This document shows, piece after piece, positions 1-64,000 of a stretch of 64,000 bases of DNA. The DNA comes from Massilia solisilvae (lineage in GTDB: Bacteria; Pseudomonadota; Gammaproteobacteria; Burkholderiales; Burkholderiaceae_D). The notes under the pieces were generated by a model. That model was not told the origin of the DNA. It saw only the letters and a list, made by a program, of their open reading frames with translations, and made no database searches. The translations under genes and the position numbers were made by a program. The stretch lies in NCBI RefSeq assembly GCF_024753215.1, contig NZ_JANUGV010000003.1, positions 124,001-188,000 of the forward strand, written 5' to 3'. The stretch's first letter is position 1; each line of letters starts with the position of its first letter.

Positions 1-37
1 CGGAACTGCCGCATTCGTTCTCTTTTGTGCTGCACAT

Positions 38-114
38 CGTGTCTCTTCGTGTCTCTTTGCGTCTCCATTGAACTCATCAATTGAAATAAGGTCGAAAGAG
101 ATAGAACGAGACAC
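38..114. repeat. Short direct and inverted repeats upstream of first gene
   Basis: CGTGTCTCTT occurs twice in tandem at 38-57, followed by a degenerate third copy (GCGTCTCC). The inverted form GAGACAC lies at 108-114, twenty bases before the first start codon. The arrangement could be a repressor operator or the arms of a leader hairpin. No clear sigma-70 hexamers accompany it and no regulator is identified, so the role is inference only. Confidence 0.3.
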
Positions 115-134
115 AACGCGACAGGAGAACGAGA

Positions 135-746
135 ATGAATGCGCCACTCGCCCCGCTGGCCCCCTCCCAGGCCATGCGCCGCCTTGCCGATTTTCTCGCC
201 GACTCGGGCGATACGCTGACGGCTCCCGAGGCCGCGGCCCAAGCCATCGATCAATGGATTGCCGCCAAGCGCGGGCAGTTGCTCGAGCGCGTGGTGGCGC
301 CGGACCGGGGCTACCGCTGGAAGACCTTGTTCCTGCCGGAGGGCACGCGGCTGCGCATGCATTGCGGCGGCCGCAGCTACGATGCGACGGTCGAAGGAAG
401 CGACCTCATCTACGAAGGGCGGGCGGTGTCGCCACGGCAGATGACCTTGTCGGTCGCGGGCAAGGGTTACAACGCATGGCGCGCGTTGTGGGTACTGCTT
501 CCCGGGGCCATGCGCTGGCGGCCGGCGTCGTTGCTGCGGCGCGAGGCCGAACATCAGCAGGCGCCAACCATGTCCCCGTTCGAAGCGATGAACGCGGCGG
601 CGCAATGCATGTCCCAGACCCTGCAGACGGCGCTGGCGCTGGTGGACCATGCAACGGCACAGGCGCTGCCCGCATGCGAGCGCCGCACGCCCCAACCGCG
701 CCGCCGTGCCGGCGAGCTGCTGGAAGACGTGTGCATGCAGGACTAG
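135..746 (+). CDS. Hypothetical protein with RAMA/DUF2924-like C-terminal half
   Basis: A 203-residue soluble protein that I do not recognise by name. Residues 1-60 are helical and resemble a small N-terminal domain. Residues about 60-125 have the pattern of a RAMA or DUF2924-type module: a glycine-rich turn, a strand ending in a Y-D pair, an E-G-R turn, and a final segment with N-A-W-R-A-L-W. Such modules are known beside DNA methylases and DNA-binding proteins. The C-terminal 70 residues are low complexity and basic near the end (RRTPQPRRRAGE). The start is chosen on a good ribosome site, AGGAGAACGAG, seven bases upstream. It converges on mnmA with a 24-base gap. No signal peptide or membrane segment is visible. 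Confidence 0.6.
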   Translation: MNAPLAPLAPSQAMRRLADFLADSGDTLTAPEAAAQAIDQWIAAKRGQLLERVVAPDRGYRWKTLFLPEGTRLRMHCGGRSYDATVEGSDLIYEGRAVSPRQMTLSVAGKGYNAWRALWVLLPGAMRWRPASLLRREAEHQQAPTMSPFEAMNAAAQCMSQTLQTALALVDHATAQALPACERRTPQPRRRAGELLEDVCMQD

Positions 747-770
747 GGCCGGCCCGGAACCACGGACGGG

Positions 771-1874
771 TCAGGTGTTGCTTGCCCCGTCGATGATGCC
801 CCCGCCCAGGCACACGTCGCCGTCGTACAGCACGGCCGACTGGCCCGGCGTGACCGCCCACTGCGGCTCGTCGAAATCGAGCACGAAGCGCTCCATGCCT
901 TCGGAGGTGACGGTGCAGGCCACGTCGGCCTGGCGGTAGCGGGTCTTGGCCGACAGTTTGCGCTGGCCGGGCGGCTCGCCCAGCACCCAGCTGGCCTGGC
1001 CGGCTTCCAGCCGCGACGACAGCAGCCACGGGTGGTCGTGCCCCTGCACGATGTACAGCGTGTTGTTGGCAATGTCCTTGCGCGCCACGAACCACGGCTC
1101 GCTGGTGCCGTCGGCGTTCTTGTGCGACTTCAGGCCGCCGATGCCGATGCCCTTGCGCTGGCCCAGCGTGTAGAACGACAGGCCCACGTGTTCGCCCACC
1201 ACGGTGCCGTCGTCGAGCCGGATCGGGCCCGGCTTGTGCGACAGGTAGCGCGACAGGAACTCGCGGAACGGGCGCTCGCCGATGAAGCAGATGCCGGTCG
1301 AGTCCTTCTTGGCCGCATTGGGCAGGCCGATTTTTTCGGCGATCTTGCGCACCTCGGTCTTGGGCGTTTCGCCCAGCGGGAACAGCGACTTGGACAGCTG
1401 CGCCTGGTTCAGGCGGTGCAGGAAGTAGCTCTGGTCCTTGGTCGAATCGAGTGCCTTGAGCAGCTCGAATTTGCCATCGTTCTCGCGCACGCGGGCGTAG
1501 TGGCCGGTCGCGATCAGGTCGGCGCCCAGCTTCATCGCGTGGTCGAGGAAGGCCTTGAACTTGATCTCGGCGTTGCACAGCACGTCCGGGTTGGGCGTGC
1601 GCCCGGCCTGGTACTCGCGCAGGAATTCCGCGAACACGCGGTCCTTGTACTCGGCGGCGAAGTTGACCGCCTCGATATCGACCCCGACCACGTCGGCCAC
1701 GCTGGCCGCGTCGATCCAGTCCTGGCGCGACGAGCAGTACTCGGAATCGTCGTCGTCTTCCCAGTTCTTCATGAACAGGCCCACGACCTCGTAGCCCTGC
1801 TCCTTCAGCATCCAGGCCGCAACCGAGGAGTCGACTCCGCCCGACATCCCGATCACGACTTTTTTCTTGCTCAT
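771..1874 (-). CDS. mnmA: tRNA-specific 2-thiouridylase MnmA
   Basis: MnmA adenylates and then thiolates uridine 34 of the tRNAs for Lys, Glu and Gln, taking sulfur from the IscS/Tus relay. The 367 residues match the family length. The PP-loop SGGVDSS is at residues 11-17. The two catalytic cysteines are visible: Cys100 in the NPDVLCN context and Cys196 in [10 protein letters not shown]. The GHYAR substrate loop is near residue 124. Its start codon overlaps the stop of the upstream Nudix gene by four bases, so the two are probably co-translated. The same nudJ-mnmA adjacency exists in Escherichia coli, which supports both calls. Confidence 0.97.
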
Positions 1875-2374
1875 GTAACGTCCGTCTTGAGGGTGAGCGC
1901 ACGGTCGTACACCGACTCGTGCGTGTGCAGCAACGCCAGCGGCGTGCGCTTGCCGGCCAGGTAATCATCCACGCACTGCAGCACAATCGGGCTGCGGTGG
2001 CGTTCGCGGCAGGCGGCCATTTCTTCGCGTGTCATCCAGAGGGTGCGAATGATACCGTGATCGAGCGGCCGGTCAAGCTCGCGCCCGGGGCGGCCGCAGA
2101 AGGTGAAACGCAGGTAGGTGACGTCGGTGCCGCGCGACCTGGACATGTAGCGCGACATGTACATGCCCACCAGCGCTTCGGGCACGAATTCGTGCGCGGT
2201 CTCTTCCATCGCCTCGCGCACCACCGCCTCTTGCAGCGACTCGTGCGGGTCGAGGTGGCCGGCCGGCTGGTTCAGCCGGATCCCTTCGCTGGTTTCCTCT
2301 TCGATCAGCAGAAAGCGGCCATCGCGTTCGATGATGGCGGCAACGGTGACTGACGGTTTCCAGATATGGGGCAT
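1871..2374 (-). CDS. nudJ: Nudix phosphohydrolase NudJ-like
   Basis: A 167-residue Nudix hydrolase. The Nudix box runs from Gly39 to Glu58, with E45, R53-E54 and E57-E58 in the expected spacing (G-x5-E-x7-RE-x2-EE). NudJ proteins hydrolyse thiamine pyrophosphate precursors and nucleoside di/triphosphates in the cytoplasm. The N-terminal [10 protein letters not shown] strand and the position directly upstream of mnmA fit NudJ rather than MutT or RppH. The gene starts the two-gene mnmA operon and is divergent from the transhydrogenase genes across a 250-base regulatory gap. Confidence 0.85.
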
Positions 2375-2560
2375 GCGGGTCCTCGACGATGAGCCGACAT
2401 TTTACATGGTGTGTCCCAGGCCCGCTCATCCATACGTGCGCGCCCCCGGCCCGCACCGTGCAGGTTAGCTTGATTTGATACAAAAAACCGTGGGATATAA
2501 CTGCAGTTGAATCATGTTTGGCCCGAAAATGGCAGATTCAACCATTACCAACCTTGATAC

Positions 2561-2591
2561 TTGGATAACAAGAGGTTTTCCGGTATATGAT
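2561..2591 (+). promoter_or_regulatory. Probable sigma-70 promoter of pntAA
   Basis: TTGGAT at 2561-2566 is followed after 17 bases by TATATG at 2584-2589, with TATGAT at 2586-2591 as an alternative -10 one turn over. It sits in the only AT-rich patch of the intergenic gap. The strong ribosome site GGAGGG at 2615-2620 follows, four bases before the ATG at 2625. Confidence 0.5.
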
Positions 2592-2624
2592 GGTGTGCAT
2601 ACATTCAACTGATCGGAGGGATTG

Positions 2625-3740
2625 ATGAGAATTGGTATTCCGGCTGAAACCCGGCCGGGCGAGACCCGCGTCGCCGCGACCCCTGAAACGGTCAAGAAAC
2701 TGGCTGCGCGGCACCAGGTGGTGGTGCAGGCCGGGGCCGGGCTGTCGTCGTCGGTGACCGACGCCGCGTTCGAAGCGGCTGGCGCCACCATCGGCAGTGC
2801 CGCCGACGCGCTCGGCGCCGACCTGGTGCTCAAGGTACGCGCACCCGACGAGCACGAGCGCGGCCAGATGAAGCCGGGCGCGGTGCTGGTGGGCATGCTC
2901 AATCCCTTCGACCAGGACAACCTGGCCGCGCTGGCCGGTGCGCGCCTGACCGCGTTTGCGCTGGAGGCCGCGCCGCGCATCACCCGCGCGCAATCGCTGG
3001 ACGTGCTCTCGTCGCAGGCCAACATCGCCGGCTACAAGGCCGTGATGATGGCCGCCAACACCTACCAGCGCTTCATGCCGATGCTGATGACCGCGGCCGG
3101 CACCGTCAAGGCCGCCCGCGTGCTGATCATGGGCGTGGGCGTGGCCGGCCTGCAGGCGATCGCCACCGCCAAGCGGCTGGGCGCGGTGATCGAGGCGTCC
3201 GACGTGCGCCCGCCGGTCAAGGAGCAGGTCGAATCGCTGGGCGCCAAATTCATCGACGTGCCCTACGTGACCGACGAAGAGCGCGAGATTGCCATGGGCA
3301 CCGGCGGCTACGCGCGCCCGATGCCGGCCGACTGGATGCGCCGCCAGGCCGAGCTGGTGGGCGAACGCGCCAAGCTGGCCGACATCATCATCACGACCGC
3401 GCTGATCCCTGGGCGCCGCGCGCCGGTCCTGATCACCGAAGCGATGGTCAAGGCCATGAAGCCGGGTTCGGTGATCGTGGACATGGCGGTCGAGCAGGGC
3501 GGCAACTGCGAGCTGTCCGAACTGGGCAAGACGGTGGTCAAGCATGGCGTCTCCATCATCGGCGAGCCGAACCTGGCCACGCTGGTGGCGGCCGACGCCT
3601 CGCAGCTATACGCGCGCAACGTGCTCGACTTCCTCAAGCTCATCATCGACAAGGAAGACAAGCTCGTCATCGACCGCGAGGACGAGATCGTGCGCGCCAC
3701 GCTGATGTGCATGGATGGCGAGCTGCTGCGCAAACAATAA
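2625..3740 (+). CDS. pntAA: NAD(P) transhydrogenase subunit alpha, NAD(H)-binding part (PntAA)
   Basis: This is domain I of proton-translocating transhydrogenase, which binds NAD(H) and passes hydride to the NADP(H) domain to make NADPH at the expense of the proton gradient. The 371 residues begin with the family signature RIGIPAETRPGETRVA. A Rossmann glycine motif (MGVGVAGLQA) lies near residue 168. It is a peripheral cytoplasmic subunit, and the membrane domain is encoded separately, as in Rhodospirillum rubrum. ATG at 2625 is preferred over the TTG one codon earlier because of the GGAGGG site. A REP-like palindrome separates it from pntAB, an unusual interruption for such a tightly coupled complex. 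Confidence 0.95.
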   Translation: MRIGIPAETRPGETRVAATPETVKKLAARHQVVVQAGAGLSSSVTDAAFEAAGATIGSAADALGADLVLKVRAPDEHERGQMKPGAVLVGMLNPFDQDNLAALAGARLTAFALEAAPRITRAQSLDVLSSQANIAGYKAVMMAANTYQRFMPMLMTAAGTVKAARVLIMGVGVAGLQAIATAKRLGAVIEASDVRPPVKEQVESLGAKFIDVPYVTDEEREIAMGTGGYARPMPADWMRRQAELVGERAKLADIIITTALIPGRRAPVLITEAMVKAMKPGSVIVDMAVEQGGNCELSELGKTVVKHGVSIIGEPNLATLVAADASQLYARNVLDFLKLIIDKEDKLVIDREDEIVRATLMCMDGELLRKQ

Positions 3741-3741
3741 T

Positions 3742-3825
3742 GTAGGGTGGGCAGGTTTCCTGCCCACGCGTCCAACGTACGCAAGCACTGTGTGAACGCG
3801 TGGGCAGCGAAGCTGCCCACCCTAC
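3742..3825. repeat. REP-like palindromic repeat, family A, paired copies
   Basis: Outer arms GTAGGGTGGGCAG and CTGCCCACCCTAC are perfect inverses. Each arm carries its own small hairpin (GGGCAGG-TTT-CCTGCCC at the left, GGGCAGCGAAGCTGCCC at the right). The linker contains the recurrent ACGCGT core. The same unit recurs at 26954, 36192 and 60255, with diverged forms at 23515 and 29045. It lies between pntAA and pntAB inside one operon. Confidence 0.85.
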
Positions 3826-3855
3826 GAATTACAGATAGGGCCTGGAGGCAAGCAA

Positions 3856-4191
3856 ATGGAAGTCAGTCACATCATCATCAACCTGGTCATCTTCGTGCTG
3901 GCCATCTACGTGGGCTACCACGTGGTCTGGAACGTCACGCCGGCGCTGCATACGCCGCTGATGGCGGTCACCAACGCGATCTCCGCGATCATCATCGTCG
4001 GCGCCATGCTGGCTGCCGGCCTCACTGAAGGGCTGGCCGGGCAGGTCGCCGGCACGCTGGCCGTCGCACTGGCCGCGGTGAACGTGTTCGGCGGCTTCCT
4101 CGTCACCCAGCGCATGCTGGAGATGTTCAAGAAGAAGGAGCCCAAGGCCGCTCCCGCCGCCGCAGCCAAAGCCAAGGAGGAGATGGCATGA
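3856..4191 (+). CDS. pntAB: NAD(P) transhydrogenase subunit alpha, membrane part (PntAB)
   Basis: A 111-residue membrane subunit with three predicted helices, at about residues 5-27, 32-56 and 60-85. It ends in an alanine/lysine tail. It supplies the first part of the proton channel (domain II) and completes the alpha subunit with PntAA. The ribosome site GGAGG precedes the ATG, and the stop overlaps the pntB start as ATGA, so the two membrane subunits are translationally coupled. Confidence 0.93.
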   Translation: MEVSHIIINLVIFVLAIYVGYHVVWNVTPALHTPLMAVTNAISAIIIVGAMLAAGLTEGLAGQVAGTLAVALAAVNVFGGFLVTQRMLEMFKKKEPKAAPAAAAKAKEEMA

Positions 4192-5645
4192 GCGCGATCA
4201 GCATGAACATGGTCACCCTGCTGTACCTGGTCGCGTCGGTGTGCTTCATCCAGGCGCTCAAGGGCCTGTCCTCGCCCGCCACGGCGCGCCTGGGCAACGT
4301 GTTCGGCATGAGCGGCATGGCCATCGCCGCCGTCACCACCATCGCGCTGATGATGAAGCTGCGCGAGCAGCTGGCGCAGGGCGGCATGGGCTTTGGCCTG
4401 GTGCTGCTGGGCGTGGTGGTGGGCGGCGCGATCGGCGCCTACGCCGCGAAAAAGGTCGAGATGACCAAGATGCCGGAGCTGGTTGCGGCCATGCACTCGC
4501 TGATCGGCCTGGCCGCGGTGTGCATCGCGATCGCCGCGGTGTCCGAGCCGTGGGCCTTCAACATCGTCGAGCGCAACGGCGTTCTCCCGTTCGGCAACAA
4601 GCTCGAGCTTTTCATCGGCACCTTTGTGGGCGCGGTGACGTTCTCCGGTTCGGTGATCGCGTTCGGCAAGCTGTCGGGAAAATACAAATTCCGCCTGTTC
4701 CAGGGCGCGCCGGTGCGCTTCGCCGGCCAGCACATGCTCAACCTGGCGCTGGCCATTGCCATCATCGCGCTGGGCCTGATGTTCTGCTTTGCCGACGCGG
4801 GCGGCGTGCACTGGACGCCGTACATCCTCATGGCCGCACTGTCGTTCCTGCTCGGTGTGCTCATCATCATCCCGATCGGCGGCGCCGACATGCCGGTGGT
4901 GGTCTCGATGCTCAACAGCTACTCGGGCTGGGCGGCGGCGGGCATCGGCTTTTCGCTCAATAACGCCATGCTGATCATCGCCGGCTCGCTGGTCGGATCA
5001 AGCGGCGCGATCCTGTCGTACATCATGTGCAAGGCGATGAACCGCTCGTTCTTCAACGTGATCCTGGGCGGCTTTGGCGGCGACGCGGCAGCGGCCGATA
5101 CTGGCGGCGCCAAGGAGCAGCGCCCGGTCAAGTCCGGCTCGCCCGAGGATGCGGCCTTCCTGCTGCAGAACGCCGAGTCGGTGATCATTGTGCCGGGCTA
5201 TGGCCTGGCGGTGGCGCGCGCGCAGCACGCGGTGAAGGAGCTGGTGGACAAGCTGACCGAGCACGGCGTGACGGTGCGCTACGCGATCCACCCCGTGGCC
5301 GGGCGCATGCCGGGGCACATGAACGTGCTGCTGGCCGAGGCCGAGGTGCCGTACGACCAGGTGGTCGAGATGGAGGACATCAACAGCGAATTCAGCCAGA
5401 CCGACGTGGCGCTGATCCTGGGCGCCAACGACGTGGTGAACCCGGCGGCCAAGGACCCGAAATCGCCGATCGCCGGCATGCCGATCCTGGAGGCGTACAA
5501 GGCCAAGAGCATCATCGTGAACAAGCGCTCGATGGCCTCGGGCTACGCGGGGCTGGACAACGAGCTGTTCTACCAGCCGAACACGATGATGGTGTTTGGC
5601 GACGCCAAGAAGGTGATCGAGTCGATGGTAAAAGCCGTCGAATAG
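4188..5645 (+). CDS. pntB: NAD(P) transhydrogenase subunit beta (PntB)
   Basis: A 485-residue subunit that combines the rest of the membrane channel with the NADP(H)-binding domain III. The N-terminal 265 residues hold eight or nine hydrophobic helices. The C-terminal domain has the nucleotide motif PGYGLAVARAQ near residue 330 and the GANDVVNPAAKD and KRSMASGYAG loops that contact NADP(H). The strong AAGGAGGAG site lies inside the end of pntAB. It is the last gene of the operon and is followed by a family B palindromic repeat. Confidence 0.96.
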   Translation: MSAISMNMVTLLYLVASVCFIQALKGLSSPATARLGNVFGMSGMAIAAVTTIALMMKLREQLAQGGMGFGLVLLGVVVGGAIGAYAAKKVEMTKMPELVAAMHSLIGLAAVCIAIAAVSEPWAFNIVERNGVLPFGNKLELFIGTFVGAVTFSGSVIAFGKLSGKYKFRLFQGAPVRFAGQHMLNLALAIAIIALGLMFCFADAGGVHWTPYILMAALSFLLGVLIIIPIGGADMPVVVSMLNSYSGWAAAGIGFSLNNAMLIIAGSLVGSSGAILSYIMCKAMNRSFFNVILGGFGGDAAAADTGGAKEQRPVKSGSPEDAAFLLQNAESVIIVPGYGLAVARAQHAVKELVDKLTEHGVTVRYAIHPVAGRMPGHMNVLLAEAEVPYDQVVEMEDINSEFSQTDVALILGANDVVNPAAKDPKSPIAGMPILEAYKAKSIIVNKRSMASGYAGLDNELFYQPNTMMVFGDAKKVIESMVKAVE

Positions 5646-5660
5646 CCCACCACCCTCAAA

Positions 5661-5746
5661 ACCGTCATCCCGGCGCACGCCGGGATCCATGCTGACTATC
5701 CGAAGTCGCAAACTCAGCATGGGTCCCGGCCTTCGCCGGGACGACG
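5661..5746. repeat. REP-like palindromic repeat, family B
   Basis: Two hairpins, ATCCCGGCGCACGCCGGGAT and GTCCCGGCCTTCGCCGGGAC, are placed head to head around a short spacer, with CCATGCTGA and TCAGCATGG forming an inner inverted pair. Other copies lie at 9069, 38041 and, more diverged, 13496. It sits between the convergent pntB and dctP genes and may also act as a transcription stop. Confidence 0.85.
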
Positions 5747-5762
5747 TGCTGGGGCCGGCGGC

Positions 5763-6758
5763 TTACTTGCCCGCCACCGCCTTCTCGATCGCCTGCAACG
5801 CCTCCTTGCCCACACGTCCCTCCATCTGCTTGTACACCGGCGCCATCGCCGTGCGCCACTGCGCCTTCTCGGCCGGCGTGAGCGTGTAGACGGTGGTCTT
5901 GCCCGCCTTCCTGATCCCCTCCACCGCCTGCTCGTTTTCCTCGCTGGCGATTCGGTTGGTGTAGGCGGTCGCCTCCTTCAGTGCGCCTTCGAGCTCGGTG
6001 CGGATATCGCCCGGCAGCTTGTCCCAGAAGTTCTTGTTCACGATGACCGCGTAGCCGATGTAGCCGTGGTCCGAGATCGTCATGTGCTTCTGCACCTCGT
6101 GGGTCTTCTGGGTGAAGATGTTCGACGGCGTGTTCTCGGTGCCGTCCACCACGCCGGTCTGCAGCGCCTGGTACACCTCGGAGAAGGCCATCACCTGCGG
6201 ATTGGCGCCCAGCGCGCGGAACTGCGCGTCGAGCACCTTGGACGACTGGATGCGCATCTTCATGCCGCGAAAGTCCGCCGGCACGCGCAGCGGCTTGTTG
6301 GCGGTCATGTCCTTGAAGCCGTTATCCCAATAGGCCAGGCCGTGGATGCCCTTGGCTTCGAGCTTGTTGAAGAACCACTTGCCCACCGGGCCCGAGGTCA
6401 CGCGGTACAGCGCCTGCTTGTCGGGGAAGATGAACGGCATATCGAACGCTTCGAACTCCTTCACGCCGAGCGGGCCGAACTTGGCCAGCGACGGCGCCAG
6501 CATCTGCACGGAGCCCATCTGCAGCGCGTCGATCTCTTCCTTGTCCTTGTACAGCGTGCTGTTCGGGTACACCTCCACTTTCACCCGGCCACGGGTCGCC
6601 TTCTCGGCGAGCTCCTTGAACTTGAGCGCGCCCTGGCCCTTCGGGGTGTCGTTGGCGACCACGTGGCTGAACTTGATGACGATCGGCTCCTGCGCGAAGG
6701 CGCTGGTGCTGACGAGGGCGGCGGCAAGCAGCGCCGCATGCATTGGCTTGAATTTCAT
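5763..6758 (-). CDS. TRAP transporter substrate-binding protein, DctP family
   Basis: A 331-residue periplasmic solute receptor. A signal peptide with cleavage after AFAQ (about residue 23) precedes the typical start of the mature domain, VIKFSHVVANDTPKGQG. TRAP receptors bind carboxylates through a conserved arginine; the segment MKMRIQSSKVLDAQFRALGANP is the characteristic region. The ATG at 6758 follows GGAG. It ends the presumed itaconate operon. Orthologous loci also carry dctQ and dctM membrane genes here, and none is present in this window. It either uses a permease encoded elsewhere or is a remnant. The ligand is likely a C4/C5 dicarboxylate by context. Confidence 0.9.
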   Translation of the reverse strand: MKFKPMHAALLAAALVSTSAFAQEPIVIKFSHVVANDTPKGQGALKFKELAEKATRGRVKVEVYPNSTLYKDKEEIDALQMGSVQMLAPSLAKFGPLGVKEFEAFDMPFIFPDKQALYRVTSGPVGKWFFNKLEAKGIHGLAYWDNGFKDMTANKPLRVPADFRGMKMRIQSSKVLDAQFRALGANPQVMAFSEVYQALQTGVVDGTENTPSNIFTQKTHEVQKHMTISDHGYIGYAVIVNKNFWDKLPGDIRTELEGALKEATAYTNRIASEENEQAVEGIRKAGKTTVYTLTPAEKAQWRTAMAPVYKQMEGRVGKEALQAIEKAVAGK

Positions 6759-6838
6759 ACGATGTCTCCAAATGGTTGTAAGGTCTGCGGCTTTGTATGA
6801 ATCGCGTGCGACGCCGCATCGGCACGCGATGTGTCGTG

Positions 6839-7645
6839 TCATGCGCGGCCGCGGCGCCGCGCTTCGTCCAGCATTTGCTGCGCAATGCGCACCACGGGGC
6901 GGTCGACCATCCGGCCGTCCACCGCCACTGCGGCGCCGCGCGCCGACTCGTTCGCCGCCAGCACGCGCGCGGCCCAGGCCAGCTCCCCGGCCGTGGCGAC
7001 GAAGGCGTCGTTGACGGTGTCCACCTGCTTTGGGTGGATGCACAGCTTGGCGCCGAAGCCAAGGCCGCGCGCGCGCAGCGTGTCCGCACGCACCAGGCCC
7101 GGGTCGTCGAACGCGGTCGTCACGCCATCCACCGGCGCCGCAATGCCCGCCACACGCGAAGCCAGCACCAGCTGCGAGCGCGCGTACAGCAGTTGTTCGT
7201 GCCCTTCCTGGATGCCCAGGTCAAGGCAGAAATCGATCGCGCCGAACACCAGCCGCTCGACGCGCTCCATGCGCGCCAGCACCGAGCAGTTCCACAGCCC
7301 GAGAGCAGTTTCGACCAGCGGCAGGATGGCCGGGGCGCCGGCCGCGGCGAGCGTGGCCAGGTCGGCCGCCCGCTCGGCCTTGGGCAGAACGACGCCCGCC
7401 ACGCCAGGCATGGCGCACAGGGTCAGGTCGTCCTCGAACCATTCGCTCTCGGCGCCATTGATGCGCACCAGTACCTGGCGCTCGGGCGACAGCCAGGCGG
7501 CCAGCGCCGCGCGCGCCGCCACCTTGTCCGCAGGCGGCACCGCGTCCTCCAGGTCGATGATCACCTGGTCGGCGCCGGCCGCGCAGGCCTTGTCGAAGCG
7601 GTCCGGCCGGTGGCCGGGCACGAAGAGATAGGAACGCGACAGCAT
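6839..7645 (-). CDS. CitE/HpcH-family lyase, probable (S)-citramalyl-CoA lyase
   Basis: A 268-residue TIM-barrel lyase of the HpcH/HpaI-CitE family. It begins with the family motif RSYLFVPGHRPDRFDKA and contains the metal/CoA region VIIDLEDAVPPADK and a C-terminal CIHPKQV segment. In itaconate degradation this enzyme splits citramalyl-CoA into acetyl-CoA and pyruvate. The family also includes malyl-CoA and citrate lyases, so the substrate is assigned from the operon, which carries the CoA-transferase and hydratase needed before it. It lies three bases after the MmgE/PrpD gene. Confidence 0.82.
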   Translation of the reverse strand: MLSRSYLFVPGHRPDRFDKACAAGADQVIIDLEDAVPPADKVAARAALAAWLSPERQVLVRINGAESEWFEDDLTLCAMPGVAGVVLPKAERAADLATLAAAGAPAILPLVETALGLWNCSVLARMERVERLVFGAIDFCLDLGIQEGHEQLLYARSQLVLASRVAGIAAPVDGVTTAFDDPGLVRADTLRARGLGFGAKLCIHPKQVDTVNDAFVATAGELAWAARVLAANESARGAAVAVDGRMVDRPVVRIAQQMLDEARRRGRA

Positions 7646-7648
7646 GGA

Positions 7649-9013
7649 TCAGCGCGCGGCCAGCAAGGTGTCGATCCGGTCGCAGTGCTCCAGGTCCCAG
7701 ATGCGCGCAAAGACGGCGCGCAATTCGGCAGGGCTGGCAGCGTCCGAGAACTGCGCCAGGCGCAGCGCCTTCGCTTCAAGCTCTTCGCGCGACAGCGTGT
7801 TGCCCGGGTCGCCCTTCGGCTCGTCCACGCGGCCATCGAAGCTGCGGCCATCGACGGTGCGCACGGTGACCTTGCCGATCCAGCGCGCCGGGTAGGCGTT
7901 GTCCACTTCCTCGTCCAGCACCATCTCCACCTTGTCGCGGAACGCGATCACGCGCGGGTCGCGGAACGACTCGTCGAACTCCTTCAGCCCCGCATTGCCG
8001 AACACGGCGGCCAGGCCAAGCACGGTCCCCATCGAGAACTTCGCCTGGTGCACGGTCTTCGGATCGACCACCGGCCCGAGCACGTCGATTGCGCCCTGGT
8101 GCACGCGGGTGGTCACCTGCGCGACATCCTCCGCCTTCAAGCCGTGCGCGGCCAGCACCTGCAGCAGTGCGTCGGCCGCGGGATGCGTGTGGCGGCACGA
8201 GGCGTGGAACTTGAACGAGGTTTCCGCCAGCGCCCAGCGCTGGCCCAGGCCCGCGACCAGCTTTGCCGGGTCCGCGTCGCGCGACATGCCGGCGCCCATG
8301 CCCTGTGCGCCTTCCAGTATGCGGCGCGCGCCGGTGAAGCCTTCGCTGGCGATGTAGGCCGCCATCAGGCCGGTGCTTGCCGCGTGCGCCGTGTGCAGCT
8401 GTTTGGAGTCGGCGGCGTCGCGCAGGAATTCCCACAGTCCCGCTGCCTGCGTGCCGGCCGAACCGAAGGCATGCAGCATCTGCTCGGGCGTGAGCTTGAG
8501 CAGGCAGCCGACGGTGGCAGCGGCGGCAAGGCTGCCGGCGGTGCCGGTGGTATGGAAGATCTTGTAGTGCGAGCGGCCGAGGAATTCGCCGACGCGGATG
8601 CCGACCTCGTAGCCGGCGACACAAGCGGCCAGCAGCTCGCGCCCGCTGGCGCCAAGCGATTGCGCGACCGCCAGCGCCACCGGGAACACCACGGTCGCGG
8701 GGTGGAACACCGAGCCATTGTGCACATCGTCCTGCTCCACGTAGTGCGACGCGGCGGCGTTGACCATTGCGGCGAACAGCGGGCTGGTCTTGCGGCGCAA
8801 GGCCAGCACTTCGGACGGGCCGTCCTGCGGCCCCATGCGGCGCGCGAACGATTCGATGATCTGCACCGGTTTGCCGGTCTTGCCCGCCAGCGCGGAACCG
8901 AACCAGTCCAGGAACAGGTCTTCGGCGCGCCGGATCACCGGCGCGGGAATGTCTTCGAAGCGCAGGCCGGCGGCGAAGGTGGCCAGCGTCAGGCTTGGGT
9001 GGTCGTCATGCAT
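7649..9013 (-). CDS. MmgE/PrpD family protein
   Basis: A 454-residue member of the 2-methylcitrate dehydratase (PrpD/MmgE) fold. Family hallmarks are RAEDLFLDWFGSALAG near the start, the HYVEQDDVHNGSVFHPATVV segment around residue 90-110, and FKFHASCRHTHPAADA around residue 270. These proteins dehydrate or isomerise tricarboxylate-like acids. A homologue occupies the same position in the Pseudomonas itaconate locus, but its role there is not established. The start at 9013 follows a GGAGGA-like site; a longer in-frame start is not supported. A family B repeat separates it from the CoA-transferase gene. Confidence 0.85.
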   Translation of the reverse strand: MHDDHPSLTLATFAAGLRFEDIPAPVIRRAEDLFLDWFGSALAGKTGKPVQIIESFARRMGPQDGPSEVLALRRKTSPLFAAMVNAAASHYVEQDDVHNGSVFHPATVVFPVALAVAQSLGASGRELLAACVAGYEVGIRVGEFLGRSHYKIFHTTGTAGSLAAAATVGCLLKLTPEQMLHAFGSAGTQAAGLWEFLRDAADSKQLHTAHAASTGLMAAYIASEGFTGARRILEGAQGMGAGMSRDADPAKLVAGLGQRWALAETSFKFHASCRHTHPAADALLQVLAAHGLKAEDVAQVTTRVHQGAIDVLGPVVDPKTVHQAKFSMGTVLGLAAVFGNAGLKEFDESFRDPRVIAFRDKVEMVLDEEVDNAYPARWIGKVTVRTVDGRSFDGRVDEPKGDPGNTLSREELEAKALRLAQFSDAASPAELRAVFARIWDLEHCDRIDTLLAAR

Positions 9014-9068
9014 CCAAATGTCTCCTCGTGTTCTCTTTCGCTGCTTTTCCGTCAGCCCCAACCCTCAA

Positions 9069-9177
9069 GACCGTCATCCCGGCGAAGGCCGGGATCCATG
9101 CTGAGCGCGAGTGGCAGCAAGCGTGTGCCGCGTACCTGCAACCTCAGCATGGGTCCCGGCCTGCGCCGGGACGACGT
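9069..9177. repeat. REP-like palindromic repeat, family B
   Basis: This is the same two-hairpin unit as at 5661 (CATCCCGGCGAAGGCCGGGATCC on the left, GTCCCGGCCTGCGCCGGGAC on the right), with a longer spacer. It lies inside the catabolic operon between the CoA-transferase and MmgE/PrpD genes, where it could tune transcript stability or expression of the downstream half. Confidence 0.85.
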
Positions 9178-9196
9178 GTTGGGGCTAGTGACTGGG

Positions 9197-10375
9197 CTAA
9201 ATTGCCATCTGCTCGCGCAGCGCGGCAATGTCCTTGTCCTCGTACCCCAGCTCCGCCAGGATCGCCTGCGTGTTCGCCCCCAGCGCCGGAATCGGATCCA
9301 TGCGCGCGCTCCAGGTATTGGGCACGCCGGGCGGCACCAGCGCCGGCAGGGGGCCGGCGGGCGAATCCACTTCGGCCCAGCGATTGCGCGCCTTGAGCTG
9401 CGGGTGGTCCCAGATGTCGTGCATCGTGTTCACGTGCGCGTTTGCGATCTGGGCCGCGTCGAGGCGCTCGATCAGCTGTTCGGCGCTCAAGCTGGCGAAG
9501 GTTTCGTTGATGATTGCGCGCAGTGCGTCGCGCGAGGCGTTGCGCGCCGAGTTCGAATTGAAGCGCGGGTCGGTCGCCAGCTCCGGCTGCAGCAGAACCT
9601 TGGCGCAGAACAGCCCCCATTCGCGCTCGTTCTGCAGCCCCAGCATCACGATGCGCCCATCGCCAACCGGGAAAGGCCCGTACGGGTAGATGGTCGCGTG
9701 CGCCGCGCCCGCGCGTGGCGGCGGCGAGGCGCCGTCCATGCTGTAGTAGAGCGGGTAGTTCATCCACTCCGCCATGCACTCCAACATCGACACGTCGATC
9801 TCGCAACCCTGGCCCGTTCTGCCGCGCTGGATCAGCGCCGCCAGGATGTTCGAGTACGCGTACATGCCGGCCGAGATGTCGGCGATCGAGCAGCCGGCCT
9901 TGGCCATCTCGTCGGCCGTGCCGGTGATCGACAGGAACCCGGCCTCGCTCTGGATCAGCAGGTCGTAAGCCTTCTTGTCGCGGTATGGACCGTCCGAGCC
10001 ATAGCCCGAGATATTGCAGACGATCAGGCGCGGAAAGCGCTCGCGCAGGGCTTCGTACGACAGGCCAAGGCGCGCGGCCGCGCCCGGCGCCAGGTTCTGC
10101 ACCAGCACGTCGGCGCCTTCGAGCAGCTTGCCGAGGATGGCCTGTGCCTGTTCGTGCTTGACGTCCAGCGTCAGGCTCTCCTTGGAGCGGTTGGTCCATA
10201 CGAAGTGCGAGGCCAGGCCGCGTGCGCGCTGGTCGTAGGCGCGGGCGAAGTCGCCCACGCCCGGCCGCTCGACCTTGATGACGCGCGCGCCGAGGTCGGC
10301 CAGCTGGCGCGTGCAGAACGGCGCGGCGATCGCGTGTTCCAGCGTGATGACGGTGATTCCATCCAGTGGTCGCAT
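9197..10375 (-). CDS. CaiB/BaiF family CoA-transferase, probable itaconate CoA-transferase
   Basis: A 392-residue class III CoA-transferase. The start MRPLDGITVITLEHAIAAPF is typical. The catalytic aspartate is Asp138, in GSDGPYRDKKAYDLLIQ, followed by GFLSITG. Class III enzymes move CoA between acids through an aspartyl-CoA anhydride. By gene order the acceptor should be itaconate, with succinyl-CoA as donor, giving itaconyl-CoA for the neighbouring hydratase. A GAGGAGA ribosome site precedes the ATG. It follows the acyl-CoA dehydrogenase gene by 11 bases. Other possible acceptors are mesaconate or citramalate. Confidence 0.83.
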   Translation of the reverse strand: MRPLDGITVITLEHAIAAPFCTRQLADLGARVIKVERPGVGDFARAYDQRARGLASHFVWTNRSKESLTLDVKHEQAQAILGKLLEGADVLVQNLAPGAAARLGLSYEALRERFPRLIVCNISGYGSDGPYRDKKAYDLLIQSEAGFLSITGTADEMAKAGCSIADISAGMYAYSNILAALIQRGRTGQGCEIDVSMLECMAEWMNYPLYYSMDGASPPPRAGAAHATIYPYGPFPVGDGRIVMLGLQNEREWGLFCAKVLLQPELATDPRFNSNSARNASRDALRAIINETFASLSAEQLIERLDAAQIANAHVNTMHDIWDHPQLKARNRWAEVDSPAGPLPALVPPGVPNTWSARMDPIPALGANTQAILAELGYEDKDIAALREQMAI

Positions 10376-10386
10376 GACGGGTCTCC

Positions 10387-11544
10387 TCAGAACGAGCGCG
10401 GCATGCCGAGCACGTGCTCGCCGATATACGCGAGGATCAGGTTGGTCGAGATCGGCGCAACCTGGTACAGGCGCGTCTCGCGGAATTTGCGCTCGACGTC
10501 GTACTCGCAGGCGAAGCCGAAGCCGCCGTGGAACTGCAGGCAGGCGTTGGCCGCCTCCCACGACGCGTCCGCCGCCAGCATCTTGGCCATGTTGGCCTCG
10601 GCGCCGCAGTTCTTGTGGGCGTCGAACAGGCTGGCCGCCTTGTAGCGCATCAGGCTGGCCGCTTCCACGTTCACCCAGGCTTTCGCGATCGGGAACTGCA
10701 CGCCCTGGTTCTGGCCGATCGGGCGACCGAACACCTCGCGCTCCTTCACGTATTTGGTCACCTTGTCGATGAACCAGTAGCCGTCGCCGATGCATTCGGC
10801 CGCGATCAGGGTGCGCTCCGCGTTCAGGCCGTCGAGGATGTACTTGAAGCCCTTGCCTTCTTCGCCGATCAGGTTCTCGGCCGGGATCTCCAGGTTCTCG
10901 AAGAACAGCTCGTTGGTCTCGTGGTTGACCATGTTCAGGATCGGCTGCACGGTCAAGCCCTTGCCGATCGCTTCCTTCAGGTCCACGATGAAGATCGACA
11001 TGCCTTCCGACTTTTTGGTCACGTCCGACAGCGGCGTGGTGCGCGCCAGCAGGATCATCAGGTCCGAGTGCTGCACGCGCGAGATCCACACCTTCTGGCC
11101 GTTGATGACGTAGCGGTCGCCCTTGCGCACGGCCGTGGTCTTGATCTTGGTGGTGTCGGTGCCGGTGGTCGGCTCGGTCACGGCCATCGACTGCAGGCGC
11201 AGCGCGCCGCTGGCGATCTGGGGCAGGTAGCGTTCCTTCTGCTCCTTCGAGCCGTGGCGCAGCAGCGTGCCCATGTTGTACATCTGGCCGTGGCAGGCGC
11301 CCGAGTTGCCGCCGGCGCGGTTGATCTCTTCCATGATGACCGAGGCTTCGGTGAGCCCCAGGCCCGAGCCGCCGTACTCCTGCGGGATGAGCGCCGCCAG
11401 CCAGCCGGCCTGGGTCAGCGCGTTGACGAACGCCTCGGGGTAGCCGCGCTCCTCGTCGATCTTGCGGAAGTACTCGGCCGAGAATTCGCCGCACAGGGCG
11501 CGCACCGCGTCGCGGATGTCTTCGTAGTTGTCGTGGTGATGCAT
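10387..11544 (-). CDS. Acyl-CoA dehydrogenase family protein
   Basis: A 385-residue flavoprotein of the acyl-CoA dehydrogenase fold: an N-terminal helical domain, a beta domain with AVTEPTTGTDTTKIKTTA and VWISRVQHSDL, and a C-terminal helical domain with QFHGGFGFACEYDVERKFRETRLYQ. After that motif the sequence reads VAPISTN rather than the YEGT that holds the catalytic glutamate in medium-chain dehydrogenases. The base may therefore sit elsewhere, as in isovaleryl-CoA dehydrogenase, or the activity may differ. A homologue is present in the Pseudomonas itaconate locus but has no step in the known three-enzyme pathway. It probably acts on a related branched CoA ester. Confidence 0.88.
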   Translation of the reverse strand: MHHHDNYEDIRDAVRALCGEFSAEYFRKIDEERGYPEAFVNALTQAGWLAALIPQEYGGSGLGLTEASVIMEEINRAGGNSGACHGQMYNMGTLLRHGSKEQKERYLPQIASGALRLQSMAVTEPTTGTDTTKIKTTAVRKGDRYVINGQKVWISRVQHSDLMILLARTTPLSDVTKKSEGMSIFIVDLKEAIGKGLTVQPILNMVNHETNELFFENLEIPAENLIGEEGKGFKYILDGLNAERTLIAAECIGDGYWFIDKVTKYVKEREVFGRPIGQNQGVQFPIAKAWVNVEAASLMRYKAASLFDAHKNCGAEANMAKMLAADASWEAANACLQFHGGFGFACEYDVERKFRETRLYQVAPISTNLILAYIGEHVLGMPRSF

Positions 11545-11578
11545 TGGTGTCTCCGGAAGTTATTCTTGGTCTGGCGCG

Positions 11579-12439
11579 TCAGGCCAGCGTGGCCTCGGCC
11601 TGCATGGCGAGCTCGCCGCGCATGTTCTGGGCCCACAGGTGCACGGTGCGGCCATCGGCGTCGGGCCGGCCGCACAGGGTGAAGGGCTCGATGTCGAACA
11701 GCGAGCCGACCGCGCGGAACGAGAAGGTGGCCATGCGCGCATCTGGCATGTGCCGGCGCAGCAGGTCGGCCAGCAGGGTGGCGATCAGAGGGCCGTGCAC
11801 GATCAGGCCGGGATAGCCCTCGACCTTGGTCACATAGCTGCGGTCGTAGTGAATGCGGTGGCCGTTGAATGTGAGCGCCGAGTAGCGGAACAGCAGCACC
11901 GGGTCGGGCGTGACAATGCGCGACCAGGCGGCGTCAAGCGGGGCCATCTTCGGGGCCGGGGCCGCCGCGCCGGGCGTGGGCAGCGGACGGTAGACGATGT
12001 CGTGTTCCTCGGTCACGCACACGCGGCCCGCATGCGCCAGCTCGTGCTTCACGGTGACGAACACCAGGCTGCCGCTTGCGCCGCTCTTGGGCGTCACGCT
12101 CATCACCTGCGAGGTGCGCGCGGCCACGCCTTCGACCGGCAGCGGTTCGGCAAAGCTCAGGCGGCCGCCGGCCCACATGCGGCGCGGCAGCGGCACCGGC
12201 GGCAAAAAGCCGCCACGCCTCGGGTGGCCGTCCGGACCGATCTCCGATTGCGGCGCGGCGGACCAGAAATAGGCCCAGTGCCACAGCGGCGGCAAGGCGT
12301 CGCCATCCTTGAACGTGTCGCTACGGTCGAGCGTGGCGGCCATCGCGTTGGCGGTCGTGGCGCCGACCCGGGTTTCGAGCGTCTCGGTCTTGCCGACCCA
12401 TTGTTGCAGTAAGGAATTGTCGAGGGCGTCAGCAGTCAT
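11579..12439 (-). CDS. MaoC/HTD2-type hydratase, probable itaconyl-CoA hydratase
   Basis: A 286-residue double hot-dog hydratase related to mesaconyl-C4-CoA hydratase. The N-terminal half carries the FAS1-like dehydratase region LPPLWHWAYF and PRRMWAGGRL. The C-terminal hydratase motif is DPVLLFRYSALTFNGHRIHYD, followed by YPGLIVHGPL, which supplies the catalytic Asp/His pair. It should convert itaconyl-CoA to citramalyl-CoA. ATG at 12439 (MTADALDN) is chosen because the longer in-frame extension runs into the LysR operator region and looks non-coding. It is the first gene of the operon. Confidence 0.8.
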   Translation of the reverse strand: MTADALDNSLLQQWVGKTETLETRVGATTANAMAATLDRSDTFKDGDALPPLWHWAYFWSAAPQSEIGPDGHPRRGGFLPPVPLPRRMWAGGRLSFAEPLPVEGVAARTSQVMSVTPKSGASGSLVFVTVKHELAHAGRVCVTEEHDIVYRPLPTPGAAAPAPKMAPLDAAWSRIVTPDPVLLFRYSALTFNGHRIHYDRSYVTKVEGYPGLIVHGPLIATLLADLLRRHMPDARMATFSFRAVGSLFDIEPFTLCGRPDADGRTVHLWAQNMRGELAMQAEATLA

Positions 12440-12493
12440 GGATGTCAGGGTCATCAGTAACAAGGTGGCCAGTGTGGGCCGGACACCCGGAAC

Positions 12494-12506
12494 GCACAAT
12501 CTGTGC
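12494..12506. promoter_or_regulatory. Palindromic candidate LysR operator
   Basis: GCACA-ATC-TGTGC is a perfect 5+5 inverted repeat in the middle of the 146-base divergent gap between the hydratase and LysR genes. LysR regulators usually bind such interrupted palindromes between the two promoters. TAGAAT at 12553-12558 could be the -10 of the LysR gene. Confidence 0.45.
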
Positions 12507-12585
12507 TTTTGGAAGGGGGGCTACGGTTTCGGCGTAGGCAAGGCGCTTGGGCTAGAATGCCTGAGTGAAATAAGGAAACGCGCAC

Positions 12586-13479
12586 ATGCTTTTCGACTTG
12601 ACCGACCTGCGCCTGTTCATCTTCGTCGCAGAACTAAAGAGCCTGACCCGCGCGGCGGAACGGATGCACTTGTCGCTGGCGGCCGCCAGCAACCGGATCA
12701 AGGAGCTCGAATCGCGCTTCGGCATGCGCCTGCTGTATCGCGAGAACAAGGGCGTGAGCCTGTCGCCGGCCGGCGAGACACTGCTGGCGCACGCGCAGCG
12801 CTTCATGCAGCAGGTCGAGCTGCTCAAGAGCGACATGCAGCAGTACAACAACGGCATCAAGGGTCATATCCGCATCTTCGCCAATACGACCGCGGTGACG
12901 GAATTCATGCCGCACGTGCTCGGCACCTTCCTCGCGTCGCACCCGCAGGTGAACGTGGCGCTGGAAGAGCGGCTGAACCACGACATCGTGCGCGGCGTGC
13001 AGGAAGGCACTGCCGACATCGGCGTTGCCGCCGGCGCGGTGCAGGGGCAGGGGCTGGAGATCATCAACTTTTCCACCGACCGGCTGGTGCTGGCCACGGC
13101 CGCGGATCATCCGCTGGCGCAGGCCGGCAGCATCGGCTTTGCCGAGACGCTGGAATATCCCCACATCGGCCTGCACGAGGGCAGCACGCTGCAGCACTTC
13201 CTGAACCGGGTGGTGACGGACAGCGGCGACCGCCTGAACCTGCGCATCCAGGTGCGCGGCTTCGATGCGATGTGCCGCATGGTGGAGGCGAACGTGGGCA
13301 TCGGTATCCTGCCGCAGTCCGCGGCGCGGCGCCACAGCCAGACGATGAAACTGGCGCTGGTGGATCTGTCCGATGACTGGGCCGTGCGCGAGCGCAGCAT
13401 CGTGGTGCAGAAGCTCGAGGCGCTGCCGGCGTATGCGCGCGAACTGGTGGAGATGATCAGGTCCGAGGCGTCGGGTTAA
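12586..13479 (+). CDS. LysR-family transcriptional regulator
   Basis: A 297-residue regulator with an N-terminal winged helix (LRLFIFVAELKSLTRAAERMHLSLAAASNRIKELE, residues 7-41) and a C-terminal effector domain. It is divergent from the catabolic operon. In Pseudomonas aeruginosa and Yersinia a LysR gene occupies the same place and activates itaconate degradation genes in response to itaconate. It likely binds the GCACAATCTGTGC palindrome in the shared gap and activates leftward transcription while repressing its own. The effector is inferred, not seen. Confidence 0.9.
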   Translation: MLFDLTDLRLFIFVAELKSLTRAAERMHLSLAAASNRIKELESRFGMRLLYRENKGVSLSPAGETLLAHAQRFMQQVELLKSDMQQYNNGIKGHIRIFANTTAVTEFMPHVLGTFLASHPQVNVALEERLNHDIVRGVQEGTADIGVAAGAVQGQGLEIINFSTDRLVLATAADHPLAQAGSIGFAETLEYPHIGLHEGSTLQHFLNRVVTDSGDRLNLRIQVRGFDAMCRMVEANVGIGILPQSAARRHSQTMKLALVDLSDDWAVRERSIVVQKLEALPAYARELVEMIRSEASG

Positions 13480-13495
13480 GCCGCAGCCTATGCAC

Positions 13496-13576
13496 GTCGT
13501 TCCCGCGCAGGCGGGAACCCATAGACAGCGTGAGGGGACGCTCAGTATGGGTCCCCGCCTCCGCAGGGACGACGGT
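13496..13576. repeat. Diverged family B palindromic repeat
   Basis: TTCCCGCGCAGGCGGGAA and GTCCCCGCCTCCGCAGGGAC hairpins flank an inverted CCCATA/TATGGG pair, the same plan as the family B repeats but with changed stem bases. CGTCGT and ACGACG form the outer ends. It lies between the convergent LysR and ubiH genes. Confidence 0.7.
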
Positions 13577-13590
13577 CTTTAAGCCGCAGG

Positions 13591-14775
13591 TTATGACTGT
13601 TGCGTGTAGCGCGGCACGCGCCCGCCGCGGTGGCCGAACATCATCAGCTCGGCCAGCAGCATGCGCGCCGGCTTGACGGTGTCCAGCACCGCCAGCGACA
13701 ACCCGAACAGCGACTGCAGTGGCCCGGTGTCGGTGAAGATGCGCGCCATCGCATCGGTCACGCTGATGGTCAGGCGCCGGTCATGCTGGCGCTCGTCCAC
13801 GAAGCGCTGGACCGCATGCGGGCCCGCTCCTTCAGTGGCCAGCACGCGCGCCAGCACCGCGGCGTCGCGCAGGCCCAGGTTCATGCCCTGTCCCGCCACC
13901 GGATGCAGCGTTTGCGCCGCATTGCCCACCGCGACCGTGCGCGCGGTGGCGCGCGCGTCTGCGTTCAGCCCCAGCGGATAGGCCACTCGCGTCGATGCGG
14001 CGGTAAATCGCCCCAGGCGCGAGCCGAAGGCGTCGCCCAACTGCGCCAGGAAGTGCGCATCGTCCAGCTCCAGCAGCTGCGCCGCGCGCTCGGGCTTGAC
14101 GCACCACACCAGCGCGTACTGGTGGCCGTCGGCGCCGTCCTGCGGCAGCAGGGCCAGCGGCCCTTCCTCGGTGAAGCGCTCGAAGGCGCGATGGGGAATC
14201 GGGTTGCTCGCGGTGATGCGCGCGATCACGCCGGTCTGCCCGTAGTCGCGCTTGATCGAGCGGTCCTGCTGCTGGCCGAAGATGCCGCCCTCGGCCTGCA
14301 CCGCCACCAGCGCGCGAATCGTGCGGCCGTCGTCGAGCGTGAGCGTGACGCGGTCGCTCTGTTCGTCCACGCCCACCACGCGTGCCGGCCGGATCACGGT
14401 CACGCCGGCGCGTTCGCAGGCGCGCGCCAGCGCATCGACCACGTCGCCGTAGCGCGCCACGTAGCCCAGCGCGGCCAGCTTGTGCTCGGCACGGTCCATC
14501 AGGCTGCGCCCCAGGCGCCCGCGCCGGCTCACGTGGATCTGGTGGATCGCGGTGGCCGGCAGCGGCCACGCGCCCAGTTCTTCCAGCAGCAGGCGGCTGC
14601 CCCAGGCCAGCGCGATCGAGCGCGGGTCCGAGATCGCCTGTCCCAGCGACTTGGCATCGACCAGCGCAATGCGCTTGCCGGGCACGCCGCGCTTGGCCAT
14701 CAGCGCGGCCAGCGCCATGCCCACCGGGCCGGCGCCGCAGACCGCGACGTCCACTTGCAGTTCTTCGTTCATCAT
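13591..14775 (-). CDS. ubiH: FAD-dependent ubiquinone hydroxylase, UbiH family
   Basis: A 394-residue flavin monooxygenase of the UbiH/UbiF/COQ6 family, which hydroxylates the ring of ubiquinone precursors at the inner face of the membrane. The FAD dinucleotide motif GAGPVGMALAALMA is at residues 14-27. The family segment DPRSIALAWGSRLLLEELGAW is at about 50-70, and the second FAD motif GNAAQTLHPVAGQGMNLGLRDA at about 287-308. It overlaps pepP by four bases (ATGA); pepP-ubiH linkage is conserved from Escherichia coli, which favours UbiH over UbiF or UbiI. The exact ring position cannot be read from sequence. Confidence 0.88.
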   Translation of the reverse strand: MMNEELQVDVAVCGAGPVGMALAALMAKRGVPGKRIALVDAKSLGQAISDPRSIALAWGSRLLLEELGAWPLPATAIHQIHVSRRGRLGRSLMDRAEHKLAALGYVARYGDVVDALARACERAGVTVIRPARVVGVDEQSDRVTLTLDDGRTIRALVAVQAEGGIFGQQQDRSIKRDYGQTGVIARITASNPIPHRAFERFTEEGPLALLPQDGADGHQYALVWCVKPERAAQLLELDDAHFLAQLGDAFGSRLGRFTAASTRVAYPLGLNADARATARTVAVGNAAQTLHPVAGQGMNLGLRDAAVLARVLATEGAGPHAVQRFVDERQHDRRLTISVTDAMARIFTDTGPLQSLFGLSLAVLDTVKPARMLLAELMMFGHRGGRVPRYTQQS

Positions 14776-16103
14776 GGTTTGCGCATCAGTTCTTCAATCT
14801 CGTCCACCTGCTTGGGCGCGGCGCCGGTCAGCACGCGGCAGCCCGCGTCGGTCACGACCACGTCGTCCTCGATCCGGATGCCGATGTTCCAGTATGTCTC
14901 GGGCACGCCTTGGGTGGGGCGCACATAGATGCCCGGTTCCACCGTCAGTACCATCCCCGGCAGCAGGCTGCGCGAGGGTTTGCCCTCCAGAGTGGTGTCG
15001 CGGTAGCGGCCCACGTCGTGCACGTCCAGTCCCAGCCAGTGCCCGGTGCCGTGCATGTAAAACTGCTGGTACGCGCGCTCGGCCACCACGTTGTCCACGT
15101 TGCCGTACTTTGCCTTGTCGAGCAGGCCCAGGTCGAGCATGCCCTGCGCCAGCACCCGCACCGCCGCGTCGTGGATGTCGCTGTACGGCCGTCCAGGCGC
15201 GACCGCATCGAGCGCAGCCTGCTGCGAGGCCAGCACCAGTTCGTACAGGGAGCGCTGCGCAGGCGAGAAGCGGCCGTTGGCCGGGTAGGTGCGCGTGATG
15301 TCGGCCGCGTACGAGTCCAGCTCGCAGCCGGCGTCGATCAGCACCAGATCGCCGTCGGCAACCTGTGCGTTGTTGGCGATGTAGTGCAGCACGCAGGCGT
15401 TGGCGCCGGCGGCCACGATGGGCGTGTAGGCCGGGAACTGCGCGCCGCAGCGCCGGAATTCATGCAGCAGCTCGGCCTCGATCTCGTACTCGAACATGCC
15501 GGCTCGCGTGGCGCGCATCGCGCGTGCATGGGCGTTGCCAGAGATGGTCCCGGCGCGCAGCATCGTGGCCAGCTCGGTCTCGTCCTTGTGCAGCCGCATC
15601 TCGTCGAGCACGGGCAGCAGGTCGTGCGCGGCCGGCGGCGCGGTGATGCCGCTGCGGCCTTGCGCGCGCACCGCGGCCAGCCAGCCGGCCAGGCGCTGCT
15701 CGACCGGCAGGCCGCGCCCGAGCGGATACCACACGGCCGGGCAGTCGGCCAGCAGGCGCGCCATCTGCGCATCGAGCTCGCCGATTGCATATGCCTCGTC
15801 CAGGCCGAAGGCGTCTTTGGCGCCCGGCGGGCCGTAGCGAAAGCCGTCCCAGATCTCGCGCTGCACGTCCTTTTCGCGGCAGAACAGGATCGAGCGTGCC
15901 GGCTTGTCGCCCTGCGCCGCCACGATCACGAGCGCGCTTTCCGGCTCGGTAAAACCGGTCAGGTAGTAGAAGTAGCTGTCGTGGCGGTAGGGATAATCGC
16001 TGTCGCCGTTGCGCGGCGCTTCAGGCGCGGTGAACAGCACGGCCACCGCGCCCGGCTGCATCGCTGCGGCCAGGCGGGCGCGGCGAGCAGCGAACTGTTT
16101 CAT
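14772..16103 (-). CDS. pepP: Xaa-Pro aminopeptidase PepP
   Basis: A 443-residue cytoplasmic metallopeptidase that removes an N-terminal residue preceding proline. The N-terminal creatinase-like domain contains YYLTGFTEPESALV. The C-terminal pita-bread domain holds the dimetal ligands in VLIDAGCELDSYAADITRTYP (two Asp), HGTGHWLGLDVHD (His), TVEPGIYV (Glu) and IRIEDDVVV (Glu). ATG at 16103 is the natural start, and it overlaps the murU stop by four bases. The gene sits in a tight four-gene leftward run, amgK-murU-pepP-ubiH. Confidence 0.95.
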   Translation of the reverse strand: MKQFAARRARLAAAMQPGAVAVLFTAPEAPRNGDSDYPYRHDSYFYYLTGFTEPESALVIVAAQGDKPARSILFCREKDVQREIWDGFRYGPPGAKDAFGLDEAYAIGELDAQMARLLADCPAVWYPLGRGLPVEQRLAGWLAAVRAQGRSGITAPPAAHDLLPVLDEMRLHKDETELATMLRAGTISGNAHARAMRATRAGMFEYEIEAELLHEFRRCGAQFPAYTPIVAAGANACVLHYIANNAQVADGDLVLIDAGCELDSYAADITRTYPANGRFSPAQRSLYELVLASQQAALDAVAPGRPYSDIHDAAVRVLAQGMLDLGLLDKAKYGNVDNVVAERAYQQFYMHGTGHWLGLDVHDVGRYRDTTLEGKPSRSLLPGMVLTVEPGIYVRPTQGVPETYWNIGIRIEDDVVVTDAGCRVLTGAAPKQVDEIEELMRKP

Positions 16104-16816
16104 GACGCGGCCTTCGCAAACGGCGCGTTCAGCTCCTCGAGCTGGCTGGCCACGCCCACGTTGACCCATTGGCCGTTGTAGATCTCGCCGCCAACCCGGC
16201 CCTGGTCCACGTACTTGCGCACCAGCGCGCCGAACTTGACGAAGTCGCCCGGACTGATCGCCTCGAACATCTCCGGGCGGTACACGCCGATGCCGGCGTA
16301 GTTCCACATCGGGCTGCCCTCGTTGGCCACCTCGAACATCGTCAGCGCGAAGTCGCCTTTCGGGTTATGCCACGGGTTCGGCGCCAGGTACAGCCAGGCG
16401 ATGTCGCGTGCGTCCTTCGGATAGGGGTTGCCCAGCACGTCCGCGTCCTTGAGCGCATCGAGCGCCAGGGTGAAATCGAAGTAGGGCGCGTAGATGTCGC
16501 CCGACACCGCGAGGAAGGGCTCGTCGCCCAGCAGGGGCAGCGCATTGGCGATGCCGCCCGCCCATTCGAGCGGGGTCGGTTCGTGCGAGTACACGATGCG
16601 CGCGCCATAGCGGCTGCCGTCGCCCAGTTCGGCCTCGATCATGTGGCCCAGGTGCGAGTGGTTGATCACGATGTCCGTGATCCCCGCGCGCACCAGGTTC
16701 AGCACGTGCCAGGTGATCATCGGGCGGCCGCGCACCTTGAGCAGCGGCTTGGGGCAGGTGTCGGTCAGCGGGCGCATCCGCTCGCCGCGGCCGGCGGCCA
16801 GAATCATGGCTTTCAT
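16100..16816 (-). CDS. murU: N-acetylmuramate-1-phosphate uridylyltransferase MurU
   Basis: A 238-residue nucleotidyltransferase. The signature MKAMILAAGRGERMRPLTDTCPKPLL lies at the N terminus, with the catalytic lysine in PKPLL and the metal-binding aspartate in VSGDIYAP. It joins UTP to MurNAc-1-phosphate to give UDP-MurNAc, bypassing de novo synthesis and giving intrinsic fosfomycin tolerance in Pseudomonas. The kinase partner AmgK is encoded ten bases upstream, which makes MurU more likely than a hexose-1-phosphate transferase. No acyltransferase domain follows, consistent with the short MurU form. Confidence 0.9.
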   Translation of the reverse strand: MKAMILAAGRGERMRPLTDTCPKPLLKVRGRPMITWHVLNLVRAGITDIVINHSHLGHMIEAELGDGSRYGARIVYSHEPTPLEWAGGIANALPLLGDEPFLAVSGDIYAPYFDFTLALDALKDADVLGNPYPKDARDIAWLYLAPNPWHNPKGDFALTMFEVANEGSPMWNYAGIGVYRPEMFEAISPGDFVKFGALVRKYVDQGRVGGEIYNGQWVNVGVASQLEELNAPFAKAAS

Positions 16817-16826
16817 CGGGAATTCT

Positions 16827-17885
16827 TCAGAAGGTGTAGCCGACCTTGGGCGCCTCGCCCTCGAACGTATCGAGCAGGCGCAGCAGCGGCTTGAGTTCTT
16901 TGTAGCGGTTGGCGGTCTTGCGCACGTAGTCCATCACGGTCGGCAGGTCGCCCATGTAGATGGTCTTGCCGTCGCGGTAGTTCAGGCGGCAGAAGATGCC
17001 GAGGATTTTCAGGTGGCGCTGCAGGCCCATGAATTCGAAGTCGCGGTAGAAGGCGTCGATGTCCGGGTTCACCGGCAGGCCCAGCTTCTTGGCGCTTTGC
17101 CAGTAGCGCACCACCCAGTCCAGCACCAGTTCCTCGTCCCACTGGATGTAGGCGTCGCGCAGCAGCGAAGCCAGGTCGTAGGTGACGGGGCCGTACACCG
17201 CGTCCTGGAAGTCCAGCACGCCGGGGTTGCCTTGTTCGAGCCACATCAGGTTGCGCGAGTGGTAGTCACGGTGCATGTACACCTGTTGCTGGGCCAGCAC
17301 GTTGGCGCAAATCGCGTCGAACACCTGGTCCAGCTGCGCTTTTTGTTGATCCGTCATGGTGATGCCCAGGTGCTTGCCGACATACCATTCCGGGAACAGG
17401 TTCATCTCGCGCAGGGCAAACGCGCGGTCGAACTCCGGCAGCACGCCCGGCTGGCTGGCCAGCTGGAACTTGAGCAGCGCGTCCACCGCATCCGAGTACA
17501 TGAAGGCCGCGTTGTCCGCGTTCAGTCGCTGCAGGTAGGTGGTGGTGCCCAGGTCCGACAGCAGCAAAAAGCCGCGCTCCACGTCGCGCGCCACGATCGC
17601 CGGCACGGTCACGCCGGCGGCCATCAACAGGCCGTCCACGTGGATGAAGGCCGGCACGTTCTCGCGCTCGGGCGGTGCGTCCATCGCGATCAGGGTTTCG
17701 CCCAGCTTGTCACGCATGGGCTCGAGCACGTCCAGCCGGAAGTAGCGGCGAAAGCTCGCATCGGAAGAAGCCGGGCGCCGCGAGCCCGCGTCCACCAGGC
17801 CGAGGCCCGCCAGCCACTCGGTCAGGAGGGCCAGGCGCGCATCTTTTTCAGCGGAAGTGGGGGAATTTTGAGACAGAGAAGACAT
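16827..17885 (-). CDS. amgK: Anomeric MurNAc/GlcNAc kinase AmgK
   Basis: A 352-residue sugar kinase with the aminoglycoside-phosphotransferase fold. The catalytic loop is HRDYHSRNLMW and the metal loop VLDFQDAVYGPVTYDLASLL. AmgK phosphorylates MurNAc and GlcNAc at C1, feeding MurU in cell-wall recycling. ATG at 17885 (MSSLSQNS) is chosen over an in-frame start about 87 bases upstream, because that one lies beyond the putative promoter shared with lptD. The divergent amgK/lptD arrangement is conserved in related proteobacteria. Confidence 0.9.
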   Translation of the reverse strand: MSSLSQNSPTSAEKDARLALLTEWLAGLGLVDAGSRRPASSDASFRRYFRLDVLEPMRDKLGETLIAMDAPPERENVPAFIHVDGLLMAAGVTVPAIVARDVERGFLLLSDLGTTTYLQRLNADNAAFMYSDAVDALLKFQLASQPGVLPEFDRAFALREMNLFPEWYVGKHLGITMTDQQKAQLDQVFDAICANVLAQQQVYMHRDYHSRNLMWLEQGNPGVLDFQDAVYGPVTYDLASLLRDAYIQWDEELVLDWVVRYWQSAKKLGLPVNPDIDAFYRDFEFMGLQRHLKILGIFCRLNYRDGKTIYMGDLPTVMDYVRKTANRYKELKPLLRLLDTFEGEAPKVGYTF

Positions 17886-17924
17886 GAAGCGGGCTGGGGA
17901 ATCCGGTTGATTGTGAAGTTCCCA

Positions 17925-17932
17925 TATAATAA
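17925..17932. promoter_or_regulatory. Consensus -10 hexamer, possibly used on both strands
   Basis: TATAAT at 17925-17930 is a perfect rightward -10, 50 bases before lptD. On the other strand, bases 17926-17931 read TATTAT, a good -10 for amgK, 41 bases upstream of its ATG. Neither direction has an obvious -35. The overlap suggests competing or activator-dependent divergent promoters. Confidence 0.5.
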
Positions 17933-17980
17933 GGGATTCAATCCAAAAAATCGCCTGTTTATGGTGCAACAAGTCGTTTC

Positions 17981-20242
17981 ATGAGCTGGTTTTCGGCCCT
18001 TCCACCTTCGCGCAAAGGCGCCTTCGCGCTGACCGCGCTCGTCACCGTGGCCACGGGGCCGCTGCACGCACAAACGGCCCCAAGCGCCCAGCCGCCAAGC
18101 ACCGATGAACAGGATCAGCCGGTCACGATCCGCGCCGAGGAAATCACCGGCCGCCCGGACCGCGAACTGAATTTAAAGAGCAACGTCGAGATCACCCGCG
18201 ACGGCACCGGCATGACTGCCGACACCGCCTGCTACATGCGGGTCGAGGACGAAGTGACCGCGCAGGGCCATGTCACGATGTGGCGCTTCGGCGACCGCTA
18301 CAAGGGCGACGCGCTGCAGCTCAATCTGGAGACCGGCAAGGGCTGGGTGCTCAATCCCCAGTACCACATGCAGCTGAATAACGCGCAGGGCCGCGCCAAC
18401 CGCATCGATTTCCTGTCGGAGGAAGTCGGCGTGGTCTCGGATGGCACCTACAGCACCTGCGAGGGGCCGGACCCCGACTGGTACCTCAAGTCGTCCAAGC
18501 TGCGCCTGGACCAGGGCCGCGACGTCGGCACCGCCGCCAACACGGTCATCTACTTCAAGGGCGTGCCGATCATCGGCACCCCGGCGCTGTCGTTCTCGCT
18601 GTCGGGCGCGCGCCGCTCCGGCTGGCTGCCGCCGTCGATCGGCGCTGGCTCCAAGGGCAACGCGGAGCTGATGGTGCCGTACTACGTCAACATCGCGCCC
18701 AACCGCGACCTGACGCTGTTCCCGCGCGTGATCTTCAACCGCGGCGTGCAGCTGGGCGCCACCTTCCGCTACCTTGGGCTGACCGACCGTGGCCCGTACA
18801 GCGGCGAGACCCACGTCGAGGGGCTGCCCAACGACCGCATCCGCCACCGCAACCGCTGGCTGGTGCAGTCGCTGCACAACCAGACCGTCGCGCCGGGCTG
18901 GACCTACGGCTGGACCGTGCATGCGGCCTCGGACGACAACTACCCCAGCGACTTCTCGCGCACGGTGGCCGCGTCGGCCGAGCGCCAGCTGCTGCGCGAG
19001 CTGCGCACCGATTACGGCACCCAGTACTGGAGCCTGTCGGCGCGCGTGCAGAACTACCAGGTGCTGCAGGACCCGGCCGCGATCGGCCCGACCGGCAACC
19101 CGGCGCTGTTCGTGCCGCGCCCGTATGACCGGCTGCCGCAGCTGAACTTCCACGCCGGCCGCTACGACGTGCTGGGCGGGTTCGACTGGGCAGTCGATGC
19201 CGAGGCGACGCGCTTCTCGCAGCCGGGCGACATCGTGCAGGGCAACCGTTTCGTGTTCGTGCCGCAGGTCAGCCTGCCGTTCGTGCGCCCGGGCTACTTC
19301 ATCACGCCCAAGCTGATGCTGCACGCGACCAAGTACGACCTGACCGATAACAAGGACCAGTTCGGCCGCCCCGCGCCCAATGAACAGGACCGCGCGGTGC
19401 CGACCTTCTCGCTCGACAGCGGCCTGATCTTCGAGCGCGAGGCCAGCCTGTTCGGCCGCCCCGCCACCCAGACGCTCGAGCCGCGCCTGTTCTACGTGCG
19501 CACGCCGTTCCGCGACCAGACCCAGATCCCGAACTTCGACACGGCCATTGCCGGCTTCAACTACGCCCAGCTGTTCACCGAAAACCGCTTCGTCGGCGCC
19601 GACCGCGTGTCGGACGCCAATCAGCTGACCGCCGCCGTGGTGTCGCGCTTCATCGAGAGCAACGGCGCCGAGCGCCTGCGCGTGGCGGTGGGCACCCGCT
19701 ATTACTTCAGCAACCCGCGCGTGACCCTGACCGCCAACGATGCGAAGAACCAGAGCCGGTCGGACGCGCTGTTTGCCGCCGGCGGGCGCATTTCCGATCA
19801 CTGGAACTTCGATACCGGGGTACAATACGACGCCCAGGGCCACAGCCTGTACAGCTCGAACGCTGGCTTGCAATGGCAGCCGGCCCCGATGAAGGTGGTC
19901 AACGCCGAGTACCGTTACCAGCGTGACAGCTTCCGCAACGCCGACCTGTCGGGCCAGTGGCCGCTGTCGGCGCGCTGGTATGGCGTGGGCCGGGTCAGTT
20001 ATTCGCTGAAGGACAAGAAGCTGCTCGAAAGCCTGGTCGGCCTGGAGTACAAGGCCGATTGCTGGGTGTTCCGGTTCGGCGCCTCGCGCTTCGTGACGGC
20101 GGCCCAGACCACCTCGACGCCGATCTTCTTCCAGATCGAGCTGAACGGACTGTCGCGCCTCGGTTTCGGCAACCCGCTGGAATCGTTTAACAAGAGCATC
20201 CCCGGCTACACCCGGCTGAACACGAACGTCGGCCGCCCCTGA
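17981..20242 (+). CDS. lptD: LPS assembly outer-membrane protein LptD
   Basis: A 753-residue translocon barrel that places lipopolysaccharide in the outer leaflet, working with LptE (encoded here at 34615). A signal peptide ends near residue 30 (GPLHAQT). Residues about 45-190 form the LptA/OstA-like jellyroll (VTIRAEEITGRPDRELNLKSNVEITRDG). The rest is a beta barrel with the family segments PALSFSLSGARRSGWLPPSIG and RTDYGTQYW. Cysteines at TCEGPD and in the C-terminal KADCWVF segment could form the long-range disulfide needed for maturation. It heads the lptD-surA-pdxA-rsmA operon. Confidence 0.96.
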   Translation: MSWFSALPPSRKGAFALTALVTVATGPLHAQTAPSAQPPSTDEQDQPVTIRAEEITGRPDRELNLKSNVEITRDGTGMTADTACYMRVEDEVTAQGHVTMWRFGDRYKGDALQLNLETGKGWVLNPQYHMQLNNAQGRANRIDFLSEEVGVVSDGTYSTCEGPDPDWYLKSSKLRLDQGRDVGTAANTVIYFKGVPIIGTPALSFSLSGARRSGWLPPSIGAGSKGNAELMVPYYVNIAPNRDLTLFPRVIFNRGVQLGATFRYLGLTDRGPYSGETHVEGLPNDRIRHRNRWLVQSLHNQTVAPGWTYGWTVHAASDDNYPSDFSRTVAASAERQLLRELRTDYGTQYWSLSARVQNYQVLQDPAAIGPTGNPALFVPRPYDRLPQLNFHAGRYDVLGGFDWAVDAEATRFSQPGDIVQGNRFVFVPQVSLPFVRPGYFITPKLMLHATKYDLTDNKDQFGRPAPNEQDRAVPTFSLDSGLIFEREASLFGRPATQTLEPRLFYVRTPFRDQTQIPNFDTAIAGFNYAQLFTENRFVGADRVSDANQLTAAVVSRFIESNGAERLRVAVGTRYYFSNPRVTLTANDAKNQSRSDALFAAGGRISDHWNFDTGVQYDAQGHSLYSSNAGLQWQPAPMKVVNAEYRYQRDSFRNADLSGQWPLSARWYGVGRVSYSLKDKKLLESLVGLEYKADCWVFRFGASRFVTAAQTTSTPIFFQIELNGLSRLGFGNPLESFNKSIPGYTRLNTNVGRP

Positions 20243-20252
20243 CCGGTGAGCA

Positions 20253-21671
20253 ATGGATCAACCTGAAATGAGTGCTTCCCAGATGATGCGTACTACCCGT
20301 TTGCAACAGATCTCGCTCGCAGCGGCGCTGCTGTGTGCGCTCGCCGCCGGTTCCGCGCATGCCCAGGCCGCCAAGACGGACGCGGCCCCGAAGGCCAGCA
20401 CCGGCGGCTTTTTGCCGCCGGCGTCCGCCGACGCCAAGGTGATCGATTCGATCTACGTGGTGGTCAATGACGACGTGATCACCAAAAACGAGGTGAAAGG
20501 CCGCGTGGACCAGGTGGTGCAGCGCATGCGCGCGCAGGGCGCCCAGGTGCCCGACCTGGCCGACCTGCAGCGCCAGGTGGTGGAGGCGATGATCGTCGAA
20601 CGCGCCCAGATCCAGCTGGCCAAGGAATACGGCGTCAAGGTCGCCGACATCGAGCTCGACCGTGCCATCGCGCGCATCGCCGAGAACCAGAAGCTGTCGG
20701 TGCAGGACATGCGCAACCAGATGGAAAAGGAGGGCCTGCCCTTCAACCAGTTCCGCGAAGAGATCCGCAACGAGATCATGCTGCAGCGCCTGCGCGACCA
20801 CGAGGTGGACGCCAAGATCCAGGTCTCCGAGGCCGAGATCGACACCTACCTGGCCGCCGAGAAGGCAGCCGCCGCCGACAAGGTCGAGATGAACATCTCG
20901 CAGATCCTGGTCGGCATCCCGCAGAACGCCTCGCCCGAGCAGATCGCCGCCCGCAAGGCGCGCGCCGACGAGGTGATGCGCCAGCTGCGCACCGGCGCCG
21001 ACTTCGCCAAGATGGCCGCCACGTATTCGGACGCGCCGGACGCGCTCAAGGGCGGCGAGATCGGCTGGCGCGACCCGGACCGCCTGCCGCCGCTGTTCAC
21101 CAATGAACTGCGCAAGCTCAAGCCGGGCCAGACCACGCCGGTCATCAAGTCCAGCACGGGTTTCCACATCATCAAGCTGGTGGACCAGCGCAAGCCGGCC
21201 GACAACAAGGACGCCAAGGCAGCCGAGGAAACCCAGACCCACGCGCGCCACATCCTGATGAAGGTGACGCCGACCATGACCGAAGCCGAGGTCAAGCGCA
21301 AGCTGCTGGAGCTGAAGGAAAAGATCGACAACAAGGCCGCCACCTTCGAGGAGCTGGCCAAGCAGTACTCGCAGGACGGCTCGGCGGCCAAGGGCGGCGA
21401 CCTGGGCTGGCTGGCCGCGGGCGATACGGTGCCCGAGTTCGAGAACCCGATGAACCAGCTCAAGCCGGGTGAAATCTCGGGCGTGGTGCAGAGCCCGTTC
21501 GGCTTCCACCTGATCCAGGTCATCGAGCGCAAGACCGAAGACCTGTCCAAGGAAAAGGAACGCAGCGTGGCGCGCCAGGTCATCCACGAGCGCAAGCTGC
21601 AGGAAGCGACCGAGGACTGGGCGCGCGAAGTGCGCGACCGCGCCTACGTCGAGTTCCGCGAGGACAAGTGA
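20253..21671 (+). CDS. surA: Periplasmic chaperone and peptidyl-prolyl isomerase SurA
   Basis: A 472-residue periplasmic protein with signal peptide cleaved after SAHAQ (near residue 38). The N-terminal chaperone domain spans about 60-205 ([18 protein letters not shown]). Two parvulin domains follow: one around 207-308 ([24 protein letters not shown]) and one around 330-430 ([27 protein letters not shown]). SurA delivers outer-membrane proteins, LptD among them, to the BAM machine, which explains its position directly behind lptD. The ribosome site (GGTGAG) is weak, and ATG codons a few residues later cannot be excluded as the start. Confidence 0.95.
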
Positions 21672-21675
21672 TCCG

Positions 21676-22722
21676 ATGAACGCAGTGGCGCGCCGTCCGA
21701 CGCTCGCGATCACGACCGGCGAGCCGGCCGGGATCGGGCCTGAAATCTCGATCCGCGCGGCGTGGGCGCTGCGCGCGCAAGCCAACTGCGTGCTGGTTGG
21801 CGATGCCGCCTTCCTGGCGATGACGGCAGGCGCCATCGACCCGGCGATCCGGCTGTCGGCCGTGTCGCTGCAGGCGCTGCGCTACAGCGGCCTGCCGCAC
21901 TTCGGCCCCGAGCGCATCACCGTGGTGGACGTGCCGCTGGCCGAGCACGTGGTGCCGGGCACGCTCAATGCCGCCAACGGGCGCGCGGTGCTCGACATCC
22001 TCGACGCCGCCATCGAAGGCGTCGCGGCGGGCTGGTTCGACGCGATCGTCACCGCGCCCCTGCAAAAGAGCACGATCAACGACGCCGGCGTGCCGTTCTC
22101 GGGCCACACCGAGTACCTGGCCGAGAAAACCCATACCCCCAAGGTCGTGATGATGCTGGCCGGCTCGCCCGGCGAGCACCAGCCCTACCTGCGCGTGGCG
22201 CTGGCCACCACCCACCTGCCGCTCAAGGACGTGCCGGGCGCGATCACGCAGGACACGCTGGCGCAGGTGCTGGACATCATCGACCACGACCTCAAGACCA
22301 AGTTCGGCATCGCCGCGCCCAGCATCCTGGTCACCGGCCTGAACCCGCATGCGGGCGAAAACGGCTACCTGGGGCGCGAAGAGATCGACGTGATCGAACC
22401 GGCGCTCAAGGCGGCGCAGGCGCGCGGCATCGATGCCCGCGGCCCGTTCCCGGCCGACACGCTGTTCCAGCAAAAGTACCTGAAGGACGCCGACTGCGTG
22501 CTGGCGATGTACCACGACCAGGGCCTGCCGGTGCTCAAGCACGCCACGTTTGGACGCGGGGTCAACATCACGCTCGGCCTGCCGCTGATCCGCACCTCGG
22601 TGGACCACGGCACGGCGCTCGACCTGGCCGCGCGCGGCCTGGGCCTGGCCGACTGCGGCAGCATGGAAGAAGCAGTGCGCGTGGCCATGCACATGGTGCA
22701 GGCACGCCGCGCCCATCCCTGA
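21676..22722 (+). CDS. pdxA: 4-hydroxythreonine-4-phosphate dehydrogenase PdxA
   Basis: A 348-residue enzyme of pyridoxal-phosphate synthesis that oxidises 4-phosphohydroxythreonine with NAD before PdxJ condensation. Typical segments are the N-terminal [24 protein letters not shown], the [16 protein letters not shown] region and the zinc/substrate segments [10 protein letters not shown] and [10 protein letters not shown]. The start lies four bases after the surA stop. surA-pdxA-rsmA order is the same as in Escherichia coli. Confidence 0.96.
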
Positions 22723-22744
22723 TTCTCAGAAAAACACAACAAGC

Positions 22745-23509
22745 ATGAAACACGTCGCCCGCAAGCGCTTCGGCCAGAACTTTTTGACGGACGACCACGT
22801 CCTGCACAACATCATCGACGCGATTGCGCCACGCCGTGGCGAGGTGATGGTCGAGATCGGCCCGGGCCTGGCGGCGATGACCGCGCTGCTGCTCAAATCC
22901 CTGGACCACATGCACGTGGTCGAGCTGGACCGCGACCTGGTGGCGCGGCTGGAGAAAACCTACCCGCGCGAGCGCCTGACGGTGCATGCGGGCGACGCGC
23001 TCAAGTTCGATTTCGGATCGATCCCGGTGCCCGAGGGGCAGAAGCTGCGCGTGGTCGGCAACCTGCCGTACAACATCTCGAGCCCGCTGCTGTTCCACCT
23101 GGCGCAGTATGCGCAGCAGGTCGAGGACCAGCACTTCATGCTGCAAAAGGAAGTGGTCGAGCGCATGGTGGCCGAGCCGGGCACCAAGGCCTACTCGCGG
23201 CTGTCGGTGATGCTGCAATGGCGCTACGACATGGAGCTGCTGTTCGTGGTGCCGCCGACCGCCTTCGACCCGCCGCCGCAGGTTGATTCCGCGATCGTGC
23301 GCATGATCCCGCACCGCCAGCCGCTGGCCGTGGACGGCGCGCGGCTGGAAAGCGTCGTGCAGAAGGCGTTCTCGCAGCGCCGCAAGGTGATCCGCAACTG
23401 CGTGGCCGGCATGTTCACCGAGGCGCAGCTAATCGAAGCCGGAATCGACCCCGGCGCCCGTCCCGAGGCCGTGAGCCTGGAACAATACGTCGCGCTGGCC
23501 AACCTCTGA
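22745..23509 (+). CDS. rsmA: 16S rRNA (A1518/A1519-N6,N6)-dimethyltransferase RsmA
   Basis: A 254-residue KsgA/Dim1 methyltransferase that dimethylates two adjacent adenines in the 3' hairpin of 16S rRNA late in 30S assembly. The start is [13 protein letters not shown] motif I is [11 protein letters not shown] (a serine/threonine variant of the usual GPGxGxLT), and catalytic motif IV is [12 protein letters not shown]. The C-terminal segment [10 protein letters not shown] is also characteristic. It closes the lptD operon and is followed by a short palindrome and a terminator hairpin. Confidence 0.96.
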
Positions 23510-23514
23510 GCGCA

Positions 23515-23538
23515 GGGCGGGCAGCCAAGCTGCCCACC
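23515..23538. repeat. Degenerate family A palindrome
   Basis: GGGCGGGCAGCCAAGCTGCCCACC has the GGGCAGC/GCTGCCC hairpin of the family A repeats, but the flanking GTAGGGT and ACGCGT parts are missing or changed. It is probably a decayed half-copy just after rsmA. Confidence 0.5.
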
Positions 23539-23552
23539 GTACCGGGCGCAGA

Positions 23553-23580
23553 TAAAAAAAAGCCCGCCGGGAGGCGGGCT
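23553..23580 (-). terminator. Rho-independent terminator (strong leftward, possibly bidirectional)
   Basis: The stem is AGCCCGCC (23561-23568) with GGCGGGCT (23573-23580) and a GGGA loop. Eight adenines at 23553-23560 become a U8 tract in leftward transcripts, so it should stop the lipoprotein gene at 23691. Rightward from rsmA only TTAAAT follows, a weaker stop. Confidence 0.8.
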
Positions 23581-23690
23581 TAAATCCAATTCTTTTCTGA
23601 GGAGAGTTGGAGGAGACAGGTGCAGTATGCTGCGCTACAGCATATTCGTCCAATTTCCTTTTAGAATGCTCTCCATCACGCAACTGAATA

Positions 23691-24320
23691 TCAGGCCGAC
23701 GGCACGCAGGTGACCGTAATGTTGGCCACATCCGCGTCCTGCATGGTGCCGGCGCCGTTGTTCACGCTGCAGAACAGGCCGGTCGGGTTCGACAGCACGG
23801 TCACGCCGTAGGTCTGGCCGTAGATCACCGGGTTGGGGAAGGTGAATTCGGTTGTGCCCGACGCCAGGGGCAGGGTACCGCCGCCATTGACCAGCACCAG
23901 GCCGGTCGCGGTCAGTCCCGATACCGTACCCCCAACCGCATGCGACTGCAGGAGGCAGTTGACCGGGACGTTGATCGTGGCCCGGTGCCCGACGGTGTCC
24001 TGCTCGTAGCCCTTGGGAATGGCGCAAGTCTGGTGCGGCGGCTGCTGCTTGACGGTGACCAGATACTGGTCGCCATATTCAAGCTGCTTGGGGAACTCGA
24101 AGGTGACCGCGGGGACCTTGGCCGAGTCGTAGACCGGCGGCACGAGGGTGGAGGACGGGTTGACCGTGACGTCCATGCCGTTGCTGGTCAGCACCAGCGG
24201 ACCGTACTGCAGGTTGCTCACGGTGCCCGGAATGGTATAGGTCGCCTTGCCGCCGCCGCAGGCGGTCAGGGTCAGGGCCAGGCCCAGTGCCAGCAGGCTG
24301 CGCATCGAAGTGAACTTCAT
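23691..24320 (-). CDS. Lipoprotein with two repeated Ig-like segments
   Basis: A 209-residue putative lipoprotein. The lipobox LTAC puts the lipidated cysteine at residue 21, followed by GGG. Two homologous blocks start at PGTVSNLQYGPLVLTSNG and GGTVSGLTATGLVLVNGG. Each leads to a strand such as FTFPNPVIYGQTYGVTVLSNP and ends with a cysteine followed by a glycine-rich turn and NITVTCV. This block is common in exported proteins of Burkholderiales and is probably a small beta-sandwich; no enzymatic function is known to me. The ribosome site GGAG is well placed. It follows a paralogue (24354-24944), and the strong terminator at 23553 lies beyond its end. Confidence 0.7.
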   Translation of the reverse strand: MKFTSMRSLLALGLALTLTACGGGKATYTIPGTVSNLQYGPLVLTSNGMDVTVNPSSTLVPPVYDSAKVPAVTFEFPKQLEYGDQYLVTVKQQPPHQTCAIPKGYEQDTVGHRATINVPVNCLLQSHAVGGTVSGLTATGLVLVNGGGTLPLASGTTEFTFPNPVIYGQTYGVTVLSNPTGLFCSVNNGAGTMQDADVANITVTCVPSA

Positions 24321-24353
24321 TGACTGTTTCTCCAGGAAAGTGGCTCGGCCGCG

Positions 24354-24944
24354 TCAGGGGGTGCAGGTGACCACGACGTCGTTCTTGTCGGCGGTACCCA
24401 TGATGCCGCTCGCGTTGCTCGCGACGCAGCTCTGGTTGGCAGGGCTGCTCAGTACCGTGATGCCGAACGCCTGATCTTCGCCGACCTCGGTCATCTGGAA
24501 CGACGTTGCGCCCGCCGGCACCGTGACCTTGTCGCTGCCGTTGACCAGCACCAGGCCATCGCCCTTCAGGTTGCTGATGGTGCCGCCCAGCTTGTGGGTC
24601 TTGAGCGTGCACACGATCTGGATGTTGGTCACGTTGAAGGCCGAGCGGCCGGTGCCGTAGTTGACCGTGCAGCCAGTCACGTTGGACGGGAAGCTCTTGA
24701 CGGTCACCTTGTACGCCTCGTCGATGCCGATCAGGTCCGGGAAATAGAAAGTGTTGCCCGCGCCCAGCATGGACGGCGTGATCGTGTAGTCATGCGCGCC
24801 ATTGTTTTGCAGCACGATCTGTTCCTTGGTCAGGCCATAGATGGTGCCGCCCAGCGCCAGCTGGCCACTGCTGCCGCCGCAAGCGGACAGCCCCAGCGCG
24901 CATGCCAGCGCGGCAACGCCGGCGCGCAGGTACGTACTTTTCAT
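24354..24944 (-). CDS. Lipoprotein, paralogue of the adjacent gene
   Basis: A 196-residue putative lipoprotein with lipobox LSAC (Cys22). It carries the same two-block plan as its neighbour: GGTIYGLTKEQIVLQNNG and GGTISNLKGDGLVLVNGS, each ending in a Cys-glycine turn and an I-V-C or V-T-C strand. The two genes are 33 bases apart and look like a tandem duplication. ATG at 24944 has the site TTGGAGA upstream; a longer reading to 25040 lacks one. The anchoring membrane is not certain, but residue 2 after the cysteine is glycine, so outer-membrane sorting is likely. Confidence 0.7.
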   Translation of the reverse strand: MKSTYLRAGVAALACALGLSACGGSSGQLALGGTIYGLTKEQIVLQNNGAHDYTITPSMLGAGNTFYFPDLIGIDEAYKVTVKSFPSNVTGCTVNYGTGRSAFNVTNIQIVCTLKTHKLGGTISNLKGDGLVLVNGSDKVTVPAGATSFQMTEVGEDQAFGITVLSSPANQSCVASNASGIMGTADKNDVVVTCTP

Positions 24945-25137
24945 ATTTTCTCCAATGCGGACAGGAAAGGCGCCAAAGCCGAGTGCGCCTGAAAGACAAA
25001 TAGCCGCCATTTTAGTCGATTTGTCAGCTTGCTGAGCCATTACCCTTGTATCACGGTGTAACCGCTGGGCCAGGATTGATTTTCAGCGCCGCCGTCGCTA
25101 TTCTTGGCTGGCCCACCTTTCTCTTCCCCCGCTTCAG

Positions 25138-25851
25138 ATGACAACGACGCGCCGCGCCTGGCCCAAGGCCATTCTGTTCGACCTGGACGACACTCTGTGG
25201 CCGATCGCGCCGGTGATCGTGCAGGCCGAGCAAACGCTGCATGCCTGGCTGGCCGCCAATGCGCCCGCGGTGGCGCGCCGCTTCTCGATCGACGAGCTGC
25301 GTCAGGCGCGCATGGCGCTGCTGGCGCAGAACCCGGCGTTCGCGCTCGACCTGGGCGCGCTGCGTCGCGCCGGGCTGGTGGCCGCGTTCGAGCAGGCCGG
25401 CGAGGACCCGGCCAAGGTCGAGCAGGCGATGATCGAATTCTTCGCCGCACGCAATGCGGTGATTCCCTACGACGACGTGCTGCCGGGCCTGTCGCGGCTG
25501 AAGGACCGGGTGCTGGTCGGCTCCATTTCCAACGGCAATGCCGACCTGAAGGCGATCGGCCTGTCGCACCACTTCAAGGTCTCGGTCGCCGCGCACCAGC
25601 TTGGTTGCGCCAAACCCGACGCGGCGATTTTCCACGCTGCCTGCAAGGAACTGGGCGTGGCGCCGGAGGATGCGGTGTACGTCGGCGACGACGTGCTGCT
25701 CGACGTGCAGGGCGCCCAGCGCGCCGGCCTGCGCGCGGTGTGGATGAACCGCACCGGCAGCACCCGCCACCTGGAGCACGAGGTGGTCCCGGACGCCATC
25801 GTCAGCAGCTTCCACGAGCTGCTCGACTGGCTGCAGCGCGAGCACGGATGA
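25138..25851 (+). CDS. HAD-superfamily hydrolase, YigB-like
   Basis: A 237-residue phosphatase of the HAD fold. Motif I is FDLDDTLW (residues 14-21), motif II is the serine/asparagine of SISNGN, motif III is the lysine of [12 protein letters not shown], and motif IV is [17 protein letters not shown]. The helical cap lies between motifs I and II. The DDTLWP signature and size resemble YigB, an FMN and sugar phosphatase, but substrates of this group are broad. It lies 61 bases upstream of hrcA and may share its promoter. Confidence 0.85.
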
Positions 25852-25912
25852 CTGCACAGCAGCGGGCCGAACGTGCATAATAGGAGGGCAACCCGGTGCC
25901 CACCGCAAAATC

Positions 25913-26926
25913 ATGCAACTCGATAATCGTGCCCAAACCCTGCTCAAAGCCCTGGTCGAACGCTACATCGCGGACGGCCAGCCGGTAGGGTCGCGCGCGC
26001 TGTCCCGGATCTCCGGGCTCGACCTGTCTCCGGCCACGATTCGCAACATCATGGCCGACCTCGAGGAAATGGGCTACGTGGCCAGCCCGCACACCTCGGC
26101 CGGGCGCGTGCCCACGCCGCGCGGCTACCGGCTGTTCGTCGACACCCTGCTCACCGTCCAGCAGCTCGACGAGCACAGCGTCGAGGCCAGCATGCGCCTG
26201 CCGGCGCACCAGCCGCAAAAGGTGATCGCCAACGCGGCCCAGATGCTCTCTTCGCTGTCGCACTTCGCCGGCGTGGTGCAAAGCCCGCGCCGCGAATCGG
26301 CGTTCCAGCAGATCGAGTTCCTGCGCCTGTCCGAAAAGCGCATCCTGCTGGTCATCGTGGACCCGCGCGGCGACGTCCAGAACCGCCTGCTGCTGACCGA
26401 CGTGGACTACTCGCCGTCGCAGCTGATCGAATCGGCCAACTACCTGAACCAGAACTACGCCGGGCTGTCGTTCGACGAAGTGCGCATGCGCCTGACCGGG
26501 GAATTGCGCCAGCTGCGCGACGACATGGGCCGGCTGATGCAGGCCGCCGTCGAGGCCGGCAGCGAGGCGATGGCCGAGGGCGAGGACGTGGTCATCGCCG
26601 GCGAACGCAATCTGCTGTCGGTGTCCGACCTGTCCTCCAACATGAGTTCGCTGCGCCAGATGTTCGAGATGTTCGAGCAGAAGACCGGGCTGATGCAGCT
26701 CCTGGACGTGTCGAGCAAGGCTGGCGGCGTGCAGATCTTCATCGGCGGGGAATCGAAACTGGTGCCGCTGGACGAAATGAGCGTGGTCACCGCGCCCTAC
26801 GAAGTGAACGGCAAGATCGTCGGCACCCTGGGCGTGATTGGCCCGACCCGCATGGCCTACGAGCGCGTGATCCCGATTGTGGACATCACCGCCAAGCTGC
26901 TCTCGAACGCGCTGAGCCACTCCTGA
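25913..26926 (+). CDS. hrcA: Heat-inducible transcription repressor HrcA
   Basis: A 337-residue repressor of groE and dnaK class genes. The N-terminal winged helix ([28 protein letters not shown], then [18 protein letters not shown]) and the [14 protein letters not shown] turn are diagnostic. The C-terminal GAF-like domain ends in [17 protein letters not shown]. HrcA binds the CIRCE inverted repeat. I see no CIRCE in the gap upstream, so this copy does not look self-regulated from here. The ribosome site is unclear: TAGGAGGG lies about 20 bases before the ATG. Confidence 0.95.
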
Positions 26927-26953
26927 ACACCGCGTGAGCTGAACGGCGGCGCA

Positions 26954-26989
26954 GTAGGGTGGGCAGGTCTCCTGCCCACGCGTCCAACG
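26954..26989. repeat. Family A palindromic repeat, single copy
   Basis: GTAGGGTGGGCAGGTCTCCTGCCCACGCGTCCAACG is one half-unit of the family A repeat, identical in its first 30 bases to the half at 36192. It sits between hrcA and the sigma factor gene. Confidence 0.8.
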
Positions 26990-27053
26990 AGCCTGGGAAC
27001 GCCGCGGACGCTGGCATCATCCAATGCCGCGTCATCCACGATCGGGGAGTTCC

Positions 27054-27746
27054 ATGCGCACCGCAACCAACACCAACGACGACGCCTCGCTGACCGACGC
27101 CGACCTCGCCGCACGCATCGCCGCCGGCGATCACCATGCGTTCGCACTGCTGATGCGGCGCCACAACCGGGCGCTGTTTCGCGCCGCGCGCAGCATCCTG
27201 CGCGACGACGGCGAAGCCGAGGATGCGCTGCAGGACGCCTACCTGCAGGCCTACCGCGCCATTGGCAGCTTCCGTGGCGACGCCAGGCTCTCCACCTGGC
27301 TCACCCGCATCGTCGTCAACGAGGCGATTGCGCGCAGCCGCAAGAGCCGGCGGCGCGGCAACATCACACCGCTTTTTCCCGCCGACGAGCACGGCAACAG
27401 CGCAGTGGAGGCCGCCATGGACGAGGAGCGCACGGACTCTCCTGAGCAAGAGGCGATGCGCGCCGAAGCACGGGTTTTGCTGGAACGCTCGCTCGACGCG
27501 TTGCCCGAGGCGTTTCGCACCGTGTTCGTGCTGCGCGCCGTGGAGGAGATGAGCGGCGAGGAGGTTGCGGCCTGCCTCGGCATTCCGGAGGCGACCGTGC
27601 GCTCGCGCTTCTTCCGCGCCCGCGCCATGCTGCGCGCCGCGCTGGCCAGCCAGTTCGACCTGGCGCTCGAGGATGCGTTCTCGTTCGACGGCGCGCGCTG
27701 CGACCGCATCGTGGCGGCGGTGCTCGCGCGGCTTGGGGCGTCCTGA
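27054..27746 (+). CDS. ECF-type RNA polymerase sigma factor
   Basis: A 230-residue sigma factor. Region 2 (residues 20-90) contains FALLMRRHNRALFRAARSILRDDGEAEDALQDAYLQAYRAI and GDARLSTWLTRIVVNEA. Region 4 (about 140-195) contains LPEAFRTVFVLRAVEEMSGEEVAACLGIPEATVRSRFFRAR. A C-terminal tail of about 30 residues (DAFSFDGARCDRIVAAVLARLG) follows region 4. ATG at 27054 has GGGGAG upstream. No anti-sigma gene is adjacent. The next gene is a di-haem cytochrome lipoprotein 87 bases downstream, which is the obvious candidate target or operon partner. Confidence 0.92.
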   Translation: MRTATNTNDDASLTDADLAARIAAGDHHAFALLMRRHNRALFRAARSILRDDGEAEDALQDAYLQAYRAIGSFRGDARLSTWLTRIVVNEAIARSRKSRRRGNITPLFPADEHGNSAVEAAMDEERTDSPEQEAMRAEARVLLERSLDALPEAFRTVFVLRAVEEMSGEEVAACLGIPEATVRSRFFRARAMLRAALASQFDLALEDAFSFDGARCDRIVAAVLARLGAS

Positions 27747-27833
27747 GCCGCGTTTGCGCTGGCTGAAGATCAGCTCGGTTGGCGAGGTGTACCGTAGAAA
27801 TCAGGCGCCCTGTCGCGCCCGAAGGAGGACACC

Positions 27834-29036
27834 ATGCTCGCCAGAAAGCTTTGCCTGCCGCTGTTCGCGAGCGCCGTGCTTGCCGCCTGTGCCGGCCACC
27901 ACCGCGACGATGATGAGCTTGATCCATTGCTGGTTGCCAAGGGCCGCCAGATCTTCCGCTACGACACCTTCGGCGACGGCGCCAAGTGGACCGACCAGCT
28001 GCGCATGCACGAGGTGATCGCCAGTTCGGTCAGTCCGGCCGCCGCCCTGGCGCTCGGGATCAAGGTGGACGTGGACGCGTTGCCGCCGGCGGTGCGCGAA
28101 GGCATCAGGAACGGCAGCATCGACCTGAACAGCCCCAGGACCACGGTGACCCTGCTCAAGCTGGGCGCGGTGGTCGGCATCCTGGGCCGGGTGGAAACGG
28201 TGCGCGGGCAGGAGGTGCTCGAGCGCGTGGGCATCACCTGTGCGCTGTGCCACTCCACCGTGGACAACGGGTTCGCCGCCGGCATCGGCAAGCGCCTGGA
28301 CGGATGGCCCAACCGCGACCTGAACGTGGGCGCCGTGATCGCGCTGTCGCCCGCGCTCACCGCGGCGCAGAAGGCGGTGTACAACTCCTGGGGCCGGGGC
28401 CGCTACGACCCGCGCTTTAACATCGACGGCAAGAACGGGCCGGTGGAGATCCCGCCGGCCTATGGCCTGGCCGGCATTCACAAGATCACTTATACCGGCG
28501 ACGGCGACGACGTCACCTACTGGAACCGCTACGTGGCCGTCACCCAGATGGGCGGGCTGGGGCATTTCGAGGATGATCGCATTGGCGTGGACGTCACCAA
28601 CGGCAGCATCGACCTGGTGCGGCCGGCGCTGCCGGCGCTGCGCGCTTACCAGCTGTCGCTAAAGGCGCCGCCCCCGCCGCCAGGCAGCTTCGACTATGAT
28701 GCGGTGGGCCGCGGGCGTGCGCTGTTCGTCGGCAAGGGGCGCTGCATCACCTGCCACCTCGGGTCCAAATTCACCGACGCCAACCTGGGCCTGCACGCGC
28801 CGTTCCAGGTCGTGAGCGAGCCGGAGCCGAACGGAGCGCCGAGCTACGCCTCGCGGAGCGCGACCAAGCTGTACCGCACCGCGCCGCTCATGGGCGTCTG
28901 GCAGCACCCGCCGTACTTCCACAACGGGAAGGCGGCGACGCTGAAGGAGGTGGTGGAAATCTACAATCAGCGCAAGGCGCTGGGCTTGAGTCCGGCCGAG
29001 GTGTCCGACCTGGCCGAGTACCTGAAGGCGCTGTGA
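27834..29036 (+). CDS. Di-haem cytochrome c lipoprotein
   Basis: A 400-residue exported cytochrome. The lipobox LAAC gives Cys19 as the lipidated residue. Two c-type haem sites are present: CALCH at residues 136-140 and CITCH at 304-308. The C-terminal part (LYRTAPLMGVWQHPPYFHNGKAATLKEVVEIYN) matches the MauG/di-haem peroxidase group, where MGV and YFHNG surround the second haem. The electron partner and substrate are unknown. A strong AAGGAGG site precedes the ATG. It follows an ECF sigma gene in the same direction and may be under its control. Confidence 0.85.
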   Translation: MLARKLCLPLFASAVLAACAGHHRDDDELDPLLVAKGRQIFRYDTFGDGAKWTDQLRMHEVIASSVSPAAALALGIKVDVDALPPAVREGIRNGSIDLNSPRTTVTLLKLGAVVGILGRVETVRGQEVLERVGITCALCHSTVDNGFAAGIGKRLDGWPNRDLNVGAVIALSPALTAAQKAVYNSWGRGRYDPRFNIDGKNGPVEIPPAYGLAGIHKITYTGDGDDVTYWNRYVAVTQMGGLGHFEDDRIGVDVTNGSIDLVRPALPALRAYQLSLKAPPPPPGSFDYDAVGRGRALFVGKGRCITCHLGSKFTDANLGLHAPFQVVSEPEPNGAPSYASRSATKLYRTAPLMGVWQHPPYFHNGKAATLKEVVEIYNQRKALGLSPAEVSDLAEYLKAL

Positions 29037-29044
29037 GCGTGCTG

Positions 29045-29110
29045 TGCAGGGCGGGCGGGTCTCCCGCCCACGCGTTCAGGCGCCGCGCGCTTGGACTGAA
29101 CGCCCGCGCT
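29045..29110. repeat. Diverged family A palindrome
   Basis: GGGCGGGCGGGTCTCCCGCCCACGCGTTCAGG keeps the layout and ACGCGT core of family A, but the stem has changed from GGGCAGG to GGGCGGG with compensating changes on the other arm (CCCGCCC). A degenerate inverse (CTGAACGCCCGCGC) follows. The compensating changes imply that the hairpin itself is conserved. It lies between the convergent cytochrome and fur genes. Confidence 0.6.
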
Positions 29111-29115
29111 GCATC

Positions 29116-29544
29116 CTAATGGCGGTGCGGGCAGTTTTGCTTGGTGCAGTTGCCGTAGATGGCGAGCGCGTGCTCGGCGATGCGAAAGCCGCGTTCTTCG
29201 GCGATGCGGTGCTGGCGCGCCTCGATCTCCTCGTCCACGAACTCCTCGACGTGGCCGCAGTCCAGGCACACCAGATGGTCGTGGTGCGTGCCCACGTTGA
29301 GCTCGTAGATCGCCTTGCCCGTCTCGAAGTGGTTGCGGTTGATCAGGCCCGCCTGCTCGAACTGGGTGAGCACCCGGTACACTGTCGCCAGCCCCACGTC
29401 CATGTTCTCCGTGAGCAGGGTCTTGTAGACGTCCTCCGCCGTCAGGTGCCGTACCTCACTGTTCTGGAAGATTTCCAGAATTTTGAGTCGCGGCAGCGTC
29501 GCTTTCAGCCCGCTGGCCTTCAGGTCGGTTGGGTTATTGCTCAT
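29116..29544 (-). CDS. fur: Ferric uptake regulator Fur
   Basis: A 142-residue iron-responsive repressor. The N-terminal winged helix contains LKATLPRLKILEIF and the recognition helix region GLATVYRVLTQFEQAG. The metal-binding part has THHDHLVCLDCGHVEEF and the C-terminal CTKQNCPHRH cysteine/histidine cluster. With Fe2+ it represses siderophore and iron uptake genes. The divergent fur/bamE(omlA) pair is a conserved betaproteobacterial arrangement, which supports the call as the global Fur and not Zur or PerR. Confidence 0.95.
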   Translation of the reverse strand: MSNNPTDLKASGLKATLPRLKILEIFQNSEVRHLTAEDVYKTLLTENMDVGLATVYRVLTQFEQAGLINRNHFETGKAIYELNVGTHHDHLVCLDCGHVEEFVDEEIEARQHRIAEERGFRIAEHALAIYGNCTKQNCPHRH

Positions 29545-29623
29545 GTTTTGATACTCGTGAATGGGCAGAGTGCTTTATGATATAGCGTTTTGGAGCTCCT
29601 GCTCAAACGTTTTGAGGACCCCT

Positions 29624-30214
29624 ATGCGCGTCAAGATTGCCGTAAATTACCGTTTTCGTGCGCTGGCAGCCGCTGCCGGCGGCCTGGCGTGCGCGCTGGC
29701 GCTGTCCGGCTGCTCGAGCCTGCGCAGCCAGCCGACAGCCCCGGCGAACGCCTCGCCCGAGGCCGTCGCCGCCGACGCCAGCCGCTCGGCCGCCGCTGCC
29801 AACGCCGGCGCCCAGACGACCACGGTGACCAAGCTGCAGAAGTTCCTGTGGATCTTCACGCCCTACCGTCCCGACATCCAGCAGGGCAACTTCGTCTCGC
29901 AGGAGATGCTGGAGCAGCTCAAGCCCGGCATGACGCGCGACCAGGTCAAGTTCGTGCTCGGCACGCCGCTCCTGACCGACATGTTCCACGCCGACCGCTG
30001 GGACTACCCGTTCTACCTCGCGCGCGGCAACGGCGAGCTGACCACCAGCCGCGTGACCGTCTTCTTCAAGGACAACAAGGTCGATCACTTCGACGGCGGC
30101 CACCTGCCGACCGAGAAGGAATACATCGCCCGCATCGCCGGCACCGTGGCCGCGCCGCCGCCGGACGAGCGCAAGTCGCTCGAGGACGTGCGCCAGCGCA
30201 AGGAAGGCAAGTAA
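29624..30214 (+). CDS. bamE: Outer-membrane assembly lipoprotein BamE
   Basis: A 196-residue BamE/SmpA/OmlA lipoprotein, a subunit of the beta-barrel assembly machine. The lipobox LSGC places the lipidated cysteine at residue 30. The core domain runs from YRPDIQQGNFVSQEMLEQLKPGMTRDQVKFVLGTPLL through FHADRWDYPFYLARG to VFFKDNKV. It is longer than Escherichia coli BamE because of an alanine-rich linker (residues 35-65) and a charged C-terminal tail. ATG at 29624 follows GAGGA. TATGAT at 29576-29581 is a possible -10 in the gap shared with fur. dapB follows by nine bases. Confidence 0.93.
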   Translation: MRVKIAVNYRFRALAAAAGGLACALALSGCSSLRSQPTAPANASPEAVAADASRSAAAANAGAQTTTVTKLQKFLWIFTPYRPDIQQGNFVSQEMLEQLKPGMTRDQVKFVLGTPLLTDMFHADRWDYPFYLARGNGELTTSRVTVFFKDNKVDHFDGGHLPTEKEYIARIAGTVAAPPPDERKSLEDVRQRKEGK

Positions 30215-30223
30215 GGAACCAAC

Positions 30224-31030
30224 ATGAGTATCAAGATCGCGATTGCGGGCGCCAGCGGGCGCATGGGCCGCATGCTGGTGGAGGCCGTGCAGGCCTCGCC
30301 TGACGCCGAGCTGGTCGGCGCGCTGGGTGTGGCCGGCTCGCCGGAGATTGGCACCGATGCGGGCGCCTTTTCGGGCCAGCTGACCGGTGTGGTGATCCAG
30401 TCCGACCTGGACAAGGGCCTGGCCGGCGCCGACGTGCTGATCGACTTCACCCGTCCCGAGGGCACGCTGCGCCACCTGGAATACTGCGCCGCGCACGGCA
30501 TCAAGATGGTGATCGGCACTACCGGTTTCGACGACGCCGGCAAGGCCGCGATCAGCAAAGCGGCCGAAAAGACCGCGATCGTGTTCGCCCCGAACATGAG
30601 CGTGGGCGTGAACGTGACGCTCAAGCTGCTCGAAATGGCGGCCAAGAGCTTTGCCGAAGGCTACGACATCGAGATCATCGAGGCGCACCACCGCCACAAG
30701 GTCGATGCGCCGTCCGGCACCGCGCTCAAGATGGGCGAGGTGATTGCCGACGCGCTGGGCCGCGACCTGAAGGAATGCGCCGTGTACGGCCGTGAAGGCG
30801 TCACCGGCGAACGCGACCCGTCCACCATCGGCTTTGCCACGGTGCGCGGCGGTGACATCGTGGGCGACCATACGGTGCTGTTTGCCGGCATCGGCGAGCG
30901 CATCGAGATCAGCCACAAGTCCAGCAGCCGCGTGACCTACGCCAACGGATCGCTGCGCGCCGCCCGCTTTTTGGCGGACAAGGCGAGCGGCCAGTACGAC
31001 ATGTTCGACGTGCTCGGCCTGAAGGGCTGA
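30224..31030 (+). CDS. dapB: 4-hydroxy-tetrahydrodipicolinate reductase DapB
   Basis: A 268-residue reductase of lysine and meso-diaminopimelate synthesis. The N-terminal NAD(P) motif is [15 protein letters not shown]. The substrate and catalytic segment is [20 protein letters not shown], with the tandem His and the Lys. The GTTGF loop near residue 103 is also typical. It lies between bamE and a barstar-like gene, with only four bases to the latter, so the three may be one transcript. Confidence 0.97.
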
Positions 31031-31034
31031 TGCC

Positions 31035-31361
31035 ATGGCCACCGCTGAACTGAACGGCGCGGCGATCACCGACGAGGCGAGCTTCCACGCCGAATGCAAG
31101 CGCGCGTTCGGCTTTCCGGACTCGTACCAGGCGACGATGGACGCCTGGGTGGACTGCCTGAGCTACCTGCGCGACGAGGACGGCATGTCCAAGTACCGGC
31201 TCAAGGACGACGAGGTGCTGCGCATCGTGGTCAAGGACGCGGAAAAGATGCGCGCGCAGGCCGGGGACATCCTCGAGGAGATGGCGTTCTGCATCATCGG
31301 CATCAACGAGCGCTACGAGGATTACGGCGAAAAGCCGGCGCTGGAGCTGGTGCTGGGCTGA
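31035..31361 (+). CDS. Barstar-family protein
   Basis: A 108-residue acidic protein of the barstar family, whose founder blocks the RNase barnase. The core is ITDEASFHAECKRAFGFPDSYQATMDAWVDCLSYL, with the typical aromatic-aspartate pattern around MDAW-D-CL. No barnase-like RNase gene is next to it. Many family members are chromosomal orphans of unknown target, so the inhibitor role is only inferred. It is four bases after dapB and converges on two small membrane-protein genes. Confidence 0.8.
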   Translation: MATAELNGAAITDEASFHAECKRAFGFPDSYQATMDAWVDCLSYLRDEDGMSKYRLKDDEVLRIVVKDAEKMRAQAGDILEEMAFCIIGINERYEDYGEKPALELVLG

Positions 31362-31367
31362 CGAGCA

Positions 31368-31583
31368 TTAGCGCAGATAGAGACCTGCTACCATCGCAAA
31401 CAGGCCAAACTGCGCCGCGACGATCAGCCCGCTTATCCAGTTCATCCTGGTCTCCAGCTTGTCGATTTTGTCTTTCAGATCGGCCACGGCGTCCTTTATT
31501 TCGTCGCGCAGCCTTCGTTCCGCTTCGGGTAATTCGGCGCGCAGATCCGCCGCTGAACCGGTCGCTGAGGAAACGTTCGTCAA
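31368..31583 (-). CDS. Small single-pass coiled-coil membrane protein
   Basis: A 71-residue protein of unknown function. Residues 15-45 are a charged heptad-like helix (LPEAERRLRDEIKDAVADLKDKIDKLETR), followed by one membrane helix (MNWISGLIVAAQFGLFAMVAGLYL). It begins with TTG, and this start overlaps the stop of the upstream gene in the sequence TTGA, which points to translational coupling. No family name can be given. A longer protein of the same plan is encoded at 56543. Confidence 0.55.
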   Translation of the reverse strand: MTNVSSATGSAADLRAELPEAERRLRDEIKDAVADLKDKIDKLETRMNWISGLIVAAQFGLFAMVAGLYLR

Positions 31584-31840
31584 AATCGTTCCATTCGGCT
31601 TAACACAAAGAGCAAAAGAAAAAACAAGGCAACCACCATAACGGTTAAGACATTGATCTGAAACTCATGGGTTTGTTCCCTCAGCTTCAATCGATAAATC
31701 TCTGATTCGAGCTTGCGGTGAAGCCTGCTGAAAGTGGACGCTTCGGAAATCGCTTGCAACACGGGCGTTCCCGAAGCCTTTAGCTTTTCGACAAGTGCCG
31801 AGTAATCAAAGTCATCGTCCATGATGCTTCGACACTTCAT
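31580..31840 (-). CDS. Small single-pass membrane protein
   Basis: An 86-residue protein with an acidic N terminus, a central helix rich in charged residues (SRLHRKLESEIYRLKLREQTHEF) and a C-terminal membrane segment (INVLTVMVVALFFLLLFVLS). It is coupled to the 71-residue membrane protein downstream. The start could also be at 31822 (MDDDFDYS), which leaves 80 residues; neither start has a strong ribosome site. Base composition is lower in GC than the flanking genes, which hints at recent acquisition or weak constraint. Function unknown. Confidence 0.5.
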   Translation of the reverse strand: MKCRSIMDDDFDYSALVEKLKASGTPVLQAISEASTFSRLHRKLESEIYRLKLREQTHEFQINVLTVMVVALFFLLLFVLSRMERF

Positions 31841-31921
31841 TCCTTTTTGCCGTTCCCCGTTACGCTAAGCCAACTGCAGGCTCCGCTGCGCCCGCCCACG
31901 CCGCAGTGCAAGATGAACCAG

Positions 31922-34611
<2,690 letters not shown>

Positions 34612-34614
34612 GCG

Positions 34615-35163
34615 ATGAACGCGGCCCGTCTCCCCTTTGCGCGCTTCTTCGCGGCCCTGTTCGTGGTGGCGCTGCTGGCGGGCTGCGGCTTCAAGCTGCG
34701 CGGCTCGAACGGCACCTACAACATGCCGTTCCATAGCATCTACGTCGGCTTCCCGGACACGTCGCCGCTGGGCACTGAGCTCAAGCGCAACCTGCGCGCG
34801 GCCGACTCGGTGGTCATCGCGGACAAGCCCGAGGGCGCCGACGCCCAACTGGTGGTGATGTCCGAGGCGCGTGGCCGCCAGATCCTTTCGCTGAACAACC
34901 TGGGCCGGGTGCGCGAATACCTGCTCACCTACACCTTCACCTTCCGCGTCACGGATGCCAAGGGCGCGCAACTGCTGGGCCCCACCGAGATTCGCCTCTC
35001 CCGCAACATGGCCTTCAGCGAGCAGGAGGTGCTGGCGAAGGAAGCCGAAGCCAACCTGCTGTACCGCGACATGCAGAGCGACCTGGTGCAGCAGATCCTG
35101 CGCCGCCTGGCTGCGATGAAGCCGGCCGCTCCGGCGGCAACGCCCGCGCCGGCCGCCTCGTGA
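34615..35163 (+). CDS. lptE: LPS assembly lipoprotein LptE
   Basis: A 182-residue outer-membrane lipoprotein that plugs the LptD barrel and helps insert lipopolysaccharide. The lipobox LLAGC gives Cys24, followed at once by the family signature GFKLRG. Strands such as FHSIYVGFP and VREYLLTYTFTFRVTDAKG and the C-terminal LLYRDMQSDLVQQILRRLAAM helix are typical. The tail is alanine/proline-rich. It lies three bases after leuS and nine before holA. Confidence 0.93.
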   Translation: MNAARLPFARFFAALFVVALLAGCGFKLRGSNGTYNMPFHSIYVGFPDTSPLGTELKRNLRAADSVVIADKPEGADAQLVVMSEARGRQILSLNNLGRVREYLLTYTFTFRVTDAKGAQLLGPTEIRLSRNMAFSEQEVLAKEAEANLLYRDMQSDLVQQILRRLAAMKPAAPAATPAPAAS

Positions 35164-35172
35164 AGGAGCGCG

Positions 35173-36186
35173 ATGCAGCTGCGGCCTGAGGCGCTCGATG
35201 CCCAACTCGCAAAGGGCCTGGCGCCGCTGTACGTGATCACCAGCGACGAGCACCTGCTCGCGCTGGAAGCGGCCGACCGCATCCGCCGCGCCGCACGCGC
35301 GCAGGGCTATTCCGAGCGCGAGGTGCTCACCGTCGAGCGCAGCTTCAAATGGGGCGAGCTGCTGGCGGCAAACCAGGCGCTGTCGCTGTTCGGGGACAAG
35401 AAGCTGATCGAGCTGCGCATCCCCAGCGGCAAGCCGGGCAAGGACGGCAGCGCCGCGCTGCAAAGCTACGTCAAGGACTTAGGTCCCGACAACCTGACCC
35501 TCATCACGCTGCCCAAGCTGGACTGGCAGACCGCCAAGTCGTCGTGGGTGGCGAGCCTGCAGCAGGCGGCGGTGTACGTCGAGATTCCGAATGTCGAGCG
35601 TGCGCAGCTGCCGGGCTGGATCGGCATGCGGCTGTCGCAGCAAGGGCAGAGCGCGGACCGCACGAGCCTGGACTTTATTGCCGACCGGGTTGAGGGCAAC
35701 CTGCTGGCGGCGCACCAGGAGATTCAGAAGCTGGGCCTCTTGTACGAGCCCGGCAAGCTCAGTTACGAGCAGGTGCACGACGCCGTCATGAACGTGGCGC
35801 GCTACGACGTGTTCAAACTGTCCGAGGCGATGTTGGCGGGCGACCCGGGGCGGCTGGCGCGCATGCTCGAAGGGCTCAAGGGCGAGGGCGAGGCGCTGCC
35901 GCTGGTGCTGTGGGCGGTGGCCGAGGAAATCCGCACGCTGCTAAAATTGAAGGCCGGGATGGCGCAGGGGCGGCCGTTGCCGGCATTGATGAAGGAATAC
36001 CGGATCTGGGGGCCGCGCGAGCGGATGATGGAGCCGGCGCTGCGCCGCGTTTCGCTGGGCACGCTGGAAGCGGCGCTGCAGGACGCGGCGCAGGTGGACA
36101 AGATGGTCAAGGGCCTGCGCAGCAAGCAGTTCGGCGGCGACGCCTGGGACGCGATGCTGCAGCTGGCTTTGAAAGTGGCGCGCTGA
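35173..36186 (+). CDS. holA: DNA polymerase III subunit delta HolA
   Basis: A 337-residue clamp-loader subunit that opens the beta sliding clamp. The N-terminal part has LAPLYVITSDEHLLALEAADRIR, corresponding to the start of domain I, and the region with LSLFGDKKLIELRIPSGKPGK is typical. The C-terminal collar domain includes RIWGPRERMMEPALRRVS. There is no Walker lysine, as expected for delta. It ends the leuS operon, and a family A repeat follows within six bases. Confidence 0.95.
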   Translation: MQLRPEALDAQLAKGLAPLYVITSDEHLLALEAADRIRRAARAQGYSEREVLTVERSFKWGELLAANQALSLFGDKKLIELRIPSGKPGKDGSAALQSYVKDLGPDNLTLITLPKLDWQTAKSSWVASLQQAAVYVEIPNVERAQLPGWIGMRLSQQGQSADRTSLDFIADRVEGNLLAAHQEIQKLGLLYEPGKLSYEQVHDAVMNVARYDVFKLSEAMLAGDPGRLARMLEGLKGEGEALPLVLWAVAEEIRTLLKLKAGMAQGRPLPALMKEYRIWGPRERMMEPALRRVSLGTLEAALQDAAQVDKMVKGLRSKQFGGDAWDAMLQLALKVAR

Positions 36187-36191
36187 AACCC

Positions 36192-36275
36192 GTAGGGTGG
36201 GCAGGTCTCCTGCCCACGCGTCCAGTCCAGGCTTGCGCTGCCTGAACGCGTGGGCGTTGGGACCCGCCCACGCTA
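36192..36275. repeat. Family A palindromic repeat, paired copies
   Basis: The left half GTAGGGTGGGCAGGTCTCC... and a diverged right half ending in CCCACGCTAC are arranged head to head, as at 3742. The right hairpin has changed to GGGCGTTGGGACCCGCCC. It sits between holA and proA. Confidence 0.8.
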
Positions 36276-36333
36276 CGAAGGCCGAACCGCATCGGCGCAT
36301 TACCGGCCCCGTTTGAAACTGAGCATACGAATC

Positions 36334-37599
36334 ATGGACATCACCGCACACATGCAACAACTCGGCCGCCAGGCACGCGCGGCCTCGCGCGCGATGGCCC
36401 GCGCCAGCACCGCCACGCGCAACAAGGCGTTGCTGCTGATCGCCGACGCGATCGAGCGCGACGCCGCCGCCCTGAAAGCGGCCAACCAGCAGGACCTGGA
36501 CGCCGCGCGCGCGGCCGGCCTGGCCCCCGCGCTGCTCGACCGCCTTGCGCTATCCGACAAGGCCATCGCGACCATGGTGGACGGCCTGCGCCAGATTGTC
36601 GCGCTGCCTGACCCGATCGGCGAAATCAGCAACATGAAGGTGCGCCCGAGCGGCATCCAGGTCGGCCAGATGCGCGTGCCGCTGGGCGTCATCGGCATCA
36701 TCTACGAAGCGCGCCCCAACGTGACGGTGGACGCGGCGGGCCTGTGCATCAAGAGCGGCAACGCCACCATCCTGCGCGGCGGCTCCGAAGCCATCCACTG
36801 CAACCGCGCGCTGGCGCAGCTGGTGGCCGAAGGGCTGGCCGGCGCCGGCCTGCCCGCGCACGGCGTGCAGGTGGTGGACACCACCGACCGCGCCGCAGTC
36901 GGCGCCCTGATTACCATGCCCGAATATGTGGACGTGATCGTGCCGCGCGGCGGCAAGGGGCTGATCGAGCGCCTGATGAAGGAAGCCACGGTCCCGATGA
37001 TCAAGCACCTGGACGGCATCTGCCACGTCTACATCGACAGCAAGGCCGACATCGACAAGGCGCTGCGCATCGCGCTCAACGCCAAGACCCACCGCTACGG
37101 CACCTGCAACACGATGGAGACGCTGCTGGTCGCGCGCGACATCGCACCGGCCGTGCTGCCGCGGTTGGCCGAGCTGTACGCGGCAAAAGAGGTCGAGCTG
37201 CGCGCCGATCCCGAGTCGTACGAGATTCTGCGCGGCTACCCGAACCTGGTCGAAGCGGTCGAAGAAGACTGGCGCACCGAATACCTGGCGCCGATCCTGT
37301 CGGTCAAGGTCGTGGCCGGCATCGATGAGGCGATGGAGCACATCAACACCTACTCGTCCAAGCACACCGAGGCGATCGTGACCGAAGACTACAGCGATGC
37401 GATGCGCTTTTTGCGCGAGGTGGACTCGGCATCGGTGATGGTCAACGCTTCGACGCGCTTTGCGGACGGTTTCGAATACGGCCTTGGCGCCGAGATCGGC
37501 ATCTCCAACGACAAGCTGCACGCGCGCGGCCCGGTGGGGTTGGAAGGACTGACTTCACTGAAGTACGTGGTCTTTGGCCACGGCGAGATTCGCGAATAA
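36334..37599 (+). CDS. proA: Gamma-glutamyl phosphate reductase ProA
   Basis: A 421-residue NADPH-dependent reductase in proline synthesis. The aldehyde-dehydrogenase-like fold is seen in [32 protein letters not shown]. The catalytic cysteine is in [13 protein letters not shown] (about residue 270). The C-terminal [33 protein letters not shown] is diagnostic. ATG at 36334 is preferred; an upstream in-frame start would run through the repeat element. proB is not adjacent in this window. Confidence 0.96.
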
Positions 37600-37615
37600 C
37601 AAAAGAAAGCACCGC

Positions 37616-38026
37616 ATGCTCTGGATTAAGGCCTTCCACATCGTCTTTATCGCTTCCTGGTTTGCGGGGCTGTTCTACCTGCCGCGCATCTACGTCAACC
37701 TGGCCCAGGAGACCAATGCCGCGGCGACCGAGCGCCTGCTCGGCATGGCGCGGCGGCTGTACCGCTTCACCACCATGCTGGCCGTGCCGGCCACCTTGCT
37801 GGGCATCTGGCTGTGGCTGGGCTACGGTTTCAAGGGCGGCTGGCTGCATGCGAAACTGGCGCTCGTCATTATCGTGATCGGCTACCATCACGCCTGCGGT
37901 TCGCTGCTCAAGAAGTTCGAGCGCGGCCAGAACCAGCGCAGCCATACGTGGTACCGGTACTTCAACGAGGTGCCGGTGCTGCTGCTCATGGCGATTGTGA
38001 TTCTGGTGGTGGTAAAGCCTTTTTAA
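37616..38026 (+). CDS. hemJ: Protoporphyrinogen oxidase HemJ (CopD family)
   Basis: A 136-residue membrane protein with four helices. The start MLWIKAFHIVFIASWFAGLFYLPRIYVNLA is the HemJ signature, with the conserved His8 and the LPR motif. A second conserved histidine region is GYHHACGSLLKKFERG, and the end YRYFNEVPVLLLMAIVILVVVKPF is also typical. HemJ oxidises protoporphyrinogen IX in haem synthesis in bacteria that lack HemG/HemY. The start lies 17 bases after proA and has only a weak AAAGAAAG site. Confidence 0.88.
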   Translation: MLWIKAFHIVFIASWFAGLFYLPRIYVNLAQETNAAATERLLGMARRLYRFTTMLAVPATLLGIWLWLGYGFKGGWLHAKLALVIIVIGYHHACGSLLKKFERGQNQRSHTWYRYFNEVPVLLLMAIVILVVVKPF

Positions 38027-38040
38027 CCACCACACGTAAA

Positions 38041-38145
38041 ACCGTCGTCCCGGCGCACGCCGGGACCCATGCTGAGTTTGCAGCAAAGCTGACGCTGGCC
38101 TTCTCGCATGTTCAGCATGGGTTCCGGCTTTCGCCGGAACGACGG
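38041..38145. repeat. Family B palindromic repeat
   Basis: GTCCCGGCGCACGCCGGGAC and GTTCCGGCTTTCGCCGGAAC hairpins flank a spacer bounded by CCATGCTGA and TTCAGCATGG. The second hairpin carries paired substitutions on both arms (TTCC with GGAA), which shows that base pairing is kept. It lies between hemJ and the rRNA methyltransferase gene. Confidence 0.85.
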
Positions 38146-38188
38146 CGCATTCTGTAATTGGTTTTTTTAACGGACAAAGGGAACACCG

Positions 38189-39403
38189 ATGACTTCATTT
38201 TTCTGCCCCTGCCCGCGAGGCATGGAAGCGGCGCTTGCCGAAGAACTGGGCGAGATCGCCCAGCAAAGCACCACGCTCAAGGTGCACAACCAGGTGCCCG
38301 GCGGCGTGCACTGCTCGGGCTCGCTCGTCGATTCGTACCGCATCAACCTGCACTCGCGTATCGCCTCGCGCGTGCTGATGCGCGTGGCCATGTCGAGCTA
38401 CGACAACGAAAACGACATCTACGACCTGGTGCTGGAACAGCCGTGGGAAGACTGGTTCAACTGGGACCAGACGATTCGCGTCGACCTCACCGCCGTCAAG
38501 TCGCCGCTCAAGAGCCTGGAATTCACCACGCTCAAGATCAAGGACGCCGTGTGCGACCGCTTCCGCGACCAGTTCGGCAAACGCCCGTCGGTCAACACGC
38601 GCACGCCGGACATGCGCATCTTCGGCTTCCTCGACCAGCGCAACTTCACCATCTACCTCGACACCTCGGGCGAGGCGCTGTTCAAGCGCGGCTGGCGCGA
38701 GGAGACGGGCGACGCGCCGCTGCGCGAGAACCTGGCCGCGGGCCTGTTGCGCGTGGCCGGCTGGAAGCCGGGAACCCCGCTGTTCGACCCGATGTGCGGC
38801 TCGGGCACGATCCTCATCGAAGCGGCCCAGATGGTGCAGGGCATTCCGCCGGGCGCGCGCCGCCGCTTTGCGTTCGAAAAATTCCGCGACTTCGACCGCG
38901 ACGCCTGGCAGCAGATCAAAACGGCGATCAAGCCAAATGCGCTGCCGGCCGAACCCACCATCTTCGGCTCGGACATCTCGGGCGACATGGTGGCGATGAC
39001 GCGCCATAACCTGCGCCGTGCCGGCATTCTGTTCGAAGTGCCGCTCAAGCAGATCGAGGCGCAGCAGGTGCAGCCGCCGGTGGCCACGCCCGGCATTTTG
39101 CTGACCAACCCGCCGTACGGCGAGCGCATCGGCGTGCGCGGCGACCGCACGCTGCCGCAGGACGAGATGGCCAACCAGTTTTATGCCAGCTTTTCCACCA
39201 CGCTCAAGCAGCGCTTTGCCGGCTGGAAGGTGTACCTGTTCACGGCCGACCTGGGCCTGCCCAAGCTGTTGCGCCTGAAGGAATCGCGCAAGACACCATT
39301 CTTCAACGGCGCGCTCGAGTGCCGCCTGTTCCGCTTCGACATGGTGGCCGGCTTCAACCGCCGCGAGGAAGCCAAACCCAAGCAGTCCCCGCAGTCGCCC
39401 TGA
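38189..39403 (+). CDS. THUMP-domain 23S rRNA guanine-N2 methyltransferase (RlmL N-domain type)
   Basis: A 404-residue class I methyltransferase. The N-terminal THUMP domain covers about residues 40-165 (from LVDSYRINLHSRIASRVLM to IFGFLDQRNFTIYLDTSG). The methyltransferase part has GDAPLRENLAAGLL, SAM motif I FDPMCGSGTILIEAA, motif II region FGSDISGDMVAMTRHNL and the catalytic LTNPPYGERIGV. It matches the N-terminal half of RlmL, which makes m2G2445, but lacks the RlmK half that is fused in enterobacteria. The lysine/proline tail is not conserved. Confidence 0.88.
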   Translation: MTSFFCPCPRGMEAALAEELGEIAQQSTTLKVHNQVPGGVHCSGSLVDSYRINLHSRIASRVLMRVAMSSYDNENDIYDLVLEQPWEDWFNWDQTIRVDLTAVKSPLKSLEFTTLKIKDAVCDRFRDQFGKRPSVNTRTPDMRIFGFLDQRNFTIYLDTSGEALFKRGWREETGDAPLRENLAAGLLRVAGWKPGTPLFDPMCGSGTILIEAAQMVQGIPPGARRRFAFEKFRDFDRDAWQQIKTAIKPNALPAEPTIFGSDISGDMVAMTRHNLRRAGILFEVPLKQIEAQQVQPPVATPGILLTNPPYGERIGVRGDRTLPQDEMANQFYASFSTTLKQRFAGWKVYLFTADLGLPKLLRLKESRKTPFFNGALECRLFRFDMVAGFNRREEAKPKQSPQSP

Positions 39404-39406
39404 TTT

Positions 39407-40687
39407 ATGCTACCGACCGAGCCGCCCAACCTGCCCAAAGACCCGATAACGCCAGTCCCGCTTCCCACTCCCCACAAGGTCACCATGCTCAGCGCCGGCG
39501 GGCTGGCGACGCTGCTGGCCGGCTTGTCGATGCTCGGGCCGTTCTCGATCGACGCTTACCTGCCGGCCTTCCCGCGCATCGAGGCGAACCTGCATGCCTC
39601 GAGCATCGAGGTGCAGCAGACGCTGACCGCCTACATGCTGGCCTTCGCCGGCATGGTGCTGTGGCATGGCGCGCTGTCGGACGCCTACGGCCGCCGCAAC
39701 GTGATCCTGACCGCGCTGGTGGTGTTCGCGCTGGGCACCTTCGGCTGCGCCGCCTCGCACTCGGTGCACTACCTGTGGGTATTCCGCATCCTGCAGGGCG
39801 TCTCGGCGGGGGCTGGCGTGGTGGTCGGCCGCGCCATCATCCGCGACCTGTATTCGGACGCGCCGGCCGCGCGATTGCTGTCGATGGTGACGATGATCTT
39901 CTCGATCGCGCCCGCCATCGCGCCGGTGCTGGGCGGCTGGATCGTGACGCTGTTCGACTGGCGCGCCATCTTCCTGTCCCTGTTCGCCTACAGCCTGGTG
40001 CTGTGGTGGGTCTGCTGGCAGCACCTGCCCGAGACCATGCCCAGGGAGAAGCGCCAGCCGTTCAACCCGCGCTTCGTCGCGCGCAACTATGGCGCGATCT
40101 TCAGCTCCTTCCTGTTCCACATGAAGTCGGGCGTGGTGGCGCTGAACTTTGCCGGCCTGTTCCTGTACATCTCGGCCGCGCCGGTGCTCATGCCGGTGCA
40201 CCTGCACCTGGGGCCGTCGCAGTTCGCGTGGCTGTTCATCCCATCGGTGTCGGGCATCTTCCTTGGCGCGCTGACGGCCAACCGCATGGCCGGCAAGATG
40301 AGCTTTGCGCGCCAGATCGGCATCGGCTTCGGTTTCATGCTGTGCGCGGTCACGTTCAACGTCGGCTACCACCTGCTCAACCCGCCGGCGCTGCCGTGGA
40401 CCGTGCTGCCCATGTTCTTCTTCACCTTCGGCAGCTCGATCATCGCACCCGGCGCCACGCTGCTCGCGCTCGACCTGTTCCCGCACATCCGCGGCACGGT
40501 CGCCTCGTGCCAGTCGTTCGTCTCCACGCTGCTGGGTGCGATCGTGGCCGGGGTGATCTCGCCGGCGCTGTCGCACTCGGTGCTGGCGCTGGCGCTGGGC
40601 CAGGCCGGTTTTGCGCTGGCGGCGCTGGCGTGCTGGCTGGTGTCGCGCTGGTACCGCTACCGCCAGGCCGCCAATGGGGCCATGTAA
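39407..40687 (+). CDS. Bcr/CflA family drug resistance MFS exporter
   Basis: A 426-residue 12-helix transporter of the major facilitator superfamily. The first-helix motif LGPFSIDAYLPAFPRI and the motif A variant GALSDAYGRRNVIL are typical of Bcr/CflA drug:proton antiporters. Motif C-like APAIAPVLGGWI marks an exporter. The start at 39407, three bases after the methyltransferase stop, has no ribosome site; ATG at 39485 with AAGGT upstream is a reasonable alternative, which would remove a proline-rich leader. The substrate is unknown. Confidence 0.88.
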   Translation: MLPTEPPNLPKDPITPVPLPTPHKVTMLSAGGLATLLAGLSMLGPFSIDAYLPAFPRIEANLHASSIEVQQTLTAYMLAFAGMVLWHGALSDAYGRRNVILTALVVFALGTFGCAASHSVHYLWVFRILQGVSAGAGVVVGRAIIRDLYSDAPAARLLSMVTMIFSIAPAIAPVLGGWIVTLFDWRAIFLSLFAYSLVLWWVCWQHLPETMPREKRQPFNPRFVARNYGAIFSSFLFHMKSGVVALNFAGLFLYISAAPVLMPVHLHLGPSQFAWLFIPSVSGIFLGALTANRMAGKMSFARQIGIGFGFMLCAVTFNVGYHLLNPPALPWTVLPMFFFTFGSSIIAPGATLLALDLFPHIRGTVASCQSFVSTLLGAIVAGVISPALSHSVLALALGQAGFALAALACWLVSRWYRYRQAANGAM

Positions 40688-40734
40688 ACGGCAGGAGCGT
40701 GGCAAACATGAGAATCTGTGAGGAAACTGTTGTG

Positions 40735-40762
40735 TTGGAATCACAACTCGTGTATATATGCT
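40735..40762 (+). promoter_or_regulatory. Probable promoter of the HDOD kinase operon
   Basis: TTGGAA at 40735-40740 and TATGCT at 40757-40762 are separated by 16 bases in the one AT-rich part of this 186-base gap. The spacer contains TGTATATATG. The leader to the ATG at 40874 is then about 105 bases. Confidence 0.45.
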
Positions 40763-40873
40763 AAGCTAAAGTATTTCAGCGGGGAAATGGAACAAGAAAC
40801 ATTTCCAGACTCGCAAGACCAGTATTGACAGCAGCTAACCGCCGCCCGCCCCGGGTGGCCCAGCCCGAGACCA

Positions 40874-43027
40874 ATGCACCAACCAGACCAGGACATCCGC
40901 AATCGCCTGCTGATCGCGCGCCTGCCGGCCATGCCGCAGATTTTGATCAAGCTGATCGGTCACCTGCAGGCCGACGACCTGGGCATGCCGGAACTGGCGG
41001 CGCTGATCGCACAGGACGCCGGCATGACCGGCAAGATCCTCGCCGTGGCCAACAGCTCGGCCTACCACCGCGGCACGCGCAGCGCCAACCTGGAGCAGTC
41101 GCTGGTCTCGCTCGGCACCGACATGATCAAGACGCTGGTGATCAGCGAGTCGGTGTTCCAGACCTTTAACAACTTCCCCCATTCCGGCAGCACCGACCTG
41201 CGCGCGTTCTGGAAGAATTCGCTGACCGCGGCCGTGGTCGCGCGCGAGCTGGCGCGCCGCACCGGCTACGGCTCGCTCGAGGAAGCTTACCTCGCCGGGC
41301 TGCTGCACAACGTGGGGCGGCTGGCGCTGCTGGCCACCGCGCCGCGCGAATACGCCTTCAATTTCACGGCGCGCGACGACGAGGACCTGTGCGCGGTCGA
41401 GCAGCGCACGCTGCAGATCACCCACACCGAGGCCGGCGCCTGGCTGATCGAGCGCTGGCAGCTCGACTCCTTCCTTGCCGATTCGGTGCTGTACCACCAC
41501 GAAGCCAGCTCGCGCCTGGAGTCGGCCCATCCCCTGATCCGCATCGTGCGCCTGGCGCACCTGATGGCCGCGCACGCGGACGACGAGGCGGCGCTGCTCG
41601 AAGGCGCGGGCCTGTGCGGCCTGGCGCGCCCCGACCTGGACGAGATCCTGGCGCTGGCCGAACGCCAGGTCATGCAGTCGGCCGAGCACCTGGGCATCGA
41701 CCTGGCGGGCGCCGACGACATCCCGGCTCCGAGCGCGCAGGCGCCGGCCCAGCTGGATCCGGTCGCGCAGCGCCTGTCCGACGAGATGCGCAACCTGGTG
41801 CTGGTCTCCGAGATCGGCCAGGCATTCGCGCGTCAGCAGGGTGAGGCGGGCCTGCTCGAATCGATGGTGCGCTCGGCGCGCATGCTGTTCGACTTCGAGT
41901 CGGCGCTGGTGCTGCTCGAGAACCCGACTGGCCAGGCGCTGGTTGGCGCACCGGTTGGCGGCGTGGCGCGTTTGGCCGAATTCTCGATCCCGCTCGCGCG
42001 CGGCGGCGTGGTGGCGCACAGCGCGCTGGCGCGCCAGACCGCCTTCGTGCGGCGCGACGACCAGGGGCTCGGGCTGGCCGAAGAGCAGCTGTTGCGCATG
42101 CTCGGCAGCGACAGCATGGTGTGCGTGCCGCTGGTGGCGGGCGCGCGCTGCCTGGGCGTGCTGGTGGGCGGCCTGCCGGCCTGGCAGTTCGGCGCCGTCA
42201 AGAAGCGCGAGCACTTCCTCAAGTCGTTCGGCGCGCAGGCCGCCACCGCGCTCGAGAACACCCTGTCCGAACGCGGCCACGCGCGCCGCCAGCTGGCCCA
42301 GGTGGCCGAGGAATACCGCGAAGCCTCGCGCCGCGTGGTGCACGAGGTGAACAACCCGCTCTCGATCATCAAGAACTACCTGTCGGTGCTGGACGAGAAG
42401 CTGGCGCGCCAGGAGCCGGTCTCGGGCGAGATGTCGATCCTGAACGAGGAAATCGACCGCGTCGGCCAGCTGATCAACGGTCTGGCGGACCTCAAGCCTG
42501 CCGCCACCAGCCCGGATTCGGTGCAGGTGGCCAAAGTCGCGAACGAAGTGCTGCGCCTGTTCCGCACCACCGGCTTCTTGCCTGCGAACGTGGACGTGGT
42601 GCTGTCGGTGCAGGACGACGCGCGCATCGACGGCGACGCGGACATGCTCAAGCAGGTGCTGGTCAACCTGGTCAAGAACGCGATCGAGGCATTGGAAGCG
42701 ACCGGCGGGCGCATCGAAATCATCAGCCGGGGCCTGGTCAACCGCGACCGCACCCTGTACGTGGAGCTGGCCGTCGCCGACACCGGCCCGGGCCTGCCGC
42801 GCGACGTGCTGGCCAATCTGTTCTCTGCCGTGAAAAGTACCAAGGACGGCGCCCATCATGGTCTGGGCCTGTCCATTGTCCACAGCCTGGTGAAGAAGCT
42901 GCGCGGGCACATCGCCTGCCGCAGCGGCAGCACCGGCACTGCATTTGAAATCCTGCTGCCGGCCGCCACCAGCGCCGGCGTGAGCGCGCCGCCGGCCCTG
43001 CCGGCGCGTGTTCTCGGATCAGCCTGA
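40874..43027 (+). CDS. HDOD-GAF hybrid sensor histidine kinase
   Basis: A 717-residue cytoplasmic signalling protein. Residues about 10-205 form an HDOD domain (LLIARLPAMPQILIKLIGHL, AYLAGLLHNVGRLALL). Residues about 305-465 form a GAF-like sensor. Residues 485-700 are a kinase core: the phospho-acceptor H490 in RRVVHEVNNPLSIIKNYL, N box QVLVNLVKNAIEALE, and G boxes VADTGPGLP and HHGLGLSIV. There is no membrane segment and no receiver. The receiver is on the next gene, which starts two bases after this stop, so the pair is very probably a dedicated two-component system. HDOD domains often link to motility or c-di-GMP signalling. The input is unknown. Confidence 0.88.
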   Translation: MHQPDQDIRNRLLIARLPAMPQILIKLIGHLQADDLGMPELAALIAQDAGMTGKILAVANSSAYHRGTRSANLEQSLVSLGTDMIKTLVISESVFQTFNNFPHSGSTDLRAFWKNSLTAAVVARELARRTGYGSLEEAYLAGLLHNVGRLALLATAPREYAFNFTARDDEDLCAVEQRTLQITHTEAGAWLIERWQLDSFLADSVLYHHEASSRLESAHPLIRIVRLAHLMAAHADDEAALLEGAGLCGLARPDLDEILALAERQVMQSAEHLGIDLAGADDIPAPSAQAPAQLDPVAQRLSDEMRNLVLVSEIGQAFARQQGEAGLLESMVRSARMLFDFESALVLLENPTGQALVGAPVGGVARLAEFSIPLARGGVVAHSALARQTAFVRRDDQGLGLAEEQLLRMLGSDSMVCVPLVAGARCLGVLVGGLPAWQFGAVKKREHFLKSFGAQAATALENTLSERGHARRQLAQVAEEYREASRRVVHEVNNPLSIIKNYLSVLDEKLARQEPVSGEMSILNEEIDRVGQLINGLADLKPAATSPDSVQVAKVANEVLRLFRTTGFLPANVDVVLSVQDDARIDGDADMLKQVLVNLVKNAIEALEATGGRIEIISRGLVNRDRTLYVELAVADTGPGLPRDVLANLFSAVKSTKDGAHHGLGLSIVHSLVKKLRGHIACRSGSTGTAFEILLPAATSAGVSAPPALPARVLGSA

Positions 43028-43029
43028 AA

Positions 43030-45249
43030 ATGACCATGACACCGAATACCGCCAGCACCGCCACCATGCTTCACGGCGGCGCCGCCCCGTTCGACGCCGA
43101 CATGCAGCCGCGCCTGCTGCTGGTGGACGACGAACCGCGCCTGCTGGCGTCGCTCCACGAACTGCTGCGCGACCGCGGCTACCATCTCGTCACCGCCGGC
43201 TCCGGCAGCGAGGCGCTGGCCCAGCTGTCGCGGCTGCGCTTCGACCTGGTCCTGCTCGACCTGCGCCTGCCCGACATCGGCGGCCACGAGATCATGGACT
43301 TCATCAACGCCAAGGAGATCGACGCCGACGTGATCGTGATGAGCGGCGAGGTCGGGATCGACGCGGCCATCGGCGCCGTCAAGCGTGGCGCCTACGACTA
43401 CCTGCGCAAGCCCTACAGCCGCGAAGAGCTGCTCAAGACGGTGGCCAACGCGCTCGCGCAGCGCCGCCTGAAGCTGGAGAACGAGCGCATCGCGCAGCAG
43501 CTGGAAAATTCGGAAAAGATGTACCGCTACCTGGTGGACAGCTCGCCGGACATCATCTACACGCTCAACCACGAAGGCCGCTTCACCTTCGTGAACGACC
43601 GCGCCAGCCAGCTGCTGGGCTACACGCGCGAAGAGCTGATCGGCAAGCACTACTCGGTAGTGGTGCACGAGGAAGACCTGGAACGCGCGCGCTACGTGTT
43701 CAACGAGCGCCGCTCCGACGACCGCGCCTCGCGCAACGTCGAGCTGCGCCTGAAGTGCCGCACCGGCAGCGGCCACGAACGCACCTTCAACAACACGTTG
43801 ATGACGATTGCGCTGAACTCGATCGGCATGCACGTGCCCGACCACGACGTGAAGAAGCACGAGTTCTTCGGCACCTACGGCGTGGCGCGCGACATCACGG
43901 ACAGGAAGCGGGCCGAGGAACTGATCTCGTACCAGGCCTACCACGACATCCTGACCGACCTGCCGAACCGGATCCTGTTCAAGGACCGCCTGGGCCTGGC
44001 GCTGATCCAGGCCAAGCGCAAGGGCACCGAGCTGGCCGTGATGTTCATCGACCTGGACCGCTTCAAGCTGGTCAACGATACGCTCGGCCACGTCAAGGGC
44101 GACGAGCTGCTGCAGCAGGCCGCGCTGCGCCTGAAGGAATGCCTGCGCCGCGGCGACACGCTGGCGCGCCAGGGTGGCGACGAATTCACGATCGTGCTGC
44201 CGGAACTGCGCGACCGCGCCGACGCGTGCATGGTGGCCGACAAATTCCTCGAGTGCCTGCACCAGCCGTTCGACCTGGATGGCCACCAGGTGCACATCTC
44301 TGCCTCGATCGGCATTGCGATCTATCCGGGCGATGGCGAAACCATCGACGAGCTGCTGCGCCACGCCGACATCGCGATGTACCAGGTCAAGGGGCTGGGC
44401 AAGAACGGCCACAGCTTCTACCACGCGTCGATGCAGGACGTATCGACGCAGAAGATCGAACTGGAGCGCAGCCTGCGCAACGCCCTCGAGAACGACGAGC
44501 TGGAGATGTACTACCAGCCGCAGATCGACGTGGTCACCGGCCGCATCGTCGGCGCCGAAGGGCTCATGCGCTGGAACCACCCGCAGCGCGGGTTGCTGTC
44601 GGCCGGCGAGTTCCTGCCGTTCGCCGAGGAGAACGGCCTGATGCTGCCGATCTCGGACTGGATGATCGGCGCGCTGTGCCGCGACATGCTCAAGTGGAAC
44701 CAGGCCGCGACAGGGCCGGTGCGCCTGTCGCTCAACGTGTCGCCGCAATACCTCGACCGTGGCGACTTCTTCGAGAAGATGCGCGGGGCGCTGGCGCGCT
44801 ACGGCATCGCGCCTGCCCAGATCGAGGTCGAGATCACCGAGAACATCTGCATCCGCAACCCGCAGTACGCGATCGAGCAGCTCAACAAGCTGTGCCAGCT
44901 GGGCGTGTCGGTGGCGATCGACGACTTCGGCACCGGCTATTCTTCGCTGTCGTACCTGCACCGGTTCCCGATCCACACCATCAAGATCGACCAGTCGTTC
45001 GTCAAGGAGATCCATGACGAACATGGCCACTACCCGGTGATCCTGGCGATCATCTCGATCGCGCGCGGACTGGGCATGAACCTGGTGGCCGAAGGCGTCG
45101 AGACCGAGGCGCAGGCGCGCTACCTCGAGGCCAACGGCTGCGCCACCATGCAGGGCTACCTGTACTACCGGCCGATCGCGCTGCCCGACTTCATCGGCGC
45201 GCTGCGCGCCCAGGCGGGCGGCCAGGGCGCCGTCGCGATCCAGGCGTAG
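43030..45249 (+). CDS. Response regulator with REC-PAS-GGDEF-EAL domains
   Basis: A 739-residue c-di-GMP regulator. The receiver domain has the acidic pair D33-D34, phospho-acceptor D77 (LVLLDLRLPD) and the KPYS lysine. A PAS domain spans about 165-300. The GGDEF signature is intact at residues 382-386, with an RRGD inhibitory site five residues before it, so cyclase activity is plausible. In the EAL domain the signature is E510-G-L rather than EAL, but the other metal/catalytic residues (NVSPQYL, ITEN, IDDFGTGYSS, KIDQSF, AEGVET) are present, so phosphodiesterase activity is also plausible. It follows the HDOD kinase by two bases and precedes a Sel1 protein by two bases. Confidence 0.92.
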   Translation: MTMTPNTASTATMLHGGAAPFDADMQPRLLLVDDEPRLLASLHELLRDRGYHLVTAGSGSEALAQLSRLRFDLVLLDLRLPDIGGHEIMDFINAKEIDADVIVMSGEVGIDAAIGAVKRGAYDYLRKPYSREELLKTVANALAQRRLKLENERIAQQLENSEKMYRYLVDSSPDIIYTLNHEGRFTFVNDRASQLLGYTREELIGKHYSVVVHEEDLERARYVFNERRSDDRASRNVELRLKCRTGSGHERTFNNTLMTIALNSIGMHVPDHDVKKHEFFGTYGVARDITDRKRAEELISYQAYHDILTDLPNRILFKDRLGLALIQAKRKGTELAVMFIDLDRFKLVNDTLGHVKGDELLQQAALRLKECLRRGDTLARQGGDEFTIVLPELRDRADACMVADKFLECLHQPFDLDGHQVHISASIGIAIYPGDGETIDELLRHADIAMYQVKGLGKNGHSFYHASMQDVSTQKIELERSLRNALENDELEMYYQPQIDVVTGRIVGAEGLMRWNHPQRGLLSAGEFLPFAEENGLMLPISDWMIGALCRDMLKWNQAATGPVRLSLNVSPQYLDRGDFFEKMRGALARYGIAPAQIEVEITENICIRNPQYAIEQLNKLCQLGVSVAIDDFGTGYSSLSYLHRFPIHTIKIDQSFVKEIHDEHGHYPVILAIISIARGLGMNLVAEGVETEAQARYLEANGCATMQGYLYYRPIALPDFIGALRAQAGGQGAVAIQA

Positions 45250-45251
45250 CG

Positions 45252-46856
45252 ATGGGCGAGGCGGCCAGCATCCACGAAGCCACGGCGGCGGGCCAGCAGC
45301 GCCCGAGCGCCGAGTTCGTGCGCATGAAGGCGCTGGCCGAAGCGGGCAACGCCAACGCCCAGCACAGCCTGGGCTTCATGTACGTCAACGGCCAGGGCGT
45401 GCCGAAGAATTACGAGATGGCCGTCGCGTGGTACCGCATGGCGGCCGCCGGCGGGCTGGCGCAGGCCCAGTACAACCTTGGCGTGATGTTCCAGAAGGGC
45501 CAGGGCGTGGCGCAGGACTACCAGCAGGCCTTCTACTGGTACCAGCGCGCGGCCGAGCAGGGCTATGCCGCCGCCCAGTACAACCTGGGCTGGCTGTACG
45601 CCAAGGGCCTGGGCGTGGCGGCCGACGTGCAGCAGGCGCTGCACTGGTTTGGACTGGCTGCCGCGCAGGGCGACCCCAACGCCCAGCACAACCTGGGCCT
45701 GATGTACGAAGCCGGCCGTGGCGTGCCGCAGGACCAGGACCAGGCCATGCAGTGGTACCGGCGCGCGGCCGAGCAGGGCCACGCGCGCGCCCAGTTCAGC
45801 CTGGGCCTGCGCTACGACGGCGGGCAGGGCGCCGCGCGCGATCCGCAGCAGGCCCTGGGCTGGTTCCGCAAGGCCGCCGAGCAGGGCTATGCGCCGGCCC
45901 AGTTCAACCTGGCGCTACGCTACGACAAGGGCATCGACCTGGAGCAGGACTCCACACGCGCCATTCGCTGGTACCTGCGCGCGGCCGAGCAGGGACACGC
46001 CAGCTCGCAGTTCAACTTGGCGCTGATCTACGACAGCGGGCATGGCGTGGCGCGCGACGAGGAACAGGCGCTGGCCTGGTTCCGCAGGGCCGCCGAGCAG
46101 GGCCACGCCGGTGCGCAGGACAATCTCGGCTTGCGCTACGAGCTGGGCAAGGGTGTGGCGCAGGACCACGCGCAGGCCGCGCACTGGTACCGCCAGGCCG
46201 CCGAGCAGGGCCTGCCCGGCGCGCAGTACCACCTGGCGGTACTGTATGACAGCGGCACCGGCGTGCCGGCCGACCCGGCGCAGGCGATCGCCTTGTATGC
46301 GAAGGCGGCCGAGCAGGGCTACCTGCGCGCCCAGTTCGACCTGGGCCTGCGCTTCGAGAACGGCATCGGCGTGGAGCGAGACCTGGCACGCGCGCTGCAC
46401 TGGTACCGCCGCGCCGCCGCGCAGGAATACGCGCCGGCGCAGTACATGGTCGGCGCACTGCTCGACCGTGACGAGGATGGCGGCCACGACCCGCTCGAAG
46501 CATGCGACTGGTACCGCAAGGCCGCCGAGCAGGGCCACGCGCTGGCCCAGTTCGCGCTGGCGCTGCGCCACGACTGTGGCGGAGCCGGCCTGGACCAGGA
46601 CTACGAGCAGGCCCACGGCTGGTACCTGGCCGCCGCGCGCCAGGGCCATGGGCGCGCCCAGTTCAACCTCGGCGTCATGTACGCGAGCGGTCAGGGCGTG
46701 GCGCGCGACCTGGTCGCGGCCTGGTGCTGGCTGCAGCGCGCGGCAATGTCGAATGCCCCCGGGGCGGCGCGCTACGCCGAGCGCATCGGCCTGCGCATGG
46801 AGCCCGACCAGCTCGAACGCGCCAAGCGCCTGCTGGCCGGCGCGCACACCGCCTAG
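45252..46856 (+). CDS. Sel1-repeat protein (13 repeats)
   Basis: A 534-residue protein built almost entirely of Sel1-like helical pairs of about 36 residues. I count thirteen, each marked by AQ-x-N/S-LG or LA and a WYRRAAEQGH-type helix. Such solenoids are protein-interaction scaffolds. No signal peptide is visible, so it is probably cytoplasmic. It starts two bases after the GGDEF-EAL gene and completes a three-gene operon, so it may assemble or sense partners of that system. The last block (LERAKRLLAGAHTA) caps the solenoid. Confidence 0.9.
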   Translation: MGEAASIHEATAAGQQRPSAEFVRMKALAEAGNANAQHSLGFMYVNGQGVPKNYEMAVAWYRMAAAGGLAQAQYNLGVMFQKGQGVAQDYQQAFYWYQRAAEQGYAAAQYNLGWLYAKGLGVAADVQQALHWFGLAAAQGDPNAQHNLGLMYEAGRGVPQDQDQAMQWYRRAAEQGHARAQFSLGLRYDGGQGAARDPQQALGWFRKAAEQGYAPAQFNLALRYDKGIDLEQDSTRAIRWYLRAAEQGHASSQFNLALIYDSGHGVARDEEQALAWFRRAAEQGHAGAQDNLGLRYELGKGVAQDHAQAAHWYRQAAEQGLPGAQYHLAVLYDSGTGVPADPAQAIALYAKAAEQGYLRAQFDLGLRFENGIGVERDLARALHWYRRAAAQEYAPAQYMVGALLDRDEDGGHDPLEACDWYRKAAEQGHALAQFALALRHDCGGAGLDQDYEQAHGWYLAAARQGHGRAQFNLGVMYASGQGVARDLVAAWCWLQRAAMSNAPGAARYAERIGLRMEPDQLERAKRLLAGAHTA

Positions 46857-46885
46857 CGGACGCCAGCCGCCTCGCCATCGGCTTA

Positions 46886-46905
46886 TACTGTATGCATGTA
46901 CAGTA
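46886..46905. promoter_or_regulatory. LexA (SOS) box overlapping the udgX start codon
   Basis: TACTGTATGCATGTACAGTA matches the Escherichia coli-type LexA consensus (TACTG, ten mostly alternating T/A bases, CAGTA) with perfect inverted ends; ATACTGTA and TACAGTAT extend the symmetry by one base. TATACT at 46884-46889 can serve as the -10 and overlaps the box. Position 46896, the A of the ATG, lies six to seven bases after that -10, so transcription would start at or next to the start codon. Confidence 0.85.
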
Positions 46906-48251
46906 TCGAGCCAACCCGTCCAGGTCCTGTCCCGCCGCCCGCAGCACCACGCAGCTTTGCCGAATGGCGCGAGGCCGCGCGCGAGCTGCTGGCTGCCGGC
47001 GTTGCGCCCGATGCAGTCGATTGGGCCGCGCCGTTCTCGGGTGCGCCAGCTGCCCGGCTCGCGCCGCATAATGCGTCCATTCAACTGAACAAACCCGCCC
47101 CGGCGCCGGTCCTGCCGCGCTGGCTGATGGACCTGCTGCATGCCGCCGCCTGTTGCCGCGCGCCCGACCGCTGGGCGCTGCTGTACCGGCTCGTGTGGCG
47201 CTGGCAGCATGGCGAACAGGCCGCATCCGACCGCGACCCGGACTGGCAAGGCCTGCACGCGATGGTGGCGGCAGTGCGGCGCGAGGAGCACGACATGCAG
47301 GACAAGATCCGATTCCACGAGCGGCCGGCGGATGCGGGGCCGCCGCGTTTCGTCGCCTGGTACGCGCCGGCGCACGACGTGCTGCCGCAGGTGGCCGAGC
47401 ACTTCGTCAGCCGCATGGGGCGCGTGAGCTGGATGATCGCCACGCCGGACGCGAGCGTGCTGTGGGACGGCGCCACGCTGCACAATTGCGGCCCGCTGGT
47501 GGCCGACGCGGCCGAGCTGACCGGCGACGGCATCGCGCCCTGGCTCGCCTACTACCGCAGCGTGTACCCGGCCGGGCCGGGGCAGGGGGCGCAGCGCGTG
47601 ATCCCGTTGCTGGCCGCCGGCACGCGGCGCGGCGCAGGCGGCGACGCGCCAGGCAGCGAACCGGGCCAGCACCCGGCAACGCTCGACGAATGCCGCCGCT
47701 GCGACTTGTGGCAGCACGCGACCCAGCCGGTGGGCGGCGCGGGCAGCAAGCGCGCGCGCATCATGCTGGTGGGCGAGCAGCCGGGCGACCAGGAGGACAT
47801 CGCCGGCGCGCCCTTCGTCGGCCCGGCCGGCAAGCTGCTCGACCGAGTGTGCGAGGCGGCCGGCGTGGACCGGCGCACTGTGTACGTTACCAACGCGGTC
47901 AAGCACTTCAAGTGGGAGCCGCGCGGCAAGCGGCGCATGCACAAGACGCCGGCCCAGCGCGAGATCGAGGCCTGCAGCTACTGGCTGGAAAAGGAGCTCG
48001 CGCAAATCAAACCGCAGGTGATCGTCGCCATGGGCACCACCGCGCTCAAGTCGGTGCTCGGCACCAGCCACGTCACGCTCAAGGACACGCTCGGGCGCGC
48101 GCTGCGCCACGAGGGGCGCTGGGTGGTGACCATCTACCACCCCTCGTACGCGCTGCGGGTGCCGGACGAGGCCGCGCGCAAGCAGGCCTTTGCGACCATG
48201 GTGGAGGGCCTGCGGATGGCGCAGGAGCTCGTGGACAAGCCCGGCGCCTGA
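46896..48251 (+). CDS. udgX: DUF4130-UdgX fusion, uracil-DNA binding/repair protein
   Basis: A 451-residue two-part protein. Residues about 70-235 match DUF4130 (LPRWLMDLLHAAACCRAPDRW, KIRFHERPADAGPPRFVAWYAPAHDVL), a domain linked to a radical-SAM DNA-repair partner. Residues 263-450 are a family 4-like uracil-DNA glycosylase of the UdgX type: GEQPGDQED at 293-301, HPSYALR at 415-421, and the R-loop K345-R-R-M-H349. In UdgX the equivalent histidine (KRRIH) forms a covalent bond to the uracil site. Cys266, Cys269 and Cys360 fit iron-sulfur ligands. No alternative in-frame start exists downstream, and no ribosome site precedes the ATG, which sits inside a LexA box. It should be SOS-induced and translated from a leaderless mRNA. 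Confidence 0.9.
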   Translation: MYSIEPTRPGPVPPPAAPRSFAEWREAARELLAAGVAPDAVDWAAPFSGAPAARLAPHNASIQLNKPAPAPVLPRWLMDLLHAAACCRAPDRWALLYRLVWRWQHGEQAASDRDPDWQGLHAMVAAVRREEHDMQDKIRFHERPADAGPPRFVAWYAPAHDVLPQVAEHFVSRMGRVSWMIATPDASVLWDGATLHNCGPLVADAAELTGDGIAPWLAYYRSVYPAGPGQGAQRVIPLLAAGTRRGAGGDAPGSEPGQHPATLDECRRCDLWQHATQPVGGAGSKRARIMLVGEQPGDQEDIAGAPFVGPAGKLLDRVCEAAGVDRRTVYVTNAVKHFKWEPRGKRRMHKTPAQREIEACSYWLEKELAQIKPQVIVAMGTTALKSVLGTSHVTLKDTLGRALRHEGRWVVTIYHPSYALRVPDEAARKQAFATMVEGLRMAQELVDKPGA

Positions 48252-48252
48252 A

Positions 48253-49008
48253 TCAGCTGGCGGCCGCTTGCAGCGCAGGGCTGGCGCCGCGGGTGCGCGC
48301 GCCGACCCACAGCAGCACGAGGGCCATCACCACGAAACGGGCGACGATACCGACCAGTCCCGCTTCCGGGCCGTAGCTGCCGCCAGTCAGCCAGGTCGGC
48401 CCCAGGTCGTGCACCTGTTGCAAGCCGCCCGCGTCCATGCCGCTGACGGGAAAGCCGAGCAGCGGGCCTTGCGCAAAGTTCCACGCGAAGTGCAGCCCGA
48501 TCGGCAGCCACAGGTTGCGCGCCAGTACGAAGGCGCTGCCGTAGATGACGCCGCCGAGCGTATTGCCCAGCACCGACAGCAGGCTCGCGCCCGGATTGGT
48601 CAGGTGGATGCAGCCGAACGCCAGCGCCGACAGGCCGACCGCCAGCGCGGCGCGCCCGCCCAGCACCATGAGCAGGCCCGATAGCAGCAGGCTGCGCATC
48701 ATGATCTCTTCCTTGAGCGTGAACGCGAGCTTGACCGGGGCCAGCACCAGCAGGCTGGAACCGGCCGCGGCCGGCGCCGGCGCGGTGGCGATCGCGCCCA
48801 GGCCCAGTTCGGCAACGAAGACGCCGCCCATCGCCAGCCCGGTGATCGCCATGCCGGCCAGCAGGTCGCGCCCGGCGGTCGGCCCCCAGCGTAGGCCGAG
48901 CAGGTCGAGCACCGATTCGCCCGCGCGGCGCGCGCGCACGATCGCCGCGATGCCCAGTCCCAGCGCCGCCAGCGCCATGAAAATTTCGACCGCCATCCTG
49001 AGCGCCAT
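48253..49008 (-). CDS. CPBP-family intramembrane glutamic endopeptidase
   Basis: A 251-residue membrane protein with about seven hydrophobic helices. The Abi/CPBP active-site motifs are in order: EEIMMR (glutamate pair and arginine), FGCIHLTN (histidine), and HFAWNF (histidine and asparagine). Relatives cleave prenylated or bacteriocin-related peptides, or protect against them; the substrate here is unknown. It converges on udgX with a single intervening base, and the tRNA gene lies 158 bases behind its start. Confidence 0.85.
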   Translation of the reverse strand: MALRMAVEIFMALAALGLGIAAIVRARRAGESVLDLLGLRWGPTAGRDLLAGMAITGLAMGGVFVAELGLGAIATAPAPAAAGSSLLVLAPVKLAFTLKEEIMMRSLLLSGLLMVLGGRAALAVGLSALAFGCIHLTNPGASLLSVLGNTLGGVIYGSAFVLARNLWLPIGLHFAWNFAQGPLLGFPVSGMDAGGLQQVHDLGPTWLTGGSYGPEAGLVGIVARFVVMALVLLWVGARTRGASPALQAAAS

Positions 49009-49122
49009 GTCCGCCTCCCCGTGTTAATTTGGTCGGCAACAGTAGTGGCGGCGGCACCTCTTTGTCAACATGCAGACGTGACCGCTGGGTGCGCGCCAGG
49101 TCAAGCGTGCTCCACCAAAAAT

Positions 49123-49152
49123 TTGTCAGCTGAGCACAAAGACGCGTAGAAT
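49123..49152 (+). promoter_or_regulatory. Promoter of tRNA-Gly
   Basis: TTGTCA at 49123-49128 and TAGAAT at 49147-49152 are 18 bases apart. The predicted start falls about 7 bases downstream, just ahead of the tRNA 5' end at 49167. No GC-rich discriminator block is obvious beyond GCCGGG. Confidence 0.65.
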
Positions 49153-49166
49153 GCCGGGTGTCCTTC

Positions 49167-49240
49167 GCGGGTGTAGCTCAATGGTAGAGCAGAAGCTTCC
49201 CAAGCTTACGACGAGGGTTCGATTCCCTTCACCCGCTCCA
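49167..49240 (+). tRNA. tRNA-Gly (anticodon CCC)
   Basis: A full cloverleaf can be drawn: acceptor GCGGGTG with CACCCGC, D arm GCTC/GAGC, anticodon loop TTCCCAA giving CCC, and T arm with GGTTCGATTCC. The terminal CCA is encoded. It closely resembles the Escherichia coli glyU product, which reads GGG codons. The first anticodon-stem pair (G27-A43) looks mismatched. An AT-rich segment starts directly behind it, so the 3' end may have been an integration target. Confidence 0.95.
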
Positions 49241-49599
49241 GTCAAATCAGAGGCCTAGCGCAGTTCCGCATCCGGTTTTTTCCGCAAAATCGACTGACTT
49301 CCGCAAAATTCTCGCTAAGCCCTCGTTCTTGGTGTCGTTCTCCGACGTGGGTGTTCGGTCTAAGCGAGTTCCCTGAGTTCGTCTTGGCGCCTGACGGCTA
49401 ACGAAGCCTTTACTTGCCCTAGAGGCACAGGCTTTGTTCACTGAGCCTTGAGGAAGACGGGAATCGGCATAGGTGTTTTAGAGTAGTGTCCGTAAAACAG
49501 TCGCATGTCATTAGCGGGCAAATTCGTTCAACTACGGCCTGCGTCGTACATCAAAAAAGCTTCAATTGCCGGAAGTTCATGCTGGCGCTGTCTGCGTTT
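49241..49599. other. AT-rich non-coding stretch after the tRNA
   Basis: These 359 bases hold no convincing gene. A 64-codon frame on the minus strand (49247-49441) lacks a ribosome site and recognisable features. GC content is visibly below that of the chromosome on the left. TTCCGCAAAATCGA at 49280-49293 and TTCCGCAAAATT at 49299-49310 are near-identical direct repeats, and the first recurs at 50981. CTCGCTAAG (49312-49320) and CTAAGCGAG further on form a near-inverted pair. The stretch looks like the end of an inserted element. Confidence 0.5.
49280..49293. repeat. Left copy of 14-bp direct repeat flanking the AT-rich segment
   Basis: TTCCGCAAAATCGA here matches 50981-50994 exactly. The two copies bracket the low-GC segment with the orphan nuclease gene. 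A third partial copy is at 49299-49310. They could be attachment or target-site duplications, but no integrase or transposase is present. Confidence 0.5.
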
Positions 49600-50766
49600 C
49601 TATAACGCAAGCATATCAACGGGCACGAAGAACTCTGCAGGCGCCAATGCACTTCCGTCGCGAAGAATGCTGAAACCGCTATAGAAGAACTCTATTGGTT
49701 TAAACGGTCGAAGCTGTGCGGCTGATCCGCCACCATTGCGGGCCATTAAAACCACTTGACGAAAAATTGATTCCTCTACACCAAAAAAAGTAACACTTGG
49801 GCTGTCTAATCGCAGTGGGTCATGGCGCTCGAATGAATAGCGTCCTTGGGCGTCTCTAGCTAACATACTTCCATGGGGCCCTCCAAAGTAGCCACCAATG
49901 AACCGTTTACCTTGTAATGGCCCAACGATTACCTTCCAGGCAACACATTGAATGATTATTTCGTTGGGGAGCGGAACACCGCTTGCGAGGGATGTCGCGA
50001 GAATCGGTTGATTTAATTTTGTAGCAATCCCGCTATAATGTGAAGTAATTATTGCTCTTCCGAGCTCAGGTTTTGTGTCGAAGTGGTCCCCTTGCTCGCC
50101 AGGGCTATCAGGATCTTCTGCCCAGAGTCCTGATCTAAGTTTCGAACTGTCATGCTCAGTGATAAATCGTGTAGCTACAATATGCCCTTTGATGCTGAGT
50201 GGCTTTCCACTTGCATCCTTAAATATCACACGTTCAAATTGCTGTCGCCAAGAGTTGAACTCCTTGTTTTTAAAGCTAATTGGCGAATGGCGGCCTTTCG
50301 CTTCCGCTAAGAAGATGCGGTCTACGCTTTCAGCACAAAAATAGTCGGGTGCATCACCCTTTGAGATGCGCTCAACCCGGCAGCCGTCAAAGGCCCGATG
50401 GAGCTGTCGGTCGAGAACATGTTCCATGTGCGCGAAATAGGTGATGTTGAAATGCTCATGTAGGAACCAGCGGCAAAATGCTTGACCAAGCTCGTTGGAT
50501 CGGTGCTTTTTTATGGCCGGAGCAATGCCTAATCCCGCTCCTTGAAAACGAAAGTCCTTGGTCGGAAGTAGAAACTGGATGTGCTCGAATTGTGCAGGAT
50601 CAGGACTCGGCGGCGTTCGCCCGAAAGAGTCGAGATAGTAGTGATGGTAAAGACTCGCCAAATCTACCCGGATTTCCGTGACCGCACTGTTGAGATGTCT
50701 TACTGCGCGAAGGGACTGAGGTATAACCGGATATTTGTTCAATGCAATGGCCAACGACTTCTGCAT
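49600..50766 (-). CDS. Orphan PD-(D/E)xK nuclease-like protein
   Basis: A 388-residue protein I cannot assign to a named family. Residues 90-160 carry a restriction-endonuclease-like core: E92 in a helix (SNELGQAFCRWFLHEHFN), D141 in DAPDYF, and E155/K157 in FLAEAKGRH, giving the PD-x13-E-x-K pattern. Beyond residue 170 the sequence is mostly beta with no motif I recognise. There is no methyltransferase, helicase or integrase beside it. Codons are much richer in A/T than neighbours, so it is likely acquired. Position next to a tRNA suggests a defence or mobile-element remnant. The ribosome site is weak (TTGAG). The nuclease fold is an inference from one motif. Confidence 0.65.
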   Translation of the reverse strand: MQKSLAIALNKYPVIPQSLRAVRHLNSAVTEIRVDLASLYHHYYLDSFGRTPPSPDPAQFEHIQFLLPTKDFRFQGAGLGIAPAIKKHRSNELGQAFCRWFLHEHFNITYFAHMEHVLDRQLHRAFDGCRVERISKGDAPDYFCAESVDRIFLAEAKGRHSPISFKNKEFNSWRQQFERVIFKDASGKPLSIKGHIVATRFITEHDSSKLRSGLWAEDPDSPGEQGDHFDTKPELGRAIITSHYSGIATKLNQPILATSLASGVPLPNEIIIQCVAWKVIVGPLQGKRFIGGYFGGPHGSMLARDAQGRYSFERHDPLRLDSPSVTFFGVEESIFRQVVLMARNGGGSAAQLRPFKPIEFFYSGFSILRDGSALAPAEFFVPVDMLAL

Positions 50767-51100
50767 AAACTCAACAAATTAAAGTATGTTCAGTGGCTGG
50801 CATTGAGCACGCTTTTTCAGTCTGCGCCGACTTCTGCTGAATGAATCTAACGACCAAATCGCTTTCTATATGCCAGAGCTTTTTTTGTATTTACTGCGAG
50901 CGAAACAGGAAAAACGCTAGAGTAATCCTTGTGTAATACAAACGCAACTTTCCCTTCAGCCGATGGGGGCACGTACAGTCTTCCGCAAAATCGAAAAGCA
51001 CCTGGCGATCTGGACCTGCATGTGTCCCCGGTTATTGTCGAAGGCCCCCGGCTCGTCGTTTATCGACAGGCGCAGCGCCCGTTTGTCCCGATTGTGCCGA
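50767..51100. other. Upstream region of the orphan nuclease and island boundary
   Basis: These 334 bases have no gene I can support. The first 170 are AT-rich and must hold the leftward promoter of the nuclease gene. The shift back to GC-rich sequence occurs near 50950-51000, next to the right direct repeat at 50981-50994. Short rightward frames starting at 50929 and 50963 lack ribosome sites and known motifs. Confidence 0.4.
50981..50994. repeat. Right copy of 14-bp direct repeat flanking the AT-rich segment
   Basis: TTCCGCAAAATCGA is identical to 49280-49293 and lies where base composition returns to the chromosomal level. Flanking bases on either side are not shared, so the repeat is exactly 14 bases. 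Confidence 0.5.
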
Positions 51101-51415
51101 TCAGCGCACCAGTGCGGCAGACGACCTCCGGGACAGATTCGGCTCGTCCTTGCCGAACCCTTGCGGTCCGTAGAACGGGGTGATCCCCTGGATGCCTTGC
51201 TCGCAATGCGACCACAGCCCGTCTGCCGCGACGCACACGAACAGGCCTAGGCCGACGCTCACGCCCGTCCCCTGCCATGTGGCATTGGCCTGGACCGTGC
51301 GGCGCGGGCTCTCTGCCCTGTTTGCCTGCTCCGCTGCATTGAGCGTGCTCGACCCCGCAGCCGTGACCGCTGCGCACGCCAGCATGGCGCGGGCGAACCT
51401 GTAACTGGTATTCAT
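51101..51415 (-). CDS. Small putative exported protein
   Basis: A 104-residue protein with an apparent signal peptide (MNTSYRFARAMLACAAVTAAGSSTLNAAEQ, cleavage near residue 28). The remainder has a hydrophobic central stretch (TGVSVGLGLFVCVAADGLWSHCEQG) with two cysteines and a polar tail. ATG at 51415 is preferred because GATGAGAG lies upstream and the longer frame lacks a site. No family is recognised. It may be a short lipoprotein-like or envelope stress protein, but this is only a guess from the signal peptide. Confidence 0.4.
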   Translation of the reverse strand: MNTSYRFARAMLACAAVTAAGSSTLNAAEQANRAESPRRTVQANATWQGTGVSVGLGLFVCVAADGLWSHCEQGIQGITPFYGPQGFGKDEPNLSRRSSAALVR

Positions 51416-51563
51416 CGAACTCTCATCGTCCACCGCAAACGATGGCCCGATTAAGAGTTGGTATCCGTTGCGCCTATCCTCAGGAATCAAGGCCCGGGAG
51501 CGAACTCGCACCCGGGAAGAGAGTTCCGCGCAAGTGTCGAAGCGGCCGCTGGGCCTGAAAAAC

Positions 51564-51587
51564 AAAAAAGCGGCGCAGTGCGCCGCC
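51564..51587 (-). terminator. Rho-independent terminator of the DUF465 gene
   Basis: GCGGCGCA (51570-51577) pairs with TGCGCCGC (51579-51586). Six adenines at 51564-51569 give a U6 tract in leftward transcripts. It lies 23 bases after the stop of the YdcH-like gene. Confidence 0.75.
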
Positions 51588-51609
51588 TTTCGTGACACGA
51601 CACCGCTCT

Positions 51610-51822
51610 TCAGGCAGCCGCGCTGGCCTTGCGCAGGATCGCGTACAGCTCATCCTTGAGCGCCAGTTTCTGCTTCTTCAGGTCTTCGATCTCGGCTTCC
51701 GACACATGCGCTTCCTTGTTCTTGATCTGCTGGTCGAGCTCGTTGTGCTTGTCGAACAGGTTTTGGAAATGGTGGTCGGTCGTTTTCAGCTTCGTGATCA
51801 GGTCGCGGTATTCCGGAAACAT
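51610..51822 (-). CDS. YdcH-family protein (DUF465)
   Basis: A 70-residue helical protein. MFPEYRDLITKLKTTDHHFQNLFDKHNELDQQIKNKEA is the DUF465 signature, and the rest is a second helix of an antiparallel coiled coil (IEDLKKQKLALKDELYAIL). Members are abundant small cytoplasmic proteins of unknown function. The start at 51822 is preferred to 51834 because TGGAG lies six bases before it. Confidence 0.85.
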   Translation of the reverse strand: MFPEYRDLITKLKTTDHHFQNLFDKHNELDQQIKNKEAHVSEAEIEDLKKQKLALKDELYAILRKASAAA

Positions 51823-51924
51823 GCTGTACTCCATCGGTTAATAAATATTGTTGACGAACTCATTCTACGCCCATGGATGAGCGCCAGAAAGCATTGAAAA
51901 GCCGCGCTGCGGCCCGCGACACAT

Positions 51925-52581
51925 TCAGGTCGGTTCCCGGCGATGCCCGACGTTGACCGCCAATTGCGCGGCGAACGCACGCTGGTAGGCGGGCCGTGCC
52001 TCGCCGCGTGCGACATAGGCCGCCAGATTCGGAAACGCGTCCAGGATGCCCGACGGCCGCAGCCTGAGCAGCACCGATACCATCATCAGGTCGCCCGCGC
52101 TGAAAGCACCGTCGAGCCAGTCGGCATCGCCCAGGCGCGCAGACAGTTGTGCGAGCCGCCCGCGCACGCGCTCCTCGACCAGGGGCATGCGTTCATTGCT
52201 CCACGGCTTGTCCGCTTCGAGGATTCTTGCGGTAACGAGTTCCAGGATCGGTGGCTCGACCGTGTTCACGGCGGCGAACATCCAGGTGATCGCGCGCGCC
52301 CGCGCATTGGCATCGGTCGGCAGCAGGCCGGCATGGCGCTCGCCGATGTGCAGGACGATCGCTCCGGTTTCGAACAGGGCGAGATCGCCTTCCTCATAGG
52401 TCGGTATCTGGCCGAAAGGATGCAGCGCCAGGTGCGCGGGCGCTTTCATCGCCGCAAACGACACCAGGCGCACCTGGTAAGGCTGGCCCACTTCTTCCAG
52501 CGCCCAGCGTACGCGCGTGTCGCGCGCCAGCCCCTTGCCGCCGTCGGGCGAACGTTCAAAGGCGGTGATGGTGATGGTCAT
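51925..52581 (-). CDS. Glutathione S-transferase family protein
   Basis: A 218-residue protein. The thioredoxin-like N-terminal domain ends with the glutathione-binding motif FGQIPTYEEGDLALFETGAIVLHI (residues about 52-75). The helical C-terminal domain has WLDGAFSAGDLMMVSVLLRL, the usual N-capping aspartate motif. The catalytic residue cannot be assigned with confidence; Arg/Thr near residue 18-20 replace the usual serine/tyrosine. AGGAGGAG lies before the ATG at 52581. Substrate unknown. Confidence 0.88.
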   Translation of the reverse strand: MTITITAFERSPDGGKGLARDTRVRWALEEVGQPYQVRLVSFAAMKAPAHLALHPFGQIPTYEEGDLALFETGAIVLHIGERHAGLLPTDANARARAITWMFAAVNTVEPPILELVTARILEADKPWSNERMPLVEERVRGRLAQLSARLGDADWLDGAFSAGDLMMVSVLLRLRPSGILDAFPNLAAYVARGEARPAYQRAFAAQLAVNVGHRREPT

Positions 52582-52676
52582 CGTCAAGCTCCTCCTGATA
52601 AGTGTCAGACATACAGGTATGGACGAATGGCCGCAGCGAAATTCGACAACGTGTTGCGGGCCGCGCCCGGCTTCCG

Positions 52677-53483
52677 TCAGCGCTGGAGTGCAGCCTCGAA
52701 CGGAGCCGCGCGCACGGCTGACTGGTAGGTCCGGCTCACGGGCACCTGCAGCCCATTGGATAGTTCCAGCACGGTCTTGCCGGCGTCGCGCTTCACGGCA
52801 CATACCGAACGGTGCGCCACCCACCAGCTGCGGTGCACCTGCAGTCCGGGCTCGCCCTCCAGTTCGCGCAGGGCGTCGGCCATGCGCATCAGGATCAGGT
52901 CGGAACCCTGCGTGGTGATCACGCGCAGGTAATGGTCTTCGGCCTGCAGCGCGAGCAGCTGGCCGCCAAGATGGGCGGGAATCCGGGCAAGGAACGGTGG
53001 CGGGGCGGGTTCAGGTTCCGCCTGCGGGGGCAGGTTGGCCGGCACCGGCGATCGGCTGGACACCAGCGGCAGTCCCGCCGGCTGCAGCCGGGTCAGCAAC
53101 AGCAGCACCACGAGCTGGACCAGGGCCACGCTGCCGTACACGCGCGGCATCACCGCCAGCGCCACCGGGTGCCCCAGCCGCAGCAGCGACTCGGCCCACG
53201 CCACCGCGAACGAGGTCGGCACAGCCGACAGCAGGGTGACCAGCGGGATGCTCCAGCGCTGTCCCCAGCCGGGACGCAGGCGGGCCAGCGCATGGGCACA
53301 CAGCACGATGTTGAGGTAGCCGACCAGCACCAGTCCGATCCAGTAGGCGTAACGCGCAGTGGCGCCGAGCTCGCCATAGGTGCCGAACGGGCCGATGATC
53401 GCAAACATCACGCCCAGCCCGGCGGCAATGGCCAGCTGCGCGAGCAGGCGGGGCAGTTTCATTTCGCGATTCGTGGATTGCAT
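52677..53483 (-). CDS. Membrane-anchored LytTR transcriptional regulator
   Basis: A 268-residue protein with four membrane helices in residues about 10-135 (for example YAYWIGLVLVGYLNIVLCAHAL and VYGSVALVQLVVLLLLTRL), a proline-rich linker and a C-terminal LytTR DNA-binding domain (about 165-262; LQAEDHYLRVITTQGSDLILMRMADALRELEG, VHRSWWVAHRSV). Such proteins act without a receiver domain and sense through the membrane part. The start is uncertain: 53483 (MQSTNREM) or 53462 (MKLPRLL). It is divergent from a SnoaL-like gene, which it may control. Confidence 0.88.
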   Translation of the reverse strand: MQSTNREMKLPRLLAQLAIAAGLGVMFAIIGPFGTYGELGATARYAYWIGLVLVGYLNIVLCAHALARLRPGWGQRWSIPLVTLLSAVPTSFAVAWAESLLRLGHPVALAVMPRVYGSVALVQLVVLLLLTRLQPAGLPLVSSRSPVPANLPPQAEPEPAPPPFLARIPAHLGGQLLALQAEDHYLRVITTQGSDLILMRMADALRELEGEPGLQVHRSWWVAHRSVCAVKRDAGKTVLELSNGLQVPVSRTYQSAVRAAPFEAALQR

Positions 53484-53586
53484 CTGTCCGGGCACTGGCG
53501 TAAGGCGGTGTCGATTGGCGAATTTGCGCTTGGGCACGTCTCGCGACTTGGCTAAGGTGGCCATTTTAACCACAACAGGAGCCACC

Positions 53587-54090
53587 ATGACCAATCCCTT
53601 CCGCCGTTGCCTGATCACCTTTGCCTTCCTGTCGGCCGCCGTGCTGGCCGGGCCCGCCGCTGCCGCCGATGTCGTGCTGCCCGCCGGCATGGCCGAGCTG
53701 GCGCGCGCCGCCGACGATGCCTGGAACCGCCGCGACGCGGCCGCGATGGTGGCGTTCTACGCCGGCGATGCCACCAGCACCATCGGCAAGACCGAGCTGA
53801 GAGGCAAGGCCGAGCTGCTCGACTACTTTACCGGCTCGTTTCGCAACCTGCCGCCCGGCCTGACCCACCGCACCGTCGTGCGCCGGCTGGAGCGGATCGG
53901 CGAGCTGGTCGCCACCGACAACGCGGTGTACATCGAAGCGCCCGATGGCGCCCAGGGCAAGCGCGTGTTGCGCGAATTCTTCACCTTCTCGCTGTTGCGC
54001 CCGACCGCAGGCGGATGGGAGTTCGTCGCGGTCCGGGCCACGCCGCTGACGCCGCCAGCCCCGGCCGTAACGCCCGCCACCAGCCGTTGA
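53587..54090 (+). CDS. Exported SnoaL/DUF4440-like protein
   Basis: A 167-residue protein with a signal peptide (cleavage after GPAAAA, about residue 27). The mature part has the NTF2-like cone fold pattern of DUF4440: LARAADDAWNRRDAAAMVAFYAGDATSTIGKTELRGKAELLDYF, then a strand LVATDNAVYIE and a final FVAVRATPL. These act as small ligand-binding or isomerase-like proteins, and no catalytic residues are certain. AGGAG precedes the ATG. It is divergent from the LytTR regulator across about 100 bases. Confidence 0.75.
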   Translation: MTNPFRRCLITFAFLSAAVLAGPAAAADVVLPAGMAELARAADDAWNRRDAAAMVAFYAGDATSTIGKTELRGKAELLDYFTGSFRNLPPGLTHRTVVRRLERIGELVATDNAVYIEAPDGAQGKRVLREFFTFSLLRPTAGGWEFVAVRATPLTPPAPAVTPATSR

Positions 54091-54259
54091 GGCGCTGCCA
54101 GCTTCCAACAATTACGTGCGTGGAACGGCTGATTTCGGCTGGCGCAAACTTTGTCGCCGATGGGCTTGCGCCGGAGATGACGCCTTCCTAAGCTCCGAGC
54201 GAGCTTAAACGTTGGGCGTCACCAGCGCCCGGGCTCGCCTTGTCAACGGGAGCGACGCC

Positions 54260-55735
54260 ATGAAATTGCTGATTGGATGTTTATTGAGTGTGGCCACGTT
54301 CCTGACCGCGCCGCCGGCCGCACATGCCCAAACTGCCGCAGGGCACGAGCACGCCGCCACGCAGACCACGCAGCGCGTCATCTAATGGAACAATGCCCTG
54401 ATCCGGGCAGTGGAGCTCGACCACGTGCCGGCGGCGCCCGGCGAAAACCGGGTCGCTGGCCAGCATGCCGGGCCCACCCACAGCAGCCGCGCGATGGCAA
54501 TCGTGCAGTTGGCCGTGTTCGACGCCATCAACGCGATCGACCAGAAGTACCCCAGCTACGCCGGCCTGCCGCGCGCGCCGTCCGACACCTCGGCCGATGC
54601 CGCCGTCGCCCAGGCCGCGCACGATGCGCTGGCCGCGCTGTGGACCTCGCAGCGGGCGCGCTTTGACAAGTGGCTGGCCAACGACCTGGCGCACATTCCG
54701 GACGGGCGTGCCAAATATAACGGCATCGCGGTCGGCCGCCAGGCCGCCGCCGCAGTGCTGGCCTTGCGCGCCGACGATAATTCGGACAACACCGACCGCA
54801 CCGTCGGCGTGGACTATTTTCCGAGCAATGCCCCGGGCCACTGGCGGCCGGATCCGGTCAGCATGAGTACGGCCGCGCTGGGCGTGACCTGGGGCCAGGT
54901 TCGTCCGTTCGTGGTGCCGTCCGTGGACCAGTTCCGTGTGCCGCCCCCGCCGGCCCTGACGAGCAGCCAGTACACGTCGGCGTTCTACCAGGTCAAGCGG
55001 CTCGGTGGCGACGGCCGCACCACGCCGACCGACCGCACCCGCGAGCAGACGGTGATCGGCATGTTCTGGAGCTACGACGGCTCGCCCTGGATCGGCACGC
55101 CGCCGTGCATGTACAACGCAATCGTCGTGAACATCGCGCAAAAGCGTACGCGCGACCCAGTGGAGATGGCACGCCTGCTGGCGCTGGTGAACGCGGCAAT
55201 GGCCGACGCCGGCATCGCGGCCTGGAACGACAAGTGGCGCTACGACTTCTGGCGCCCCGTCACTGGCATTCGCGAAGCCGACGAAGGCAGCGGTCCGACC
55301 GGACAGGGGGACGGCAACCACGCCACCCGAGGCAACCCCAACTGGACGCCGCTGGGCGCCCAGGCCACCAACACGCGCCGCCCGGACCTCACGCCGCCGT
55401 TCCCGGCCTACCCGTCCGGTCACGCGTCATTCGGCGGCGCCATGTTCCAGATGCTGCGCCGCTTCTACGGCACCGACCGCATCGCCTTCAGCTTCGTATC
55501 CGACGAATGGAACGGCGAAAGCCGCGACAACCAGGGCTGGGTGCGGCCGCGCATCGAACGCAGCTATTCCAGCCTGAGCCAGGCCGAGCTGGAAAATGGC
55601 GTCAGCCGCATTTACCTGGGCGTGCACTGGCAGTTCAACCTCGAGGGCATCGAGCAGGGCAACGCCATCGCCAACTACGTGTTCGAGCATGGCTTGCAGC
55701 CGGCGAACACGGGCACCGGCTGCCCCTGCCGCTGA
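54260..55735 (+). pseudogene. Vanadium-dependent haloperoxidase/PAP2-like gene with in-frame stop
   Basis: From ATG 54260 (site GGGAGC) the frame encodes a signal peptide ending HAQT (about residue 24), then hits TAA at 54383-54385 (codon 42) and continues open in the same frame to 55735. The stop interrupts a stretch reading RVI*WNNALIRAVELDHV, where relatives have an acidic or polar residue before WN. The rest carries the full vanadate site: KWRYDFWRP (Lys, Arg), PSGHASFG (Ser-Gly-His) and SRIYLGVHW (Arg, His). One base change (GAA or CAA to TAA) explains it. Either the gene is a recent pseudogene, or a restart such as GTG at 54410 makes a protein of about 441 residues without its signal. 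Confidence 0.75.
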
Positions 55736-55738
55736 GCC

Positions 55739-56440
55739 TTACTGGCCGGGGATTTCCAGCCCCTTGGCCACGGCCGGCCGCTGCACGAAGGCATCGAGCG
55801 CGCGGGCGACGTTCTTGTAGTTGTCGAATGCAACGAGTTCGCCCGCGCCGTAGAAGCCGATCAGGTTGCGCACCCACGGGAAGGTGGCGATGTCGGCGAT
55901 CGTGTATTCGTCGCCCGCGATCCAGGGCTGGTTCGCCAGCAGCCTGTCGAGCACGCCGAGCAGGCGCTTCGATTCGGCCACGTAGCGGTCGCGCGGGCGC
56001 TTGTCCTCGAATTCGCGGCCGGCGAACTTGTGGAAGAAGCCCACCTGGCCGAACATCGGGCCGACGCCGCCCATCTGGAACATCAGCCACTGGATGGCCT
56101 GGTAGCGCGCGGCCGGGTCGCGCGGGATGAACTTGCCGGTTTTTTCGGCCAGGTAGAGCAGGATCGCGCCCGATTCGAACAGCGGCAGCGGCTTGCCGCC
56201 GGGACCATTCGGGTCGAGGATTGCGGGAATCTTGTTGTTCGGGTTGAGCGACAGGAATTCCGGGCTCATCTGGTCATTGGTGTCGAAGGACACGCGGTGC
56301 GCCTCGTAGGGCAGGCCGGTTTCCTCGAGCATGATCGAGACTTTCACGCCGTTGGGCGTGGGCAGCGAGTAGAGCTGGATGCGGTCCGGATGCCGGGCCG
56401 GCCATTTCTTGGTGATGGGGAAAGCGCTGAGATCGGTCAT
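55739..56440 (-). CDS. Glutathione S-transferase, YfcG/YghU-like
   Basis: A 233-residue thioredoxin-fold protein. LYSLPTPNGVKVSIMLEETGLPYEAH has the Thr-Pro-Asn motif of the YfcG/YghU (Nu class) group, which acts as glutathione-dependent disulfide-bond reductase. The binding loop is NPNNKIPAILDPNGPGGKPLPLFESGAILLYL, and the C-terminal motif is WIAGDEYTIADIATFPWV. It converges on the haloperoxidase-like gene with three bases between stops. Confidence 0.9.
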   Translation of the reverse strand: MTDLSAFPITKKWPARHPDRIQLYSLPTPNGVKVSIMLEETGLPYEAHRVSFDTNDQMSPEFLSLNPNNKIPAILDPNGPGGKPLPLFESGAILLYLAEKTGKFIPRDPAARYQAIQWLMFQMGGVGPMFGQVGFFHKFAGREFEDKRPRDRYVAESKRLLGVLDRLLANQPWIAGDEYTIADIATFPWVRNLIGFYGAGELVAFDNYKNVARALDAFVQRPAVAKGLEIPGQ

Positions 56441-56542
56441 CGTGTGCAGTCGTGGTCAAGGTGGCGAACCGCGCAGCGGTGCGCGGGCTGAATCTTGCAA
56501 CGATACCAAACAACGGCGCACCGCGCAGGGACCCGGCTCTGG

Positions 56543-56905
56543 TTACGGCGGCTTGGAAGGAACGACTTGTGTACCCGGCGGCAGCTGGATGATGATGGGC
56601 GCAGGCGGTGCGGCGGCTTGTTTGGGTACCGCATTGTTGAGGATGAAGGTCATCACCGTGACCGCGACCACGCCGGCCCCGAGCATCGTGCCGACGACCC
56701 ACTTAACAACGGAATTGATGGCTAGTTCCAGCTCGGCCTTGGTGGGCATCTGGTCGAGCTGCGTTTCGATTTTGGTCAGGCGCACGTCGACCGATCGCAT
56801 TTCTTCGCGAGTTTGTTCCGAAAGATGGTCGAGACGCTCCAAACGCTCGTCAATGCGTTCAAACCGTTCATCGATGCGGTCGAACCGCGGATCGTTATTG
56901 TCCAT
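56543..56905 (-). CDS. Coiled-coil single-pass membrane protein
   Basis: A 120-residue protein of unknown function. Residues 1-65 are a heptad-like helix with an internal repeat of seven residues (FDRIDER, FERIDER, LERLDHL) and polar contacts. A membrane helix follows (VVKWVVGTMLGAGVVAVTVMTFIL, about 67-90), then a proline-rich tail. The plan resembles the small proteins at 31368-31840 and the phage/transposon-associated DUF1640-like group, but no family can be assigned surely. Confidence 0.65.
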   Translation of the reverse strand: MDNNDPRFDRIDERFERIDERLERLDHLSEQTREEMRSVDVRLTKIETQLDQMPTKAELELAINSVVKWVVGTMLGAGVVAVTVMTFILNNAVPKQAAAPPAPIIIQLPPGTQVVPSKPP

Positions 56906-56965
56906 GCAGCTTTGGATTCATCCCGCCAACGCCGGTTCCGGGCCCGGCCATGATGCGCCGTAAGC

Positions 56966-56971
56966 TATAAT
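56966..56971 (+). promoter_or_regulatory. -10 element of trmB
   Basis: A perfect TATAAT lies 29 bases before the trmB ATG. The -35 region is GC-rich and poor. The leader between -10 and ATG has a pyrimidine-rich run and no clear ribosome site. Confidence 0.5.
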
Positions 56972-57000
56972 CCCGCCGGTCTTTTTCTTCCCGCGATCCC

Positions 57001-57720
57001 ATGTCCTCCGATACCCCGAACAACGGCCCGGCCCGCCAAATGCTGTACGACCCGACCGAGCGCCGCATCCGCAGCTTCGTCACCCGCGCCGGACGCCTGT
57101 CCACCGCACAGGCGCGCGCGTTCGAGGAGTTCGGGCCGCAATTCCTGGTCGAGTACAGCAAGGCGCCGCTCGATTTCGACGCCGCGTTCGGCCGCAAGGC
57201 GCCGGTGGTGCTGGAGATCGGCTTTGGCATGGGCGACACCACGGCGCACATCGCGCGCGCCATGCCGGAGAAAAACTTCCTCGGCGTCGAGGTGCATACG
57301 CCGGGCGTGGGCAGCCTGCTCAAGCAGATCGGCGAACAGGGCATCACCAACCTGCGCCTCATCCAGCACGATGCCGTCGAGGTGCTGCGCGACATGATCC
57401 CGGACGGCTCGCTGGCCGGCGTGCATATCTTCTTTCCCGACCCGTGGCACAAGGCGCGCCACAACAAGCGCCGCCTGATCCAGGGGCCGTTCGTCGCGGG
57501 CCTGTGCGCGAAGCTGGCGCCGGGCGGCTACATCCACCTGGCCACCGACTGGGAAGACTATGCGGTGCAGATGCTCGAGGTGCTGTCCAGCGAGCCGGCG
57601 CTGCAAAACACGGCCGCCGGCTACGCCGACAAGCCGTCCTACCGCCCGCTGACCAAGTTCGAAAACCGCGGCATCAAGCTCGGCCACGGGGTCTGGGACC
57701 TGGTGTTCACCAAGCGGTAA
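57001..57720 (+). CDS. trmB: tRNA (guanine-46-N7)-methyltransferase TrmB
   Basis: A 239-residue SAM-dependent enzyme that makes m7G46 in the tRNA variable loop. Motif I is [15 protein letters not shown]. The family signature [20 protein letters not shown] gives the catalytic aspartate region. The C-terminal [20 protein letters not shown] is also diagnostic. Length is normal. It is a single gene with its own -10. Confidence 0.96.
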
Positions 57721-57808
57721 ATACGTCGGCGCGACGTCCGAAAGAATCGCTGGCACAGGTCGGCTTGTCCGCTTAGAATGCACACGTCCCCTGTAAGGTT
57801 TTTCACGC

Positions 57809-58156
57809 GTGCAACGTTACCTGACCCATGTCTTGCTGTCGCTCCTGCTGCTGTTGTCGCAGCAGGTGGGGCTGCTGCATGGCATTTCGCACGCCGCCTC
57901 GCTCGACCGTTCGCCGGTAGCGGCTGAAGTCGTTGATGCGGGAACGACCGACGGCAGCAGGCAGCCGAAGGCCGCGCTGTTCGACCTGTGCGCGCAGTGC
58001 GCGGCCAGCGCCCAGGTGGCGTTTGCGCTGCCCAGCGTGGTGCGCCTGTTCCTGCCGGTCGAGCTTGCCTTCAGCCTGCTCCCCGCGCCGCGCACGCCCA
58101 CCCTGTGCCTGCTGACGCACTGCGTCTTCCTGTCGCGCGCCCCACCCTCAGCCTGA
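57809..58156 (+). CDS. Small exported protein, DUF2946-like
   Basis: A 115-residue protein starting with GTG (AAGG about ten bases upstream). MQRYLTHVLLSLLLLLSQQVGLLHGISHA is a signal-like segment with HGISHA at its end. CAQCAA near residue 61 and a second hydrophobic stretch follow. This layout is typical of small DUF2946-type proteins found beside metal or TonB systems. TGGCAC (57751) and TAGAAT (57774) with 17 bases between are a possible promoter. It precedes a ZnuD-like TonB receptor, so a metal-uptake role is possible but unproven. Confidence 0.55.
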   Translation: MQRYLTHVLLSLLLLLSQQVGLLHGISHAASLDRSPVAAEVVDAGTTDGSRQPKAALFDLCAQCAASAQVAFALPSVVRLFLPVELAFSLLPAPRTPTLCLLTHCVFLSRAPPSA

Positions 58157-58217
58157 TAACACCCGTTCCGACCAGTACTGCCGCCACCCCGGTGCCGGCA
58201 GTGCTGTCCGTTATCAG
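58153..58217 (+). promoter_or_regulatory. Long stem-loop in the leader of the TonB receptor gene
   Basis: The outer stem CTGATAAC (58153-58160) pairs with GTTATCAG (58210-58217). An inner stem AGTACTGCCG (58174-58183) pairs with CGGCAGTGCT (58196-58205) with one G-U pair. The loop is capped by CACC (58185-58188) with GGTG (58191-58194). It starts in the stop codon of the upstream gene and ends 19 bases before the receptor ATG. A short T-run (TTTTGCTT) follows, so it could be an attenuator, a processing site or a translation switch. Confidence 0.6.
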
Positions 58218-58236
58218 TTTTGCTTGAGGATGTAAC

Positions 58237-60222
58237 ATGCATATTCAACGTACGCTGATCGCCAGCGCGGTCCTGCTGGCGTGCGGCGCCCCGGCCTTTG
58301 CCCAGTCCGGTGCCGCCCCGATGACCAAGGTGGTCGTCACCGGTTCCGCCATCCGCGGCGCCGAGAGCGACCAGATCCTGAACCCGGCCAAGGTGCTGGG
58401 CGGCGACGAACTGCGCGACAAGATCGGCAGCTCGCTGGGCGACACCCTGTCCCAGGAACTGGGCGTGTCGGCGTCGGCGTTCGGCGCCGGCGCCTCGCGC
58501 CCGATCATTCGCGGCATGGAAGGTGCGCGCGTCAAGATGCTCGAAAACGGCATGGCCACCTCGGACGTGTCCGGCCTGTCGAACGACCATGCGGTCGCCT
58601 CCGAAGGCGCGGTGGCGCGCCAGATCGAAATCCTGCGCGGGCCCGCCGCGCTGCTGTACGGCTCGGGCGCCATCGGCGGCCTGGTCAACGTGGTCAACGA
58701 GCGCATCCCGACCGAGCTCTCACCGCAGGCCAGCGGCCAGCTTGAGGCCCGCTACAGCACCGTGGATAACGGCCGCAACCTGTCCGGCTCGGTGGATGGT
58801 TCCAGCGGCAAGTTCGGCCTGCACGCGGACGCCAACTGGCGCGACACGGCCGACTACAAGATCCCCGGCAACGCCATGCCGGGCGACCCGGGGTCGGCCT
58901 CGGGCCGGCTGCCGCATACCGACACCAATGAGAAGAGCGTGGGCGTGGGCGGCTCCTACATCGACGACTGGGGCTATGTCGGCGCGTCCGCCAATCACCT
59001 GTCGAACCTGTACGGCATTCCCAGCGCCGAGGGCTCGCGCATCGACCAGAAGCAGGACCGCTACGATCTCGACAGCCTGGTCAAGGCGCCGCTGGCCGGC
59101 TTTACGTCGCTGCGCATGAAGGCTGGCTACACCGACTACCGCCATGCCGAGCTCGACCAGCAAGGCAACCCGGCCACGCTGTTCTCCAACCGTTCGCTGG
59201 AAACGCGCGCCGAGCTCGAGCACAAGCCGGTGGCGGGCCTGCACGGCACGGTCGGGTTCCAGACCGAGAATACGCACTTCTCGGCGCTCAGCGCGGACGG
59301 CGGCCCGGATACGGTGCCGGTCACGCACTCGACCTCGGCCGCCGCGTTCGTCGTGGAGGAAGCGGATGCCGGACCGGTGCGCCTGTCCGCCGGCCTGCGC
59401 TACGAAGCGGTGAAACGTTCGCCGGTGGGCAACAAGGAGCGCCAGTTCGACCTGAGCTCCGGCTCGTTTGGCGCGCTGTGGCCGTTCATGCCGGGCTACA
59501 GCGTCGGCGCCACGGTCTCGTACGCGCAGCGCGCGCCGTCCATCGACGAGCTGTACTCGGGCGGCCCGCACGACGCGACCCAGACCTTTGACATCGGTAA
59601 TTCGGACTTGCAGAAAGAGAGCTCGCGCAACATCGAGTTGTCGCTGCAAAAGACGAGCGGGCTGCTGCGCTGGAAGGCGAACCTGTTCCGCAACAACGTC
59701 AGCAACTTCATCTACGGCCGCGTGACCGATACGCTGGTGGACGAGGACGGCAACCCGGGCGGGCCGTATCGCCAGCGTCTTTTCGAGCAGGCCAAGGCCC
59801 ACATCCAGGGCGCCGAGGCCGAGCTGGGCTACAACCAGACCGGCGCCGGCTGGTCCGGCCGGGTGTTTGCCGACACCTCGCGCGGGCGGCTGGACGCGGG
59901 CGGCAACCTGCCGCTGCAGCCGGCCGACCGCATCGGCGCGGGCGTCGGCTACCGGGAGCAAGCCTGGCGCGGCGGGCTGACGCTGACGCATGCGTTCGGG
60001 CAGGACCGGCTGGCCGTATCGGAACACACGCCGACCGCGGCGTACAACCAGCTCGACGCACATCTGTCGTACACGCAGCGGCTGGGCGAGCATGACCTGA
60101 CCTGGTTCCTGCTGGCCAAGAACTTGCTGAACGAGGATATCCGGATGTCGACCTCGCTGCTGAAGGACATCGCGCCGCTGCCGGGGCGCAATTTCGTATT
60201 CGGCGTGCGGACCAAGTTCTGA
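58237..60222 (+). CDS. TonB-dependent receptor, ZnuD-like
   Basis: A 661-residue outer-membrane receptor. The signal peptide ends at AFAQ (about residue 23). The plug domain has GDTLSQELGVSASAFGAGASRPIIRGMEGARVKMLENGMATSDVSGLSNDHAVASE, close to the ZnuD zinc receptor of Neisseria, then EILRGPAALLYGSGAIGGLVNVV. The barrel ends with the required aromatic (VFGVRTKF). The His/Asp-rich loop seen in Neisseria ZnuD is not evident here, so the metal specificity is open. GAGGA precedes the ATG. The structured leader upstream may regulate it. Confidence 0.85.
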   Translation: MHIQRTLIASAVLLACGAPAFAQSGAAPMTKVVVTGSAIRGAESDQILNPAKVLGGDELRDKIGSSLGDTLSQELGVSASAFGAGASRPIIRGMEGARVKMLENGMATSDVSGLSNDHAVASEGAVARQIEILRGPAALLYGSGAIGGLVNVVNERIPTELSPQASGQLEARYSTVDNGRNLSGSVDGSSGKFGLHADANWRDTADYKIPGNAMPGDPGSASGRLPHTDTNEKSVGVGGSYIDDWGYVGASANHLSNLYGIPSAEGSRIDQKQDRYDLDSLVKAPLAGFTSLRMKAGYTDYRHAELDQQGNPATLFSNRSLETRAELEHKPVAGLHGTVGFQTENTHFSALSADGGPDTVPVTHSTSAAAFVVEEADAGPVRLSAGLRYEAVKRSPVGNKERQFDLSSGSFGALWPFMPGYSVGATVSYAQRAPSIDELYSGGPHDATQTFDIGNSDLQKESSRNIELSLQKTSGLLRWKANLFRNNVSNFIYGRVTDTLVDEDGNPGGPYRQRLFEQAKAHIQGAEAELGYNQTGAGWSGRVFADTSRGRLDAGGNLPLQPADRIGAGVGYREQAWRGGLTLTHAFGQDRLAVSEHTPTAAYNQLDAHLSYTQRLGEHDLTWFLLAKNLLNEDIRMSTSLLKDIAPLPGRNFVFGVRTKF

Positions 60223-60248
60223 CCGGCGCCTTCTGCCGGTGCTCTTTT
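60222..60248 (+). terminator. Probable terminator of the TonB receptor gene
   Basis: ACCGGC (60222-60227) pairs with GCCGGT (60235-60240) around a seven-base loop, followed by GCTCTTTT. The stem overlaps the stop codon. The T-run is short, so efficiency is uncertain. Confidence 0.5.
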
Positions 60249-60254
60249 GGGGGA

Positions 60255-60335
60255 GTTGAACGCGTGGGCAGGAAACCTGCCCACCCTACAACTTCGGTGG
60301 CGTAGGGTGGGCAGCTCGCTGCCCACGCGTTCAAC
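60255..60335. repeat. Family A palindromic repeat, tail-to-tail pair
   Basis: GTTGAACGCGTGGGCAG at the left and CTGCCCACGCGTTCAAC at the right are perfect inverses. The two GTAGGGTGGGCAG parts point inward and are separated by ACTTCGGTGGC. Compared with 3742 the two halves are swapped in order. It lies between the convergent receptor and recQ genes. Confidence 0.85.
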
Positions 60336-60347
60336 GAACGCCTGCCT

Positions 60348-62168
60348 TCACGCCATCTCGGCAATCAGCGCGACAATCTCGTCGCCATACGACGCCAGTT
60401 TCTTTTCGCCCACGCCGGACACGCCGCGCAACTCGTCCAGCGAGCCCGGCTTGACCTTGGCGATCTCGCGCAGCGTGGCGTCCTGGAACACCACGTAGGC
60501 CGGCACGCCGTGCGCGCGCGCCGTCTCCACGCGCCACCAGCGCAGCTTGTCGAAGATTTCCTGCTCTGATTTCGACAGCTCGATCTCGGCATAGCCGCGC
60601 GGGCTGGCGGTCTGGCGCTTTTGCTTGACCGGCTTCTGGTACTGGCGCAGCTGCACCTTTTTCTCGCCCTTGAGCACGGGCCGCGCGGCCTCGGTCAGCT
60701 TGAGCGAGCTGAAGTTTTCGTGGTCCACCGTCACCAGCCCCAGCGCAATGGCTTGGCGCAAGATTGCGCGCCACTCCTGCTCGCTGCGTTCGCTGCCGAT
60801 GCCGTACACCGACAGCGTGTCGTGGTGCCACTGGCTGATGCGCTCGCTTGGCGCACCGCGCAGCACGTCGATCACGTGTCCGGCCGCAAAGCGCTGGTCC
60901 ACCCGGTAGATGGTCGACAGCAGCTTTTGCACCGGCACCGTGCCGTCGAACGACACCGGCGGCACCAGGCAGGTGTCGCAGTTGCCGCACGGGCCGGACT
61001 TCTCGCCAAAGTAATCCAGCAGGCGCATGCGCCGGCACGACAGCGTCTCGCACAGGCCCAGCATGGCGTCCAGCTTGGACGAGAGCACGCGCTTGAACGC
61101 TTCGTCGGCCTCCGACTCGTCGATCATGCGCCGCTGCAGCACCACGTCCTGCAGGCCGTAGGCCATCCACGCGGAAGCGGGCAGGCCGTCGCGGCCGGCG
61201 CGGCCGGTCTCCTGGTAGTAGCCCTCGATGCTCTTGGGCAGGTCGAGGTGGCAGACGAAACGCACATCCGGCTTGTCGATACCCATGCCGAAGGCGATGG
61301 TGGCGACCATCACGATATTGTCCTCGCGCAGGAAGCGCGCCTGGTTGGCGGCGCGCTGCGCGTGCTCCATGCCGGCGTGGTAGGGCAGCGCCTTGATGCC
61401 GTTCTCGACCAGGAACTCGGCGGTTTCCTCGACCTTCTTGCGCGACAGGCAGTACACGATGCCCGAGTCGCCCGCGTGTTCGGTGGTGACGAAGTCCAGC
61501 AGCTGCTTGCGGCCGTTGGTCTTCTCGACAATCTGGTAGCGGATGTTGGGCCGGTCGAACGAGGAAACGAACTGGCGCGCCTCGGTCAGCTGCAGGCGGT
61601 GCGCGATCTCGTCGCGCGTCAGCTGGTCGGCGGTGGCGGTGAGCGCAATGCGCGGCACCTGCGGAAAGCGCTCGTGCAGGATCGACAGCCGGATGTATTC
61701 GGGCCGGAAGTCGTGGCCCCATTGCGACACGCAGTGCGCCTCGTCGATGGCGAACAGCGAAATGCGCGCATCCTCGAACAGGTCCAGGCAGCGCTGCGTC
61801 ATCAGGCGCTCGGGCGCCACGTACACGATATCGATGTCGCCGGTGCGCACCTGGCGCTCGATGCGCAGCGCTTCGTCAAAGGTCTGGGTCGAGTTGAGGA
61901 AGGCGGCGCGCACGCCCACCTCGGCCAGTGCATCGACCTGGTCTTGCATGAGCGCAATCAGCGGCGAAACCACCACGGCCACCCCGTCGCGCAAGAGCGC
62001 CGGGATCTGGTAGCACAGCGACTTGCCGCCGCCGGTGGGCATGAGCACCAGCGCATCGCCGCCGGCCGCCACGTGCTCGACGATTTCGGCCTGGTGCCCG
62101 CGAAACGCGGGATAGCCAAAGACGGTCTGCAGCAGGTGGAGCGCGCGCGCCCCGAGGTCGGTACTCAT
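60348..62168 (-). CDS. recQ: ATP-dependent DNA helicase RecQ
   Basis: A 606-residue 3'-5' helicase for recombination and fork repair. Walker A is LVLMPTGGGKSLCYQIPAL (about residue 36-54), and the DEAH box is AIDEAHCVSQWGHDFRPEY. Motif VI lies in the ETGRAGRDGLPA segment. The zinc-binding part has CRRMRLLDYFGEKSGPCGNCDTC. The winged helix and a C-terminal HRDC domain (YAEIELSKSEQEIFDKL to GEKKLASYGDEIVALI) complete the full-length form. It is 19 bases downstream of uppP on the same strand. Confidence 0.97.
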   Translation of the reverse strand: MSTDLGARALHLLQTVFGYPAFRGHQAEIVEHVAAGGDALVLMPTGGGKSLCYQIPALLRDGVAVVVSPLIALMQDQVDALAEVGVRAAFLNSTQTFDEALRIERQVRTGDIDIVYVAPERLMTQRCLDLFEDARISLFAIDEAHCVSQWGHDFRPEYIRLSILHERFPQVPRIALTATADQLTRDEIAHRLQLTEARQFVSSFDRPNIRYQIVEKTNGRKQLLDFVTTEHAGDSGIVYCLSRKKVEETAEFLVENGIKALPYHAGMEHAQRAANQARFLREDNIVMVATIAFGMGIDKPDVRFVCHLDLPKSIEGYYQETGRAGRDGLPASAWMAYGLQDVVLQRRMIDESEADEAFKRVLSSKLDAMLGLCETLSCRRMRLLDYFGEKSGPCGNCDTCLVPPVSFDGTVPVQKLLSTIYRVDQRFAAGHVIDVLRGAPSERISQWHHDTLSVYGIGSERSEQEWRAILRQAIALGLVTVDHENFSSLKLTEAARPVLKGEKKVQLRQYQKPVKQKRQTASPRGYAEIELSKSEQEIFDKLRWWRVETARAHGVPAYVVFQDATLREIAKVKPGSLDELRGVSGVGEKKLASYGDEIVALIAEMA

Positions 62169-62187
62169 GTGCTTGAAGTTCCCGGGC

Positions 62188-63021
62188 TTATTCCGCCCAC
62201 ATCACCCAGCCGAAATGGGCCGTGGCGATCACGACGATCCCGAACACGATACGGTACCAGGCGAACGCGGTAAAGTCGTGCGAGCTGATGTAGCGCAGCA
62301 GCCAGCGCACGCACAGGAAGGCCGAGGCGAAGGCGGCCAGGCCGCCGATGCCGAACAGCGGCAGGTCGGCGGCGGACAGCGCGGCGCGTTCCTTGATCAC
62401 CGAGTAGGCGGTGGCCGCCAGCAGGGTCGGGATGGCGAGGAAGAACGAGAACTCGGTGGCCGCCTTGCGCGACAGGCCGAACAGCATGCCGCCGATGATG
62501 GTCGCGCCCGAGCGGCTGGTGCCGGGAATCAGCGCGAACGCCTGGGCGCAGCCGACCTTGAGCGCGTCGATCATGCTCATGTCGTCCACGGTCTCGATGC
62601 GGTGCGCGCCGGGCAGGGTCTTGTGGCGGCGCTCGGCCCACAAAATCACCAGCGCGCCTACGATGAACGCCAGCGCCACCGGCAGCGGCGCGAACAGGTG
62701 CGCCTTGATCGCCTTGTTGAACAAAAAGCCCAAAATGGCCGCCGGCAGGAACGCGACCACCAGGTTGAGCGCGAATTTCTGCTGGCGCGGGTCGGACGCG
62801 ATGCCGCCCAGCACGGTGCCGATGCGCGCCCGGTATTCCCACATCACAGCCAGGATCGCCCCGGCCTGGATCGCAATGTCGAACACCTTCGCGCGCTCGT
62901 CGGTGAAATTGAGCAGGCTGCCGGCCAGGATCAGGTGGCCGGTCGACGAAATCGGCAGGAATTCGGTAAAGCCCTCGACCAGGCCCATGATGACCGCCTT
63001 GAGCGCGAAGATGATGTCCAT
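62188..63021 (-). CDS. uppP: Undecaprenyl-diphosphate phosphatase UppP (BacA)
   Basis: A 277-residue polytopic enzyme that recycles the C55 lipid carrier for cell-wall synthesis; overexpression gives bacitracin resistance. The two signature motifs are [20 protein letters not shown] (about residues 14-33, with the catalytic glutamates and serine) and [17 protein letters not shown] (about 163-179, with the arginine). Seven or eight hydrophobic helices are present. There is no strong ribosome site before the ATG. Confidence 0.97.
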
Positions 63022-63131
63022 GTGTTGTGAAAATGGTTTGGGAAAGTTTCAGCTGCGGAAGGAAACTGCGCGGGTCCGAAGCTTACCACGAGCATCGTCT
63101 CCCCCGGCAAGACGGCCGCAAAGAATTCCCG

Positions 63132-63398
63132 TCAGGCGGTCAGGCGTTCCAGTTCGGCAAGGAAGAACATCGCCTGCGCGCGTGAACCGCCGCACATCTC
63201 GTTCGATGGCTGCAGGCTGGCGCAGACCGCCGGCCGTTCGGGGTGGCCGAAGATGCGGCAGCCATTGTCGTCGTCCAGTTGCGCGCAGCGCACACCGGCT
63301 GGTTTGCCCTTGGGCATGCCGGGAATGGGCGAACTGATCGAGGGCGCGGTGCAGCAGGCGCCGCATCCGGGCCGGCAGGGCGGCGGCTGGTTACGCAT
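63132..63398 (-). CDS. YkgJ-family cysteine-cluster protein
   Basis: An 88-residue cytoplasmic protein with the zinc/iron-chelating pattern of Ykg[10 protein letters not shown] near the N terminus, then [26 protein letters not shown] and a late MCGGS. The eight cysteines probably bind a metal cluster. The function of the family is not known. The start at 63398 (MRNQPPPC) places the first cysteine cluster at the N terminus as in relatives; the longer frame is not conserved-looking. Confidence 0.85.
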
Positions 63399-63524
63399 TT
63401 GTTTGACCTGGGTTATGGAATTTGGCGCGGGCCGAGGCGTAGCATCGGCTGGTACAGGTCGCAATGATAGCCGCGCACCGCGTTGGCGTCGCGCTTTTCA
63501 TGGGGCCGCACTCGAGGTTTCAAC

Positions 63525-63737
63525 ATGAGTAAGAAGTTTCCCGACAGCCCCGCCAAGCCAGAGCTCATCTGCTGGGGTTGCGACAAGTATTGCCCGGCAG
63601 ACAACCTGGCATGCGGCAACGGGTCGGACCGGACCCAGCACCCGATCGAGATTTTTGGCAGCGACTGGATGAAGTGGGGGCTCGGCAGCGGCGACAACGT
63701 GCCGGATGCCGCTCCTGGCAAACCCGGTCCGGGCTGA
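63525..63737 (+). CDS. DUF3079 protein
   Basis: A 70-residue protein. MSKKFPDSPAKPELICWGCDKYCPADNLACGNGSDRTQHPIEIFG is the DUF3079 signature with four cysteines (CWGCDKYC and ACGNGS) that could bind zinc. Only the C-terminal tail varies. Its role is unknown. The start at 63525 fits the family; the ribosome site is weak. It faces the histidine kinase gene on the other strand. Confidence 0.85.
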   Translation: MSKKFPDSPAKPELICWGCDKYCPADNLACGNGSDRTQHPIEIFGSDWMKWGLGSGDNVPDAAPGKPGPG

Positions 63738-63758
63738 GCCGCTCCGGCCAGGGCCGGA

Positions 63759-64000
63759 TCATGCGCCAGCCGCCTGCATCTTGCCGTCGCCGTCTTGCGG
63801 CGGCAGCACGCACGGGATGGTGAAGGCGATGGTGGTGCCGCGCCCGGTCTCCGAGGCCAGCGTCAGTTCCCCACCCAGCATGCGCACCAGTTCACTGACC
63901 AGCGCCAGGCCGAGCCCGGTGCCATCGTTGTGGCGCGCGGCCTGCGCATCGACCTGGAAGAATTTCTCGAAAATCTTGCCCTGCAAGGCCACCGGAATGC
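63759..64000 (-). CDS. Sensor histidine kinase, C-terminal end (partial)
   Basis: The last 80 codons of a kinase that runs out of the window at its 5' end. The visible part is the end of the ATPase domain: the F-box-like KIFEKFFQVDAQAARHNDG, then the G2 motif GTGLGLALVSELVRMLGGELTLASETGRGTTIAFTIP. A short polar tail follows. Sensor domains and partner regulator are outside the window. Confidence 0.85.
   Translation of the reverse strand, partial: IPVALQGKIFEKFFQVDAQAARHNDGTGLGLALVSELVRMLGGELTLASETGRGTTIAFTIPCVLPPQDGDGKMQAAGA

Follow-up and report, generated by a model that had tools for sequence, protein, structure and literature searches.

The udgX locus and its control region

The window, which is the whole stretch of 64,000 nucleotides analysed, belongs to a 5.2 Mb genome in 30 contigs (G000) from Massilia, a betaproteobacterial genus that also includes M. 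horti and M. terrae. A Sel1-repeat gene is followed here, after a short spacer, by a gene encoding a fusion of a DUF4130 part and a UdgX part, and the start codon of this udgX gene lies within a predicted LexA operator that also overlaps a predicted -10 element (Table 1). The initial annotation had described a UdgX fusion gene at this place and this proved correct, the gene being intact and both parts of its product matching their NCBIfam families above the cut-offs; a Pfam search of the protein was made alongside. The translation contains motif A (GEQPG) and an R-loop of the form KRRxH, here KRRMH, which would place the product among the UdgX proteins. Both elements are shared with M. smegmatis UdgX, in which the R-loop histidine is the crosslinking residue according to the excerpts of PMC10359453. 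Those excerpts give motif B of UdgX as HPS(S/A)(L/V)(L/V)R, and the protein described here differs from that of M. smegmatis in being fused behind a DUF4130 part and in having HPSYALR as its motif B. The same variant is present in 4 of the 62 rows compared, with HPSYVLR in 49 and HPSYILR in 9, and the tyrosine is common to all 62.

Table 1 Features of the udgX locus, in positions of the window
Feature	Position	Strand	Remarks
Sel1-repeat gene	45252..46856	+	syntenic left neighbour in many relatives
29-bp spacer	46857..46885	+	between the Sel1 stop and the operator
TATACT, predicted -10 element	46884..46889	+	overlaps the left arm of the operator; direct sequence reading
Predicted LexA operator TACTGTATGCATGTACAGTA, 20-mer	46886..46905	.	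E. coli-type box; identical in the sister species G014
Start codon ATG in the operator	46896..46898	+	box positions 11-13
udgX-DUF4130 fusion gene, 451 aa	46896..48251	+	intact
TIGR03915/DUF4130 part, codons 19-223	46950..47564	+	114.2 bits (NCBIfam cut-off 112.25)
UdgX part, TIGR03914, codons 261-441	47676..48218	+	252.7 bits (NCBIfam cut-off 189.95)
KRRMH, UdgX R-loop with the crosslinking histidine	47928..47942	+	sequence and translation; cf. KRRIH in the excerpts of PMC10359453

A search of both strands of the window with the box motif TACTGTATN5TACAGTA, allowing up to 3 mismatches, returned a single place, which is the predicted operator, against a mean of 0.03 matches in 100 shuffled windows. 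The earlier reading of a LexA-type box overlapping TATACT at the start of udgX is thereby borne out. The site has a palindromic CTGTATN4ATACAG-like core as found in E. coli-type operators (CTGT-N8-ACAG), and on base composition only an exact match would be expected 0.0004 times per 5.2 Mb.

The ATG in the operator is the only sensible start for udgX. An earlier in-frame start was rejected because the frame is closed upstream by a TAG at 46854-46856, and a later one was rejected as the main start since the first downstream in-frame ATG, GTG or TTG is codon 78, at position 47127, after the conserved FAEWREAARELL of codons 21-32. The statement that no in-frame start exists downstream is therefore wrong if taken literally, codon 78 being an unlikely main start. 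TATACT is separated from the ATG by six bases, the A of the ATG being the seventh, in keeping with the six to seven bases first reported. If TATACT is taken as the -10 element, the A of the ATG becomes the predicted +1. An AUG 6-8 nt past the -10, with too short a leader to hold a ribosome site, is the arrangement of a leaderless message.

That the ATG has no ribosome site had also been observed, and rightly so (the score of -1.7 kcal/mol counts as none), but this is not diagnostic because recA (-0.9), lexA (-1.7) and imuA (-0.3) of the same genome are likewise without one; the scores of five other genes in the window range from -2.2 to -11.8. The predicted structure of the first 50 nt, counted from the ATG, is unusually weak (-4.4; shuffles averaged -7.89, and 197 of 200 of them folded as well or better), and the AUG in it is unpaired, both of which would fit leaderless initiation. 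A sigma-70 scan of positions 46700-47100 gave no promoter-like site with a -35 by the criteria of the scan, the best -35 by hand count being ACGCCA with an 18-bp spacer and 3 of 6 matches; a complete sigma-70 promoter with a -35 is not strictly defining for leaderless messages. Within the spacer itself the scan matched neither a promoter nor a terminator, and as there is no recognisable terminator in the 29-bp gap between Sel1 and the box, transcription may read through and give messages with a longer 5' end.

LexA boxes elsewhere in the genome

The box at udgX had been assigned at the outset to the Gammaproteobacteria-type SOS systems. This holds for the motif, which is of E. coli type, and not for the host, which is a betaproteobacterium. 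The motif is nevertheless the right one for this host since boxes of the same class stand ahead of lexA (TIGR00498, 230.6 bits), recA, imuA, dinB and dnaE2 in G000, one arm of the lexA box being altered (CTGG), and the LexA consensus of the genus is accordingly not an unrelated one. The whole G000 genome has five places with the exact 16-mer core CTGTATN5TACAG; apart from the one at udgX they adjoin the SOS genes imuA and dinB, hamA and a PA0069-family radical-SAM gene. The view that the box has nothing to do with LexA was rejected on the shuffled controls, these exact-core places and the boxes at the SOS genes of G000. Searching the genome with 2 mismatches in the core was uninformative because the reversed control gave nearly as many matches (125/126 against 97/99).

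Other boxes in G000 were found beside genes of various kinds. In locus L112 (C1:928825-934825) a perfect-core box at 2999-3018 stands some 113 bp ahead of a Hachiman defence pair, consisting in PADLOC of HamA (1965-2885, minus strand, 2.8e-145) and HamB (1-1965, minus strand, 7.1e-233, extending past the fetched stretch), and this pair is possibly under SOS control. The box ahead of the PA0069-family gene is at 2999-3018 of L113 (C1:948345-954345), so that its product could be another radical-SAM protein in the SOS regulon of G000. A LexA-like box at 1999-2018 of L109 (C2:38985-42985) begins 33 bp upstream of the ATG of a gene for a FAN1-like VRR-NUC nuclease, and the LexA-type box TACTGTAATTTTGTACAGTA at 1999-2018 of L106 (C27:192500-196500) precedes a 562-aa ORF with an Eco57I-methylase match, on the other strand. 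Two tandem LexA-like boxes, each 1 mismatch from the core, precede an ORF of the PAP2 phosphatase superfamily at about 1999-2037 of L104 (C12:842769-846769).

A LexA box before the radical-SAM/udgX operon in relatives

The UdgX fusion is present in 61 of the 62 genomes sampled from the genus (G000 included), the remaining genome, G029, giving no more than a weak generic UDG match, and every one of these 61 has the box. In 58 of them it stands before a pair of genes, a radical-SAM gene followed by udgX, and it lies over the udgX ATG in two only, G000 and G014. The radical-SAM family TIGR03916 is correspondingly above its cut-off in 58 of the 62 genomes, those without it being G000, G014, G017 (M. 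horti) and G029; the search of G000 with TIGR03916 returned no match, so there is no partner gene ahead of udgX. The upstream comparison that the initial annotation had proposed as a check thus found the box conserved throughout the UdgX-fusion genomes and its overlap with the ATG confined to G000 and G014, and the arrangement as a distinct or conserved regulatory mode for UdgX is not supported in the genus.

We fetched 64 loci, from 60 congeners, G064 and three genomes of other genera, and found the LexA box in 61 of them: before the radical-SAM gene in 59, over the udgX ATG in G014 and 102 bp before the udgX ATG in G017. The three loci in which no box was found, G069, G076 and G109, are all from other genera. 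Columns were counted over the 59 intact operons, the boxless rows of other genera (L098-L100) and the loss rows L037 and L038 being set aside. The distance from the start of the box to the radical-SAM ATG is nearly constant, at 31 bp in 49 operons, 32-34 bp in 9 and 39 bp in one. The two bases before the box are TA in 57 of the 59, with an exact TATACT in 54, and since the mirror positions to the right have no conservation, TATACT looks like a promoter element rather than part of the LexA palindrome. The radical-SAM stop and the ATG of the udgX frame mostly overlap, as ATGA in 50 of the 59 (four of which also offer TGATG) and as TGATG only in 7, with no overlap in 2.

A second set, the best 80 of 564 confirmed named loci, overlaps the first. 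Among these 80, 79 have a radical-SAM gene together with a box scoring at least 12/16, and the other one is M. horti, which has the box alone. TA before the box was found in 56 of the 64 loci of Massilia/Duganella/Janthinobacterium type among those 79, against none of the 15 of Burkholderia type and others, and this split between lineages again makes TA look like a feature of the promoter and not a LexA contact.

A Sel1 gene was found in the approximately 3 kb of upstream DNA at 36 of the 64 loci, and in G000, G014, G017 and M. terrae (G038) it adjoins the locus on the left. In M. terrae this Sel1 gene is followed by the box TACTGTACGCATATACAGTA, a radical-SAM gene of 410 aa, an ATGA overlap and udgX. 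As the relatives have their box before the radical-SAM/udgX pair, SOS control of udgX appears to be inherited, and the site in the window is, as part of the overall explanation set out below, probably the SOS promoter and operator of a former two-gene operon of TIGR03916 followed by udgX-DUF4130.

Loss of the radical-SAM gene and origin of the start codon

The start of the box and the udgX ATG are approximately 1.25 kb apart in M. terrae and 10 bp apart in G000, and this difference together with the synteny indicates that the radical-SAM gene was lost in place and took the old udgX start with it. Position 13 of the box is A in all 59 intact operons, M. terrae included, and G in G000 and G014. 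It is likewise A in 77 of the 79 second-set operons from the best 80 of 564, with the G of the remaining two creating no start there. A single change from CATATAC, as in M. terrae, to CATGTAC, as in G000, yields an in-frame ATG. From this derived state we infer that the udgX start codon arose inside the operator by an A-to-G change at position 13. An alternative origin in which the old udgX ATG was kept and the right half of the box evolved anew is less parsimonious as more changes are needed.

M. horti has also lost most of the radical-SAM gene, with a different outcome from the operator-born ATG of G000. Its box is followed by ATGGAACTTCCCGACAAGCTC, a near-usual start of a radical-SAM gene, and the frame that opens at box +31 (L118/L038) stops after 24 codons, its TGA overlapping the udgX ATG as ATGA. 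Because the start and the ATGA are present around this remnant, the middle of the gene seems to have been removed and the coupled junction kept, and the 24 codons may couple translation to udgX still.

In the UdgX tree M. horti joins G000 and G014 (99/94), as it does in a tree of the DUF4130 half only (82/83), while a tree of the UDG half only does not distinguish one loss from two. M. terrae with its intact operon is the sister of G000 and G014 in the trees of the EAL neighbour (100/100), dnaE2 (96/96, with a partial M. terrae row of 814 aa) and rpoB (100/100). One single loss, as the UdgX tree alone would have it, was rejected because all three of these markers join the intact M. terrae with G000 and G014, and the simplest account that they suggest is of two independent radical-SAM losses, one in the G000/G014 lineage and one in M. 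horti. Horizontal exchange of udgX between species is possible. G029 is a complete loss of the udgX operon: at this locus (L199, C7:64000-74200) the EAL and Sel1 genes are kept, the operon is absent and a flagellin-like ORF, named by eye, comes next.

Divergence of the DUF4130 part

The rates of change of the two parts of the protein were compared against 56 outgroup rows, with the long branches L088 and L097 and the four focal rows kept apart. Mean identity of the DUF4130 part to these rows is 0.654 in G000, 0.731 in M. horti and 0.814 in M. terrae, and that of the UDG part is 0.749, 0.746 and 0.732 respectively. G000 has changed 18 of 108 near-invariant columns in DUF4130 but a single one of 99 in the UDG part (Fisher p ~5e-5), and its 18/108 also exceeds the 4/99 changed in the DUF4130 part of M. 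terrae (p ~0.003), a row with nine N-terminal columns unaligned in the column comparison. Ten near-invariant columns of the linker, 226-257, are changed as well. In M. horti the corresponding counts of 8/108 and 4/99 do not differ significantly (p 0.38). Faster divergence of DUF4130 with the UdgX half unaffected is thus clear in G000/G014 and only suggestive in M. horti. As it is the DUF4130 half and not the UdgX half that diverged fast after the loss of the partner, the simplest reading suggests that DUF4130 works together with the radical-SAM protein.

Proposed mechanism and alternative explanations

The explanation that we consider probable for the locus as a whole is that an SOS promoter and operator of a former operon has lost its partner gene, has given rise to a start codon and now drives an mRNA predicted to be leaderless. 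The comparison with relatives shows the radical-SAM gene and the original udgX start to have been lost in place in the G000/G014 lineage, and the change at box position 13 would have provided the new in-frame ATG. By analogy with its family, LexA on the box would sit over the -10, the start point and the ATG, and transcription would be blocked until RecA-stimulated cleavage of LexA frees the operator. The predicted consequence is transcription that begins at, or a few bases from, the A of the start codon, and translation of the resulting mRNA without a leader. We give roughly even chances to the stricter form of this account, a strictly LexA-gated leaderless mRNA in which the repressor footprint, the +1 and the initiation codon are the same bases, with the freed DUF4130 part on a new course and UdgX fixed.

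The short spacer, the lack of a terminator match and the lack of a -35 would also suit a transcript of the Sel1 gene that reads through the 29-bp spacer, with ribosomes reinitiating at the ATG and LexA acting as a roadblock, in which case the message would not be leaderless. We hold this to be unlikely, as the box is identical in G014 though 3 of the 29 spacer bases differ, behind the same Sel1 gene the relatives have this box and -10 ahead of a distinct operon, and ribosomes arriving from upstream would meet an out-of-frame ATG at 46892 first. The missing -35 could also be that of a promoter-down relic, with the box and -10 as leftovers, expression weak or lost and the gene decaying as the radical-SAM gene did, and the changed near-invariant columns of DUF4130 and the linker, set against the single one of the UDG half, could be seen in the same light. 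Selection on the protein makes such decay quite improbable: dN/dS between G000 and G014 is 0.10 for the whole gene, 0.12 for codons 2-77 (2 nonsynonymous and 6 synonymous differences), 0.09 for DUF4130 and 0.06 for the UDG part, on few differences each, the gene has no stop codons and the active-site motifs are kept. These low ratios indicate that the protein has been maintained for as long as the arrangement has existed. A palindrome lying over the start codon by chance and unconnected with LexA is extremely improbable given the 0.03 matches expected per window at 3 mismatches and the occurrence of this box ahead of the radical-SAM gene at 59 loci, and the named loci agree, with the box and the radical-SAM gene together in 79 of the best 80 of 564 and the box alone in M. 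horti.

Relation to known systems and significance

The intact Massilia operons consist of a UDG-family gene and a TIGR03916 gene, the latter family being the one to which, we presume, COG4277 corresponds. They look similar to an SOS-controlled two-gene UDG operon, COG1573-COG4277, which the excerpts of PMC8565304 describe in Bacteroidetes and cite for Verrucomicrobia and Alphaproteobacteria too, and in which a UDG-family gene and a partner are likewise under LexA. The locus in the window differs from the operon described there in that the partner is gone, the motif is of E. coli type and the start codon of udgX is in the operator. The excerpts of PMC3765255, on SOS components, link DUF4130 with SplB-like radical-SAM enzymes and UDGs; the same three-way association is found here, but the G000 lineage keeps DUF4130 and UDG without the TIGR03916 gene. 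For a leaderless SOS message the closest likeness is lexA of Mycobacterium tuberculosis, experimentally shown to be leaderless in the excerpts of PMC2897130, so that its translation start is its transcription start; in the present case this is predicted, concerns udgX and has the codon within the operator itself. A search of the open-licence literature found no paper joining UdgX to either LexA or radical SAM. Published work already covers the control of UDG operons by the SOS response, and what appears to be new is the start codon embedded in the operator together with the predicted leaderless mRNA.

The locus is a clear case of how regulation and translation start are put together anew after the first gene of an operon is lost, with the operator supplying the start codon. 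The two apparently separate losses, having led to unlike outcomes in the 24-codon remnant of M. horti and the operator ATG of G000, form a natural experiment. More generally, the widespread presence of the box before radical-SAM/UdgX operons in the sampled Burkholderiales supports a role for UdgX in the response to DNA damage.
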